Below are positions 1 to 45,983 of a stretch of DNA of 45,983 nucleotides, piece by piece. The notes beneath the pieces are model-generated. The model did no database searches, was not told the origin of the DNA, and saw only the letters and a list, made by a program, of their open reading frames with translations. Source of the DNA: a virus; the IMG/VR virus record IMGVR_UViG_3300046690_000081, positions 1-45,983 of that record, one strand, 5' to 3'. Numbering within the stretch: the stretch's first letter is position 1; each line of letters starts with the position of its first letter. The translations under genes and the position numbers were made by a program.

Positions 1-1008
1 ACGACGATCACCTGGGCGGCGAACTCTGCCTCTCAGACGCTGACGATTAAAGCGACGATCACGACGACAGTCGGCACGTCGTACAACGTCATGCTTCACG
101 CGGTCAAGTATCTCGGGGCGGCCGCGGGTGCGACGATCTCCGGAACGCTGGCAGGGGTGACGGGCTCGATCGCGGCATCGGAAAGCCTTTCTAGCTCGAT
201 TGCGGGACCGCTCTCGGGCGTTACCGGCTCGATCACTGCAGGCGAGAAGCTGCCCGCGTCGCTGAGCGCAACACTCGCGGGGGTGAGCGGCGCGATCTCA
301 GCGAGCGAGGCGATCGGTGGGGTGCTCTCGGGCGCGCTGGCCGGCGTATCGGGTGCATTTTCGGCGAGCGAAACGGTCGCGGCGGCTCTGAACGGGGTGC
401 TGTCCGGCGTAAGCGGCGCAGTTCAGGCCGGCGAGGTGGTCCCGGCATCAATCAGCGGGGCGCTCGCGGGCGTCGCGGGCGCGGTTGCGGCGCGCGAGTC
501 GTTCGACAGCGCTGTGGCGGGTGCTCTAGCGGACGTGACAGGAAGCATCGCGGCGCACGTAATCGACAGCGTAGGCGCAGAGATCTTCGGCGTGCTGGCG
601 GGCGTCGGCGGCTCGATCTCGGCGTCTGTGACGCTGACGAGCTCGCTCGCGGGTGTGCTGGATGGGGCGTCGGGGTCGATCGTGGCAGGAGAGCGTCTGA
701 CCGCGGCGCTCGCGGGCGAACTCTCAGGCGTGTCGGGTGCATTCGTCGCGCAGGTGCAGGACGCGCCGGACGTGACGGTAACGATCTCTGGCGTGCTCGA
801 TGGCGCGACCGGTTCGATCCGCGCGTCGATGGTCGTCGAGGTTGTGCACGCCGCGACGCGCCTTGTGGTGCCAGCCGAGCGCCGCTCGCTTGGTGTTGAG
901 GCTGAATCTCGGCGCCTCGTCGTCGCCTCCGATCCGCGGCGCGTGACGGTGTCGGCGGAGCCGCGCAGATTTGTCGTGCCGGCGGAATCGCGGCGCGTTA
1001 CAGCATAA
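1..1008 (+). CDS. Tandem-repeat tail/fibre-associated protein, 3' part of the gene that spans the window ends
   Basis: This is the C-terminal 335 residues of a 483-residue protein whose start is at 45540; the frame is open from base 1, so the first internal Met (base 91) is not the start. After about 40 residues of beta-rich sequence come about 11 imperfect repeats of 19-22 residues with the pattern xLxGxLxGVxGxIxAxE. The tail (from about base 850) has five to six repeats of 8-10 residues of the type RRLVVxAEx. The second repeat type resembles short repeats I associate with proteins placed just before fibre-tail adaptors, which fits the next gene. Probably a virion fibre or adaptor component; no enzymatic motif is visible. 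Confidence 0.8.
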   Translation, partial: TTITWAANSASQTLTIKATITTTVGTSYNVMLHAVKYLGAAAGATISGTLAGVTGSIAASESLSSSIAGPLSGVTGSITAGEKLPASLSATLAGVSGAISASEAIGGVLSGALAGVSGAFSASETVAAALNGVLSGVSGAVQAGEVVPASISGALAGVAGAVAARESFDSAVAGALADVTGSIAAHVIDSVGAEIFGVLAGVGGSISASVTLTSSLAGVLDGASGSIVAGERLTAALAGELSGVSGAFVAQVQDAPDVTVTISGVLDGATGSIRASMVVEVVHAATRLVVPAERRSLGVEAESRRLVVASDPRRVTVSAEPRRFVVPAESRRVTA

Positions 1009-1016
1009 GGAGCGAC

Positions 1017-1328
1017 ATGAGTCTTTCTCAGCAGTTGCCGCCGAAATCTCCGGCCGCAATTCTTCCGTACGAAATGGACTGGTCGCAGTGGCTCGCAAGC
1101 GGCGAGACGATCGCCGACGCCACCGTCACGGCCGACGCCGGCATCACAGTGAATCCGTCCGGCAAATCGACGTCGACGAGCTCTGGCGTCGTCACGTTCT
1201 GGCTCGGAGGAGGCGCGAGCGGCGCGACGTACATGGTGACGATCACCATCACCACGAGCAGCGGCGCAACAGACAGCCGCACGATCGCAGTGTCCGTAGG
1301 CACTCGCATGCTTCTCAGCGTCACGTAA
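1017..1328 (+). CDS. Fibre-tail adaptor-like protein (Gp77-like)
   Basis: A 103-residue beta-rich protein. The core reads YEMDWSQWLASGETI, then GVVTFWLGGGASGATY and ITTSSGATDSRTIAVSV, the pattern of small phage Ig-like fibre-tail adaptor proteins (Gp77-like family, from memory). AAGGAG sits just upstream and overlaps the stop of the repeat protein, so the two are translated together. It likely joins or decorates a fibre. A terminator follows immediately. Confidence 0.7.
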   Translation: MSLSQQLPPKSPAAILPYEMDWSQWLASGETIADATVTADAGITVNPSGKSTSTSSGVVTFWLGGGASGATYMVTITITTSSGATDSRTIAVSVGTRMLLSVT

Positions 1329-1354
1329 CGACCGCTTCTCGAACTCAGACTGAC

Positions 1355-1380
1355 AGCCGCCTTCGGGCGGCTTTTTCATT
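1355..1380 (+). terminator. Rho-independent terminator with TTCG loop
   Basis: GCCGCC-TTCG-GGCGGC followed by five T. It separates the fibre genes from the HNH gene and ends eight bases before its ATG. A hairpin of the same design lies at 44195. Confidence 0.85.
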
Positions 1381-1387
1381 TCCGGCC

Positions 1388-1816
1388 ATGAAAATCGAAC
1401 ACGAACACGAGCAGCACGACACGCTCCAGATCGACGTCTTTTACCCGGATCACGCGCCGCGCGCGGAGTCGGCGCTGTTCCGAAAAACGAAGCACCACCT
1501 GATCGCGGTGCTCGACACACCGTGCTGGGTCTGCGGCTCGAAGGATCAGCGCGAGGTGCATCACTTCCACGCGGAATGGGCAGACGCAAACGGCATAGAC
1601 TTCGAAAAGATGCGCGCGATGCATGCGGGTTTCGACTGGTCGACGTACAAGGAGCCGAGCGACTTCATCGACTCCGAATACAACATGCTCGTGCTCTGCG
1701 CGAAGCATCATCGCGGCAGGAATCACGGCATTCACATGCTGCCGTATCCGATCTTCGTCATGCAGCGCAACCAGCGCGCGGACTTCGTCTTCTCGCCGGA
1801 CGAGGTGAAAGCATGA
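1388..1816 (+). CDS. HNH-type zinc-binding phage protein
   Basis: 142 residues. CWVCGS, then a VHHFHAEW segment, then NMLVLCAKHHRGRNHGIHMLPYP, give paired Cys and clustered His typical of a beta-beta-alpha-metal HNH nuclease fold. The N-terminus is His/Glu rich. The ATG was chosen because it follows the terminator and starts the conserved part. The stop overlaps the next ATG (ATGA). It sits at the lysis end rather than next to terminase, so a packaging role is not implied by position. Exact function unknown. Confidence 0.6.
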   Translation: MKIEHEHEQHDTLQIDVFYPDHAPRAESALFRKTKHHLIAVLDTPCWVCGSKDQREVHHFHAEWADANGIDFEKMRAMHAGFDWSTYKEPSDFIDSEYNMLVLCAKHHRGRNHGIHMLPYPIFVMQRNQRADFVFSPDEVKA

Positions 1817-2022
1817 TCCGGCGACTGTTGCAGCTCGTCACCGGCGACGACAACGTGACGCTCGAACCGGCCTATGCATGGTCTGCCGTCGCGGTCGTTG
1901 TCGGACTCGCTCTCGAAGTATTCAGCGTCGTAACAGGCAAGCCGTTCGACATGCAGGCGTATGGCGTCGGCGCCGCTTCTCTCCTCGCCGGCCTAGGCGT
2001 CTCGGCAAAGCTCGGCAAGTAA
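1813..2022 (+). CDS. Small membrane protein, holin candidate
   Basis: 69 residues. A hydrophobic segment (about residues 21-42, WSAVAVVVGLALEVFSVV) and a second, weaker one rich in Ala/Gly/Leu (about 48-64) end in a basic tail. Size, two segments and position before the lipoprotein and DUF1353 genes suggest a holin or related lysis protein. A second candidate lies directly upstream of the endolysin at 44288, so assignment is uncertain. Confidence 0.55.
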   Translation: MIRRLLQLVTGDDNVTLEPAYAWSAVAVVVGLALEVFSVVTGKPFDMQAYGVGAASLLAGLGVSAKLGK

Positions 2023-2047
2023 CTCTCCACCCTCGAAGGAAATCACC

Positions 2048-2485
2048 ATGAAACGCACCATCATGCTGCTCGCGGCAGGCCTCGTCGCGCTCTTCCTCTC
2101 CGCATGCTCGACCGTGACGACCGTCCCGGCAAGCGACGCGCTCGCCAATCTGCAGAAGCAGGTCGTGAAGCAGTGCGCCGTCGTGCAGCCGTTCATGAGC
2201 TCGATGCTCGCGATGCAGTCCCAGTTGTCGGCTGATGCGATTGCGCAGCTTTCGCAGGCGTCGGCGGCGACCTCAAAGGTATGCGCATTCGCGAGCAACA
2301 CGGCCGACGGCGCACCTGTCACTTTCTCGGTTGCCGACGTCCAGGCGCTTGCCACTCAGGCTATTCCGTCGCTCATTCGGATCATCGATCTGTCGCCGCT
2401 CGATCAGGCGCAGAAGACGGCCGCCGAAATCGCGATCACGGCCGCGCAGGTTGCCATCTCGACGGCGATTGCGAGCGCGCAATGA
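2048..2485 (+). CDS. Phage lipoprotein
   Basis: 145 residues. A lysine/arginine start, hydrophobic segment and lipobox LSAC give predicted acylation at Cys20. The mature part is helical and Ala/Gln rich, with two further Cys. It would be a periplasm-facing lipoprotein. Position in the lysis cassette suggests an outer-membrane step of lysis, but it lacks the short proline-rich look of an Rz1-type spanin and no i-spanin partner is visible. AAGGAAATC precedes the ATG. Confidence 0.7.
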   Translation: MKRTIMLLAAGLVALFLSACSTVTTVPASDALANLQKQVVKQCAVVQPFMSSMLAMQSQLSADAIAQLSQASAATSKVCAFASNTADGAPVTFSVADVQALATQAIPSLIRIIDLSPLDQAQKTAAEIAITAAQVAISTAIASAQ

Positions 2486-2847
2486 GCGCGTTTCTCACGT
2501 CCATCGACCTGCGCGACGCGGATAACACGGACGACGGCCAGTGGATTCTCTGCACGCCGCTCGTCTATCAGTCCGACGTCGCGGGCGAGACGTTCACCGT
2601 TCCAGCCGGATTCCAGACAGATCTGGCGTCGGTGCCGCGCTTGCCGTTCGTGTTTCTGCTTGCCGGCGACAGCGCGCGGAAAGCCTCGGTCGTGCATGAC
2701 TTTCTGTATACGACGCATCCTGTGGCGCGAAATGTCGCCGACGCCGTGCTGAAGGAAGCTTCGCTACTGACGGGCGTTCCGAAGTGGCGTGCGTGGCTGA
2801 TGTGGGCCGGCGTGCGTCTCGGCGGAGCAAGTCACTGGCAGTCTTGA
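2482..2847 (+). CDS. DUF1353 family protein
   Basis: 121 residues. FTVPAGFQTDLASVPRLP followed by KASVVHDFLY is the DUF1353 signature, frequent in phage lysis regions; biochemical role unknown. The start overlaps the lipoprotein stop (ATGA). The last 16 bases are overlapped on the other strand by the end of the miniprotein gene at 2832-2951. It appears to be the last gene of the late operon. Confidence 0.8.
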   Translation: MSAFLTSIDLRDADNTDDGQWILCTPLVYQSDVAGETFTVPAGFQTDLASVPRLPFVFLLAGDSARKASVVHDFLYTTHPVARNVADAVLKEASLLTGVPKWRAWLMWAGVRLGGASHWQS

Positions 2848-2951
2848 TTCATCATCTGCGCGAGCTTCGGGAAGAACACGTCGCACCGCTCGTGATGCGC
2901 GGCCGCGTTCCGCCGGGGGCAATCCGCCAGCTCGGCGCCGAGATCCGTCAT
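2832..2951 (-). CDS. Candidate SOS-controlled miniprotein (39 aa)
   Basis: No known family recognised. It encodes 39 residues, MTDLGAELADCPRRNAAAHH to ...KLAQMMNQDCQ, with three Cys and no membrane segment. Support comes from a strong ribosome site (GGAGAGGAG, seven bases before ATG), GC-ending codons at roughly 85 percent as in neighbouring genes, and a near-consensus LexA box about 90 bases upstream in the right orientation. An overlapping frame (2764-3000, minus) also has a GAGG site but weaker codon bias. A small SOS-induced regulator or toxin is possible; function not assigned. Confidence 0.5.
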   Translation of the reverse strand: MTDLGAELADCPRRNAAAHHERCDVFFPKLAQMMNQDCQ

Positions 2952-3040
2952 CGGGAACTCCTCTCCGAGGCGCGCAGACCGGACACCACATTGCCGCCAT
3001 TTAACCCTCGTTTTTCCAGCGCGAATTGTTGCGCGCGCGA

Positions 3041-3060
3041 TACTGTATATTTAAACAGTA
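3041..3060 (-). promoter_or_regulatory. LexA (SOS) box
   Basis: TACTGT-N8-ACAGTA; matches the enterobacterial consensus TACTGTATATATATACAGTA at 18 of 20 positions, and beta-proteobacterial LexA is known to use CTGT-N8-ACAG. On the minus strand a TATACT -10 candidate (3062-3057) overlaps one arm, so LexA would block it. No clear -35 is visible. No gene on the plus strand starts nearby; the minus-strand miniprotein is the natural target. Confidence 0.75.
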
Positions 3061-3090
3061 TATGCTGGGATGCGCGCGACGCCCTCCGGA

Positions 3091-3338
3091 ATATTAGGAA
3101 AGGCCATCTAGAGATATTAGGAGCCGGGTTTCTCCATCGTGCGACACTCCTGCTGTGCAAGGCTTTCCGGGTAGAAACCGACAAATAACCATGCTGACCG
3201 TCCATCAGAAAGACAGAAGTTGTTGTATCGCTTGATAGGCTTCCGATTCCGCGAGTTGTCTCCTAAGTAAATGCTAGATAAATGAGCACGACGGGATGCT
3301 GCTGAGAGAAAAGCCAACATCAAAATATTAGGAGAGCG
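3091..3338. other. attP: Presumed attP region with integrase arm-type repeats
   Basis: About 250 bases without a convincing gene, directly downstream of the integrase stop. ATATTAGGA(A/G) occurs at 3091-3100, 3114-3123 and 3325-3334, and its inverted core TCTCCTAA at 3259-3266. Such short repeats on both sides of a core are typical arm sites for tyrosine integrases. GGTTTCT (3127-3133) and AGAAACC (3173-3179) form a wide inverted pair. The crossover core cannot be fixed without an attB or attL sequence. Confidence 0.55.
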
Positions 3339-4436
3339 TCAGGCGGATTTCGGGATCGTCAACCGAACGTGGCTGACCGGAATATCGAGCTTTTTGAAGT
3401 AAATGTGCGTCGTAGCTTCTCGGGTGTGCCCTGCTGCCACCATCAATTCTTTCGTCTCGTAGCCGGCGCGCTTCGCGTCCGTTAGCGCCTTTGCTCGGAT
3501 GTCCTTGATGGTGTATTTCTTGGCCGCCAGTCCCGCTTTGCCTAACGCGCGCGTCCACGCGGCGAGAAGCGCTTCGGGTTTGTACGGCTCGAATTTGCGG
3601 TTGTGAATCACATGCGCGTCGCCGATGCGCGGCTGCTGGTCTATCTCGCGGATGCGTGCGAGCACGGCGTCGATTTCCGGCGTGATGGCGAAGTCGACGG
3701 TGACTCCGCTGCTGTCGGCGGTCTTGCTGGGTAGGAAGTGGATCACTCCCGCCGCGCGGTCAATCTGTGACCACTTCAGCATGCGAATTTCCGTCGAGCG
3801 CTGTGCAGTCAGGTAGCAGAGGTCGACAAAGCACTGCATCATCCGGCCATTGCGGGCGAAGGTCCCTTCCTTCGCTCTCGTGTTGCTCTTTTGCTCGAAG
3901 TGCGTCAACTGCTTGCGGATCGCCGCGAAGTGGTCATCCGTGATGTACACGCCGCGCCGCGGCGGGGTCTTGATCTTGATGTCGCGCACTGGATTGGTTT
4001 TCGTGTGCCGCTTTTTCACGCACCAGAAGAAGAACCCTGACAGAAACGACTTGACGTGGTTCTGCATGGTCAGCTTCTCATCCCAGAAGCCGAGCACGTC
4101 GCTGATGTCACCCGGCTCGATGTCTGCGACGTTCGCGTCGCGCAACGCGTTGCGCGCGTAGCGGCCGGTGCGCGCCCACGATTTTTGCGACTTCAGCGTC
4201 GGGCCCTTTTCCTCGATATAGCGATCGATCAGCGGGCCCGCGTCGCCGGTACCAGGCGGTGCCTCGTACTTGCGGCGCTCGACGACGAGCCGCGCCAGCA
4301 TTGCGGTTTCGCCTTCGGCAATCTTGCAAAGACGGACCCATTTGTTTGTGCGGGGAACGACCCAATACCAGCTCGCGCCGTTGGCATAGACGCGAGCAGG
4401 GAGGTTCGTCGGGCGTTGGCGGCGGCGTGCATTCAT
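3339..4436 (-). CDS. int: Tyrosine-family site-specific integrase
   Basis: 365 residues with an N-terminal arm/core-binding part and a C-terminal catalytic domain. Catalytic residues by motif: Arg213 (AQRSTEIR), Lys238, Arg314 in KDIRAKA, His337 in AAGHTRE, and nucleophile Tyr346 (HIYFKK). The usual His of HxxR is Lys311. The start at 4436 overlaps the stop of the DUF4224 gene (ATGA); the open frame extends upstream but that part looks non-coding. It would insert the phage at attP just downstream. It lies last in the left early operon, so its expression depends on PL readthrough unless it has its own promoter. Confidence 0.93.
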   Translation of the reverse strand: MNARRRQRPTNLPARVYANGASWYWVVPRTNKWVRLCKIAEGETAMLARLVVERRKYEAPPGTGDAGPLIDRYIEEKGPTLKSQKSWARTGRYARNALRDANVADIEPGDISDVLGFWDEKLTMQNHVKSFLSGFFFWCVKKRHTKTNPVRDIKIKTPPRRGVYITDDHFAAIRKQLTHFEQKSNTRAKEGTFARNGRMMQCFVDLCYLTAQRSTEIRMLKWSQIDRAAGVIHFLPSKTADSSGVTVDFAITPEIDAVLARIREIDQQPRIGDAHVIHNRKFEPYKPEALLAAWTRALGKAGLAAKKYTIKDIRAKALTDAKRAGYETKELMVAAGHTREATTHIYFKKLDIPVSHVRLTIPKSA

Positions 4437-4672
4437 GCGAAGGGCGAGCAGATTTTCGTGCGTTTGGTGGGTTGCTTGTCGTTGCCAGCGTCGAGGCCGG
4501 CTTTTCGGGCGCTGAGGGACTCGTACAGCGCCCATGTCATGATCGGCGCGCCGTCAAACGTCCGCATCACCTCAATGCCGAATGCGTTCTGGAACCACTC
4601 GGCCTGTTTCCCGTATCGCGTGCGTCCGGTGATTCGCTTCAGATCCTCGGGGCTCATCAGTCTTTCACTCAT
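4433..4672 (-). CDS. DUF4224 protein, integrase partner (possible excisionase/recombination directionality factor)
   Basis: 79 residues starting MSERLMSPEDLKRITGRTRY and containing KQAEWFQNAFGIEV, the DUF4224 pattern. The family is commonly found directly before phage integrases. GGAGAA lies upstream of the chosen ATG. The stop overlaps the integrase start. A helix-turn-helix role in excision or int control is inferred from context only. Confidence 0.75.
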   Translation of the reverse strand: MSERLMSPEDLKRITGRTRYGKQAEWFQNAFGIEVMRTFDGAPIMTWALYESLSARKAGLDAGNDKQPTKRTKICSPFA

Positions 4673-4730
4673 CCGGGTTCTCCAGATACGCGCGGCTGGC
4701 ACGCATGAATTCTTCGATGTTGCTGGTCAC
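4665..4730 (-). CDS. Possible 21-residue peptide in the int operon
   Basis: A GTG start overlaps the previous stop as GTGA and the frame runs 21 codons (VTSNIEEFMRASRAYLENPD then E) to a TGA that overlaps the DUF4224 start. The coupling on both sides and GC-ending codons match the neighbours. It is very short and carries the ribosome site of DUF4224 in its 3' end, so it may only be a translational coupler. Confidence 0.3.
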   Translation of the reverse strand: MTSNIEEFMRASRAYLENPDE

Positions 4731-4954
4731 TTCTTCTTCCGAGGCTTTGTGATCGGGTCGCCAAGCTTGAAATCGGCGCGCACGATGTACATGCCTGCGG
4801 CCCGGCAGAGCTGCGTGCATTCACGCATTCCGCGCGTTACATCGACATCTTTGGCGCCTAGCAGGTATGCGCCCTTGATCCAAAGATCGATTGTGCTTTC
4901 AGAAACGGCGATGAATTTACGGCGCGGACCTTCCACGAGTGCGAACGCTTTCAT
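4727..4954 (-). CDS. Small basic phage protein, unknown
   Basis: 75 residues, MKAFALVEGPRRKFIAVSES to ...GDPITKPRKKK. The C-terminus is strongly basic, compatible with nucleic-acid binding. AAGGGA precedes the ATG, and the ATG overlaps the upstream stop (ATGA); the longer frame to 5002 lacks a ribosome site. No family recognised. Confidence 0.6.
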   Translation of the reverse strand: MKAFALVEGPRRKFIAVSESTIDLWIKGAYLLGAKDVDVTRGMRECTQLCRAAGMYIVRADFKLGDPITKPRKKK

Positions 4955-5127
4955 GATGGATCCCTTGGGCAGTCGCATCCCGGTCGAACAGGCCAAGCGC
5001 AACCCTCATTGCAGAGGAACTTGTCGAAATCGTCGAGGAAGCGCTTGTAGGGTATGAGCACGAGGCCGGATTCATCGGCCCAAGCCTTCTGCTGGCAGTA
5101 TGCGATGAAGATGTCGGTCGAGGTCAT
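4951..5127 (-). CDS. Small phage protein, unknown (58 aa)
   Basis: 58 residues, MTSTDIFIAYCQQKAWADES to ...CDCPRDPS, with four Cys of which three are clustered near the C-terminus. Both ends overlap neighbours as ATGA, so the gene fits the coupled operon exactly. Codons end mainly in G or C. Acidic/aromatic with no membrane segment. Function unknown. Confidence 0.6.
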   Translation of the reverse strand: MTSTDIFIAYCQQKAWADESGLVLIPYKRFLDDFDKFLCNEGCAWPVRPGCDCPRDPS

Positions 5128-5366
5128 TTCTTCTCCTCGCCGCTCTGCGCGTCTATCAGGGCGCGGATTTCAAAAGCCGCTTCGGCCGGGTCGATGTTCT
5201 CGTCGCATATCTGTGCCGCCCGCTCCAGCGCTTGGCGCTCTGCGGCTTGCCATGCTGAAAACATCAGATCTTGAACCATCGAACCTTGATATTTCGAGCG
5301 CTTGCCAGTCGGCTCGACCGGGTATTCGCGCTCGAACCACGCTTCATATTCCTTTCGGCTGGTCAC
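5124..5366 (-). CDS. Small phage protein, unknown (80 aa)
   Basis: 80 residues after a GTG start at 5366 that overlaps the upstream stop as GTGA, with AAGGA nine bases before it; a second GTG three codons upstream would overlap the ribosome site. It contains YEAWFEREYP and a helical part AWQAAERQALERAAQICDEN, a pattern common in small phage proteins of unknown role next to Lar-like genes. Confidence 0.65.
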   Translation of the reverse strand: MTSRKEYEAWFEREYPVEPTGKRSKYQGSMVQDLMFSAWQAAERQALERAAQICDENIDPAEAAFEIRALIDAQSGEEKK

Positions 5367-5881
5367 GATCCGCACTCCTTGTCTTGCATTGCTCGGTCGA
5401 TGGCGGCTTGGTGCCAGCGTTCCAACACTGGATCGACCGTCGCGATCAATTCTTCGATCAGCTTGCGCGCCTCGCGGTCGCCGCCAGTTATGTCGTTCAT
5501 GCGGTCGTACAGCCCCGTCGCGATCAGCGCCTCGCCGATTGCCGCATGTGGATAGCGCGCTGCATCATCCGGAGTGGGGTGGGCGGCACGTTTGAACATG
5601 CCTTCATACTTTGCGAAATCCGCGCGGTCTTTATCGCTTATTGCCCGCGATGGGCGTTCGATAATCACCGGCTCCTTCCTCTCCGCCAATACGCGGGATT
5701 CGAGGGCGCGGGAGTTCCACGCGGCAATGGCCGTTGCTTCCTTCTCCGGCGAAAACGCGACGCACAGCCCTGTCTTGTTGCATGCTGAATCAGGCGGGCA
5801 TGAAATTCCAACGATGCCATCCCCGTATTTTAGGAACGGTTTTCCACCGCAGAACGGGCACGGCTTCAGTTCTTGTGTCAT
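5363..5881 (-). CDS. Lar-like restriction alleviation protein with C-terminal extension
   Basis: 172 residues. The N-terminal 60 residues carry LKPCPFCGGKPFL, further Cys at SCPPDSACNKTGLC, and AIAAWNSRA, the zinc-ribbon pattern of the Lar family that reduces type I restriction. The remaining 110 residues are helical and not recognised. Start at MTQELKPCPFCGG follows GAGAGA; an earlier ATG at 5914 overlaps the methyltransferase stop and could be used by coupling. Next to the methyltransferase, it suggests an anti-restriction pair. Confidence 0.7.
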   Translation of the reverse strand: MTQELKPCPFCGGKPFLKYGDGIVGISCPPDSACNKTGLCVAFSPEKEATAIAAWNSRALESRVLAERKEPVIIERPSRAISDKDRADFAKYEGMFKRAAHPTPDDAARYPHAAIGEALIATGLYDRMNDITGGDREARKLIEELIATVDPVLERWHQAAIDRAMQDKECGS

Positions 5882-5913
5882 TTCTCTCTCGCAATAGGTG
5901 TTTCGCCAATCCA

Positions 5914-7215
5914 TCAGGCGGCGTCGGCAAGTTGAATTCGTTCGCCGATCCAGCGCATCACCGGCACGGCCATGCTATTGCCGAGCGCCTTGTATCGCGG
6001 GCCATCAGCGGCGGCCTTGCCGCGCACGTTGATCAGCGTGTAGTCATCGGGGAAGCCTTGCAGGCGCTCGCACTCGCGCGGCGTGAGGCGGCGCACGGCC
6101 GATCCATGAAAGACCGGGTTGATGACGCCTGCGTTGTTGCCTGCGCTCGCCCCGTTCGAGTTGTGCCACGAGCTCGTCAGGGTGTCGGCGATCGCGTGCA
6201 GAGCACTTCCTTTCGTCAGGGTCGGCGACGGGCCGGGCACAACGCGTGACCGGTTCTCGGCGCTGGTGATCTGCTGAAGATCGAAGGCGACCGCTCCAAC
6301 GCCAATGCCACCGCGGCCACCGTTCGGCGTCAGGATCGCGTTCGCCGTTCCATCTTGTCGATACTCGAGTGCGTGTCCATCGTCGCGGCCACGAATTGCG
6401 AGCGTGTACGGTTGGCACGGCACAAGCGGCGTGCCGCGCCCAGTGCCGTCTTTACTGGCATCAAAGCCCTCGCCACGCAGAGAGTGCGCAACGAGCAACG
6501 TCTCCGTCTCCGTCTCCGCATCTATTCTCTGATTGCTCGTTGTCAGCGCGCGAGCGACTTGCGGAATCAGGCCGCCATCGCACTCGAAGTCGGTTCCGAG
6601 TCCGCCACCGCCTTTAGTGCGCGCGCTAAGGGTCGGGGCAATTCCTTGCCTCGATTCCCGGCGCGGCGCAGGATGCCCGAGCAGGCTTTCGCGCTCAAAA
6701 AGTACCGCTGCGGCACGTCGCCAGTCTCCAAGATGTCCGACAACGAACACACGGCGGCGTCGCTGGGCCACTCCGAAGAATTGAGCGTCAAGAACGCGGT
6801 AGGCGAACCCATACCCGAGTTCTGCCAGCCCTCCGAGAAGGGTGCCAAAATCCCGTCCGCCGTTTGAAGACAGGACACCGGGGACGTTTTCCCAGACCAG
6901 CCAGCGGGGAGCGAATCGTGCAGCAATGGCAAGATAGGTGAGCATGAGGTTGCCACGCGGGTCAGCCAGTCCTTTTCGGAGTCCGGCGACGCTGAAGCTT
7001 TGGCAGGGAGTTCCGCCGACGAGAAGATCGAGAGTTGCATCAGGCCATTCCTTGAATTGGGTCATGTCGCCGTGGTTCATCACTGCCGGGTAGTGGTGCT
7101 TGAGCACTTCAGACGGGAAAGGCTCGATCTCGCTGACGAACTGCGTTTTCCAGCCGAGCGGATGCCACGCGCAGCTCGCTGCTTCGATACCGCTGCACAC
7201 GCTTCCAAATTTCAT
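5914..7215 (-). CDS. DNA (cytosine-5) methyltransferase
   Basis: 433 residues beginning MKFGSVCSGIEAASCAWHPL (SAM-binding motif I). Catalytic Cys71 lies in GGTPCQSFSVAG, Glu109 in WENVPG, and QRRRRVF is motif VIII; GNSMAVPVM near the end is motif X. Residues about 170-390 form a long variable region that should hold the target recognition domain. No cognate nuclease gene is adjacent, so it is probably an orphan that masks host restriction sites. GAGGA precedes the ATG, which overlaps the upstream stop (ATGA). Confidence 0.92.
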   Translation of the reverse strand: MKFGSVCSGIEAASCAWHPLGWKTQFVSEIEPFPSEVLKHHYPAVMNHGDMTQFKEWPDATLDLLVGGTPCQSFSVAGLRKGLADPRGNLMLTYLAIAARFAPRWLVWENVPGVLSSNGGRDFGTLLGGLAELGYGFAYRVLDAQFFGVAQRRRRVFVVGHLGDWRRAAAVLFERESLLGHPAPRRESRQGIAPTLSARTKGGGGLGTDFECDGGLIPQVARALTTSNQRIDAETETETLLVAHSLRGEGFDASKDGTGRGTPLVPCQPYTLAIRGRDDGHALEYRQDGTANAILTPNGGRGGIGVGAVAFDLQQITSAENRSRVVPGPSPTLTKGSALHAIADTLTSSWHNSNGASAGNNAGVINPVFHGSAVRRLTPRECERLQGFPDDYTLINVRGKAAADGPRYKALGNSMAVPVMRWIGERIQLADAA

Positions 7216-7400
7216 TTCGATCCTCGTGCAATAACAGCATTCCCGACAATGACGCTGACTCTCTGCCCGGTTATGTGCGAGAGCACTTCCACGAAGGCCA
7301 CGCACGCGGCGTGGATGAGGGCGTCAGTGGCTTTCTTCGCGCGGCCGAGTTTGTCGAGTGCGTCGAGCAGCGCGAGGTAGGGGTGGGATAGGCGGATCAT
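7212..7400 (-). CDS. Small phage protein, unknown (62 aa)
   Basis: 62 residues, MIRLSHPYLALLDALDKLGR, then a segment AACVAFVEVLSHITGQRVSV and a basic end. It overlaps the methyltransferase start and the upstream stop (ATGA on both sides). Amphipathic helices; no clear membrane segment. Function unknown. Confidence 0.6.
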   Translation of the reverse strand: MIRLSHPYLALLDALDKLGRAKKATDALIHAACVAFVEVLSHITGQRVSVIVGNAVIARGSK

Positions 7401-7705
7401 TGGCCGGTGGCTTTGGCGATTGCGGCGCGAGTCTTCTCGATTGCCGGCTTCCATCCGTAGTCTGTCGATCCAGCGTTTCCGGACTCAACCATCTCGTGTT
7501 CAAGAAGAATCAGCGCTTCGAGCAACTCAGGCGCGGCAGCGATCAGGCGGGCGTTCGCTTCAGCTCCGTCATATGCCAAACTGACATCGGCAATGAATCG
7601 TTTCTTGTCAGGACCCGGTATGCGATCGTCGTCGCCCCAGATGTATTGACCTTCCCAGCCACGACGCTCATACGTCCACGGGCCCGGCGTGTTCTTCTCG
7701 CTCAT
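7397..7705 (-). CDS. NTPGPW / NARLIAAAPELL family phage protein
   Basis: 102 residues. It begins NTPGPWTYERRGW and has EANARLIAAAPELLEALILL, the hallmark of a small protein family widespread in phage early regions; molecular function unknown. The same terminal motif recurs at the end of the coiled-coil protein at 11127-12467. The stop overlaps the next ATG. Confidence 0.75.
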   Translation of the reverse strand: MSEKNTPGPWTYERRGWEGQYIWGDDDRIPGPDKKRFIADVSLAYDGAEANARLIAAAPELLEALILLEHEMVESGNAGSTDYGWKPAIEKTRAAIAKATGQ

Positions 7706-7746
7706 GCTGTCCTCTTTAATCGTTATCCGGCGCAGGGCCGGGAGTG

Positions 7747-7941
7747 TCAGTCTTCGGCGGGATCGGCGAGACCGGCCATGATTCGCGCCTGGTAGCGCGG
7801 ATAGCCTTCTTCGACGAGCATTTCGAAGCGTGCCCAGTCCTGGTCGATGCCGGGGTAGTGGCAGTCAGCGCACCAGCGCGAGCCGAACACCTGCGTTTCC
7901 TTCCGGCACTTCTGGCAGCGGCAGACGATGCGCTCGGTCAC
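7747..7941 (-). CDS. Zinc-ribbon phage protein
   Basis: 64 residues after a GTG start that overlaps the upstream stop (GTGA). CRCQKCRKE and WCADCHYPG give two CxxC pairs for one zinc. The C-terminal half is acidic and helical. May bind nucleic acid or a host protein; function not known. Confidence 0.6.
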   Translation of the reverse strand: MTERIVCRCQKCRKETQVFGSRWCADCHYPGIDQDWARFEMLVEEGYPRYQARIMAGLADPAED

Positions 7942-8168
7942 GGCAGCGTCCTCCCGGTGACGTCCTGCACGTACTCGCGCATTGACGAGATGGCCTCCTG
8001 CTCCTTGCCGAAGTAGAAGGCGTAGAAGATCTTGTTCAGCAGAGCGGCCGTGTCTTCCGTGAACGCTTCCGTAGAGACGTTCCGCTTCTCCATTTCCTTG
8101 ATCAGGTCGCTGTCGGACAACTCTTCGAGGATTTCGCTCTCATCGACGTACACATTGACGTAGGGCAT
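7938..8168 (-). CDS. Small acidic phage protein, unknown (76 aa)
   Basis: 76 residues, MPYVNVYVDESEILEELSDS, then DLIKEMEKRNVSTE and a helical end. The N-terminal strand followed by acidic helices is seen in many phage proteins of unknown role. AGGAGC precedes the ATG; the remainder of the longer open frame lies inside the next gene and has no coding look. Confidence 0.65.
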   Translation of the reverse strand: MPYVNVYVDESEILEELSDSDLIKEMEKRNVSTEAFTEDTAALLNKIFYAFYFGKEQEAISSMREYVQDVTGRTLP

Positions 8169-8178
8169 GTCGTGCTCC

Positions 8179-8853
8179 TTAAACCGGGTGGAAATCGGGC
8201 GGGGCGTCGTCGACGGTCGCAACAACGCGCGCCGCGTCGTACTGGCGGATCGCCCAGGCGATGGCGTACAGGTTCCAGATGAAGTGGTGCGTGTATTCGT
8301 CGCACCTCCATTCCCAAACGTCCTCGAACATCCCTCGGAATTCGGACGGCTCGTGTTCGCGCAACAGCGTGCCTGCCGGACCAAGTTCGTATCCGTCGCC
8401 GACGTAGTCGAGCACGTAATCCTGAATCTCCTGCCAGATTTCAGCCTTTCGCTCAGCGTCGACGTGACGCGATTCGAAATATGATTCGAAGTCTCGCTTC
8501 ACATGCTCGGCGAAGCGGTCGCCGCTGAATTCCTGAGCCTTCCCGCGGCCATACCCGTTGCAATCGACGGCTTGAAGCTTTTCGCACCAGTAACCCGGAT
8601 TGATGTAGAGCTTCGCCGGGTCTTTGCACTTCTCGCGGAAGAACTCGAACATGTCGGTAAGGCGCGAGAACACGTACGTTCCGCAGTCGCCGCGGATCAG
8701 CAGCGCGCCCGGCCACGTCAGAATCTCGAACCAGTAGCAGCTGTCGCCGTCCGCCGCGCGGAACTTGATGTGTCGGTCGACGCCGTCATCGCGATGGATC
8801 GTCATCGTGTGCTCGGCGACATCGCGCTCGAAGCGTTCTTGCGTACAAGTCAT
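8179..8853 (-). CDS. Phage protein of unknown function (224 aa)
   Basis: 224 residues, rich in aromatic and acidic residues (GDSCYWFEILTWPGAL, FEDVWEWRCDEYTHHFIWNL). No membrane segment. The start MTCTQERFERD is supported by GAGG six bases upstream; an in-frame ATG at 8919 is possible. Similar large acidic/aromatic proteins occur in left early operons of high-GC phages, but I recognise no named family. Confidence 0.65.
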   Translation of the reverse strand: MTCTQERFERDVAEHTMTIHRDDGVDRHIKFRAADGDSCYWFEILTWPGALLIRGDCGTYVFSRLTDMFEFFREKCKDPAKLYINPGYWCEKLQAVDCNGYGRGKAQEFSGDRFAEHVKRDFESYFESRHVDAERKAEIWQEIQDYVLDYVGDGYELGPAGTLLREHEPSEFRGMFEDVWEWRCDEYTHHFIWNLYAIAWAIRQYDAARVVATVDDAPPDFHPV

Positions 8854-8948
8854 GGTGTCCTCGTTCTTGTTTGAATCTGAGTTGATGACGCTGCTCCTGT
8901 CGCCTTTCGGCCTACCCATCACGGTCAGGGCAACGTCATCGGGTGAAA

Positions 8949-9098
8949 TTAGGTGCGCGGCGCAGGCCACTTGATATTCCGGCGCGCTTCCGCGATCGCC
9001 TTCTCGGAGCGCCGGGTCTTCTTCGCGCCGTGCACGAAGAGGCAAACAAGGAACGCGACGAAAAGCCAGATGGCGATGATCGGGAGGTAGTCGGTCAT
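8949..9098 (-). CDS. Small single-pass membrane protein (49 aa)
   Basis: MTDYLPIIAIWLFVAFLVCL is one N-terminal transmembrane helix; a basic cytoplasmic tail follows (KKTRRSEK...). Codon use matches neighbours. First of three tandem one-TM miniproteins. The ribosome site is weak. Function unknown. Confidence 0.55.
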   Translation of the reverse strand: MTDYLPIIAIWLFVAFLVCLFVHGAKKTRRSEKAIAEARRNIKWPAPRT

Positions 9099-9119
9099 AG
9101 GTGAGAGCCTTCGGGAGCG

Positions 9120-9242
9120 TTATGCGCAGCGAGTCGCGGCACAGCGCGCGTTTTGATGTTGTTGCTGATCGAACCGTGAGCAGATCGCGAGATAGGCGAC
9201 CGCAACCAGAAGAGTTACTGTCCAGATTTGCCAGAGCTTCAC
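9120..9242 (-). CDS. Small single-pass membrane protein (40 aa)
   Basis: Starts with GTG overlapping the upstream stop (GTGA). KLWQIWTVTLLVAVAYLAIC forms one membrane helix, then a Gln/Arg/Cys-rich tail. Tight coupling to the next small membrane gene supports it despite its size. Confidence 0.5.
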   Translation of the reverse strand: MKLWQIWTVTLLVAVAYLAICSRFDQQQHQNARCAATRCA

Positions 9243-9385
9243 GAGAACACTCCAGCTTTGACGGCGACGCAGAGGTACCAGAAGCATCCGATACCTGCGC
9301 CCGTCAGCGCAGCGATCACGGCCACGCCTCTATGAACCCGATCGCACGAAGCGAGCAGGGCGTTGTCGCACTCGATGCGGTTCAT
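9239..9385 (-). CDS. Small single-pass membrane protein (48 aa)
   Basis: MNRIECDNALLASCDRVHRG then VAVIAALTGAGIGCFWYLCV, one C-terminal membrane helix. The ATG shares a base with the upstream stop (TGATG) and its own stop overlaps the next GTG. Four to five Cys. Function unknown. Confidence 0.6.
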   Translation of the reverse strand: MNRIECDNALLASCDRVHRGVAVIAALTGAGIGCFWYLCVAVKAGVFS

Positions 9386-9594
9386 CACGCTGCGCTCCCG
9401 AGTCGTTCGATTGCTGCCTCGACGGCGCCGCGGCGCACGCGCAGGAGCGCCGTGCAATCCGCGCCGATCAGGTCGCTGGCGACACGAGCGAGAGCGTCCG
9501 CAACTGCGCTCAGGTGCTCAATCGTCGGTTGATTCGTCTTGACCAGTTCGTTCGCGCTTTCTAGAAGCGCGCGTTTGTTGGCGATCTCGCTCAT
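9385..9594 (-). CDS. Small helical phage protein (69 aa)
   Basis: MSEIANKRALLESANELVKT, then LSAVADALARVASDLIGADC and AAIERLGSAA; predicted almost all helix, possibly a short coiled coil. It lies seven bases after the exonuclease gene and is coupled to the membrane miniprotein downstream. Role unknown. Confidence 0.6.
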   Translation of the reverse strand: MSEIANKRALLESANELVKTNQPTIEHLSAVADALARVASDLIGADCTALLRVRRGAVEAAIERLGSAA

Positions 9595-9601
9595 GTCGAC
9601 C

Positions 9602-10282
9602 TCAAGCTGCTCGGCGGTTCAGTTCGGCGATCATCTGCTCGACCTCGGCGTTGAACTGGAGGAGGCCGGGCAGGAGGATCTGGTTGATGTAGGTGTCATC
9701 GCGCGGGATGCGCTGGACGTAGAGGCGAAGCTTTTCGCACTGGCGCGGGTCGTATGAGACGAAGTCCCACCAGGCGCGGCCGGTGACGAGCATTCCGCCT
9801 TGGATCTGCGGGATGTGATCGGGCGGCACGCCGTCGAGCCACGTGCCGATGTGCACGCCTTCATCCATCGGGCATTTCATTTCGCCTCCGCCGTCGTTGT
9901 CGACGAGGAAGTCAGGCGACGCGCCGATGAAGGGATAGTCGGGGTGGCAAACGAACTGCGCTTCGACGGCGATGTTCCCGGTGTGCAGCTCGTACGCCTC
10001 GCGGGCGAACTGCTCGACCTCGGTTCCGTATCGCAGCGCCTGCCCGCTGATCTCGTGGCGGGGTATGCCCGCCATTCGCTCGAACGCGACCTCGCGCTTG
10101 TACTTCTCGCGCGGCGCCAGCGACTCGGCGATCTTCGGCTGTCCCTTGCGCGGCCCGGACTTGTAGACCTCGCCGGGCTCGACCTTCGACATCGCGATGG
10201 CGTCGATGAAGCGCGACGCTGTCAGCTTGCCGGCGCGCGCCTCGCGCCACTCGGTGCTGCGTTGCTCGATCACGTCACTCAT
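9602..10282 (-). CDS. YqaJ-family viral exonuclease
   Basis: 226 residues. The nuclease core is visible as GASPDFLVDNDGGGEMKCPM: Asp124, Glu134 and Lys136 are the PD-(D/E)XK triad of lambda Exo/YqaJ proteins, followed by QIQGGMLVTGRAWWDFVSYD. It would resect double-stranded ends 5'-3' for the RecT annealase encoded directly upstream. The start overlaps the RecT stop; the longer open frame to 10522 is a shadow of recT. Confidence 0.92.
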   Translation of the reverse strand: MSDVIEQRSTEWREARAGKLTASRFIDAIAMSKVEPGEVYKSGPRKGQPKIAESLAPREKYKREVAFERMAGIPRHEISGQALRYGTEVEQFAREAYELHTGNIAVEAQFVCHPDYPFIGASPDFLVDNDGGGEMKCPMDEGVHIGTWLDGVPPDHIPQIQGGMLVTGRAWWDFVSYDPRQCEKLRLYVQRIPRDDTYINQILLPGLLQFNAEVEQMIAELNRRAA

Positions 10283-11087
10283 CATCTGCTCCCGGCTCGC
10301 GGCTCGTTTCCATCGGCTCGACCGGCGTCGCGTTCGCGAGGTTGCCGATGCGGTCACGCTCGCCCAGACCAATCGCGGCGCGGTCTTCACGCGGCAGCTT
10401 CGACCACTCTTCCTTGAAGGGGGTGAAGCCGAACTGCTTGGCGACCTCCTCGAGCTGCTTGATGATCTTCTCGTGCCGCTCGGTGCGCTCCGGACGCGCG
10501 GACTGTTGCGCGGCTTGGGCAATCTGCGTCGGCGTCTGCTTGGCGCGCGGTGTGATGTCTTTCTCGATGGACTCGTGGTCGCTGATTTCCTCGGCGATCG
10601 GCATGCCCTTGAGCACGTCCGGAAAGACGTCGCGCAGAGCGAATGCGCGGGCGCGCATCTGCTTCATGCGGTTCGGGTATTGCGCCCACGGCCCTTGCTT
10701 TCCGATCAGTCCGGCCTGCTTGGCGTCCGCTTCGCTGAACGTTCGGATCTGCTCTTCCTCGCCGCGGCGCTTCACGCGACAGGTTGCGGTTCCGTTCTCG
10801 AACGTCTCGTAGACGTATTCGCAGAGCGACGAGGCGCGCACCAGCGCGAGCACCGCGTCACCCCAGAGCGACGGCCGACCGTTGATGACGGCGATGTTCT
10901 GCATGGCTTGCATCGGCTTCAGGCCGAGCTCCATGCCCCACTGGATGGCGACGAGGATGTTGCCGGGCTTCTGCTGGAAGTCTTTCGGCACGATGCTAGA
11001 GTCGGCGAGGTAGTCGGCGAACTTCAGCGCTTCGTCGAGCGACTTGGGCGACAGGTCGAAAGACTGCGCCGGGATCAGGTCAGACAT
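10275..11087 (-). CDS. recT: RecT-family single-strand annealing protein
   Basis: 270 residues. Residues about 20-170 match the RecT pattern: ALKFADYLADSSIVPKDFQQ, MQNIAVINGRPSLWGDAVLA, and WAQYPNRMKQMRARAFALRD. The C-terminal 80 residues are charged and linker-like. AGGAG precedes the ATG. With the YqaJ exonuclease it forms a RecET-type recombination pair used in phage replication and repair. No SSB gene was found nearby. Confidence 0.93.
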   Translation of the reverse strand: MSDLIPAQSFDLSPKSLDEALKFADYLADSSIVPKDFQQKPGNILVAIQWGMELGLKPMQAMQNIAVINGRPSLWGDAVLALVRASSLCEYVYETFENGTATCRVKRRGEEEQIRTFSEADAKQAGLIGKQGPWAQYPNRMKQMRARAFALRDVFPDVLKGMPIAEEISDHESIEKDITPRAKQTPTQIAQAAQQSARPERTERHEKIIKQLEEVAKQFGFTPFKEEWSKLPREDRAAIGLGERDRIGNLANATPVEPMETSREPGADDE

Positions 11088-11126
11088 GATTTCTCCTTGC
11101 CCCGGACTCGGCGGGGCGTCGTGGAT

Positions 11127-12467
11127 TTATGCAGGGACTGCTTCGAGTTGCTCGAACGGGGCTTCAAGTTCGGCAAGAATTTCTTTCGCTTCGGCGATGC
11201 GTGCGCCGTGCGAATAAGCGCCTAGAGTGTGTTCAGCGTTCTTAGGCTCGGTGATCGTTTCAACGAACAGCGCGAGCAATGCACGCATGCGAGGCGCAGC
11301 GGCGATCAGACGGGCATCGGCGGGGCGCCACACGCTTTCGCATATCATGTGACCGCCGTAGAACTTGAACTCGTCGTGGCCGGTTCCAACAGCGCCAGCG
11401 ATCGGTTCCGTCGTGACGACGCATCGCGAATCACGTCCAACCGACCACGTTCCGTCGGTCGGGATCGGTGCATTGCGTGCGGCGCGGTTCTCAGCGAGCT
11501 CGAGTTCGCGCTGCTCGCGCTCCAAACGTTCGGCCAACTCGGCCGCTTCGCGCAGTTCTTTCGCGCGTGCTTCCTCTTCGGCGCGGCGCTTCGCCGATGC
11601 TTCCTCTTCCTGTCGCCGACGCTCTGCCGCGATCTCTGCCTGCTGCCGCGCAATTTCGTCGCGCTGCGCCTGCATCTCGGCTTCGTGCGCCTCGCGCTCG
11701 GCGCGAAGCTTTGCTTCGGCTGCCTGCCGTTCGGTGCGCAGTCGCGATTCCTCTGCCTCACGCTCGGCGCGCGCCTTGCGCTCCTGCTCGGCGCGCTCGG
11801 CTGCTGCCTGGCGCTCGCGTTCTTCCTGCTCAGCGCGCAGTCGGGCGAGTTCAGCGCGTTCCTCTTCAAGACGCTTGGCTTCAGCCTCCTTCGCGACCGC
11901 GTCGGCGTGCCGCTCACGCAGCCACTTGACCGTCTGGTATTGCTTAGCCTGCGCCTCGCCGGTGAACTCGGCGAACTCGTCGATGGAGATCGCCATCTTG
12001 TCGAGGCTGTCGGCGTGCGCGGCGATTTCTGGTGACGACTTTGAAGAGACCGAGACAGCGTCGAGCATGAAGGCTTCGATCTTCAGCTTGATGCCGGCGA
12101 CTCGGTTCGCTTCGGCCTCGGCCTTCGCGCGCTTTTCGATCTCGCGCGCTTCGTCCCACACATCGCGAAGACCTTGCAACCGGGACTCTTCCGCCTCCGT
12201 GATCGCAACGAGCCGCTTCTGCTCTTCGATCACCGCCTTGCTGAACGCCGTCGCATCCTCGCGCGCCGTCTTGCCCGCCTTCTCGATCTCGACGCGGGCA
12301 TTCTTCAGAACCATGTACGCCGAATGGCACTGCGTGCGTGCGTCCGCGTTCTTGATCTCGACGATTGATGCCGACTGCGTGACCAGCTCGCGCAGCTTCT
12401 TCTCGTGCTCCGGCGTGCCAAGCGCGATCGCAGCGCGCTCGACAACCGTCAGTTGATTACCTTCCAT
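11127..12467 (-). CDS. Long coiled-coil protein with C-terminal LIAAAP domain
   Basis: 446 residues. Residues 1-210 are helical (TPEHEKKLRELVTQSASIVE onward); about 210-345 is a continuous Glu/Arg/Ala-rich coiled coil; 350-446 is a separate domain (GTWSVGRDSRCVVTTEPIAG, ADARLIAAAPRMRALLALF) related to the NARLIAAAP family seen at 7397-7705. Placed immediately before recT, it is probably a recombination accessory factor, by position only. A hairpin (GCCCCG / CGGGGC) separates it from recT. Confidence 0.7.
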   Translation of the reverse strand: MEGNQLTVVERAAIALGTPEHEKKLRELVTQSASIVEIKNADARTQCHSAYMVLKNARVEIEKAGKTAREDATAFSKAVIEEQKRLVAITEAEESRLQGLRDVWDEAREIEKRAKAEAEANRVAGIKLKIEAFMLDAVSVSSKSSPEIAAHADSLDKMAISIDEFAEFTGEAQAKQYQTVKWLRERHADAVAKEAEAKRLEEERAELARLRAEQEERERQAAAERAEQERKARAEREAEESRLRTERQAAEAKLRAEREAHEAEMQAQRDEIARQQAEIAAERRRQEEEASAKRRAEEEARAKELREAAELAERLEREQRELELAENRAARNAPIPTDGTWSVGRDSRCVVTTEPIAGAVGTGHDEFKFYGGHMICESVWRPADARLIAAAPRMRALLALFVETITEPKNAEHTLGAYSHGARIAEAKEILAELEAPFEQLEAVPA

Positions 12468-12529
12468 CGTTCTCTCCAGTTCGCCGAGACTCAGCCGGCG
12501 GGGTTAGGACTCCTCTACACAAAGGGCTG

Positions 12530-12553
12530 AAAAATAAGCGCTCCTAGAGCGCT
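12530..12553 (-). terminator. Intra-operon terminator in the left early operon
   Basis: AGCGCTC-CTA-GAGCGCT, a seven-pair stem, followed on the minus strand by TATTTTTC. It lies between the two promoter-proximal small genes and the recombination genes, so readthrough would be needed to express everything downstream. Confidence 0.7.
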
Positions 12554-12587
12554 CATCGATCAGACCTCTGCCGCTCGTTACTGCAAT

Positions 12588-12959
12588 TCAGTGACGTTCA
12601 GCGCTTGCCGATTCGTCGAACATCGCTTTCGCCTCGGTGGTCGCGATCGAAGCGCTGTCGAGGCGGATCGCAGCGCTGATCGCGCCTTGCATGGCCGACG
12701 CGCAGAATTCATCGTTTTCGAAGATCCACTTCTTCATTCGCGCGACCGACTCCGGCATCGTGGTCAGCGTCTCGAGCGCGATGATCAGATCCTCGTCGCT
12801 GACGTTCGACATGCGGCGATCGTGCAGTTCTGCGGTGCGCCGATCGATGTAGCGCTGCTTCTCTTCTGCGATTGCATCCTCGCGATCCAGCGCAGCCAGG
12901 TCACGGTCGATCGCGTATTCGCCTGCGCGGGTCACGCAGAACGGTGTGATTGCTCCCAT
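12588..12959 (-). CDS. Phage protein, unknown (123 aa)
   Basis: 123 residues, MGAITPFCVTRAGEYAIDRD, then a charged helical stretch EEKQRYIDRRTAELHDRRMS, and a C-terminal helical part. Second gene after PL and before the internal terminator, a position used for fast-acting regulators or host-takeover proteins; no family recognised. Confidence 0.65.
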   Translation of the reverse strand: MGAITPFCVTRAGEYAIDRDLAALDREDAIAEEKQRYIDRRTAELHDRRMSNVSDEDLIIALETLTTMPESVARMKKWIFENDEFCASAMQGAISAAIRLDSASIATTEAKAMFDESASAERH

Positions 12960-12960
12960 C

Positions 12961-13101
12961 TCAACAGCCTCCGCGCTCGTCGGCCACGCCTTGAGCGATC
13001 AAGTTCGATGCAACCTCACGCAGCAGATGTTCGATCAACGCCCCTGCGCCACCTTGAGCGAGCCTCACCAGCTCGACCAGATCCTTCGCCAATGTGGACA
13101 T
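12961..13101 (-). CDS. First gene of the left early operon (46 aa)
   Basis: MSTLAKDLVELVRLAQGGAG, a leucine-rich amphipathic helix, then LIEHLLREVASNLIAQGVAD. AGGAG lies seven bases before this ATG. The frame stays open upstream to 13275 through a structured leader that reads GFRKAPTDCGEVTVRVLS, so a longer 104-residue product is possible. Function unknown. Confidence 0.6.
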   Translation of the reverse strand: MSTLAKDLVELVRLAQGGAGALIEHLLREVASNLIAQGVADERGGC

Positions 13102-13136
13102 GCCACGCTCCTGTTTTAGCGGTGCGTCGTTGTCAC

Positions 13137-13186
13137 GGCGCACTGATAAAACCCTGACTGTTACCTCGCCACAGTCAGTGGGCGCC
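13137..13186 (-). promoter_or_regulatory. Structured leader upstream of the first left early gene
   Basis: CTGACTGT (13154-13161) pairs with ACAGTCAG (13171-13178); on the minus strand the loop displays GGCGAGGTA, a ribosome-site-like sequence. A competing outer stem pairs 13137-13146 with 13175-13186 (GGCG/CGCC plus CACTGA/TCAGTG). The two stems share bases, so they could be alternatives. The encoded leader peptide reminds me of leaders before Icd/Ash genes controlled by C4 antisense RNA; that link is from memory and unverified. Confidence 0.45.
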
Positions 13187-13285
13187 TTTCGGAAGCCGCT
13201 CATCAGGCAGCCATTTCCGGTACTTTTACGTTCTGCCGTCCGGGCCATGGGCAGGGCGATTACACGCCTATTCATCAGTCAGCAG

Positions 13286-13332
13286 GTTTAAAGAGCGTCG
13301 CTACTTGTAGCGTTGCGCTGTTCGTTCAGCGC
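13286..13332 (-). promoter_or_regulatory. Candidate antitermination (nut/put-like) site in the PL leader
   Basis: Read on the minus strand just after the PL start: hairpin GCGCTG-AACGAA-CAGCGC (13332-13315), then hairpin CGCTA-CAAG-TAGCG (13312-13299), then CGCTCTTTAAAC (13297-13286), which closely matches bacterial boxA. Hairpins plus boxA directly behind an early promoter, with a terminator inside the operon downstream, fit processive antitermination. Confidence 0.6.
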
Positions 13333-13340
13333 ATGAACGA

Positions 13341-13382
13341 ATATTAGACCGCTAATAGGAACACGTCAATAGCAAACTAATA
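13341..13382 (-). promoter_or_regulatory. Left early promoter PL with two operators
   Basis: Minus-strand -35 TTGACG (13369-13364), 17-base spacer, -10 TAATAT (13346-13341). Operator OL1 TATTAG-N4-CTAATA at 13342-13357 overlaps the -10; OL2 CAATAG-N4-CTAATA at 13367-13382 overlaps the -35 edge. The promoter is nearly the same string as PR at 14379, including the CTATTGAC and CTATTAGC blocks. Confidence 0.8.
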
Positions 13383-13558
13383 ATTGATTGTAGCGGCTGC
13401 TGATCTTCGTGCGGGGCGCAACAATCCGCCGTGTTTAGCGAATTCAGAGAAACAAGGGGATGCGGGAAAAATGCACCGGCAGGGCTTCTTTCGATGCGAA
13501 GAATTTACGGACGGATACAAACAAACGTCTAACTTTTGCCTACCGTCGTACGAATGCG
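13383..13558. other. Intergenic stretch between PL and the repressor terminator
   Basis: About 175 bases between divergent PL and the terminator of the repressor gene. Short open frames exist on both strands but lack ribosome sites and the GC-ending codon bias of phage genes. I see nothing convincing in it. Confidence 0.4.
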
Positions 13559-13588
13559 ACAAAAAAGCCCGCGCAGGGCGGGCTTAGG
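13559..13588 (-). terminator. Terminator of the repressor gene
   Basis: AAGCCCGC-N5-GCGGGCTT with a T run on the minus strand, about 90 bases after the repressor stop. It would shield PL and the left operon from repressor transcription. Confidence 0.85.
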
Positions 13589-13678
13589 AGGGAAGGTGCT
13601 GGTCGCGCTTTTCGTGTCTGCGCGATCTTCGATTTGGTTGTTATGTGGAGTGGCCCCGCCGCGCTGCTGTCGTGCTAA

Positions 13679-14341
13679 TCAGATGCGTTCGCTCTGTTTG
13701 TGGACGATCCGGCCTAGAACGAACGTGTTGTCGTCGCACCGCTTTCGCGGATACCGCCGCGCGTCCAGGTTGTCGGAAGACAACCACCAGTCTCCGGAAT
13801 CGCGCACCAATCGCTTTATGACGAGCTCACCGTCGTAGTTGACCGCAAAGACGTCACCGTCTGTCGGCTCTTTGTCTGCGGTGTTCACGACGACGGTGTC
13901 GCTGTCGGTGAGAGACGGTTCCATGCTGGCGCCGCGCACTTTGATCGCGTACAGCTCATCCGGGCTGTAACCGCGAGCATCGAACCACGCCTTCTGGAAG
14001 AAAAGGGGCGCTCCGTCACCATCGTCGAGGAAATCGACGGCGAAGCCTGCTACACCAGCGCTAATTCTGAACACGACTTTTCTGATTGCGATGAACTCGT
14101 CCGATTCGTCCGGGACGATTGCCACCTTCTTCGGGCGCTCGATCGGGCCGGTTCCTTTCTCGAGCCAATCAACGGAGCAGTCTAGGGCGCGCGCAATGGC
14201 GACTAGGTGTTTCGTCTTCTGATTGGGGTTTTTCTCAAGTTGGCTGATCGTACCTTGCGATACGCCGGCTTTCATTGCGAGATCTGACTGGGAAAGTCCG
14301 GCCTTTTCCCTTAATTGACGGATTCGGTCACCTATGCTCAT
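13679..14341 (-). CDS. cI: CI-type prophage repressor (HTH plus S24 peptidase)
   Basis: 220 residues. Residues 1-60 are an HTH_XRE domain (GLSQSDLAMKAGVSQGTISQ). The C-terminal half is a LexA/CI S24 domain with Ser139 (GASMEPSL) and Lys176 (LVIKRL). Ala-Gly bonds lie at 95-96 and 98-99 (ISAGVAGF); A98-G99 is 40 residues before Ser139, close to the spacing in CI, so RecA-stimulated self-cleavage is expected. Start MSIGDRI is eight bases after a TAATAT -10, which would give a near-leaderless message; ATG at 14353 is an alternative. It binds operators at PL and PR to hold lysogeny. Confidence 0.92.
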   Translation of the reverse strand: MSIGDRIRQLREKAGLSQSDLAMKAGVSQGTISQLEKNPNQKTKHLVAIARALDCSVDWLEKGTGPIERPKKVAIVPDESDEFIAIRKVVFRISAGVAGFAVDFLDDGDGAPLFFQKAWFDARGYSPDELYAIKVRGASMEPSLTDSDTVVVNTADKEPTDGDVFAVNYDGELVIKRLVRDSGDWWLSSDNLDARRYPRKRCDDNTFVLGRIVHKQSERI

Positions 14342-14351
14342 GGCGCGAATC

Positions 14352-14406
14352 ATATTAGTTTTCTCAAGTAGATAGCTATTGACACCTTCTATTAGCGTGC
14401 TAATAT
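14352..14406. promoter_or_regulatory. PR / PRM switch region with operators
   Basis: PR (+): TTGACA (14379-14384), 16-base spacer, TAATAT (14401-14406). OR1 TATTAG-CGTG-CTAATA (14390-14405) covers its -10. OR2, TATTAG-TTTT-CTCAAG (14353-14368), is a weaker match and overlaps a minus-strand TAATAT (14357-14352) that may be the PRM -10. A third weak site is at 14366-14381. PR transcription should begin at about 14413, right at the Cro-like ATG. Confidence 0.75.
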
Positions 14407-14413
14407 GGCACTC

Positions 14414-14617
14414 ATGAACTGGAGCCAACTCATCCGCGACTGCCTCGACGCAGGCCTGACCCAAACCGAGATCGCCGTGAACATCGGCGCTTCTCAGGCT
14501 TCCGTCAACCACGTTCTGAGGCAAACCAGACAAAAGACCTTCGGGTACGAGAAGGGGCGGAAGCTCGTCGCCTTGCACCGTCGCCTGATGCGAGATCGGG
14601 CCAGGGTCGCCGCCTGA
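14414..14617 (+). CDS. cro: Cro-like helix-turn-helix regulator
   Basis: 67 residues. LTQTEIAVNIGASQASVNHV is a clear helix-turn-helix. It is the first gene behind PR and divergent from the repressor. The PR -10 ends eight bases before this ATG, so the mRNA is likely leaderless; an in-frame ATG at 14405 lies inside the -10 and cannot be used from PR. Likely competes with CI for the same operators. Confidence 0.75.
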   Translation: MNWSQLIRDCLDAGLTQTEIAVNIGASQASVNHVLRQTRQKTFGYEKGRKLVALHRRLMRDRARVAA

Positions 14618-14707
14618 CTTGTTTTGTCTGCGGGTTCTCATCATGGAGCGCACCCGCTTCTGCGTGAGTTTCATCGTTGTTCTTTTTATCAACTGAGGAG
14701 GTAAAGC

Positions 14708-14926
14708 ATGTCGCGCCGAGCACCTAACGAAGTCAAGACGCGTCTTGACGATGACACCTACGAGGGCCTTCTGGCCTACATGGCGTTGAACGGCATCGAG
14801 CACGTTTCGGGCGCGCTCGAACGGGTAACGCGGCTGTTTCTCTTTGGCACAGTTGGCACTTTGCCCAAGAACCTCGTCTCTGTCGCCTCCCAAGAGTCCG
14901 TAATGGGGATCGCGGAGCACGCATGA
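14708..14926 (+). CDS. Small early regulator candidate (72 aa)
   Basis: 72 residues, MSRRAPNEVKTRLDDDTYEG followed by a helical part ALNGIEHVSGALERVTRLFL. The start (basic strand, then two helices) resembles ribbon-helix-helix proteins. A very strong ribosome site (GAGGAGGT) precedes it. The stop overlaps the next ATG. Confidence 0.6.
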   Translation: MSRRAPNEVKTRLDDDTYEGLLAYMALNGIEHVSGALERVTRLFLFGTVGTLPKNLVSVASQESVMGIAEHA

Positions 14927-15117
14927 CCATCGGCAATACCGTCCTCCCGGCTCAAATTCCAGTTGCAGAACTGGAAAAGCTAGCGCTCGACGCCGTCCGG
15001 ATGGGTGTGTCGATTCAGGAATTCATCGGATACCACGTGCTTCGCTCAGCATTTGGTGTGTCTCATCCGGTTGTAGTGGCTTTTGAAAGAAATAGAGCGG
15101 GGAACGGCGGGGCCTAA
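14923..15117 (+). CDS. Small early protein (64 aa)
   Basis: 64 residues, MTIGNTVLPAQIPVAELEKL, then ALDAVRMGVSIQEFIGYHVL. Helical, translationally coupled to the previous gene (ATGA). A regulatory role is suggested by position only. About 115 bases without a gene follow; they contain a weak GC hairpin at about 15160 and a T-rich tract that might be a tR1-like signal. Confidence 0.55.
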   Translation: MTIGNTVLPAQIPVAELEKLALDAVRMGVSIQEFIGYHVLRSAFGVSHPVVVAFERNRAGNGGA

Positions 15118-15231
15118 ATCAAGCGTCTCGAACGAAGACGCGAAAGAAGCAAATAAAAGCCGCCGGCATGGCGCCTTCTATTTTCTCCTTTCAGTAGTCC
15201 TACGCGGCAGAGATGCCGCTGGAGTTGGCCC

Positions 15232-15534
15232 ATGAATCAAGAGCATTACAGCGCGCGCTCCGGGCGCCGCGTCTCCGACACGCAGTCGGAGTCTTTTCAC
15301 TCGCTGACCGTCAAGCAGCTCTGTCACACGCAGCAGATGGTGATGGACTGCTTCGACGGCGACGCGAGCCTTCTCATGCGCGAGCAGATCGCCGCGCAGA
15401 CCAATCTGAAGCTCTCCAGCGTGTGCGGCCGTGTCCGCTCGCTGATCGATGCCGGCCGCCTGCACGTACGTGGCTCCGTGCGCGATTTGCACACGGGCAA
15501 GCGGCAGGAACTCCTCGGATTGCCTAAGGCTTAA
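15232..15534 (+). CDS. Winged-helix-type DNA-binding protein
   Basis: 100 residues. Residues about 45-85 (LLMREQIAAQTNLKLSSVCG, RVRSLIDAGRLHVRGSV) fit a helix-turn-helix followed by a wing. GGAG precedes the ATG. It lies directly before the replication genes and may regulate them or assist initiation. Confidence 0.7.
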   Translation: MNQEHYSARSGRRVSDTQSESFHSLTVKQLCHTQQMVMDCFDGDASLLMREQIAAQTNLKLSSVCGRVRSLIDAGRLHVRGSVRDLHTGKRQELLGLPKA

Positions 15535-15536
15535 TC

Positions 15537-15722
15537 ATGACCACGCCGAACCGCGACTCCCAGCGCGAAGCGCACATCCGCGAACTCTGCCACCGCATGA
15601 CGGTGAGCGAGACGCGCGATGTCCGCGTGTGGCTCTGCGAAGAACTGAAGCGCGAGATCAAGGCGCTGAACGACGAGCGCCTGGCTCGTCTGAACGAAGC
15701 GCTCGCCGCGGTCGGAGTCTGA
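15537..15722 (+). CDS. Small helical protein (61 aa)
   Basis: 61 residues, charged and helical (REAHIRELCHRMTVSETRDV, LKREIKALNDERLARLNEAL), possibly a short coiled coil. Packed between the winged-helix gene and the replication initiator, one base before the initiator ATG. Function unknown. Confidence 0.6.
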   Translation: MTTPNRDSQREAHIRELCHRMTVSETRDVRVWLCEELKREIKALNDERLARLNEALAAVGV

Positions 15723-15723
15723 C

Positions 15724-16572
15724 ATGGATTGGTTCCGTTGGTGGCACGGCACGGTCACAGACCCGAAGTTCCAGTGGGTCGCGCGCCGCAGCGGTCAGGC
15801 TCTGCCGACTGTGATTGCTGTGTGGGCATCTCTTCTGGAATGCGGAAGCAATGCAACGCAATGCAACGCAGATGCAACGCGCGGCAACGTTGCATCGTTC
15901 GACTGCAACGATCACGACGTTCTTTTCGGTCTCGACGATGGCTCTGTTCAGAAGGTCTGGGACGCGATGGTCGAGAAAAAGCTGCTCGTCGACGGTCGCA
16001 TTGCGGGCTGGGAAAACCGTCAGCCGAAACGTGAAGATTCCGGCAATCCCAATACTGGCGCGCTTTCCAGCACCGAACGCAGTCGCATCCATCGTGAAAG
16101 AAAGAAACACGTTGAGACGAATGGGGACGGCATGCAACGCGATGCAACGCAATGCAACGACAGAGAAGAGGAGATTAGAGAAGAGATAAACCTTACCAAC
16201 CCTATCGGGTTGGTTGTCGCCAGCCCGGCTGACGACCAGTCCGATCAGCGTCCGAAGTCGTCCAAGCCTTCCTGCCCGCATCAGGAAATCATCGCCCTGT
16301 ATCACGAGCTTCTGCCTGCAAGCCCGATGATCCGAGACTGGACCGCTGCGCGCGCTGAGCATCTCCGCTGCCGCTGGAACGAAGACCAGAAGCGCCAGAG
16401 CCTCGAATGGTGGCGCCGGTTCTTCGGTTACATCGCCAAGTCGGAGTTTCTGACCGGCCGAGCTACGTCTGGCGACCGCAAGCCGTTCACGCCGGGCCTC
16501 GACTGGATTTGCAAGGCTGAGAACTTCGCGAAGATCCGCGAAGGCCGATTCCACGACGCGGAGGCCGCATGA
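15724..16572 (+). CDS. Replication initiator (lambda O-like by position)
   Basis: 282 residues. The N-terminal 110 residues (MDWFRWWHGTVTDPKFQWVA, VWDAMVEKKLLVDGRIAGWE) have the DnaD/phage replisome organiser look; about 110-180 is a low-complexity linker; the C-terminal 100 residues (LRCRWNEDQKRQSLEWWRRF, FGYIAKSEFLTGR) would contact the helicase. Repeated ATGCAACGC units in the DNA encode the odd NATQCNADATRGN and RDATQCND stretches, so the origin is probably inside this gene. Stop overlaps the dnaB start. Confidence 0.8.
   Translation: MDWFRWWHGTVTDPKFQWVARRSGQALPTVIAVWASLLECGSNATQCNADATRGNVASFDCNDHDVLFGLDDGSVQKVWDAMVEKKLLVDGRIAGWENRQPKREDSGNPNTGALSSTERSRIHRERKKHVETNGDGMQRDATQCNDREEEIREEINLTNPIGLVVASPADDQSDQRPKSSKPSCPHQEIIALYHELLPASPMIRDWTAARAEHLRCRWNEDQKRQSLEWWRRFFGYIAKSEFLTGRATSGDRKPFTPGLDWICKAENFAKIREGRFHDAEAA
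15851..16214. other. ori: Candidate replication origin with iterons
   Basis: ATGCAACGC occurs at 15851, 15861 and 15872 (10-11 base period) and again at 16132, 16142 and 16152 (last base differs). An inverted copy CGTTGCAT lies at 15888-15895 and a partial TGCAACG at 15904. After the second cluster comes a purine-rich AT stretch (16160-16190) and a perfect hairpin ACCAACCC-TATC-GGGTTGGT (16195-16214). Iterons within the initiator gene plus a purine-rich tract parallel lambda ori. Confidence 0.7.
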
Positions 16573-17939
16573 GCGCCAACGACATCGAGCGGGCCATTCC
16601 GCACAGCATCGAGCACGAGCAGAGCGTCATCGGCGCATTGCTGATCGACAACGACGCAATCGACCGCATGGGAGATCTGCGTGCCGAGCACTTCTTCCGC
16701 GGCGATCACCGCGCGATCTTCGTCCAGATCGTGAAGATGATCGAGTCGGGCGTCGGCGCCGACGTAATCACGGTCTACGAGCGGCTGAGCGCAGAAGGGC
16801 GCGCGGCAGACGTGGGCGGCCTGAAGTACCTGAACGACCTGGCTCAGTCGACGCCGAGCTCCGCGAACATCGCGCGCTATGCCGAGATCGTGCGGGACCG
16901 CGCGCAGAAGCGCGGCCTGCTGTCGGTGGCGGCCGAGATTCAAGACTCGGTCGGCGCGACGCCGGACAGCGCTGGCGTGCTGATCGACCGCGCGGCGGCG
17001 AAGCTCGAGACGCTCGGCGAGGCAACGATCAAGCGCGAGCCGAAGCTGGCAGCGCAGGGAATGATGGACCACATCAGCGCGTTGGAGCGGCGCTCTACCG
17101 GTTCTGACCGCGTCATCTCGACGGGACTCGACGACATCGACCGGCAACTCAACGGCGGCCTGCGTCCCGGCTGGCTGGTGATCCTCGCCGCGCGTCCGGG
17201 TATGGGCAAGACGGCACTGGCGCTGAACATCGCGACACACGTCGCCGTCGATCACAGCGCGCTGTTCCTGTCGATGGAAATGCCGGAGTCGGAGATCCAC
17301 GACCGGAACATCGCGTCGCTCGGCCGCGTACCGCTCGACACCGTCATGCAGGCGCCGGAAGACGACAACGAGTTCTGGAACCGCGTCACGGCCGCGACGA
17401 TGAAGATCAAGGATCTGAATCTCTACATCGACGACCAGGCAGCGCTGCGCATGCTCGACGTGCGCTCGAAAGCGCGCCTCGTGAAGCGCAAGGGCGGGCT
17501 GGACGTGATCGTCGTCGACTACCTGCAACTCATGACCGGTGACGGCGCGAACCGCAACGCCGAGATCGAAGGCATCTCCCGCGGCCTGAAGGCGCTGGCG
17601 AAGGAACTGAACGTCGCGATCATCGCGCTCGCGCAGCTCAACCGGAAGGTCGAAGAGCGCAGCAACCGCCAGCCGATGCTTTCGGACCTGCGCGACTCCG
17701 GTTCGATCGAGCAGGACGCCGACGCCGTGCTCTTCATTCACCGCGAGGAAATCTCAAACCCGGACTGCGGCGAACAGTTCTTCGGTTTCGCACAACTGCG
17801 CGTCGCCAAGTTCCGCCACGGCCGCACCGGTGACATTCCGCTGACGTATCGCGGCGAGTTCATGCGGTTCGAAAACCACGCCGGCGCATGGCCGACCGCG
17901 ACGGTTACGAAGTCTTCACGCACGAGAGGGTTTGATTGA
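16569..17939 (+). CDS. dnaB: Replicative DNA helicase, DnaB family
   Basis: 456 residues, normal for DnaB. N-terminal domain (HSIEHEQSVIGALLIDNDAI), linker, and RecA-like ATPase with Walker A ARPGMGKTAL at about residue 207 and Walker B VIVVDYLQLM at about 315; IIALAQLNRKVEERSNRQPM and DLRDSGSIEQDAD follow. The phage brings its own helicase, so the initiator need not recruit host DnaB through a lambda P-type loader. Start overlaps the initiator stop. Confidence 0.96.
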   Translation: MSANDIERAIPHSIEHEQSVIGALLIDNDAIDRMGDLRAEHFFRGDHRAIFVQIVKMIESGVGADVITVYERLSAEGRAADVGGLKYLNDLAQSTPSSANIARYAEIVRDRAQKRGLLSVAAEIQDSVGATPDSAGVLIDRAAAKLETLGEATIKREPKLAAQGMMDHISALERRSTGSDRVISTGLDDIDRQLNGGLRPGWLVILAARPGMGKTALALNIATHVAVDHSALFLSMEMPESEIHDRNIASLGRVPLDTVMQAPEDDNEFWNRVTAATMKIKDLNLYIDDQAALRMLDVRSKARLVKRKGGLDVIVVDYLQLMTGDGANRNAEIEGISRGLKALAKELNVAIIALAQLNRKVEERSNRQPMLSDLRDSGSIEQDADAVLFIHREEISNPDCGEQFFGFAQLRVAKFRHGRTGDIPLTYRGEFMRFENHAGAWPTATVTKSSRTRGFD

Positions 17940-18223
17940 GACGAGCGGCACGAGTCGATGGGAACCAGGCGGAGATCGTGAAGGCGCTCCGGGCAATCGG
18001 GGCGAGCGTTCAACACCTGCATGCAGTCGGGCAGGGATGTCCGGATCTGTTGGCGGCGCTGGCAGGGCGAAACGTCCTGCTGGAGGTGAAAGACCCGAAG
18101 CAGCCGCCAAGCAAGCGAAAGCTCACGGATGACGAGGCAGTGTGGTTTGGGGCATGGAAGGGCGAAGCGTACGTAGTTGAGACGCCGGAACAGGCGATTG
18201 AGTGTCTTACGAGGAGCAGATGA
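17936..18223 (+). CDS. PD-(D/E)XK nuclease, VRR-NUC-like
   Basis: 95 residues after a TTG start coupled as TTGA to the dnaB stop. NQAEIVKALRAIGASVQHLH, then GCPDLLAALAGRNVLLEVKD, supply the PD...ExK catalytic pattern; the end is KLTDDEAVWFGAWKGEAYVV. Small phage nucleases of this type act on branched or nicked DNA in replication and repair. Substrate not determinable here. Confidence 0.8.
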   Translation: MRRAARVDGNQAEIVKALRAIGASVQHLHAVGQGCPDLLAALAGRNVLLEVKDPKQPPSKRKLTDDEAVWFGAWKGEAYVVETPEQAIECLTRSR

Positions 18224-18224
18224 A

Positions 18225-18806
18225 ATGGCGGGCGGAAAAGTGTGGTCGAAAGCGGAGGACAAAATCGTCCGCGACATGTGGTCGAGCGAGCGACTGATCA
18301 AGGAATGCATCGATCTTTTGCCGGGGCGCAGCGAGCGGGCAATCCTGACGCGCGTGTGGGCTCTGAAGCTCGGGCCGCGTCCGGAAATGAACCGCCGCGC
18401 AAAGTCGGTGATCATGAAAATGGTTCTCGCTGAGATGGATCGTGGGTACGTCTTCAGTTCGCGCGACATCATGAACAAGTACGGCTGCACGCTCAAACAC
18501 GCGAGCGACCTTCTCGCCGATTCGAAGCGCGCCAAGAAGATCCATGTGCAGGATTGGCGCCGGAGCCGCCCCGGTGGCTGCTACATGGCTGTCTATGGCA
18601 TCGGCGACTTGCCGGACGCTGAACGCCCGAGCTCCAAGACGATGCAGGAATACAACCGCACGCGCTACGTCAACAAGCGCATGAAGGAAGGGAAGATCGG
18701 CGGCAACGTGTTCGCTGTCGCGATGGCGCAGGTCATGGGTCAAGAGACGCCGAAGCAGAGCAAGGGCCGGTACCGCAGCCGCCTCTACGTTCAGGAGGCC
18801 GCGTAA
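18225..18806 (+). CDS. Putative DNA-binding protein (193 aa)
   Basis: 193 residues. The N-terminal 50 residues (VWSKAEDKIVRDMWSSERLI, GRSERAILTRVWALKLG) look like a Myb/SANT or GcrA-like helix-turn-helix. A second helical part (FSSRDIMNKYGCTLKHASDL) may be another HTH. The C-terminus is very basic. GAGGAG precedes the ATG at 18225. Confidence 0.65.
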   Translation: MAGGKVWSKAEDKIVRDMWSSERLIKECIDLLPGRSERAILTRVWALKLGPRPEMNRRAKSVIMKMVLAEMDRGYVFSSRDIMNKYGCTLKHASDLLADSKRAKKIHVQDWRRSRPGGCYMAVYGIGDLPDAERPSSKTMQEYNRTRYVNKRMKEGKIGGNVFAVAMAQVMGQETPKQSKGRYRSRLYVQEAA

Positions 18807-18901
18807 TGTTGCCGTCCAATTTCGACCCGTATTTCGCCGTCATGGGCGTTAAGCGCCGCGACTGGTCCGCTCCAGCTCAACCCTCGAAGGTGACGCGATG
18901 A
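18806..18901 (+). CDS. Miniprotein (31 aa)
   Basis: MLPSNFDPYFAVMGVKRRDW then a short basic end. Start shares a base with the previous stop (TAATG) and the stop overlaps the next ATG. Very short; supported by coupling and codon use only. Confidence 0.4.
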   Translation: MLPSNFDPYFAVMGVKRRDWSAPAQPSKVTR

Positions 18902-19005
18902 GCGCCGCGAGCATAGAAGCCATGAACATCGTTTTCCCCATTCTATGGGGCATCCTCTGCCTCGCCGCGATGGCGGCTCTCTCTCAGCATGGGAGCGCGG
19001 AATGA
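18898..19005 (+). CDS. Small membrane protein (35 aa)
   Basis: A single hydrophobic helix (MNIVFPILWGILCLAAMAAL) with short polar ends. Coupled on both sides (ATGA). Function unknown. Confidence 0.45.
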   Translation: MSAASIEAMNIVFPILWGILCLAAMAALSQHGSAE

Positions 19006-19208
19006 CCGACCGCGAGCAATTCGAGAAGCACTACGAGGAGGCCGGCGGCTGCCTCCTCGCTACGGTGAAAGAGAAGCACTGGCAGACGTGGCAGGCCGCG
19101 CAAGCGGCTTTGCTCGCGGCAACTGGCGCGCCCGTCGAGATCCGCTATCTGCATGAGCAGGGGCCGCTCGACGCTGAGGCTTGGGATCGGCTTAGGAGGA
19201 AGGGGTGA
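19002..19208 (+). CDS. Small phage protein (68 aa)
   Basis: 68 residues, MTDREQFEKHYEEAGGCLLA, then HWQTWQAAQAALLAATGAPV. The ExxY...WQAWQAA pattern is common among unnamed phage proteins. Start and stop overlap neighbours (ATGA, GTGA). Function unknown. Confidence 0.65.
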   Translation: MTDREQFEKHYEEAGGCLLATVKEKHWQTWQAAQAALLAATGAPVEIRYLHEQGPLDAEAWDRLRRKG

Positions 19209-19675
19209 GCAAGGTCATTCTCCGCAAAGACGAAACCGGCAAGCTCGCCGGCCTCGATGACAAGAACGAGCGCGCTTACTCGCGGTTCCGCAAGCAGCTC
19301 GGCGAGCTCCAGATCGGCGAGACGCTCGCCTTCGAGTTCAAGATCCCGCGCTCGCCGCGCTTCCACCGGCGGCACTTCGCGATGCTCGGCGCGTTCTTCG
19401 CCGCGCAGGAGGTGTTCGACGACGCGGAGCGCATGCGGAAGTGGCTAGAAGTCGGCGCCGGTTTCTGTGAGTTCGTGCCGGGCCCGCGCGGCGACTGGAT
19501 TGCAATGCCGAAGTCGATCGCATACGAGGCGCTCGAAGACTCGGACTTTCGCGAGGTGCACCAGTCGATCGTGAAGTTCCTGCGCGATCCGCATGCTTAC
19601 CGCTTCCTCTGGCCGCACCTGGACGACGCCGGCCGGGAACAGATGGTCGAGGCGATTCTGGCGGAGTTCGAATGA
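19205..19675 (+). CDS. DUF1367 (NinB-like) family protein
   Basis: 156 residues after a GTG start. RFHRRHFAMLGAFFAAQEVF, a central CEF..GDWIAMPKSIAYE, and LWPHLDDAGREQMVEAILAE match DUF1367, found in phage nin-type regions near recombination and HNH genes. Probably single-strand DNA or recombination related; specific activity not shown. Confidence 0.75.
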   Translation: MSKVILRKDETGKLAGLDDKNERAYSRFRKQLGELQIGETLAFEFKIPRSPRFHRRHFAMLGAFFAAQEVFDDAERMRKWLEVGAGFCEFVPGPRGDWIAMPKSIAYEALEDSDFREVHQSIVKFLRDPHAYRFLWPHLDDAGREQMVEAILAEFE

Positions 19676-19989
19676 CGGCGCGCCTGATTGGAATTCCGAA
19701 GCCGAAGACGTTCCGCAGCGAGAGGCTCCGGCGCGCGGTGGCCGCGCTGCCGTGTGTGAACTGCGGGCTGGAGTTGTCGACGCAGGCCGCGCACGGCAAC
19801 TATGGCAAGGGAGGGGCAATCAAGGCGAGCGACGCACGCATTGCCGCGCTGTGTGTCGCGTGCCATACGGCGCTCGATCAGGGCGGCAAGATGACGAAGA
19901 TGGAGCGTCGCGCGTTCGAGAACGAGGTGATCGCGAAGACCTATGTCGCGCTGATGGAAAAGGGCGCTTTAGAGGTAGTAAATTCATAA
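19672..19989 (+). CDS. HNH-fold zinc protein (nin region)
   Basis: 105 residues. LPCVNCGLELSTQAAHGNYG and IAALCVACHTALDQGGKM give two CxxC pairs with AH and CH residues of an HNH/DUF1364-like fold. Position after the DUF1367 gene agrees with a nin-type recombination gene. Overlaps the previous stop (ATGA). Confidence 0.65.
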   Translation: MTARLIGIPKPKTFRSERLRRAVAALPCVNCGLELSTQAAHGNYGKGGAIKASDARIAALCVACHTALDQGGKMTKMERRAFENEVIAKTYVALMEKGALEVVNS

Positions 19990-20051
19990 GAATCAATTGA
20001 TTACGTACGATAATTCAAGTAAAATATAGGCATCCTAAATGAGAGAAAAGC

Positions 20052-20696
20052 ATGCGGCCATTGATTGACGTGACGGGTAAGGTTTTCGGCCGACTCACCG
20101 TGCTGCGTCGGTCGGACATGAAGGTCGGCGGGGTAGTGAAGTGGTTGTGCCGCTGCGAGTGCGGGAAGGTAGTGCTAATCCGAGGCATTTCGTTGCGGTC
20201 TGGAAACACTTCGTCGTGCGGGTGCCTGCTGGATGACTATCTCGCCCGGCAGAAGGCAAAGGTGATTTGTTCGAGGAAGACGCGGAAGGTCTGGTCGGAC
20301 ATGAAGAATCGGTGCTTCAACAGCGACTCGGCGGGCTTCAAGAATTACGGCGCAAGAGGCATCACGGTCTGTGATCGGTGGATGGACATCGCGAATTTCG
20401 TAGCAGACATGGGCGATGCTCCTGACGGCATGTTCCTTGACCGAATTGATAACGATGGCGTCTACGAGCCATCGAACTGTCGGTGGGCGACACGTACGGA
20501 GCAGCAAAACAACACGCGCTCGAACGTCGTCGTCCAGTTCGCCGGCGAGCGGTTGACGTTGAAAGATTGGTCGCGGAGGACTGGCCTCCCATATCACGTT
20601 GTGAAGAAGCGGATAAAAAAAGGGTGGTCGGTTGATAGTGCACTGACCATCCCAATCGATGAAACGAGGTCGCATGGCCGTGCTGCGACGAGGTGA
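20052..20696 (+). CDS. HNH homing-type endonuclease
   Basis: 214 residues. N-terminal DVTGKVFGRLTVL, then CRCECGKVVLIRG and SCGC zinc residues; centre FKNYGARGITVCDRWMDIAN and MFLDRIDNDGVYEPSNCRW with the HNH core; C-terminal TLKDWSRRTGLPYHVVKKRI is a DNA-binding helix. This is the standard free-standing homing endonuclease plan. It is preceded by an AT-rich gap (19990-20051) and has fewer GC-ending codons than neighbours, so it looks like a recent arrival. Confidence 0.85.
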   Translation: MRPLIDVTGKVFGRLTVLRRSDMKVGGVVKWLCRCECGKVVLIRGISLRSGNTSSCGCLLDDYLARQKAKVICSRKTRKVWSDMKNRCFNSDSAGFKNYGARGITVCDRWMDIANFVADMGDAPDGMFLDRIDNDGVYEPSNCRWATRTEQQNNTRSNVVVQFAGERLTLKDWSRRTGLPYHVVKKRIKKGWSVDSALTIPIDETRSHGRAATR

Positions 20697-20880
20697 CTAT
20701 GCCGATCCCGCCGTTGTCTTGGAGCGGCGCGAATCTGGCACCTGCCGAGGCTGCCGTCACTTCGTCGAGCAGCGTGTCTTCGACGTCAGCTACATGGCGT
20801 GCAAGAAGGACCAGAGCAAACACTGGCGGGACGACTGGAAATCCAAGAAGTGCGGCCAGTACGACACGGGGAAGGGGTGA
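20674..20880 (+). CDS. Small zinc-binding protein (68 aa)
   Basis: 68 residues. CRGCRHF and a later pair of Cys (MACKKDQ, KKCGQYD) can bind one zinc. GAGG lies five bases before the ATG, which is inside the 3' end of the homing endonuclease gene. Function unknown; nin-region position. Confidence 0.65.
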   Translation: MAVLRRGDYADPAVVLERRESGTCRGCRHFVEQRVFDVSYMACKKDQSKHWRDDWKSKKCGQYDTGKG

Positions 20881-20882
20881 GA

Positions 20883-21287
20883 ATGGATATTGACCAGAGC
20901 GCGCAGATCGAGGAATTGCTCCGCGAGTGGCACCGTTGGCAGGACGGCTATCGGCCTGCGCTTGGCGTCCCACGCTGCGACCCGACGTGCCGCGACTATC
21001 GGTCTGGCGACAGATTCCTCACAGCTCGGGAAAAGGCCGAGATCGCTGACGAGAGGGCGTGGAAGATGCGCTCCGAGCAGGTCGACGTCTGTGTCGACGC
21101 CTTGACATGGCAGCAACGCGCGGCGATCCACACGACCATGCGCAACAAGCAGTGTGGCCACAGCGTATGGAGAACGGGTCAGGCTGGAGATCAGCACGCC
21201 GTATATCAGGATGCAAAGGAAACGCTGCTACCGATGCTGCTGAAGCGCGACCTGATCAAGCCGCAACCGGTCGCAGCGGAGTCTTAA
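20883..21287 (+). CDS. Candidate late gene regulator (Q-like by position)
   Basis: 134 residues. IEELLREWHRWQDGYRPALG, then three Cys near CDPTC, then LTWQQRAAIHTTMRNKQCGH and a helical end. It is the last gene of the right early operon, and a promoter-hairpin-terminator block follows, which is where Q antiterminators sit. The sequence resembles small phage antiterminator/DUF1133-type proteins, but I cannot confirm the family. AAGGGGTGAGA precedes the ATG. Confidence 0.55.
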   Translation: MDIDQSAQIEELLREWHRWQDGYRPALGVPRCDPTCRDYRSGDRFLTAREKAEIADERAWKMRSEQVDVCVDALTWQQRAAIHTTMRNKQCGHSVWRTGQAGDQHAVYQDAKETLLPMLLKRDLIKPQPVAAES

Positions 21288-21294
21288 ATTCTTG

Positions 21295-21323
21295 TTGTAA
21301 ACCACGCGAATGTTGGGTATATT
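21295..21323 (+). promoter_or_regulatory. Late promoter candidate (PR'-like)
   Basis: TTGTAA, 17-base spacer, TATATT, starting eight bases after the candidate regulator stop. It reads into hairpins and a terminator before any gene, the classic arrangement for a promoter that is constitutive but productive only with antitermination. Confidence 0.65.
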
Positions 21324-21334
21324 GACGCCGTGGT

Positions 21335-21389
21335 GCTAGAGTTGTCTCTAGCCAAAACGAACCCGCCTCGCGAAAGCCGGCGGGTTTTT
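21335..21389 (+). terminator. Hairpin plus terminator behind the late promoter (tR'-like)
   Basis: First a perfect hairpin GCTAGAG-TTGT-CTCTAGC (21335-21352) without a T run, then AACCCGCC (21360-21367) paired with GGCGGGTT (21379-21386) followed by T residues. About 150 further bases to 21538 hold no gene I can support. Confidence 0.75.
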
Positions 21390-21538
21390 GCGTTCTGATC
21401 CGCGCTTACTGCTCAGGGCAGGCACCCGGCAACACATACGGGGCAGTGAGCGCGCATGAGAGCGCAACCCCTTCCGCTCGCGTAGCGAATCCAATCACGG
21501 AAGACGCGGTTTCTGCTCTCGCCATATTGGAGCATCAC

Positions 21539-21715
21539 ATGTCCGACGCCGCACCCTGCAGCACCGAGCCGACCGTGAGCCGCCGCATCGAAGCGAACGC
21601 CATCGTCGACAAGCTCGAAACGTTCATCGGCAACTTCCGATTTCTCTCGGCAGAAGCGCGCGTGCATCTCGCGAATCAGTTCGACGAGCTGCGTACGTAT
21701 CTGCCTGAGGCATGA
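21539..21715 (+). CDS. Small protein at the start of the late operon (58 aa)
   Basis: MSDAAPCSTEPTVSRRIEAN, then helices (DKLETFIGNFRFLSAEARVH). GGAG lies seven bases upstream; an in-frame GTG at 21446 lacks such a site. Stop overlaps the next ATG. Function unknown. Confidence 0.6.
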   Translation: MSDAAPCSTEPTVSRRIEANAIVDKLETFIGNFRFLSAEARVHLANQFDELRTYLPEA

Positions 21716-22041
21716 CCATGACGCCCGAACAATTCGCTTACTGGCTGCAAGGCTTCGTCGAGCTTGGCAAGGGTGAGGCGCCGACGCCTGAGCAGTGGAA
21801 GTCGATTCGCGAGCACCTCGATACGGTGTTCATGAAGGTGACGCCGACTGTCGTCGACGCGCCGAAGAAGAGCGAGAGCCTCCTGGAACGTGCCGTGCGC
21901 GAGAGGCGAGAGCGTGAAAGCCAGCATCCGTCACCGCCGTTCGGGCACTATCCATTCATTCCTCCGATTCAGCAGCCGCATTGGCTCCAGCCGGGACCGG
22001 GCGTCACGTACCCCGTCAACCCGATGACCGTAACCTGCTGA
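21712..22041 (+). CDS. Phage protein before terminase (109 aa)
   Basis: MTPEQFAYWLQGFVELGKGE, then APTPEQWKSIREHLDTVF and a proline-rich tail. This YWLQGFxE...PTxxQWxxIxxHL pattern is widespread in phages near terminase genes; role unknown. Closed by a terminator at 22082. Confidence 0.7.
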   Translation: MTMTPEQFAYWLQGFVELGKGEAPTPEQWKSIREHLDTVFMKVTPTVVDAPKKSESLLERAVRERRERESQHPSPPFGHYPFIPPIQQPHWLQPGPGVTYPVNPMTVTC

Positions 22042-22081
22042 ACACGTCCCCGTGTCTCCTCCCCCTTAGATGAGGGATTCG

Positions 22082-22115
22082 CGCCCCGGCTCATCGCCGG
22101 GGCGTTTCTTTTTGA
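22082..22115 (+). terminator. Rho-independent terminator before terminase
   Basis: CGCCCCGGC-TCATC-GCCGGGGCG followed by TTTCTTTTT. A nine-pair stem between the first two late genes and terS, again requiring readthrough in late transcription. Confidence 0.85.
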
Positions 22116-22124
22116 GAATTCGAT

Positions 22125-22769
22125 ATGGCGCAGCAAAAGAAGGCCGCGCCGGACTGGGAGCGCATCGAAGCGGATTACCGGGCCGGCATTCTGTCGGTGC
22201 GGGAGATCGCTGGAACGCACGGACTCACCGAGGGTGCGATTCGCAAGCGCGCAAAGCGTGACGACTGGCAGCGAGATCTCTCCAAACGCATACAGGATAA
22301 GGCTGAGGCACTGGTACGCACCTCAGAGGTACGCACCGAGGTACGCACGGAAAACGCGCCTTCGGACGCTGTAATCGTCGAGGCGAACGCCAAGGTCATC
22401 GCCGACATTCGGCTGGCGCACCGCAAGGACATTTCACGCGCTCGCAAGGTAGCGATGTCGCTGCTCGGCGAGTTGGAGATCGCGACCGACAACATCGAAC
22501 TGTTCGAGGAACTCGGAAACTTCCTCCGCAGCGACGATGACAAGGGGCAGGACAAGCGCAACGACGTGTATCAGCGCGTCATTTCGAGCGTCGGCCGCAT
22601 CGACAGCATGAAGAAGCTGAGCGACACGCTGAAGACGCTCGTCGGATTGGAGCGTGAAGCGTACGGAGTAGGCAATGAGCCGACCGGCGGAAACAGCGAT
22701 CCCAAGCAGTTCACTGCAGTTGACCCGATCGAGGCAGCCAAGCAATACGCGCTTCTGATGAATTCTTGA
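22125..22769 (+). CDS. terS: Terminase small subunit
   Basis: 214 residues. The N-terminal helix-turn-helix ([20 protein letters not shown]) would bind the packaging site; a central helical oligomerisation part and a C-terminal tail follow. It precedes the large subunit by one base. Three near-direct copies of GAGGTACGCACC-type DNA (22320-22346) lie within the gene and could be part of the packaging signal. Confidence 0.85.
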
Positions 22770-22770
22770 A

Positions 22771-24366
22771 ATGCCAATCCCGTTTCCGTTTGACTTCCGC
22801 AACCCTGACTATGTGCAGGTGTTCGAGTGGCGAGCGGAGCGGTTGCAGCGCATTCGCGCAAATCCCGGCGCGCTGCCAGCGCTGAAGACGTTCTACAAGG
22901 ACAACCCGGCCCAATTCATCATCGACTGGGGCATGACGTTCGATCCGCGTAACGTCGAACGCAACCTTCCGGCCAGCATCCCCTTTTTGCTTTTCCCGAA
23001 ACAGGAAGAGTGGATTGTCTGGTTCATGGAACGCTGGAGGCAGCAAGAGCCGGGCATCACCGAAAAGACGCGCGACATGGGAATGTCGTGGCTTACGATC
23101 GCACTGGCAGATTCGGTCTGTCTGTTCAATCGCGGCGTGGTGGCCGGATTCGGCTCGCGCAAAGAGGAATACGTCGACAAGATCGGCGCGCCGAAGTCGC
23201 TATTCTGGAAGGCGCGGATGTTCCTTCAGATGCTTCCGCCGGAGTTTCGCGGCAGCTGGGACATCAACAAGCATGCGCCGCACATGCGGATCATGTTCCC
23301 AGACACCGATTCGACGATCACCGGCGAGTCCGGCGACGGCATCGGCCGCGGCGACCGATCGAGCTTCTACATTGTTGACGAGTCGGCGTTTCTTGAACGT
23401 CCGATGCTCGTCGACGCGTCCCTGTCGCAGACAACCAACTGCCGACAGGACATCTCCACGCCGAACGGCATGGGGAACCCGTTCGCGCAAAAGCGTTTCG
23501 GCGGGAAGATCAAGGTTTTCACGTTCCACTGGCGCGACGATCCGCGCAAAGACGAGGCGTGGTATCAGAAGCAGGTCAACGAGCTCGACGCCGTCACCGT
23601 CGCGCAGGAAATCGACATCAACTACTCGGCATCGGTCGAGGGTGTCGTCATTCCGTCCGCGTGGGTGCAGGCTGCAATCGATGCTCACGTGAAGCTCGGC
23701 ATCGAGCCGACCGGCGCGCGTCGCGGTGGCTTGGACGTCGCCGATGAGGGCATCGACAAGAACGCCTTCGCTGGCCGGCACGGCGTTCTGCTTGAGTTCC
23801 TCCAGTCGTGGTCTGGGAAGGGTGGCGACATCTACCAGACTGTCGTCAAGACGTTTGCGATCTGCGATGAGCGCGAATACGAAGTTTTCGACTACGACGC
23901 CGATGGCTTGGGCGCTGGCGTGCGCGGCGACTCTCGCGAGATCAACGAGAAGCGGCGCGAAGCGGGGCATCGCATGGTGAGAGTCGAGCCGTTCCGAGGT
24001 TCCGGCGCGGCGCACGATCCCGAAGGCGAGATGGTCCCGAAGCGCAAGAACAAGGACTTCTTCCTGAACGCCAAGGCACAAGCCTGGTGGTCATTGCGCA
24101 TGCGCTTCCAAGAGACGTATCGCGCCGTGGTTGAGGGCATGCCATACGACCCTGACGCGATCATCTCGATCCGCTCGGACCTTCCCGAACTTTCGGCCTT
24201 GATCATGGAGCTGTCGCAGCCGACCTACACGATCAACGGCGTCGGAAAGGTGCAGATCGACAAGAAGCCCGACGGTACGAAGTCGCCAAACTTGGCTGAC
24301 GCCGTGATGATTGCCTATCAGCCTGCCGCGCGATCGCTCGACATCTGGTCGCGGCTCAACGGATAA
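22771..24366 (+). CDS. terL: Terminase large subunit
   Basis: 531 residues. Walker A-like [15 protein letters not shown] at about 95-110, Walker [11 protein letters not shown] at about 200, then nuclease-domain acidic residues in [29 protein letters not shown] and [11 protein letters not shown]. It pumps DNA into the prohead. The frame junction of the window within one gene, and absence of repeated ends, would fit a permuted genome, but headful versus cos cannot be decided here. Confidence 0.95.
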
Positions 24367-24408
24367 CATGCTGACGCCTCCCGCGTGGCAAGCAAGGATT
24401 TTTCTTAC

Positions 24409-25857
24409 ATGACACGCAAACGAGGAAATACTGTCGCGCGGGCGGCGAAGGTGGAAAGCGCCAAGCGATGGGTGGCCGGCGACAGCTTCCAGAACTTCGA
24501 AGCGCGCGTCGGATACGGCACGAACAACCAGACGTCCGGCTCGGGATACAGCTTTGACTTCATCAGTCGGAATCGTGTTTTGCTGGAGGCGATGTATCGC
24601 TCGTCGTGGGTGGTTGGCGCAGTCGTGGACGTCGTCGCCGACGACATGACGCGTGCCGGCGTCGAGATCAAGGCTGGCCTCGCTCCCGAGCAGAAAAGCG
24701 TCGTGCATGCGGCGTTCGAGCGCATGGCGCTGTGGGACAGCATCAACGACACGACGAAATGGTCGCGCCTGTACGGCGGCGCTATCGGTGTGATGCTGAT
24801 CGACGGCCAGAACATGCGCACGCCGTTGAATCCGGACTCGATTGCTCCTGATCAGTTCAAGGGCATTCTCGTGCTCGACCGCTGGCTGATCCAGCCGACG
24901 CTGAACGACCTGGTGACGGATCTCGGCCCGGATCTCGGCAAGCCGAAGTTCTATGACATCGTCGCGGATTCGATGGCGCTCGCGCGTCAGCGCATCCACT
25001 ACAGCCGCGTGATCCGGCTCGACGGCGTCGAACTGCCTTACTGGCAGAAGATCAGCGAAAACCTGTGGGGGCAGTCGACCATCGAGCGCCTGTTCGATCG
25101 GTTGATCGCGTTCGACAGCACGACGGCCGGCGCTGCGCAGCTCGTCTACAAGGCGCATCTCCGCACGCTGTCGGTCGATAGCCTCCGCGAATTGATCGGC
25201 ATGGGCGGCCCCGCGCTCGAGGCGCTGCTGAAGAACGTCGAGATGATCCGGCGATTCCAGTCGAACGAGGGTATGACTCTCATCGACGCGAAGGACAAGT
25301 TCGAATCGCATCAGTATTCGTTCTCTGGCCTCGACAACGTGCTTCTGCAGTTCGGCCAGCAGCTTTCGGGTGCGACCGGTATTCCGCTGGTTCGCTTGTT
25401 CGGCCAGTCTCCGGCGGGCCTAAGCGCGACCGGCGACGCGGACATCCGCAACTACTACGACAACATCAAGCAGCAGCAGGAACGACGGCTCCGTCTTCCG
25501 CTCACGCGCCTGCTCGACGTCATCGTGCGCTCCGAGCTCGGCATCAAGCCGCCGAAGGATTTTCAGTTTTCGTTCAATCCGCTCTGGCAGCTTTCCGACA
25601 CCGAGAAGGCCGACGTCGCGCAGAAGAACACCGACACGGTCACGAAGGCATACGACAGCGGCCTGATCAGCCAGCAGACGGCGCTGAAAGAGTTGCGCCA
25701 GTCCAGCGAGGTAAGCGGCGTCTGGTCGAGCATCGACGACGAGATGATCGAAGAAGCCGACGACGAACTGCCGGATCTGACTGAGATGAATCCCGATGAT
25801 CCGAACGCAGGACAAGAAACGCAGCCGGAGCCGAAGCAGCCAGCCGCAAACGCGTAG
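24409..25857 (+). CDS. Portal protein, DUF1073 family
   Basis: 482 residues. NRVLLEAMYRSSWVVGAVVD, TKWSRLYGGAIGVMLIDGQN and GLDNVLLQFGQQLSGATGIP match the DUF1073 portal group. It forms the dodecameric portal at the capsid vertex. AAGGAT lies before the chosen ATG; a GTG at 24385 is possible. The Pfam family also covers Acb1 anti-CBASS proteins, but this is a full-length portal in the portal position. Confidence 0.92.
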   Translation: MTRKRGNTVARAAKVESAKRWVAGDSFQNFEARVGYGTNNQTSGSGYSFDFISRNRVLLEAMYRSSWVVGAVVDVVADDMTRAGVEIKAGLAPEQKSVVHAAFERMALWDSINDTTKWSRLYGGAIGVMLIDGQNMRTPLNPDSIAPDQFKGILVLDRWLIQPTLNDLVTDLGPDLGKPKFYDIVADSMALARQRIHYSRVIRLDGVELPYWQKISENLWGQSTIERLFDRLIAFDSTTAGAAQLVYKAHLRTLSVDSLRELIGMGGPALEALLKNVEMIRRFQSNEGMTLIDAKDKFESHQYSFSGLDNVLLQFGQQLSGATGIPLVRLFGQSPAGLSATGDADIRNYYDNIKQQQERRLRLPLTRLLDVIVRSELGIKPPKDFQFSFNPLWQLSDTEKADVAQKNTDTVTKAYDSGLISQQTALKELRQSSEVSGVWSSIDDEMIEEADDELPDLTEMNPDDPNAGQETQPEPKQPAANA

Positions 25858-26545
25858 AGCGGAAACGCAATACGCGCTGAAGCTGCGCCGCGTCGCGCAA
25901 CAGATCGGCGATCTGATCAACGGCTTCCCGCCGGGCGATCCGTCCGTCGTGCCGACGATGACCGACATGCTGCGGCGCTACGCCGAAGCGCTCACGCCGT
26001 GGGCCGAGGCGACCGCCGCGCGCATGCTTTTCGACGTCAACCGGCGCGATGAGGCCGCGTGGGCTGAGCAGGCGAAAGAGATGTCGTGCGCGCTGCGCGA
26101 TGAACTGCGCACGGCGCCGACCGGCGAGATCATGCGCGCGCTGCTCGCCGAACAGGTGACGCTGATCAAGAGCCTGCCGCTCGACGCCGCGCAGCGCGTG
26201 CACGACCTGACGCTGAAAGGCATCGAGGACAGCACGCGCGCGAAGGAGATCTCGAAAGAGATCCAGCGCTCGGGCCTGGTCTCGAAGAACCGCGCCAACC
26301 TGATCGCGCGGACCGAGGTCGCCCGCACGGCCTCAGTGCTGACGCAGGCGCGCGCCGAGCACATCGGCTCGGAAGGCTACATCTGGCGGACGTCGAACGA
26401 CTCGGACGTGCGCCACTCGCACCGCGAGATGAACGGCAAATACGTGCGATGGGATACGCCGCCGCGGCTGTCCGATGGCACGGTCACGCACGCCGGCCAG
26501 ATCTACAACTGCCGGTGTTATCCGGAACCGGTCATTCCAGACTGA
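25796..26545 (+). CDS. Minor head protein, Mu F-like (SPP1 gp7-like)
   Basis: 249 residues. The C-terminal half has ISKEIQRSGLVSKNRANLIA, RTEVARTASVLTQARAEHIG and WRTSNDSDVRHSHREMNGKY, ending GQIYNCRCYPEPV: the phage Mu F family core with its conserved Cys. It overlaps the portal gene by 60 bases in another frame, the usual portal/Mu F coupling. Needed for head assembly or ejection. Confidence 0.9.
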   Translation: MIRTQDKKRSRSRSSQPQTRRAETQYALKLRRVAQQIGDLINGFPPGDPSVVPTMTDMLRRYAEALTPWAEATAARMLFDVNRRDEAAWAEQAKEMSCALRDELRTAPTGEIMRALLAEQVTLIKSLPLDAAQRVHDLTLKGIEDSTRAKEISKEIQRSGLVSKNRANLIARTEVARTASVLTQARAEHIGSEGYIWRTSNDSDVRHSHREMNGKYVRWDTPPRLSDGTVTHAGQIYNCRCYPEPVIPD

Positions 26546-26546
26546 T

Positions 26547-27806
26547 ATGCGCTTTTACACCGTCGAAACACTCGGTCCGAAGCAGTCCGTGACGCCGTCC
26601 GGATTCCTCGTGTGCCATGACGTCCCGATCGCGCGGACTGGAGAAATGCTCTACGGCGCCGGTGAAGTGCCGGTCGAGCCGAGCCGCGACGGCCTCATCC
26701 GCGTGTCGCGCGATGCCGCCGAAGTGTTCCGCCCGGAGACGATCGCGAGTTTCGAAGGCGCGGCGGTGACGATGGATCACCCCGACGACTTCGTGAACCC
26801 GTCGAACTGGAATCAACTCGCTGTCGGCACCGTGATGAACGTGCGCCGCGGCACTGGTATCGAGAACGATCTGCTGCTCGCGGATCTGATGCTGACGAAC
26901 CAGAAAGCAATCGATGATGTGCGCGCCGGTCTGCGCGAGGTTTCGTGCGGATACGACGCGGGGTATGAGCAGGTAGAGCCAGGGCGCGGAGTGCAGCGCG
27001 AAATTGTTGGCAATCACGTTGCGCTCGTAGAGCGCGGTCGGTGCGGCAGCCGCTGCGCCATAGGCGATAAGGAACTTGACATGAAGAAGAAACCCACGTT
27101 TCTCGACAAGCTGCGCGCCCTGATGAAGGACGCGGAAGCCGAGATGGAGGAGAAGAAAGAGACCGACGACGAAGAGTCGGAGGAGCTCGAAGAGAAGAAG
27201 GAAAAGACCGGCGACGCCGCTCTGCTCAAGACGCTGATGAAGCGCATGGAAGCGCAAGACGCGCTCCTCGCCTCGCTCGCGACGCTCGTCAAGGCGCAAG
27301 CCAAGGACGCTGACGGCGACGACGAAGACGAGGAAGAAGAGCAGTCGGAAACTGGCGACGACATCCTCGAGGCTGAACAGGCTGGCAAGCTGAACCAGTC
27401 GGAAGTCGATCTCTATACCGGCGACTCCGCGAAGACGATCCTCTCGCGCGCCGAGATCCTCTCGCCGGGCATCAAACTGCCGACGCTCGACTCGAAGGCG
27501 AGCACCGCCGACCAGGCTACATCGCTCTGCAAGTGCCAACGCAAGGCGCTCGACCTCGCGTATCAGACCGACGCAGGTCGCGCGGCGATCGCCCCGTTCA
27601 TCGGCGGCAAGACGGCGGACTTCGAGAAGATGCCCGTCGCGCTGGTCAACGCCACGTTCATGGGCGCTTCGGAACTGATGAAAGCGCAGAACAACGGCGG
27701 CGCACACGCATCGGCTGCTCCGACGAAAGACTTCGGCAAGCGCTCGACCGTCGCCGACATCAACCAACGCAACCGCGAATACTGGGCCGATCGGTCCGCC
27801 AAGTAA
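26547..27806 (+). CDS. DUF2213 prohead protease fused to scaffold region
   Basis: 419 residues. Residues 1-175 are DUF2213 (SFEGAAVTMDHPDDFVNPSN, VGTVMNVRRGTGIENDLLLA, EVSCGYDAGYEQ), regarded as a prohead protease-like domain. Residues about 179-300 are an extremely Glu/Lys-rich coiled region typical of scaffolds; the rest is helical. An internal start at 27081 probably yields scaffold alone. Longer frame upstream of 26547 is a shadow of the Mu F gene. Confidence 0.88.
   Translation: MRFYTVETLGPKQSVTPSGFLVCHDVPIARTGEMLYGAGEVPVEPSRDGLIRVSRDAAEVFRPETIASFEGAAVTMDHPDDFVNPSNWNQLAVGTVMNVRRGTGIENDLLLADLMLTNQKAIDDVRAGLREVSCGYDAGYEQVEPGRGVQREIVGNHVALVERGRCGSRCAIGDKELDMKKKPTFLDKLRALMKDAEAEMEEKKETDDEESEELEEKKEKTGDAALLKTLMKRMEAQDALLASLATLVKAQAKDADGDDEDEEEEQSETGDDILEAEQAGKLNQSEVDLYTGDSAKTILSRAEILSPGIKLPTLDSKASTADQATSLCKCQRKALDLAYQTDAGRAAIAPFIGGKTADFEKMPVALVNATFMGASELMKAQNNGGAHASAAPTKDFGKRSTVADINQRNREYWADRSAK
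27081..27806 (+). CDS. Nested scaffold product from an internal start
   Basis: In frame with the protease gene, ATG at codon 179 preceded by AAGGA with seven bases between, a better ribosome site than that of the full gene. It would give a 241-residue protein MKKKPTFLDKLRALMKDAEA... made only of scaffold and tail, paralleling lambda C/Nu3. The junction falls exactly between the DUF2213 domain and the acidic coil. Confidence 0.6.
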   Translation: MKKKPTFLDKLRALMKDAEAEMEEKKETDDEESEELEEKKEKTGDAALLKTLMKRMEAQDALLASLATLVKAQAKDADGDDEDEEEEQSETGDDILEAEQAGKLNQSEVDLYTGDSAKTILSRAEILSPGIKLPTLDSKASTADQATSLCKCQRKALDLAYQTDAGRAAIAPFIGGKTADFEKMPVALVNATFMGASELMKAQNNGGAHASAAPTKDFGKRSTVADINQRNREYWADRSAK

Positions 27807-27817
27807 GGAGAAGCCTA

Positions 27818-28306
27818 ATGGGCAACGCAATTCTGTTCCGCATGCCTTCGGGCATCCCTGGCGACATCTCGCGCCAGTCGCAAGCAACCGTCGAGCCGGG
27901 CGTTCTGAACTCGGCTTCGGCTTTCCCCGGCTACGGCCTGTTCGGCAAGGTGTCGAGCGGCAAGTTCGTACCGGTGGGCGCTGGTGACACGGCTGCCGTC
28001 GTCTACGGCCTGCTCGTGCGGCCGTATCCGACCGTGTCGTCGCAAGACCCGCTCGGCACGTCGACGCCGCCGACGACCGGCATGGCCGACATCCTGCGCC
28101 GCGGGTACATGACCGTGAAGAACAACGCAGGCACGCCGGCGCTCGGCAGTCAGGTTTATGTGCGCGTCGCAACGGCGGGTGCTGGAAAGCCGATCGGCGG
28201 TATCGAAGCTGCGGCCGACTCGACCAACACGATCGCCATCACCGGCGCGACGTTCATGAACGCGGGCGACGCGAACGGCAACGTCGAAATCGCCTTCAAC
28301 ATCTAA
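27818..28306 (+). CDS. Capsid decoration / structural cement protein
   Basis: 162 residues, Gly/Ala/Thr-rich beta protein (PSGIPGDISRQSQATVEPGV, GDTAAVVYGLLVRPYP, NAGTPALGSQVYVRV), the look of DUF2190/Gp24-like cement proteins. It sits between scaffold and major capsid genes. AAGGAG precedes the ATG; the longer frame is a shadow. Confidence 0.75.
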   Translation: MGNAILFRMPSGIPGDISRQSQATVEPGVLNSASAFPGYGLFGKVSSGKFVPVGAGDTAAVVYGLLVRPYPTVSSQDPLGTSTPPTTGMADILRRGYMTVKNNAGTPALGSQVYVRVATAGAGKPIGGIEAAADSTNTIAITGATFMNAGDANGNVEIAFNI

Positions 28307-28320
28307 GGGGCCATCACCAC

Positions 28321-29352
28321 ATGAGCAAAATCATCAAACCGCTGGCGATGGCAATGGCAATCGCTGGCGCGCCGTCGATCATCACCCGCTCGCGCACGCG
28401 CGACAGCATGCTGACGTTCGACTCCCGCACGATCGACAGCACTGGCGCATTCCTGATCGGCGAACTCGAACGCCTCGATCAGCGTCTGCACATGCCGCTG
28501 TCGTCGGTCACCTGGTCGCGCGACATCGACCTGCGTGAAGACGTGTCGATCGCCGACGAAACGTCGTCGTTCACGAACTCCTCGTTCGCGGCGGCCGGTG
28601 GCGCATCGCCGAACGGCAAGTCGTGGGTCGGCAAGGATGCATCGGCAATCGCCGGCATCGCGCTGGACATCGGCAAGACGCCGAACCCGTTGACCCTCTG
28701 GGCAATGCAGATCGGCTGGACGATTCCGGAACTGGAATCGGCTCAGAAGCTCGGTCGTCCGGTGGATCAGCAGAAGTTCGCCGGCATGAACCTGAAGCAC
28801 AACATGGACGTCGATGAGCAGGTCTACATCGGCGACACCGTGCTCGGCGTGACGGGCCTCGTCAACAACGCTGCTGTGACGAACGTCTCGAACGCAGTCA
28901 CGGGCGGCTGGGGCACAGCGACCGCGGCGCAGCAGCTCGCTGACGTCAACGAGCTCTTGAACAGCGTGTGGGCAGCCTCGGCTTACGCCGTTTGCCCGGA
29001 TCGTCTGCTTATCGACCCGCTGAACTACTCGCGCCTCGTCTCGACGCTCGTGAGCTCGGCCGGCAATATCAGCGTGCTCGAGTTCTTGAAGATGAACTCG
29101 CTGTCGAACAGCATCAACGGCCGTCCGCTGGAGATTCTGCCGTCGAAGTGGCTGACGAGCCGCGGCACTTCGAGCACGAACCGGATGGTTGCGTACACGA
29201 AGGATCCGGAGCGCGTTCGCTTCCCGCTCGTGCCGCTGCAGCGCACGCCGCTGGAATACCGCGACATCCGCCAATTGACGACCTATTTCGGCCGTCTGGG
29301 CGTGGTGGAAGTGGTGTATCCGGAGACGATCGGCTACCGTGACGGTATCTGA
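28321..29352 (+). CDS. Major capsid protein (DUF2184 group)
   Basis: 343 residues. RDIDLREDVSIADETSSFTN, LTLWAMQIGWTIPELESAQK and the end PLEYRDIRQLTTYFGRLGVV fit the DUF2184 HK97-fold capsid group that travels with DUF1073 portals and DUF2213 proteins. Expected to be the most abundant virion protein. Confidence 0.88.
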   Translation: MSKIIKPLAMAMAIAGAPSIITRSRTRDSMLTFDSRTIDSTGAFLIGELERLDQRLHMPLSSVTWSRDIDLREDVSIADETSSFTNSSFAAAGGASPNGKSWVGKDASAIAGIALDIGKTPNPLTLWAMQIGWTIPELESAQKLGRPVDQQKFAGMNLKHNMDVDEQVYIGDTVLGVTGLVNNAAVTNVSNAVTGGWGTATAAQQLADVNELLNSVWAASAYAVCPDRLLIDPLNYSRLVSTLVSSAGNISVLEFLKMNSLSNSINGRPLEILPSKWLTSRGTSSTNRMVAYTKDPERVRFPLVPLQRTPLEYRDIRQLTTYFGRLGVVEVVYPETIGYRDGI

Positions 29353-29354
29353 CG

Positions 29355-29528
29355 ATGGCGAAGATCATCGTTGAGAAGCCGTTCGTTCTCACCGATGCCG
29401 CCGGCCAGCAACGCGAGTTTGCGGCCGGCGAGCATGACGTGGACGACGCGACCGCCAATCACTGGTTCGTCCAGGCGCACGCGCAAGTCGTGAAGCCGGA
29501 GACGAAGACCGCCAAGACCAAAGGCTAA
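29355..29528 (+). CDS. Small head-associated protein (57 aa)
   Basis: MAKIIVEKPFVLTDAAGQQR, then FAAGEHDVDDATANHWFVQA and a Lys/Thr-rich tail. This small strand-turn-helix protein (DUF of STAR-like type) is common straight after major capsid genes. Starts two bases after the capsid stop. Role unknown. Confidence 0.65.
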   Translation: MAKIIVEKPFVLTDAAGQQREFAAGEHDVDDATANHWFVQAHAQVVKPETKTAKTKG

Positions 29529-29530
29529 CC

Positions 29531-29914
29531 GTGGACGCCAATCAATTCCGATCCGACTTCCCGGAGTTCTCCGACACGACGCGATTCCCCGATTCGCTGG
29601 TCACGCTGTGGCTGACGGTTGGAGCGTCGCTCGTGAACGAGTGCCGCTGGGGCGAGTTGACCAACATCGGGATTGAGCTCGTCACGGCGCATCACCTCGC
29701 GATCGCCGCGCGCGATCAGCAAGCTTCGGCAGGCGGCGGCATTCCGGGGCAATCCTCCGGGCCGATGTCGTCGAAAGCCGTCGACAAGGTCAGCGCCAGT
29801 TACGACACTGGCGCGGCCAGCCTCGCCGACGCGGGCTTCTGGAATCTCACTTCCTACGGCACGCGTTTTCTCGGCATGGCACGCCTCATGGGCGCAGGCG
29901 GGATGCAATTGTGA
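29531..29914 (+). CDS. Head-tail connector, DUF4054 family
   Basis: 127 residues after a GTG. FRSDFPEFSDTTRFPDSLVT, NIGIELVTAHHLAIAARDQQ and SYGTRFLGMARLMGAGGMQL match DUF4054, an adaptor that binds under the portal. Stop overlaps the next GTG. Confidence 0.87.
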   Translation: MDANQFRSDFPEFSDTTRFPDSLVTLWLTVGASLVNECRWGELTNIGIELVTAHHLAIAARDQQASAGGGIPGQSSGPMSSKAVDKVSASYDTGAASLADAGFWNLTSYGTRFLGMARLMGAGGMQL

Positions 29915-30393
29915 GCGGCGTCAAGGTCACGCGCGACCGCGTCGCATCCGTCATCAAGGCGGTGAGCGACCTCGCGACGAAAGACGTTCTCGTGGGAATC
30001 CCCGACAGCGCGCCAGAGCGCAAGGATGGCGAGCCGATCAGCAATGCGCAGATCGGATACATCCAAGAGAACGGATCTCCGGCGGCGAACATCCCGGCGC
30101 GTCCGTTCCTCGTGCCTGGCGTGCGCGACGCGCAGGATCGCATCGCTGACCGGCTTGGCAAGGGCGCGAAGGCTGCGCTGAACGGTCAGGATCAGGCGGA
30201 TCAAACGCTGCACTCCGCGGGCCTCATCGGGCAGAACGCGGCGCGCGCGAAGATCAACAGCAACATCCAGCCGAAACTGGCTGATTCGACGATCGCGGCG
30301 CGCGTCGCGCGTGGCGTGACTCGCACGAACACGCTGGTCGATACAGGCCAGCTTCGAAACTCGATCACGTACGTGGTCCGCAAAAAGACCTGA
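29911..30393 (+). CDS. Neck / tail completion protein (HK97 gp10-like)
   Basis: 160 residues. DVLVGIPDSAPERKDGEPIS, YIQENGSPAANIPARPFLVP and DTGQLRNSITYVVR are the hallmarks of gp10-like head-closure/tail completion proteins. GTG start coupled to the DUF4054 stop. Confidence 0.8.
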   Translation: MSGVKVTRDRVASVIKAVSDLATKDVLVGIPDSAPERKDGEPISNAQIGYIQENGSPAANIPARPFLVPGVRDAQDRIADRLGKGAKAALNGQDQADQTLHSAGLIGQNAARAKINSNIQPKLADSTIAARVARGVTRTNTLVDTGQLRNSITYVVRKKT

Positions 30394-30395
30394 CC

Positions 30396-30770
30396 ATGCC
30401 TCTACTCGACGTCTCCGACCTCCTGACCGATCCGGATTTCGTCGATAACTCGCTGACATGCACGCGGAGCGCGCAGACGGTAGGCGATGACGGCATGGCG
30501 GTCAACACGCCGACTGTTACGGCGTTCTCCGGCGTCGTCACGAACGACACCGGCGATCAACTGATGCGCGGCCCGGACGGCGCGCGCATCGATGGATCGA
30601 TCACGATCCACACGCGCTTCCAACTGATCGACGGAAAGGTCGGCTTCGACGCCGACGTCGTGACGTGGCAGGGCAGGCAATACACCGTCGTCAACGTGCG
30701 CGACTGGTCGACGTATGGGCAGGGATTCGTGGCCGCGCAGTGCGCGCTGATCCCGTTCTCGGGAGGCTGA
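30396..30770 (+). CDS. Head-tail stopper-like protein
   Basis: 124 residues: VDNSLTCTRSAQTVGDDGMA, a beta-rich body and FDADVVTWQGRQYTVVNVRD, resembling small barrel-type head-closure (stopper) proteins. Position between gp10-like and terminator genes supports a neck role. Confidence 0.7.
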   Translation: MPLLDVSDLLTDPDFVDNSLTCTRSAQTVGDDGMAVNTPTVTAFSGVVTNDTGDQLMRGPDGARIDGSITIHTRFQLIDGKVGFDADVVTWQGRQYTVVNVRDWSTYGQGFVAAQCALIPFSGG

Positions 30771-30771
30771 C

Positions 30772-31356
30772 ATGGCGAACGATTCCAGCACCGGCGGCTA
30801 TCTCCAGCCGGACGTGCCGTCGCCGCCGCTCGAAGATGCTGCGCTCGACGCAGTCTTTCAGCAGTTGGTTGTCGGGCTGACCGGTCTGCCCGGCGCCATG
30901 GTGCGGCCGCGCTGGCAGCCGACCGTGCCGAAGATGCCGGAGCCGAATCAGAACTGGTGCGCCATCGGCATCACGGACATCGATCAGGATTTCGCACCGA
31001 CGATCGTCCACGTGCCTGATACGGACGGCACCGACAAGCTTTACCGGAACGAGATCCTCACGCTGCTCGCCAGCTTCTACGGGCCGAGCGCGATGCAATA
31101 CGCCGCGCAGGCGCGAGACGGGATATTCGTTGCACAGAATCACGGCATGCTCGTGCTGGACGGCATGGGCCTCGTCGACGTCGGTCGCGTGACCGCCGCG
31201 CCAGAGCTGCTCAATCAGCAGTGGCTGCGGCGCTTTGATCTTCCGTTCCGCGTGCGTCGTCAGGTCGAGCGCACGTACAGCGTGCTCAATCTGCTGTCCG
31301 CGCACGGCACGATCGACCGCGACCCTGACACGACAGACTTCGTCGTCGAGCAGTAA
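30772..31356 (+). CDS. Neck (tail) terminator-like protein
   Basis: 194 residues. GAMVRPRWQPTVPKMPEPNQ, WCAIGITDIDQDFAPTIVH and the RYEILTLLASFYGP-like segment resemble gp12-type neck terminator proteins that cap the tail tube. It is the last head-tail interface gene; a terminator hairpin follows. Confidence 0.75.
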   Translation: MANDSSTGGYLQPDVPSPPLEDAALDAVFQQLVVGLTGLPGAMVRPRWQPTVPKMPEPNQNWCAIGITDIDQDFAPTIVHVPDTDGTDKLYRNEILTLLASFYGPSAMQYAAQARDGIFVAQNHGMLVLDGMGLVDVGRVTAAPELLNQQWLRRFDLPFRVRRQVERTYSVLNLLSAHGTIDRDPDTTDFVVEQ

Positions 31357-31378
31357 GCCCATTCACATCGGATTCATC

Positions 31379-31408
31379 GGCCCGCCGCGTGCGGGCTTTT
31401 TCTTTTCG
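31379..31408 (+). terminator. Terminator between neck and sheath genes
   Basis: GCCCGC-CGCGT-GCGGGC followed by TTTTTCTTTT. It ends 11 bases before the sheath ATG. Confidence 0.8.
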
Positions 31409-31418
31409 GGACGCACAC

Positions 31419-32903
31419 ATGGCGAACACTCTGCCGATCAGCCGACTGGTCAAGGTCGCGATCACGCTCACGCAGTCCGCTGCGCAGGCTCAAAACACCT
31501 CGACGCTGCTGATCCTCGGCACGTCCAACGTCATCGACCTTGTGTCGCGCTTCCGCACGTACGAAAGCATCGACGACCTGGCGACCGACTTCGGCACGTC
31601 CGCCGAAGAATACAAAGCGGCTGTGCTCTGGTTCGAGCAGGCTCCGCAACCGACGACCGTCATGGTCGGCCGGTGGGCGAAGACGGCCGCCGCCGGCCAG
31701 TTGCTCGGCGGCACGCTGTCGGCCGCGCAGCAGGCGCTGTCGAACTTCACCGCAGTTTCGTCTGGCGGCATGAAGATCACGATCGACGGCACGCTCAAGA
31801 CGCTGTCGGGCATCAGCCTCACCGGCGTCACGAACCTGAACGGCGTGGCCTCGGCGGTGACGACCGCACTCGCAAGCGCGGGCACCTGCGTCTGGAACTC
31901 GACGTTTGGCCGCTTCGAGATCACGAGCGCGACGACTGGCGCTACGTCGTCGGTGAGCTTCGCGCAGGCGCCGACGTCGGGCACGGACATTTCCGCACTC
32001 ATGGGCCTCACGTCGACGACGTCGGGTGCATACGTCGCCGCGGGCGCGGCTGCCGAATCCGCTGTCTCGGCGGTGACGCTGTTCGACGCGAACTTCGGGC
32101 AGCAGTGGTATGCGCTTACGGTTCCGAGCGCGGTCGATGCCGATCACCTCGCAGTCGCTGCCTACATCGAAGCCGCGTCGACGAAGCACTTCTACGGCGT
32201 CACGACGCAGGAAGCAGGCGTGCTCGTCGCGAGCGACACGACGAACATCGCGTATCAGCTGAAGGGGCTCGGCTACAAGAAGACGGCCGTGCAGTATTCG
32301 AGCTCGAACGCGTACGCGGTCGCGTCGCTGCTCGCGCGCATCCTGACGACCGACTACACCGGCAACAACACGGTCATCACGCTGAAGTTCAAGCAGCAAC
32401 CCGGCATCACGGCTGAGAACCTGAACAGCACGCAGGCGAACGCGCTCGAAGCGTTCAACTGCAACGTGTTCGTCGCGTACGACAACAACACGGCGATCAT
32501 CGAGCAGGGCGTCTGCTGCTCGGGCGATTTCATCGACTCGGTGATCGGCGCGGACAACTTCGCGATCGACTTGCAGAACGCCGTCTTCAACCTGCTCTAC
32601 ACGAGCACGACGAAGATTCCGCAGACCGACGCGGGCAATCACCTGATCGCGACGACGCTCGAGCAAGTGTGCGCGCAGTACGTCACGAACGGCTTCCTTG
32701 CGCCAGGCACGTGGAATTCCGGCGGCTTCGGCACGCTCAGCCAAGGCGATTACATGCCGAAGGGCTTCTACGTGTTTGCGCCGCCGATTGCAAACCAGAG
32801 CCAGGCGGATCGCGCCGCGCGCAAGTCGGTCAAGTTCCAGATCGCAGCGAAGGAAGCCGGCGCAATCCACAGCGCGGACATCGCTGTCACCGTCAACCAG
32901 TAA
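31419..32903 (+). CDS. Tail sheath protein (DUF3383)
   Basis: 494 residues. LPISRLVKVAITLTQSAAQA, YEAVLWFEQAPQPTTVMVGR-like text and DYTGNNTVITLKFKQQPGIT match DUF3383, the contractile sheath of simple myoviruses. The C-terminal part (KSVKFQIAAKEAGAIHSADI) donates the strand that links subunits. Its presence defines the phage as contractile-tailed. Confidence 0.92.
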   Translation: MANTLPISRLVKVAITLTQSAAQAQNTSTLLILGTSNVIDLVSRFRTYESIDDLATDFGTSAEEYKAAVLWFEQAPQPTTVMVGRWAKTAAAGQLLGGTLSAAQQALSNFTAVSSGGMKITIDGTLKTLSGISLTGVTNLNGVASAVTTALASAGTCVWNSTFGRFEITSATTGATSSVSFAQAPTSGTDISALMGLTSTTSGAYVAAGAAAESAVSAVTLFDANFGQQWYALTVPSAVDADHLAVAAYIEAASTKHFYGVTTQEAGVLVASDTTNIAYQLKGLGYKKTAVQYSSSNAYAVASLLARILTTDYTGNNTVITLKFKQQPGITAENLNSTQANALEAFNCNVFVAYDNNTAIIEQGVCCSGDFIDSVIGADNFAIDLQNAVFNLLYTSTTKIPQTDAGNHLIATTLEQVCAQYVTNGFLAPGTWNSGGFGTLSQGDYMPKGFYVFAPPIANQSQADRAARKSVKFQIAAKEAGAIHSADIAVTVNQ

Positions 32904-32912
32904 GGGGTTTAG

Positions 32913-33359
32913 ATGAGCGCAACGTACTCGTTTCTGAATTTCAATGCGTCGCTGATCGGCCCCGGCGGTGCAATCTCGCTCGGCGCCGGATGCGGCATTT
33001 CGGAGGAAGGCTTCACGGTCGAGTTCTCCGAAGACGCCGACAACATGAAGATCGGTGCCGATGGCACGCCGATGCACAGCCTGAATCCGAGCAAGGCGGG
33101 CAAGCTGACCGTGCGCCTGCAGAAGACGTCTCCGACGAATGCTCTGCTGTCGGCGATGTACAACTTCCAGCGCACGAGCTCGGCGAACTGGGCGCAGAAC
33201 ATCTTCACTGCGACCGACACGGTGCGCGGTGACGTGTACACGTGCCAGGGCGTCGCTTTCGCCAAGTTCCCGAAGAACGATTTCGCCAAGGAAGCGGGCA
33301 TGATCGAATGGGAATTCAACGCCGGAATCATCGATCCGGCACTCGCCGCGGGCGTCTGA
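32913..33359 (+). CDS. Tail tube protein (DUF3277)
   Basis: 148 residues. SATYSFLNFNASLIGPGGAI, FTVEFSEDADNMKIGADGTP and TDTVRGDVYTCQGVAFAKFP are the DUF3277 pattern. It stacks as hexameric rings inside the sheath. Starts nine bases after the sheath stop. Confidence 0.9.
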   Translation: MSATYSFLNFNASLIGPGGAISLGAGCGISEEGFTVEFSEDADNMKIGADGTPMHSLNPSKAGKLTVRLQKTSPTNALLSAMYNFQRTSSANWAQNIFTATDTVRGDVYTCQGVAFAKFPKNDFAKEAGMIEWEFNAGIIDPALAAGV

Positions 33360-33361
33360 TC

Positions 33362-33760
33362 ATGACCGGAATCGTCGAAATCAACGGTCAGTCCTATCGG
33401 ATCGGCCGCCTCGATGCGAAGAAGCAGTTCCACGTCGCGCGGCGGCTCGCGCCGCTGCTTGCGGGCCTCGGTGGTGCGCTGAAGGCAGAGGCGAAGGGCT
33501 TCGCGGAACTCGTCAGCCCGATCGCTGAAGCGCTCGCGAAGATGTCCGACGAGGACACCGACTACGTGCTCGACACGTGTCTGATGGTTGTCGCGCGCCA
33601 GCAGGGCGAAGGCTTCCAGAACGTCATGGTCAAGGGCGGCGGATTGATGTTTCAGGACATCGACCTGCCGACGATGCTTCGTCTCGCGGTCGCGGTCATC
33701 CAGCAGAACCTCGGCAGTTTTTTTCCCGGCGGGCCGTCGACTTTGACCGCGGCGGCCTGA
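33362..33760 (+). CDS. Tail assembly chaperone, short form (gpG-like)
   Basis: 132 residues: TGIVEINGQSYRIGRLDAKK, then RRLAPLLAGLGGALKAEAKG and a helical body. Located between tube and tape-measure genes, it should bind the tape measure during tail assembly. It ends shortly after a T7 slippery run at 33718-33724. Confidence 0.85.
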   Translation: MTGIVEINGQSYRIGRLDAKKQFHVARRLAPLLAGLGGALKAEAKGFAELVSPIAEALAKMSDEDTDYVLDTCLMVVARQQGEGFQNVMVKGGGLMFQDIDLPTMLRLAVAVIQQNLGSFFPGGPSTLTAAA

Positions 33761-33957
33761 GCGGGATCAGCTTCGTCTCCCTTCCTGATGGCGAAGATTG
33801 GCTTCTGCTGCCGGTCATGGAGGGGCTCATCAAGTACGAGTCCCTGATCGACGGCACGCTGGATCTGTGCGACGTCGCGCTGCTTAATGACGCGCTCTCG
33901 GTCAAGCGCGAGAACGAAGCGCGCGTGCAGGAACACATGGAACGGACGAAGCGATGA
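33362..33957 (+). CDS. Tail assembly chaperone, -1 frameshift fusion (gpGT-like)
   Basis: After a -1 slip on T-TTT-TTT at 33718-33724 the ribosome reads frame 33724 on: SRRAVDFDRGGLSGISFVSL, then LPVMEGLIKYESLIDGTLDL, LLNDALSVKRENEARVQEHM. The second part has no good start of its own, is open through the slip site, and its stop overlaps the tape-measure ATG. This is the conserved G/GT strategy. Predicted product about 197 residues. Confidence 0.8.
33718..33724 (+). promoter_or_regulatory. -1 programmed frameshift site
   Basis: T-TTT-TTT in the zero frame, followed by CCCGGCGGGCCG, which may pause the ribosome. It moves translation from the short chaperone to the overlapping T-like frame. Confidence 0.8.
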
Positions 33958-35561
33958 ACGAAGAGGTCATCAAGGAGTTTCTGGTCTCGATCGGCTACAA
34001 GACCGACGAGACGAGCCTGCGCAAGTTCACGCTGTCGCTCCAGAGCGTCACCAAGACCGTGCTGAAGCTCGGCGCCGCAGTCGTGGCAACGGCGACGGCT
34101 GTCGTCGCTGGCGTCAAGATCATCTCGGGAGAGATGGAGCGCCTGTATTACGCCTCGCAGCGCACCGGCGAGACGGTCGGCAACATCATGGCGCTGCGGT
34201 ACGCCGCCGGCCAGATCGGTCTGACAGCGGATCAGGCTCAGGCATCGCTCGAAGGATTCACGCGCACGCTGCGCCTGAATCCGGGCATGAACGGTCTGCT
34301 CGCGCAGCTCGGCGTGACCGGGAACGGCCCGCTCGAGCAATTCGAGAGCTTCATCGGCAAGATGAAGCAGATGCAGCCGTACATCGCGGCGCAGTATGCG
34401 GGCCTGTTCGGGATTGACCCCGACACGCTGCTGATGCTCGAAAACGGCCTGCCGAAGCTGCAGGCCGCGCAGGAAAAGTATCGCCAGAAGCTCGGGTCGT
34501 TCGGCATCAATCCCGAGCGCGCGGCGCAGGCAGGCGTCGAGTTCGACAACTCGGTGCGCGACCTCACGAACGACATCCACCTGTTCTGGGTGCTGTTGCA
34601 GGAGCATCTTGCGCCCGTTCTGGCGGAGATCTCGACTGAGTTTGAGAAATGGGCGTCGGGCCACGCCGACGAGACGGCCCGCAAGATCGCGACCGCGCTG
34701 GAAGCCGTCGCCAAGTGGGTGCGCGACATCGACTGGCAGAAGGTCGGGAAGGACGTCGACGTCTTCCTCGACAAGGCGATGAAAGTTGCGCAGGCCATCG
34801 GGGACATCGTAGAGCCGTTTTCCCGATTGGCAGACTGGTTCGGCGGGAAAGATTCTTCGAAGGATCAGACTGCGCAGGGCGACGAGCCTCCGGACGCGAA
34901 CCCGAACGACAGCGCTTTCATCGCATGGGTGCGGCGCAAGCGGTACGCCTTCCAGCAATGGGCTGGCGCTGCTCCGTCCGGTGGCCAGCAGGCCGGATCG
35001 GCTCCGCTTGACCTCGGGAATGGCAGCAAGAACTGGAACGCACCGCGCGGCATCCGCAACAATAATCCGGGAAACATCCGGTACGGCGATTTCGCGCGGA
35101 GCGCGGGCGCAGTCGGCGCGGACAGCGGCGGCTTCGCAGTCTTCTCAGACATGCAAACCGGTGTCGAGGCGACTGCCAAGCTATTGCGCAGCTACACCGC
35201 ACGCGGCTTCAACACGATTCGCAAGATCGTCTCGCGCTGGGCGCCGGCAAACGAGAACGACACGCAGGCATATATCGCGGCGGTCGCGAAGCAACTGGGC
35301 GTCTCGGCTGACACCGTGCTGTCGGGCGATCAATTGCAGGGCGTAGCCGGATCAATTTTCCAGCACGAGAACGGCTCTGCATACGGCAAGCTCGGCGCGA
35401 GCGCCGCGCCAGCCGCATCGAAGTCAGTGACGATTAGCCAGAAGACCGACGTGCACGTTCACGGTTCGCCTGACCCAGGCGGCACCGGGCGCGCCGTCGC
35501 GGGCGAGCAAGCGCGCGTCAACGCTGATCTCGTGCGTAACATGACAGGAGCATACGTGTGA
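33954..35561 (+). CDS. Short tape-measure protein with C-terminal muralytic-type domain
   Basis: 535 residues. Residues 1-330 are helical with a hydrophobic stretch near 35-50 (LKLGAAVVATATAVVAGVKI). Residues about 360-480 (RGIRNNNPGNIRYGDF, FAVFSDMQTGVEATAKLLRS, IVSRWAPANENDTQAYIAAV) match a structural-protein domain often linked to cell-wall degradation at entry. At roughly 1.5 angstrom per residue the tail would be short. Start overlaps the chaperone stop. Confidence 0.85.
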   Translation: MNEEVIKEFLVSIGYKTDETSLRKFTLSLQSVTKTVLKLGAAVVATATAVVAGVKIISGEMERLYYASQRTGETVGNIMALRYAAGQIGLTADQAQASLEGFTRTLRLNPGMNGLLAQLGVTGNGPLEQFESFIGKMKQMQPYIAAQYAGLFGIDPDTLLMLENGLPKLQAAQEKYRQKLGSFGINPERAAQAGVEFDNSVRDLTNDIHLFWVLLQEHLAPVLAEISTEFEKWASGHADETARKIATALEAVAKWVRDIDWQKVGKDVDVFLDKAMKVAQAIGDIVEPFSRLADWFGGKDSSKDQTAQGDEPPDANPNDSAFIAWVRRKRYAFQQWAGAAPSGGQQAGSAPLDLGNGSKNWNAPRGIRNNNPGNIRYGDFARSAGAVGADSGGFAVFSDMQTGVEATAKLLRSYTARGFNTIRKIVSRWAPANENDTQAYIAAVAKQLGVSADTVLSGDQLQGVAGSIFQHENGSAYGKLGASAAPAASKSVTISQKTDVHVHGSPDPGGTGRAVAGEQARVNADLVRNMTGAYV

Positions 35562-36241
35562 GCGTTCTCGGCTTCATCGAATCGGGCGCGCAGCTCGGGC
35601 TTCAGCTTCTGACGATGAAGCCCAAGCGCGGGCTCGTCGCGCAGGACGGCGGATCGTCGATCGTTGCGCACGCGACCATTGAGGAAGTCCACCAGGACGA
35701 GCTCGAAGTGACTGAGCATCCCGTCGAGCAGGGCACGGTCATCGCTGATCACGCTTTCGTCCGGCCTGCTGATCTGATCATCACGGCAGGCTGGTCGAAT
35801 AGTCCGAACTCAACGAGCCTGCTCGGTGCTGTGGGCGGCTTCGCGGCCGCTCAGAGCAGCGCCGCGCGCGCGCTCATCGGCGCTGTCGAGCTCGGCGCGG
35901 GCTTCATCAATCTGCTCAGCGGCGGCGTCTCGCCGGTGCAGAAGGCGTATGACAACCTGCTCGCTGCATATCAGGCGCGAACGTTATTCACGGTCTATAC
36001 CGGGAAGCGTCCGTACAAGAACATGATCATCAAGTCCCTGTCAACGACGACGGACAAGGACAATGAAAATTCGATGCTGATCCGGATCGTGATGCGTCAG
36101 CTCCTGATGGCACAGACCCAGACGGTGACTGTTCCGGACTCGAGCGTCATGTCGAACCCGGCGAGCACTGCGTCTTCCAGTGACGCAGGGACCTTTCAAT
36201 TGGAGCCCGCTCCAAACTTCAACGCTACGGCATTGGCATGA
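35558..36241 (+). CDS. Dit-like distal tail / baseplate protein
   Basis: 227 residues. The N-terminal half (SSIVAHATIEEVHQDELEVT, EQGTVIADHAFVRPADLIIT, GWSNSP) matches the Dit-like N-terminal domain; FTVYTGKRPYKNMIIKSLST and TDKDNENSMLIRIVMRQLLM complete it. Forms the first baseplate ring under the tube. Overlaps the tape-measure stop. Confidence 0.8.
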   Translation: MSVLGFIESGAQLGLQLLTMKPKRGLVAQDGGSSIVAHATIEEVHQDELEVTEHPVEQGTVIADHAFVRPADLIITAGWSNSPNSTSLLGAVGGFAAAQSSAARALIGAVELGAGFINLLSGGVSPVQKAYDNLLAAYQARTLFTVYTGKRPYKNMIIKSLSTTTDKDNENSMLIRIVMRQLLMAQTQTVTVPDSSVMSNPASTASSSDAGTFQLEPAPNFNATALA

Positions 36242-36546
36242 CCGCATACGAGATTCCGCTGTCCGCCAAGCCGCAGACTTTCAGCATCGCGCTCGGCGGC
36301 GTCACTTACAAGATGACGCTCCGATGGAACGTGCCGGCCGCCGCATGGATGCTCGACATTGCGGATGCGACGGGCAACCCGATGGTCGGAAGTATCCCGC
36401 TCGTGACGGGCGTCGATTTGCTTGGGCAATACGCGCATCTCGGCTTCATCGGGCAACTGGTGGTGCAGACCGATCACGACCCCGACGCGGTTCCGACGTT
36501 CGACAACCTCGGGACGACAGGGCATCTCTACTTCGTGACCTCATGA
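36238..36546 (+). CDS. Baseplate plug protein (Pam3 gp18-like)
   Basis: 102 residues: YEIPLSAKPQTFSIALGGVT, YKMTLRWNVPAAAWMLDIAD, and PLVTGVDLLGQYAHLGFIGQ are the pattern of the short baseplate plug protein described for cyanophage Pam3. Coupled at both ends (ATGA). Confidence 0.85.
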   Translation: MTAYEIPLSAKPQTFSIALGGVTYKMTLRWNVPAAAWMLDIADATGNPMVGSIPLVTGVDLLGQYAHLGFIGQLVVQTDHDPDAVPTFDNLGTTGHLYFVTS

Positions 36547-37484
36547 GCGATCAATTCGGACGGAAGGCGACGCTGATCGTTTCGACCGGCTCGAATGGCC
36601 TCGACTTGTCGCAGCTTAGGTTCCGTTTCGAGGTGCGGCAAGCGGACACGCAGGCGCCGAACACGCTCTATGTGCGCGTGTACAACCTCGCGCCTGCCAC
36701 TGTGAAAGCGATTCAGGGCGAGTTCACGACGATCACGCTGCAGGCAGGATACGAGAAGGGCAACTTCGGAATCATCTTCCAAGGCACGATCAAGCAGTTC
36801 GTGCGGGGGAAAGAGCGCAACGTCGATTCGTTTCTCGACATCTGGGCGGCGGACGGCGACGAGTTCTATAACTTCGGCATGGTCAATCAGACGCTGGCGG
36901 CCGGCAGCACGCCGAAGCAGATCCTCGATTCGATCACGAAGCAGAACGCCGATGCTGGGAATCTCCCGTACGCGACGGATGTGAACGGCCTCGTCGGCGG
37001 GATCCCCGCGCAAGCACTTGCGCGCGGCAAGGTGCTCTTCGGGATGTCGCGCGACTACGCGCGAGACTGGGCCGCGAAGAACGGGTTCCGCTGGAGCATT
37101 CAGAACGGGCAGGCGGTGGTCGTTCCGGTCACCGGCTATCGGCCAGGTGAGGCTGTCGTGCTGTCATCGACGACCGGTCTCATCGGCGTGCCGGAGGCGA
37201 CTGAAGATGGCGTGCACGCGCGCATCCTGCTAAACCCGCTAGTGCGGATCGGATGCCTCGTGCAGATCGCGCAGGCTGACATCAACACACTGACGATCAA
37301 GCAGCAGGGGCTTTCGTACACCGGCCTGTCGGCTGCGGCGCAGACAACGGCCGCAGGGTTTTACCGCGTTCTCGTCTCCGAGTTCGTCGGCGACACGCGC
37401 GGTCAGGAATGGTATTGCGATCTGACCTGCTTGGCGGTCGATACGTCTGCGCCGGCGGGCTCATCGGTTCAGACGGCTGGCTAA
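36543..37484 (+). CDS. Baseplate hub protein (gpD/gp27-like)
   Basis: 313 residues. KATLIVSTGSNGLDLSQLRF, LYVRVYNLAPATVKAIQGEF, then GIIFQGTIKQFVRGKERNVD and DNFAWQMVNQ-like spacing mark a phage hub with two beta barrels. It would hold the spike. Stop converges with the minus-strand moron; they overlap by four bases. Confidence 0.85.
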   Translation: MSDQFGRKATLIVSTGSNGLDLSQLRFRFEVRQADTQAPNTLYVRVYNLAPATVKAIQGEFTTITLQAGYEKGNFGIIFQGTIKQFVRGKERNVDSFLDIWAADGDEFYNFGMVNQTLAAGSTPKQILDSITKQNADAGNLPYATDVNGLVGGIPAQALARGKVLFGMSRDYARDWAAKNGFRWSIQNGQAVVVPVTGYRPGEAVVLSSTTGLIGVPEATEDGVHARILLNPLVRIGCLVQIAQADINTLTIKQQGLSYTGLSAAAQTTAAGFYRVLVSEFVGDTRGQEWYCDLTCLAVDTSAPAGSSVQTAG

Positions 37485-37924
37485 CGCTCGATCATCTGCG
37501 GCAGCGTGACGCCCGTGAATTTTCGTCCGTCCGGGAGCTTCCCGGAAACGACGGGAACGAAGTTGCCTTTCTCTACAGAGAGCTTCGTTCCGGCCGGGAC
37601 CATTACGCATCCGTAGTCAGACGGCCTCGGCTCTGCGCCGTAGTCGTAGCCATTGACCAGTGTGGCCTGTCGCCTAAGTTCTTGAGGCAATGACCGGCGC
37701 GCGTGCCGCGCTGAGTTGATCCGCCCGTACATGAATTCTGCAAGGTCGTACGAGCTGCACACTAACGCGCCGTCTACGAGATCAATGCCGCGTGCGGTCG
37801 GAACTCGAGCAGTTCTCGCAGGCTGTTCCGCGACGGTGGCTGGGGCGATCGTGATCTCGGGCATGTCAGTCGAAGCGGCTGCGGCCGTGATCGGGATGAC
37901 GAAGAGCAAAGTCGTTATTTTCAT
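37481..37924 (-). CDS. Exported moron protein on the opposite strand
   Basis: 147 residues. MKITTLLFVIPITAAAASTD is a signal peptide with a likely cut near residue 17-19. The mature part is basic in the middle (YGRINSARHARRSLPQELRR), has two Cys (56, 106), and ends in an SH3-like strand set (CVMVPAGTKLSVEKGNFVPV, LPDGRKFTGVTLPQMIER). AGGAA lies before the ATG. It interrupts the baseplate operon in reverse, so it is probably expressed in the lysogen. Superinfection exclusion is a plausible role, not shown. Confidence 0.75.
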   Translation of the reverse strand: MKITTLLFVIPITAAAASTDMPEITIAPATVAEQPARTARVPTARGIDLVDGALVCSSYDLAEFMYGRINSARHARRSLPQELRRQATLVNGYDYGAEPRPSDYGCVMVPAGTKLSVEKGNFVPVVSGKLPDGRKFTGVTLPQMIER

Positions 37925-37936
37925 TATCAGGTTCCT

Positions 37937-38653
37937 ATGCTTCAAACCGAACGCTCCGCCAGCATCGAAGACGCGCTGCGCGCCGCGCTCGGCGGCAACC
38001 AGGCGGGACTCTGGACGGCGCTCCCCGCGATCATCCAGAGCTTCGACGCTAGCGCATTGACCTGCACTGCGCAACCCGCCATTCAGGCGCAGGTGCGCGC
38101 GCAGGATGGTAGCACTTCCTGGGTGACGCTTCCGTTGCTTGTCGACGTTCCGGTATGCTTCCCGCGCGGCGGCGGATGCACGCTGACGTTTCCGGTCACG
38201 GACGGCGACGAGGCGCTGATGGTGTTCTCGTCGCGCTGCATCGACGCATGGTGGCAGTCCGGTGGCGTTCAGGTGCAAGCCGAGCTTCGGATGCATGACC
38301 TGTCGGACGGCTTCGCGATCCTAGGGCCTTTCTCGCAGGCAACGAAGATCAGCGGCGTGAGCACGAGCACGACGCAATTGCGCAGCAACGACGGCTCGAC
38401 GTTCGTCGATCTCGACCCGTCCGGAAAGGTCGTCAAGGTCAAAGCGCCGGGCGGCATCACGCTCGACACGCCAGCCGTGACGGTGACGGGAATCATCAAC
38501 GTGCAGAACGCGAACAGTGCGCCGACCGCGATGGCGATCAACGGCAATACGAATTTCACCGGTCAGGTATCCGCGAACGGGCACCGGATCGACGAATCGC
38601 ACAAGCACACCGGCGTCACGACTGGCGCAGGTCAAACAGGATCGGTCGTCTGA
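37937..38653 (+). CDS. Baseplate spike protein (gpV / Gp138 type)
   Basis: 238 residues. The N-terminal Gp138-like OB part (LWTALPAIIQSFDASALTCT, LLVDVPVCFPRGGGCTLTFP, GDEALMVFSSRCIDAWWQSG) is followed by a repeating beta helix and a tip HRIDESHKHTGVTTGAGQTG with an HxH iron-type motif. It punctures the outer membrane on contraction. Confidence 0.88.
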   Translation: MLQTERSASIEDALRAALGGNQAGLWTALPAIIQSFDASALTCTAQPAIQAQVRAQDGSTSWVTLPLLVDVPVCFPRGGGCTLTFPVTDGDEALMVFSSRCIDAWWQSGGVQVQAELRMHDLSDGFAILGPFSQATKISGVSTSTTQLRSNDGSTFVDLDPSGKVVKVKAPGGITLDTPAVTVTGIINVQNANSAPTAMAINGNTNFTGQVSANGHRIDESHKHTGVTTGAGQTGSVV

Positions 38654-39006
38654 TGCGCTATCGAACTCTCGACGAAAACGGCGATTACTCGTTCGGGCAG
38701 GGATCGGCCAACTTCCTCGTCGACTCGCCAGCGGCCGTCGCGCAGCTCGTGCTGACCCGGCTGCGGCTCTCGACCGGTGAATGGTTCCTCGACACGACTG
38801 AGGGCACGCCGTACGCGACGGAAATCCTCGGCACCGGCACAGCGGCGACGCGCGATCTTGCTGTGCAAGAACGCATCCTCGAAACGCAGGGCGTGACGGG
38901 TATCGCCGATTACGCGAGCGTCGTCGACCCGGCAACGCGCGCATTCACGGTCGCAGCGACCATCGACACGATCTACGGCCAAACGACAATCACGGCGGCT
39001 ATCTGA
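38653..39006 (+). CDS. Baseplate wedge protein (gp25/W-like)
   Basis: 117 residues. MRYRTLDENGDYSFGQGSAN, VAQLVLTRLRLSTGEWFLDT, ILETQGVTGIADYASVVDPA: the short wedge protein normally paired with baseplate J. It links sheath and baseplate. Overlaps its neighbours by one base on each side. Confidence 0.85.
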   Translation: MRYRTLDENGDYSFGQGSANFLVDSPAAVAQLVLTRLRLSTGEWFLDTTEGTPYATEILGTGTAATRDLAVQERILETQGVTGIADYASVVDPATRAFTVAATIDTIYGQTTITAAI

Positions 39007-40193
39007 TGGCGACTTACCCTCTCGCAACGCTCGGCCCGACGATCACGAGCGCGGGGATCTCTATTCCCTCGTTCAACGATGTCTATCAGAGCCTGATCGC
39101 GACCTTCCAGAGCATCTATGGCTCCGACGTCGTCGTGACGGCAGACAGCCAGGACGGCCAGTGGATCGCGACAATCGCCTCTGCGATCAACGACTGCAAC
39201 AACGGCGCGGTCGCCTGTTACAACGCGTTCTCGCCCGCGACGGCGCAGGGCGCGAACCTGTCCAGCGTCGTCAAGATCAACGGCATCGCTCGCAATGTGT
39301 CGTCGGCATCGATGGTTGATGTGACGCTCGTCGGACAGGCCGGAACACCGATCACGAATGGCATCGTCTCGGACGGCGTCAATCAATGGTCCCTGCCTGC
39401 GAGCGTAACGATTCCGCCGGGCGGCTCGATCGTAGCGACGGCGACGTGTCAGACGGATGGAGCGGTGACGCTCGCATCTGGTACGTCGCTGCAGATCTCG
39501 ACGCCGACGCGAGGCTGGCAGACTGCGACGACCTCAAGCGACGCCGATCCGGGCGCGCCCGTCGAAACAGACGCGGCGCTTCGAAAGCGTCAAGCAACAT
39601 CTGTCGCGATTCCGTCGCTCACGGTTCTGGCAGGCATCATCGGCGCCGTCGCTGGCGTATCGGGCGTGACGCGCTACTCGGCATACGAAAACGACACTGG
39701 CGCGACGGATTCGAATGGCATCCCGGCGCACATGATTTCGCTTGTGGTGGAGGGTGGCGACTCGACTGCGATCGCAAATGCGATTGCGGCCAAAAAGACG
39801 CCCGGCGGCGGCACGTACGGCACGACGACCGTCACCGTGACGGACGTCTACGGCATCCCTCACCCGATCAACTTCTTTCGGCCGACGACGCAGGCGATCG
39901 CGGTCGCAGTTTCGATGAAAGCCCTCTCCGGCTATTCGTCTGTCACCGGCGCAGCCGTTCAGCAGGCGATCTCCGACTACGTGAATTCTGTCGCGATCGG
40001 TGGCGGGGCTGCGGGTGCGGTGGAGTGGGACTCGTGCATCGCGGCAGCAAAGGGCGTAAGCGGTGGCAACACGTTCAAGATCACGTCTCTGACCCTCACA
40101 GGCCCGGGCGGCGCAGGATCTCCTGACGTCCCTCTGGCCTTCAACCAGTCCGCAACGTGCACGCCGGCAAGCGTCACTCTCACGGTTACCTGA
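39006..40193 (+). CDS. Baseplate J-like protein
   Basis: 395 residues. SIPSFNDVYQSLIATFQSIY, YNAFSPATAQGANLSSVVKI, GIARNVSSASMVDVTLVGQA and VSGVTRYSAYENDTGATDSN match the J family. Forms the wedge triangle that opens on contraction. Coupled to the W-like gene. Confidence 0.92.
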   Translation: MATYPLATLGPTITSAGISIPSFNDVYQSLIATFQSIYGSDVVVTADSQDGQWIATIASAINDCNNGAVACYNAFSPATAQGANLSSVVKINGIARNVSSASMVDVTLVGQAGTPITNGIVSDGVNQWSLPASVTIPPGGSIVATATCQTDGAVTLASGTSLQISTPTRGWQTATTSSDADPGAPVETDAALRKRQATSVAIPSLTVLAGIIGAVAGVSGVTRYSAYENDTGATDSNGIPAHMISLVVEGGDSTAIANAIAAKKTPGGGTYGTTTVTVTDVYGIPHPINFFRPTTQAIAVAVSMKALSGYSSVTGAAVQQAISDYVNSVAIGGGAAGAVEWDSCIAAAKGVSGGNTFKITSLTLTGPGGAGSPDVPLAFNQSATCTPASVTLTVT

Positions 40194-40194
40194 T

Positions 40195-41712
40195 ATGACT
40201 GACGTCACCGATTACACCGGCCTCGTCACATCGGAGCACGCCGATAAGCCGAACTTCATGGCGATGGTCGGCGGCGTCGCGCAGGCGTTCGTCGACATCC
40301 AGAATCAGCTCTCGGCGACTCCTCCAGCGTTCGATCTCGATTCAGCGGTTGGCGTGCAGCTCGACGCTGTCGGACTCTGGGTCGGCGTGACGCGCAACGT
40401 AAGCACGCCGCTGACTGGTGTGTATTTCTCGCTCGATACAGTCGGACTCGGGTTCGATCAGGGTGTGTGGCAAGGGCCGTTCGATCCTACAACTGGAGTC
40501 GTCTCGCTCGATGACGATACCTACCGTCTCCTCATCCGCGCGAAGATCGGCGCAAATAGTTGGGACGGGACGCTCGGCACCTCGGCGGCGATCCTCAACA
40601 CCATCTTCAACAAGGGCAACGCCGCAGTTACTGGGCCGGTGTCGATCACGGCGAACGGCGAGCCGTTTGGAACAGGAGATGGATCGACCGCGCAATTTCA
40701 CCTTAAATACGGTGGACAGCAGGTTCTTTCAGTCTCATCGGTCGATGTGTACCGCGCAGACTGGCAAGGCAACCAGTTGCTCTATACCAACGCGCGGGTC
40801 AACGGCATTGGCGCGTCGGAGGTGTTCTCGTCCAACTGGCCGATGACCAGGGCGACGGTGACGCAGCCCGGAACGGTACTGACGCCGCGCGGCACGAGCG
40901 CGTTCAAGATCGTCGAGGACACCTCGGCCAGCACCTCGCACTACATCTCCCGGGTCTCTGCGAGCAGCTATTCGACCGGAGATAACGTCTGTGCCTCTGC
41001 ACTGTTCTATGCAGGTGAGCGTTCGCAGATCCGCTTCGGATTTGCTCAATCAGGTGCATTCACAACGTCGACATCATGTCTGTACGACCTCGCTACGCAG
41101 TCGGTTACCGTGGTCGGAGGATCGCCGAATTCGTACGGGATCATCGACCTGGGCGGTGGATGGCTTCGCTGCTGGATCAACGCGACGGCGACGGCAGCTG
41201 GAACCGCTACGGTCCAGTGCATTCTGGCATCTGGAGGTTCGAGCTCGTACACGGGTGACGGCGCGAGCGGGTTGTACATCGATGCAGTCCAGGTTGAACG
41301 CCGCTCTGGAACTTCCTCGAGGCCGACTTCCTATATCTCGTGCCCGACGACTGCAGCCACGACTCTCGTCGATTACGCGGTCGACGGACTTGGGTCCGTG
41401 ATCCTCACGGTGGCGCCGCTCGCTGGTTCCACCCTTTCTTGGAGCGGCAGCGGGACGATCTATCCCGCAGGAACCTACGTGTTCATCCAGGACAACGGCG
41501 ACATGTCCATCACATATGGCATCGCCGGAAACGTGCCGAGCGCGATCTTCCTCGCGCTGTTGCGCGGCGGATACATCCCGCTGAAGCCCGAGGCAGTCCA
41601 CATCAACGGCTACTACGTGACATCGAATCCCGGAAGTTCGCTCTTCGGATTCGATGTCGAGAACAATTTGATTTCCGGTTTCGACGTCGGCGCATGGGGC
41701 GTCGCAGCCTGA
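40195..41712 (+). CDS. DUF2612 baseplate protein carrying a nested binding module
   Basis: 505 residues. DUF2612 is split: residues 1-145 (QAFVDIQNQLSATPPAFDLD ... LLIRAKIGANSWDG) and 427-505 (VFIQDNGDMSITYGIAGNVP ... LFGFDVENNLISGFDVGAW). Within it a small beta domain is itself split (155-205 VYRADWQGNQLLY; 388-423 APLAGSTLSWSGSG). Nested inside that, residues about 206-385 look like a carbohydrate-binding jelly roll (WLRCWINATATAAGTATVQC, YTGDGASGLYIDAVQVERRS). It likely bears receptor-binding or fibre-docking function. Confidence 0.8.
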   Translation: MTDVTDYTGLVTSEHADKPNFMAMVGGVAQAFVDIQNQLSATPPAFDLDSAVGVQLDAVGLWVGVTRNVSTPLTGVYFSLDTVGLGFDQGVWQGPFDPTTGVVSLDDDTYRLLIRAKIGANSWDGTLGTSAAILNTIFNKGNAAVTGPVSITANGEPFGTGDGSTAQFHLKYGGQQVLSVSSVDVYRADWQGNQLLYTNARVNGIGASEVFSSNWPMTRATVTQPGTVLTPRGTSAFKIVEDTSASTSHYISRVSASSYSTGDNVCASALFYAGERSQIRFGFAQSGAFTTSTSCLYDLATQSVTVVGGSPNSYGIIDLGGGWLRCWINATATAAGTATVQCILASGGSSSYTGDGASGLYIDAVQVERRSGTSSRPTSYISCPTTAATTLVDYAVDGLGSVILTVAPLAGSTLSWSGSGTIYPAGTYVFIQDNGDMSITYGIAGNVPSAIFLALLRGGYIPLKPEAVHINGYYVTSNPGSSLFGFDVENNLISGFDVGAWGVAA

Positions 41713-41728
41713 CCATTACGGAGCATAA

Positions 41729-42730
41729 ATGGCAACGAATGATTTTCTTCCGTTCGCGACGGGCGGATCGGCGAACGTACTCACGCAGGCGCAGTGGGCC
41801 GCGCTGTCCGCGCTCACGAATGGCTTCCAGTCCGGCGTCGCCGACTCGAAGTCCCTGAACAAGGCGTGGCGGCAGTCCAGCATCATGTCGGCGGTGCTCG
41901 CGCAGTTCATCGTGAATCAGACGGGGCAGAATGCGACCGACGACGGCACGACGGCAACGCTGATCACGAACCTACTCGCCGCGGTGAAGGCGTCGTCGAA
42001 TGCCGTTGTGGGGACGTCTCGCAACCTCGCAATGACCATCACGACGGCATCGGCCAGTGCGACGCTGACGGCCGACGAAATCATCGTCGAATCGGCGCTG
42101 GGCGGCCTGACCTACAAGCTCGCCAGCTTCAGCAAGACGGTCAATATCTCGACCACTGGCGCGGGCGGCATGGACACAGGAAGCCCGCCCGCGAATGGAT
42201 TCGTCGCCCTGTATGCGATCTACAACCCGACGACGCAGACGGCTGCGCTGCTCGCAACGAATGCTACTAGTTCGGCTGCGCCGAACGTGTACGGCGGCAG
42301 CAATATGCCTTCCGGCTATACGGCGAGCGCGCTCGTCTCGGTGTGGCCAACGGGAAGTTCGCTTCTGAGCGCTGGTTACCAATACGATAGGCGCGTCTAT
42401 CGCATCAACACGATTCTCAGTAGCAACACGACTGCAGGTTCCGCATCCTATGCTTCGCTGAACATATCCGCGGCCGTTCCGCTGAATGCAAAGTATTGCA
42501 CCGGGAGTTTTTCTCTGGTGAATTCGACGGCCGGCGCAACCAACAATATTGGTCTCGCGGGGGAGCCGACCAATCTTGCGGGGCTTCAGAACGCCTCCGC
42601 GATTTCGACCAGCATTGGCATGCCCTTCGGTGACGTGCCGCTGATCACTCCGCAGACGATCTATTGGACTGCATTCACGAGCGCCGGCACGCTGTCGTAC
42701 ACGGCAACGGTGCGCAGCTACACATTCTGA
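41729..42730 (+). CDS. Tail fibre protein
   Basis: 333 residues. The N-terminus MATNDFLPFATGGSANVLTQ and AQWAALSALTNGFQSGVADS is the baseplate-attachment domain shared by many fibres; a beta-rich shaft and a C-terminal part with IGLAGEPTNLAGLQNASA and YWTAFTSAGTLSYTATVRSY end it. It should recognise the host surface. Confidence 0.85.
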   Translation: MATNDFLPFATGGSANVLTQAQWAALSALTNGFQSGVADSKSLNKAWRQSSIMSAVLAQFIVNQTGQNATDDGTTATLITNLLAAVKASSNAVVGTSRNLAMTITTASASATLTADEIIVESALGGLTYKLASFSKTVNISTTGAGGMDTGSPPANGFVALYAIYNPTTQTAALLATNATSSAAPNVYGGSNMPSGYTASALVSVWPTGSSLLSAGYQYDRRVYRINTILSSNTTAGSASYASLNISAAVPLNAKYCTGSFSLVNSTAGATNNIGLAGEPTNLAGLQNASAISTSIGMPFGDVPLITPQTIYWTAFTSAGTLSYTATVRSYTF

Positions 42731-42737
42731 GGGATCT

Positions 42738-42929
42738 ATGCCTGAGACGATTAACGTGCAGTTCACCGATGACACAGAAGCCACCATCAAGGGTTATTTC
42801 GGAGCGCCTCAAGACGCCTCCGAGTATCCGAACATGGGGGCCATAGAAAGATCCGATGCGAGATGGAGGGCTTTCTATGAGAGTCTTCCGTCGCTGATAA
42901 GTGAAGATTTGCCTTCGCCAACGGCTTGA
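42738..42929 (+). CDS. Small protein downstream of the fibre (63 aa)
   Basis: MPETINVQFTDDTEATIKGY, then FGAPQDASEYPNMGAIERSD and a helical end. Such short genes regularly follow tail fibres and are regarded as fibre-associated or assembly proteins; not verified. Eight bases after the fibre stop. Confidence 0.65.
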   Translation: MPETINVQFTDDTEATIKGYFGAPQDASEYPNMGAIERSDARWRAFYESLPSLISEDLPSPTA

Positions 42930-42949
42930 ACCTGAAATGGAGAGGAATT

Positions 42950-44089
42950 TCATCTCTCCATCTCAGATGCTTTTCGAGTTCGCACCTGACGGACCGTCCG
43001 ATGTGCCGCTTCACTTCTGCCTGTTGGAAGCAGCTTGCGAAAGTCAGAGACAGAGCCGAATTCGATGTATCGGTATGACAACCATGCGATCAGAACGGTC
43101 GCGCCTAGGTACGCAGTATAGGTTGGGACCGTATAGGCAGATGCTCGGAAATGCGCGATGAGAGGGGCATGCCAAATGTAGAGGCTGTAGCACATCAGAC
43201 CAAGCATCTGAAGGGGCCATACGGACAAAGCGCGCGACGCGGTCGCGCACCCAACGAGCAACGCGTTTGTCGCAACGAGAAATCCGATGTCCATCGGAAT
43301 AGTAAATAGGGCGGCTGTTTGCGGGGCAAACGACCCGTGACTCCACATTGTCCAGAGCGTGGCTGACGCGCATATCAGAAACAATCCTGCTGCGAGTTGA
43401 AGCGCCGGTCGGGCGAGCATGCGACGTGTCGCAAACAGGTGGGCACCAAGCATGCCGAACGCGAATTCATCGACTCGTCCGAAAACTGAGTCGGATATGT
43501 AATTCAACACGCGCCTCGGATCGGATAGAACGATGGCGTGTCCAGCGATGCGAACCGACAGCGCCAGCAGGATCACGAAAGGCAACACCTTACGCCATCC
43601 GTATCGATTAATCGCAATGACGATTATCGGGAAGAGCAGAGAGAACCAAAGTTCCACGCCGAGCGACCATAGAACCCAATTTTCAGCGGGAAAGAACGTC
43701 ACGCGGCGATAGACGAAAGTCGCGAATAGGTAATCCACAAAGGCACGGTAAAGCGAAATATCGCCCAACTGGTGGGGCGACGCTAGAAGGAGCAGGACGA
43801 AGGTTGATGTGTAGTAAAGCGGAAGTAATCGGATCGCTCTGTGTTTGTAGAACGTGATCACCGAATCTCGTCCGTCAAACTTTCTTTTATCTGTTGCGTA
43901 CGGGAGAAAGAGGACGAAGCCTGAAAGAAAGAAAAAGAGATTTACTCCAAGCCAACCGCTAGATGCGACTACGGTCAATGGAGTTAATGGTAGGGCGGGA
44001 TTCGCGAAGAAGGCATAGAACGAGTGATGGAAAACCACGCCGACGATTGCAACGCCGCGTAGGCCGTTCAGTACAGGTAGTTTTTTCAT
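42950..44089 (-). CDS. Acyltransferase (O-acetyltransferase) family membrane protein
   Basis: 379 residues with about ten hydrophobic helices. Start LNGLRGVAIVGVVFHHSFYA carries the Arg and double His of acyltransferase-3 proteins; NLFFFLSGFVLFLPY and FYKHRAIRLLPLYY follow. These enzymes acetylate lipopolysaccharide O-antigen or similar sugars. The gene is on the opposite strand, between fibre and lysis genes, and is visibly AT-richer than its neighbours, so it is probably an acquired lysogenic-conversion gene that alters the receptor. ATG at 44089 chosen; an upstream TTG is unlikely. Confidence 0.88.
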   Translation of the reverse strand: MKKLPVLNGLRGVAIVGVVFHHSFYAFFANPALPLTPLTVVASSGWLGVNLFFFLSGFVLFLPYATDKRKFDGRDSVITFYKHRAIRLLPLYYTSTFVLLLLASPHQLGDISLYRAFVDYLFATFVYRRVTFFPAENWVLWSLGVELWFSLLFPIIVIAINRYGWRKVLPFVILLALSVRIAGHAIVLSDPRRVLNYISDSVFGRVDEFAFGMLGAHLFATRRMLARPALQLAAGLFLICASATLWTMWSHGSFAPQTAALFTIPMDIGFLVATNALLVGCATASRALSVWPLQMLGLMCYSLYIWHAPLIAHFRASAYTVPTYTAYLGATVLIAWLSYRYIEFGSVSDFRKLLPTGRSEAAHRTVRQVRTRKASEMER

Positions 44090-44194
44090 GAACTCGTCTT
44101 GGTGCAACAGCAAGGGTCCGCAATTTTACATTAGATGCAGGTCGCCTTTGACGGCCCCTGCCGACCCAGTAGGACGATCGGTCGATTAATCACC
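44090..44194 (-). promoter_or_regulatory. Moron upstream region with possible promoter
   Basis: About 105 bases upstream of the acyltransferase. TAAAAT on the minus strand (around 44130) could serve as a -10; the -35 is poor. It is AT-rich against the surrounding genome, which fits an independently transcribed moron. Confidence 0.3.
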
Positions 44195-44219
44195 AGCCGC
44201 CTCCGGGCGGCTTTTTATT
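44195..44219 (+). terminator. Rho-independent terminator before the lysis genes
   Basis: GCCGCC-TCCG-GGCGGC followed by TTTTTATTT, nearly the same as the hairpin at 1355. Confidence 0.85.
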
Positions 44220-44287
44220 TACGGGGCCAACTCTTGAATCCACCCGCGCACCTGGAGCGCCGCCACAGCAATGAGGAGCGGTTCGCG

Positions 44288-44581
44288 ATGATCGATCAGC
44301 AATTCGAGGACTTCCAAGCGCAGATCGACCGCCGATTCGAGGCTGTCCACAAATCCATAGAAGAGAACACGGCACTGACGAAGTCGGCCGACGAAAGATC
44401 TCTTCGGATCGAAAGCAATACGCGCGCACTCGTGGACATCTTCAGTCGCGCGGGGCAGAGCGCAACGTTCTTCGCGCGCATGGCGCGCTTCCTTCGCAGC
44501 GCGGCGATCTACATCGGGCCGTTCCTGACGGTCGGCGGGATCATCTGGGCGCTCGCGCACGGCAAGTGGCCGGGAGATTGA
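44288..44581 (+). CDS. Membrane protein next to endolysin, holin candidate
   Basis: 97 residues. The N-terminal 60 residues are a coiled coil (IDQQFEDFQAQIDRRFEAVH, KSIEENTALTKSADERSLRI) and the C-terminus is one membrane helix (AAIYIGPFLTVGGIIWALAH). GAGGAG precedes the ATG by nine bases. It ends one base before the endolysin start, so a holin or holin-like export role is likely. The longer open frame to 44135 runs over the terminator and is not coding. Confidence 0.65.
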   Translation: MIDQQFEDFQAQIDRRFEAVHKSIEENTALTKSADERSLRIESNTRALVDIFSRAGQSATFFARMARFLRSAAIYIGPFLTVGGIIWALAHGKWPGD

Positions 44582-44582
44582 C

Positions 44583-45119
44583 ATGCAACTGAACTCGACG
44601 ATCGTCGCCGCCGGCACTGGCGCGACGCAGCTTCGTGCTGCGCAATGGCTGCCGCATCTGCAGGTCGCATGCGACCGCTTCGCGATCAACACGTCGCGGC
44701 GCATCGCCGCCTTCCTCGCGCAGATCGGCCATGAATCCGGCCGTCTCGTCTACACGCGCGAGATCTGGGGGCCGACGCCCGCGCAGGTGCGATACGAAGG
44801 TCGGACGGATCTCGGAAACAGCCAGCCCGGCGACGGCAAGCGCTTCATGGGTCGCGGACTGATCCAAATCACCGGCCGCCGGAACTATCAGCTCGCGAGC
44901 GTGGGCCTCGACCTTGACCTGATCGCGCATCCGGAAATGCTCGAGCAGTCAGGTGCGGCCGCGAGTTCGGCCGCTTGGTGGTGGGCCAATCACGGCCTGA
45001 ACGGATACGCCGATCTCGGCCAGTTCGATCGCATCACGAAAATCATCAACGGCGGCACGAATGGAGCAGCCGACAGGTTCGCGCTTTACGGCGCCGCGAA
45101 ACAGGCACTCGGCATCTGA
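44583..45119 (+). CDS. GH19 (chitinase-like) endolysin
   Basis: 178 residues. INTSRRIAAFLAQIGHESGR carries the catalytic Glu51; REIWGPTPAQVRYEGR holds the second Glu (60); KRFMGRGLIQITGRRNYQLA and AAAWWWANHGLN-like sequence complete the GH19 fold. It cuts peptidoglycan glycan strands at lysis. There is no signal peptide, so it needs the adjacent holin. Confidence 0.92.
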   Translation: MQLNSTIVAAGTGATQLRAAQWLPHLQVACDRFAINTSRRIAAFLAQIGHESGRLVYTREIWGPTPAQVRYEGRTDLGNSQPGDGKRFMGRGLIQITGRRNYQLASVGLDLDLIAHPEMLEQSGAAASSAAWWWANHGLNGYADLGQFDRITKIINGGTNGAADRFALYGAAKQALGI

Positions 45120-45134
45120 GCCAAAGGATCTTTC

Positions 45135-45530
45135 ATGCAAATCGGTCTTGCTTCCACGTTGCGCACTACGCGCTCGACCGCCATCGTCACGGCCGCAGGC
45201 GCTTCCGCAATTCTCACGCTCTACAGCGGCACGCAGCCGGCAACCGGCGGCCCCGCGACGACCGCGCTCTCGGCGCATACCTGCTCGTCGAGCCTCGGCA
45301 CGGTTTCGAATGGCGTACTGACGTTCAATGCGATCGCGAACGCGACGGCGTCGGCAACCGGCACGGCGACATGGGCGCGGCTCACTACGTCGGGCGGGAC
45401 GTTCGTCGCAGACTTCGACGTGAGTACGACGGCCGCTGGGACGGGTGTTGTGCAGATGCCGACAACGAGCATCGTCGCGAACGCGACTGTTACCGTGAGC
45501 TCGGGCACCCTCACCGAAGGCAACGCATAA
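45135..45530 (+). CDS. Fibre/virion-associated beta-rich protein
   Basis: 131 residues. IGLASTLRTTRSTAIVTAAG, ILTLYSGTQPATGGPATTAL, ATGTATWARLTTSGGTFVAD and a final strand set. A common phage structural protein form that sits between endolysin and fibre genes. AAGGATC precedes the ATG. Confidence 0.7.
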   Translation: MQIGLASTLRTTRSTAIVTAAGASAILTLYSGTQPATGGPATTALSAHTCSSSLGTVSNGVLTFNAIANATASATGTATWARLTTSGGTFVADFDVSTTAAGTGVVQMPTTSIVANATVTVSSGTLTEGNA

Positions 45531-45539
45531 GGGCGAATC

Positions 45540-45983
45540 GTGGGCACTCTGACCGGCTCGCATACCGTCCTCGCCGGCACTGAGACCTTCAACCTCTCAT
45601 CGCCGGCACAGACGGATTGGATTCAGTTTCCGCAGTCGGCGACGTCCGTCAACCGGAAGTCTGGCGGCGGCTCGACGATCGGGCTTCCGACGCTGATCGG
45701 GTCTGGCGTCACTTGGACGGGATACACAGACGGCCCGAAGATGACGTGGACGGATGGCACGCCCACGGCATCAGCGACAGCGCTCGCGGGCGGCATCTAC
45801 GTCGACAACACGACCGCGACAGGGCAGGGCTATCAATTCACTTTGCCCGCCGACACAACGAGTCGAACGGCGACGATCTATTGGGCGGCGTATTCAAGCG
45901 CATGCACGCTTACCGCGACGTTATCTGACGGCAGCGCGACCGCCTACACCGTATCGCCCGGCACTACAGGCAGCGGAAATCAG
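45540..45983 (+). CDS. Tandem-repeat tail/fibre-associated protein, 5' part of the gene that spans the window ends
   Basis: GTG start with AAGGG seven bases upstream. 148 codons without a stop run to the last base and continue in the same frame at base 1. The domain reads TDWIQFPQSATSVNRKSGGG, TWTDGTPTASATALAGGIYV and GYQFTLPADTTSRTATIYWA, a beta-sandwich. The motif ATIYWAAYSSACTLTATL in this part is echoed by TITWAANSASQTLTIKAT just after base 1, so the join falls inside one repeated beta domain. Confidence 0.8.
   Translation, partial: MGTLTGSHTVLAGTETFNLSSPAQTDWIQFPQSATSVNRKSGGGSTIGLPTLIGSGVTWTGYTDGPKMTWTDGTPTASATALAGGIYVDNTTATGQGYQFTLPADTTSRTATIYWAAYSSACTLTATLSDGSATAYTVSPGTTGSGNQ

Follow-up and report, generated by a model that had tools for sequence, protein, structure and literature searches.

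Early-gene antitermination is understood in enteric phages, where it operates through N and nut or through put RNA. In the lambda nut site, the boxB hairpin, which has a GNRA-like loop, lies 3' of boxA and is bound by N, a short, arginine-rich protein; the put RNA of phage HK022 acts without a phage protein, through the zinc-binding domain of the RNA polymerase beta' subunit. In temperate phages of beta-proteobacteria, early-gene antitermination is, to our knowledge, largely undescribed. The put RNA is about 70 nt long, consists of two stems with a triplex, has no reported boxA and is present in two copies per phage (PMC9378689).

We analyzed a DNA stretch of 45,983 nt, the IMG/VR virus record IMGVR_UViG_3300046690_000081 (hereafter, the window). 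As in lambda, an S24-type repressor, PL with a leader element and an early left operon follow one another; the operon runs from a 47-aa ORF through a 123-aa ORF, a terminator, a 446-aa protein and RecT to a YqaJ/RecE-type exonuclease. The PL context proposed in an earlier, sequence-only reading is borne out by a promoter that contains an operator-like dyad repeated at PR, and, in line with the same reading, no recognizable N gene was found, none of the early genes of the window being annotated as N. The setting comprises:

13341-13369, minus strand: PL-type promoter TTGACG-17-TAATAT (consensus scan)
13342-13357, no strand assigned: operator-like dyad TATTAG-N4-CTAATA inside PL (read from the sequence)
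14390-14405, no strand assigned: matching operator-like dyad TATTAG-N4-CTAATA at the divergent PR (read from the sequence)
13679-14341, minus strand: CI-type repressor (HTH and peptidase S24), between PL and PR
12961-13104, minus strand: first ORF after the element, 47 aa, phrog_20909, not N-like
12530-12553, minus strand: intrinsic terminator AGCGCTC-TAG-GAGCGCTTATTTTT inside the PL operon
10275-11087, minus strand: RecT-like recombination gene, distal PL operon
9602-10435, minus strand: YqaJ/RecE-like exonuclease, distal PL operon

The terminator is located about 743-766 nt 3' of the boxA start (dG -20.5 for the surrounding 45 nt). On the PR side, the -10 box TAATAT (14401-14406, within 14379-14414 of the window, plus strand) overlaps the first possible start of a cro-like ORF (ATG at 14405; the next ATG is at 14414), so that the cro transcript may be nearly leaderless. 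IMG/VR record 3300047673_000079 is a near-identical relative of the window, with 798 of 800 bases matching over the element region.

A distant blastn search against annotated phages produced a single record, that of Burkholderia phage Bcep176, in which the similarity starts at boxA and continues on its 3' side rather than its 5' side (76% alignment, ACGCTCTTTAA.CCTGCTG...GATGAATAGG...GTAAAAG...GGAAATGG...GGTAAC). The conserved element thus delineated consists of boxA and about 135 nt downstream (13288 to 13154), a part that the sequence-only reading did not include. In the 3' direction from boxA, the order is about 10 nt, GATGAATAG, the hairpin P1, the 5' strand of stem S1, loop L1, the 5' strand of stem S2, the 3' strand of S1, AAGYAAAA, the 3' strand of S2 and AAA. 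Together, S1 and S2 form an H-type pseudoknot (PK1), which in some copies is followed by a second one (PK2). The parts in the window are:

13288-13296, minus strand: boxA GCTCTTTAA, the same sequence as a host rrn boxA
13268-13276, minus strand: conserved motif GATGAATAG (GATRAAYAG in relatives)
13255-13268, minus strand: P1 hairpin GGCG/CGCC, the first G of which (13268) is the last base of GATGAATAG
13250-13254, minus strand: PK1, 5' strand of S1, CTGCC
13238-13243, minus strand: PK1, 5' strand of S2, CCGGAC
13233-13237, minus strand: PK1, 3' strand of S1, GGCAG
13224-13232, minus strand: PK1, A-rich loop L3, AACGTAAAA (AAGYAAAA-type), kept in nearly all relatives
13217-13223, minus strand: PK1, 3' strand of S2, GTaCCGG, with one bulged A
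13191-13212, minus strand: possible hairpin between the pseudoknots, GCTGC/GCGGC (GCGGC/GCTGC in Bcep176), from reading of the sequence
13154-13184, minus strand: PK2, CGCC-CA-CTGACTGT-GGCG-AGGTA-ACAGTCAG

At least 24 diverged phage and prophage copies, nearly all of Burkholderiales type, keep this architecture. Relatives with different surroundings came from pattern scans of viral and genome contigs and include prophages of Pseudothauera and Pigmentiphaga; covariance model R1 and its successor R2 yielded further copies in Burkholderiales genomes. Copies were detected with a covariance model in at least 3 of 268 genomes of the Pigmentiphaga family and, in two model searches, in at least 3 and at least 4 of 399 genomes of the order, rates that are lower bounds because these searches score few candidates per genome; a covariance-model search of 368 other genomes of the class, likewise with few candidates scored per genome, produced no copy. 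Among named phages, blastn with several different copies matched none besides Bcep176, except for short hits attributable to chance in one of the searches, and there was no match among plasmids.

The strongest evidence for the fold comes from covariation. The alignment fitted with R2 contains 25 sequences, namely, 24 loci and a weak second copy from locus L228. The structure pairs in 89.3% of the alignment cells compared with 66.8% after shuffling, and the covariation score of this alignment is 0.487, whereas shuffled versions score 0.126 and slid ones 0.098 or less. All 4 pairs of P1 change on both sides and 4 of the 5 pairs of S1 covary, with 100% of the cells paired in each, although these two stems are favored by construction because they are part of the alignment's own model and the S1 sequence was specified in some scans. 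Stem S2 lies outside the alignment model, and some copies were first recognized partly by S2 pairing; each of its 7 alignment pairs changes on both sides, and its strands differ widely among copies (CTCGCGC/GCGCGGG, CGTGGG/CCCACG, CGCCGG/CCGGCG, CACTAGC/GCTAGTG, CTGCGC/GCGCAG, CGTGAC/GTCACG). When S2 strands were swapped among copies, none of 20,000 permutations reached the copies' own pairing. Among pattern hits picked without S2, this stem (at least 4 bp) forms in 14 of the 16 that have boxA and GATRAA compared with 13 of the 122 that do not; most of the stronger hits among these 13 are relatives too, and the two exceptions among the 16, the window and locus L309, both seem to have an S2 interrupted by a bulged A. 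At one locus (L359, 995-1128, plus strand), a hairpin is inserted in L1 of PK1, with S1 and S2 (CACCTG/CAGGTG) retained.

Two other explanations of the conserved sequence were tried and rejected. ORFs do overlap the element (a 104-aa ORF from 13275 in the window, gp28 and gp29 in Bcep176), but the loops vary in length by numbers not divisible by three, the stems covary, and L068 and L228 have GATAAA and hence no ATG, all of which argues against coding. In Bcep176 (NC_007497), gp28 and gp29 are annotated ORFs of 24 and 30 aa that lie over the RNA (11549-11712) and are probably not genes. As for a hammerhead ribozyme, the window has CTGATGAG followed by a CGAAA-like string, but this is not conserved in Bcep176 and there is no Rfam match. 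A hammerhead of Bcep176 has been published and was described as located in an intergenic region (PMC3088659).

The second pseudoknot, PK2, follows the plan CGCC-loop-GGCG-(A)GGTAA-strand, in which the loop pairs with the strand after GGTA, again in an H-type fold. The pairing strands are CTGACTGT/ACAGTCAG in the window, CGATGAGT/ACTCGTCG in Bcep176, CCCACGAT/ATCGTGGG in L017 and GCGAGCAT/GTGCTCGC in L233. In 11 distinct copies anchored without reference to the pairing, the copies' own strands form 71 pairs, compared with a maximum of 67 under permutation (0 of 20,000). Because the anchor is missing from about half of the 26 copies examined, PK2 is a feature of a subset.

The boxA belongs to the pseudoknot structure. 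It is retained despite 111-204 nt inserted before GATGAA at five loci (L252, L266, L305, L296 and L226). In four of these (all except L296), the insert of 134-204 nt folds into a single very long, near-perfect stem of -74 to -104 kcal/mol; boxA stands at the base of this stem and GATGAA immediately past its opposite end, so that the two are kept side by side. The L296 insert has a similar, less regular fold. A mobile RNA element is one conceivable source of these inserts. In L223 and L242, boxA was not found in the upstream DNA searched. The exact GCTCTTTAA is found once in the 46 kb of the window. The 16S-23S spacer of Pseudothauera carries the same boxA, as GCTCTTTAACAAAG, and the prophage there reads GCTCTTTAACAA; on the strength of this identity, NusB-S10 binding is assumed in these hosts. 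In two host genomes (G007 and G008), the GCTCTTTAA 9-mer occurs 4 and 6 times, compared with 54 and 37 times for a reversed-letter control, a several-fold to tenfold deficit that resembles avoidance of the 9-mer away from boxA sites.

The element is single. A second copy near PR was found neither in the window, searched by the model with filters off, nor in the relatives, each of which has one copy over most of its length as searched; with only one copy per phage, the PR operon lacks the element. Locus L228 has a weak second copy of 17 bits (3837-3932, plus strand) roughly 400 nt beyond the first, with GATCTTTCAA, GATAAACGG and CATCC/GGATG together with CTGCC/GGCAG in pseudoknot order. Promoters of the form TTGAC/17-18/TANNNT, often with a dyad, are located 34-141 nt 5' of boxA in several relatives and 245 nt 5' of it in L007; in Bcep176, L228 and L233, there is no such promoter within 500 nt and the element sits between genes.

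On these grounds, we consider it fairly probable that the element, located where the PL transcript begins, acts in cis as an RNA-based, Nus-boxA-dependent means of processive antitermination, the antitermination itself being what we infer. The nascent PL RNA would present the rrn-type boxA, through which host NusB-S10 and then other Nus factors would be brought to RNA polymerase; P1 and one or two H-type pseudoknots would fold directly 3' of boxA, with the polymerase or the Nus factors as their expected points of contact. The pseudoknot RNA would thus fill the role that protein N and boxB have in lambda, and the polymerase so modified would pass the terminators of the early operon, such as that at 12553-12530, into the recT and exonuclease genes. 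More tentatively, and somewhat short of probable, this could be an early antiterminator of a third kind among phages, an RNA sufficient in itself that combines NusB-S10 on boxA with pseudoknots, works without a phage protein and replaces N widely in temperate phages of Burkholderiales. Three observations count against antitermination. First, intrinsic terminators are present downstream (one in the window at +759 and one in L007 at +780, while L017 has five and L331 four), but over all relatives terminator-like hairpins are not enriched on the sense strand (14 compared with 11 antisense; in a second count, 9 compared with 12, of 30). Second, there is no PR copy, unlike nutL/nutR or putL/putR. 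Third, a few relatives (L223 and L242) showed no boxA in the upstream DNA searched.

The alternative that survives best, unlikely as it is, is a nut-like site that needs an N-type protein too diverged to recognize, with the pseudoknot replacing boxB as the binding site. A boxA and a structured RNA in the PL leader are the nut arrangement, N proteins of the lambda type are short and evolve quickly, and these early operons contain several short ORFs with no assigned function. Against this, there is no protein family common to the phages with the element: none is present in more than six of 16 such phages, a count in which fast-evolving short proteins could be missed, and the most widely shared families are of repressor, recombination or endonuclease types. 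Moreover, the first ORF of the window (47 aa) has no N-like annotation, and N with boxB uses a small hairpin rather than a pseudoknot.

Slightly less likely still is a role other than in termination, whether as a riboswitch-like or translational leader or as a stable small RNA of the phage, acting by titration of Nus factors or by binding to a different target. Small riboswitches do include H-type pseudoknots with A-rich loops, and a terminator-like hairpin about 220-290 nt past boxA in L017, L331, L358 and L226 could make an attenuator. Yet the downstream genes vary among phages, and boxA is conserved and remains joined to the pseudoknot across the long insertions, none of which a metabolite switch would require. 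A leader-terminator switch was rejected given that terminator-like hairpins are no more common than on the antisense strand.

The region 5' of boxA, on which the sequence-only reading had centered, contains:

13315-13332 (13314-13333 with the T13333-A13314 pair), minus strand: upstream hairpin 1, GCGCTG-AACGAA-CAGCGC
13299-13312, minus strand: upstream hairpin 2, CGCTA-CAAG-TAGCG, followed by AC and then boxA

These two hairpins and boxA are indeed present just after the operator-controlled PL-type promoter on the minus strand and fold as claimed, in the order hairpin, AA, hairpin with the CAAG loop, boxA, which is not the lambda order. If the T13333-A13314 pair is counted, hairpin 1 has 7 bp (TGCGCTG/CAGCGCA) and the AA spacer (13314-13313) shrinks to one base. 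Over 66 nt, the hairpins are ordinary for their composition (z of -1.23, with 23 of 200 shuffles as good); the 38 nt directly before boxA in the window fold more stably than expected (z of -4.0). Across 24 copies, the corresponding 38 nt have a mean z of -1.28 compared with -0.22 for controls (p = 1.1e-4), and in relatives the stem before boxA usually ends 0-5 nt before it; it is plausible that a variable hairpin directly precedes boxA, as it does in rRNA leaders. Among the upstream hairpins of the relatives, no common sequence, number or distance was found. Hairpin 1 is seen in L007 and is absent from other relatives; in L007, a small ORF replaces hairpin 2, and boxA is kept with everything 3' of it.

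It is accordingly most improbable that the upstream pair is an HK022-put-like RNA to which boxA is an accessory. In favor of such an RNA are the adjacency of the two hairpins where the PL transcript begins, the local z in the window and the modest enrichment of a hairpin just 5' of boxA in relatives; against it, the pair has no shared sequence or spacing among relatives, one of its hairpins is lost in L007, and put itself is a two-stem, triplex-containing RNA of some 70 nt without a reported boxA (PMC9378689). The likeness to put drawn in the sequence-only reading does not hold up: relatives keep boxA and its 3' side behind otherwise unrelated leaders of 34-245 nt, and a put-like pair was rejected for lack of conservation. 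What survives of that reading is an antitermination element of an unclassified type in the PL leader, probably cis-acting, and what falls is the paired 5' hairpins as its working part. A chance boxA-like 9-mer with incidental hairpins, for which only the unremarkable 66-nt z speaks, is ruled out by all the comparative evidence, covariation included, and deserves next to no credence.

The RNA structure appears to be new. No Rfam 15 family was found at the gathering threshold or by E-value thresholds in the window or at the loci of nine relatives, and in the open-access literature we found no description of the structure and no paper linking boxA, a pseudoknot and a phage leader of this type. 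A 2010 list of 104 candidate structured RNAs, also obtained by comparative genomics and also including Burkholderiales, names no boxA motif in its text; Rfam contains no entry for its Burkholderiales-1 candidate, which therefore falls outside the Rfam comparison (PMC2864571). Thus, a well-supported structure absent from Rfam sits exactly where early antitermination control should act. If our preferred reading, antitermination by boxA and the pseudoknot RNA, is correct, boxA-bound host factors and a pseudoknot can replace a phage protein, which would open a new way into the modification of RNA polymerase by nascent RNA and would offer a marker by which early promoters could be found in many prophages. 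Infection transcriptomics have been published for Bcep176, one of the carriers of the element (PMC12584637).

Phage early antitermination is a known kind of regulation, and it is the underlying RNA structure that appears to be new. With lambda nut/N, the locus shares a boxA in the untranslated PL leader, adjacent structured RNA, terminators and recombination genes downstream and the cI/PL/PR layout; it differs in having pseudoknots in place of the small boxB hairpin, no N gene found, a single copy and the rrn-type boxA GCTCTTTAA. No boxB-type hairpin with a conserved purine-rich pentaloop was found 3' of boxA, where the P1 loops are variable and a pseudoknot follows. Like the boxB-boxA-boxC antiterminator of rrn operons, it has the boxA of the host 16S-23S spacer, often with a variable hairpin directly 5' of it; unlike that antiterminator, it has GATGAATAG, P1 and pseudoknots after boxA and belongs to a phage early operon, with no boxC-like GTGTGGGC seen and no rRNA detected in the window by Rfam. 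With HK022 put, it has in common that the PL transcript begins with a folded RNA, probably cis-acting, no phage protein having been found here. In function, put would be the nearest system, from which the element differs in its conserved boxA, its one or two pseudoknots, its single copy and its unrelated sequence.
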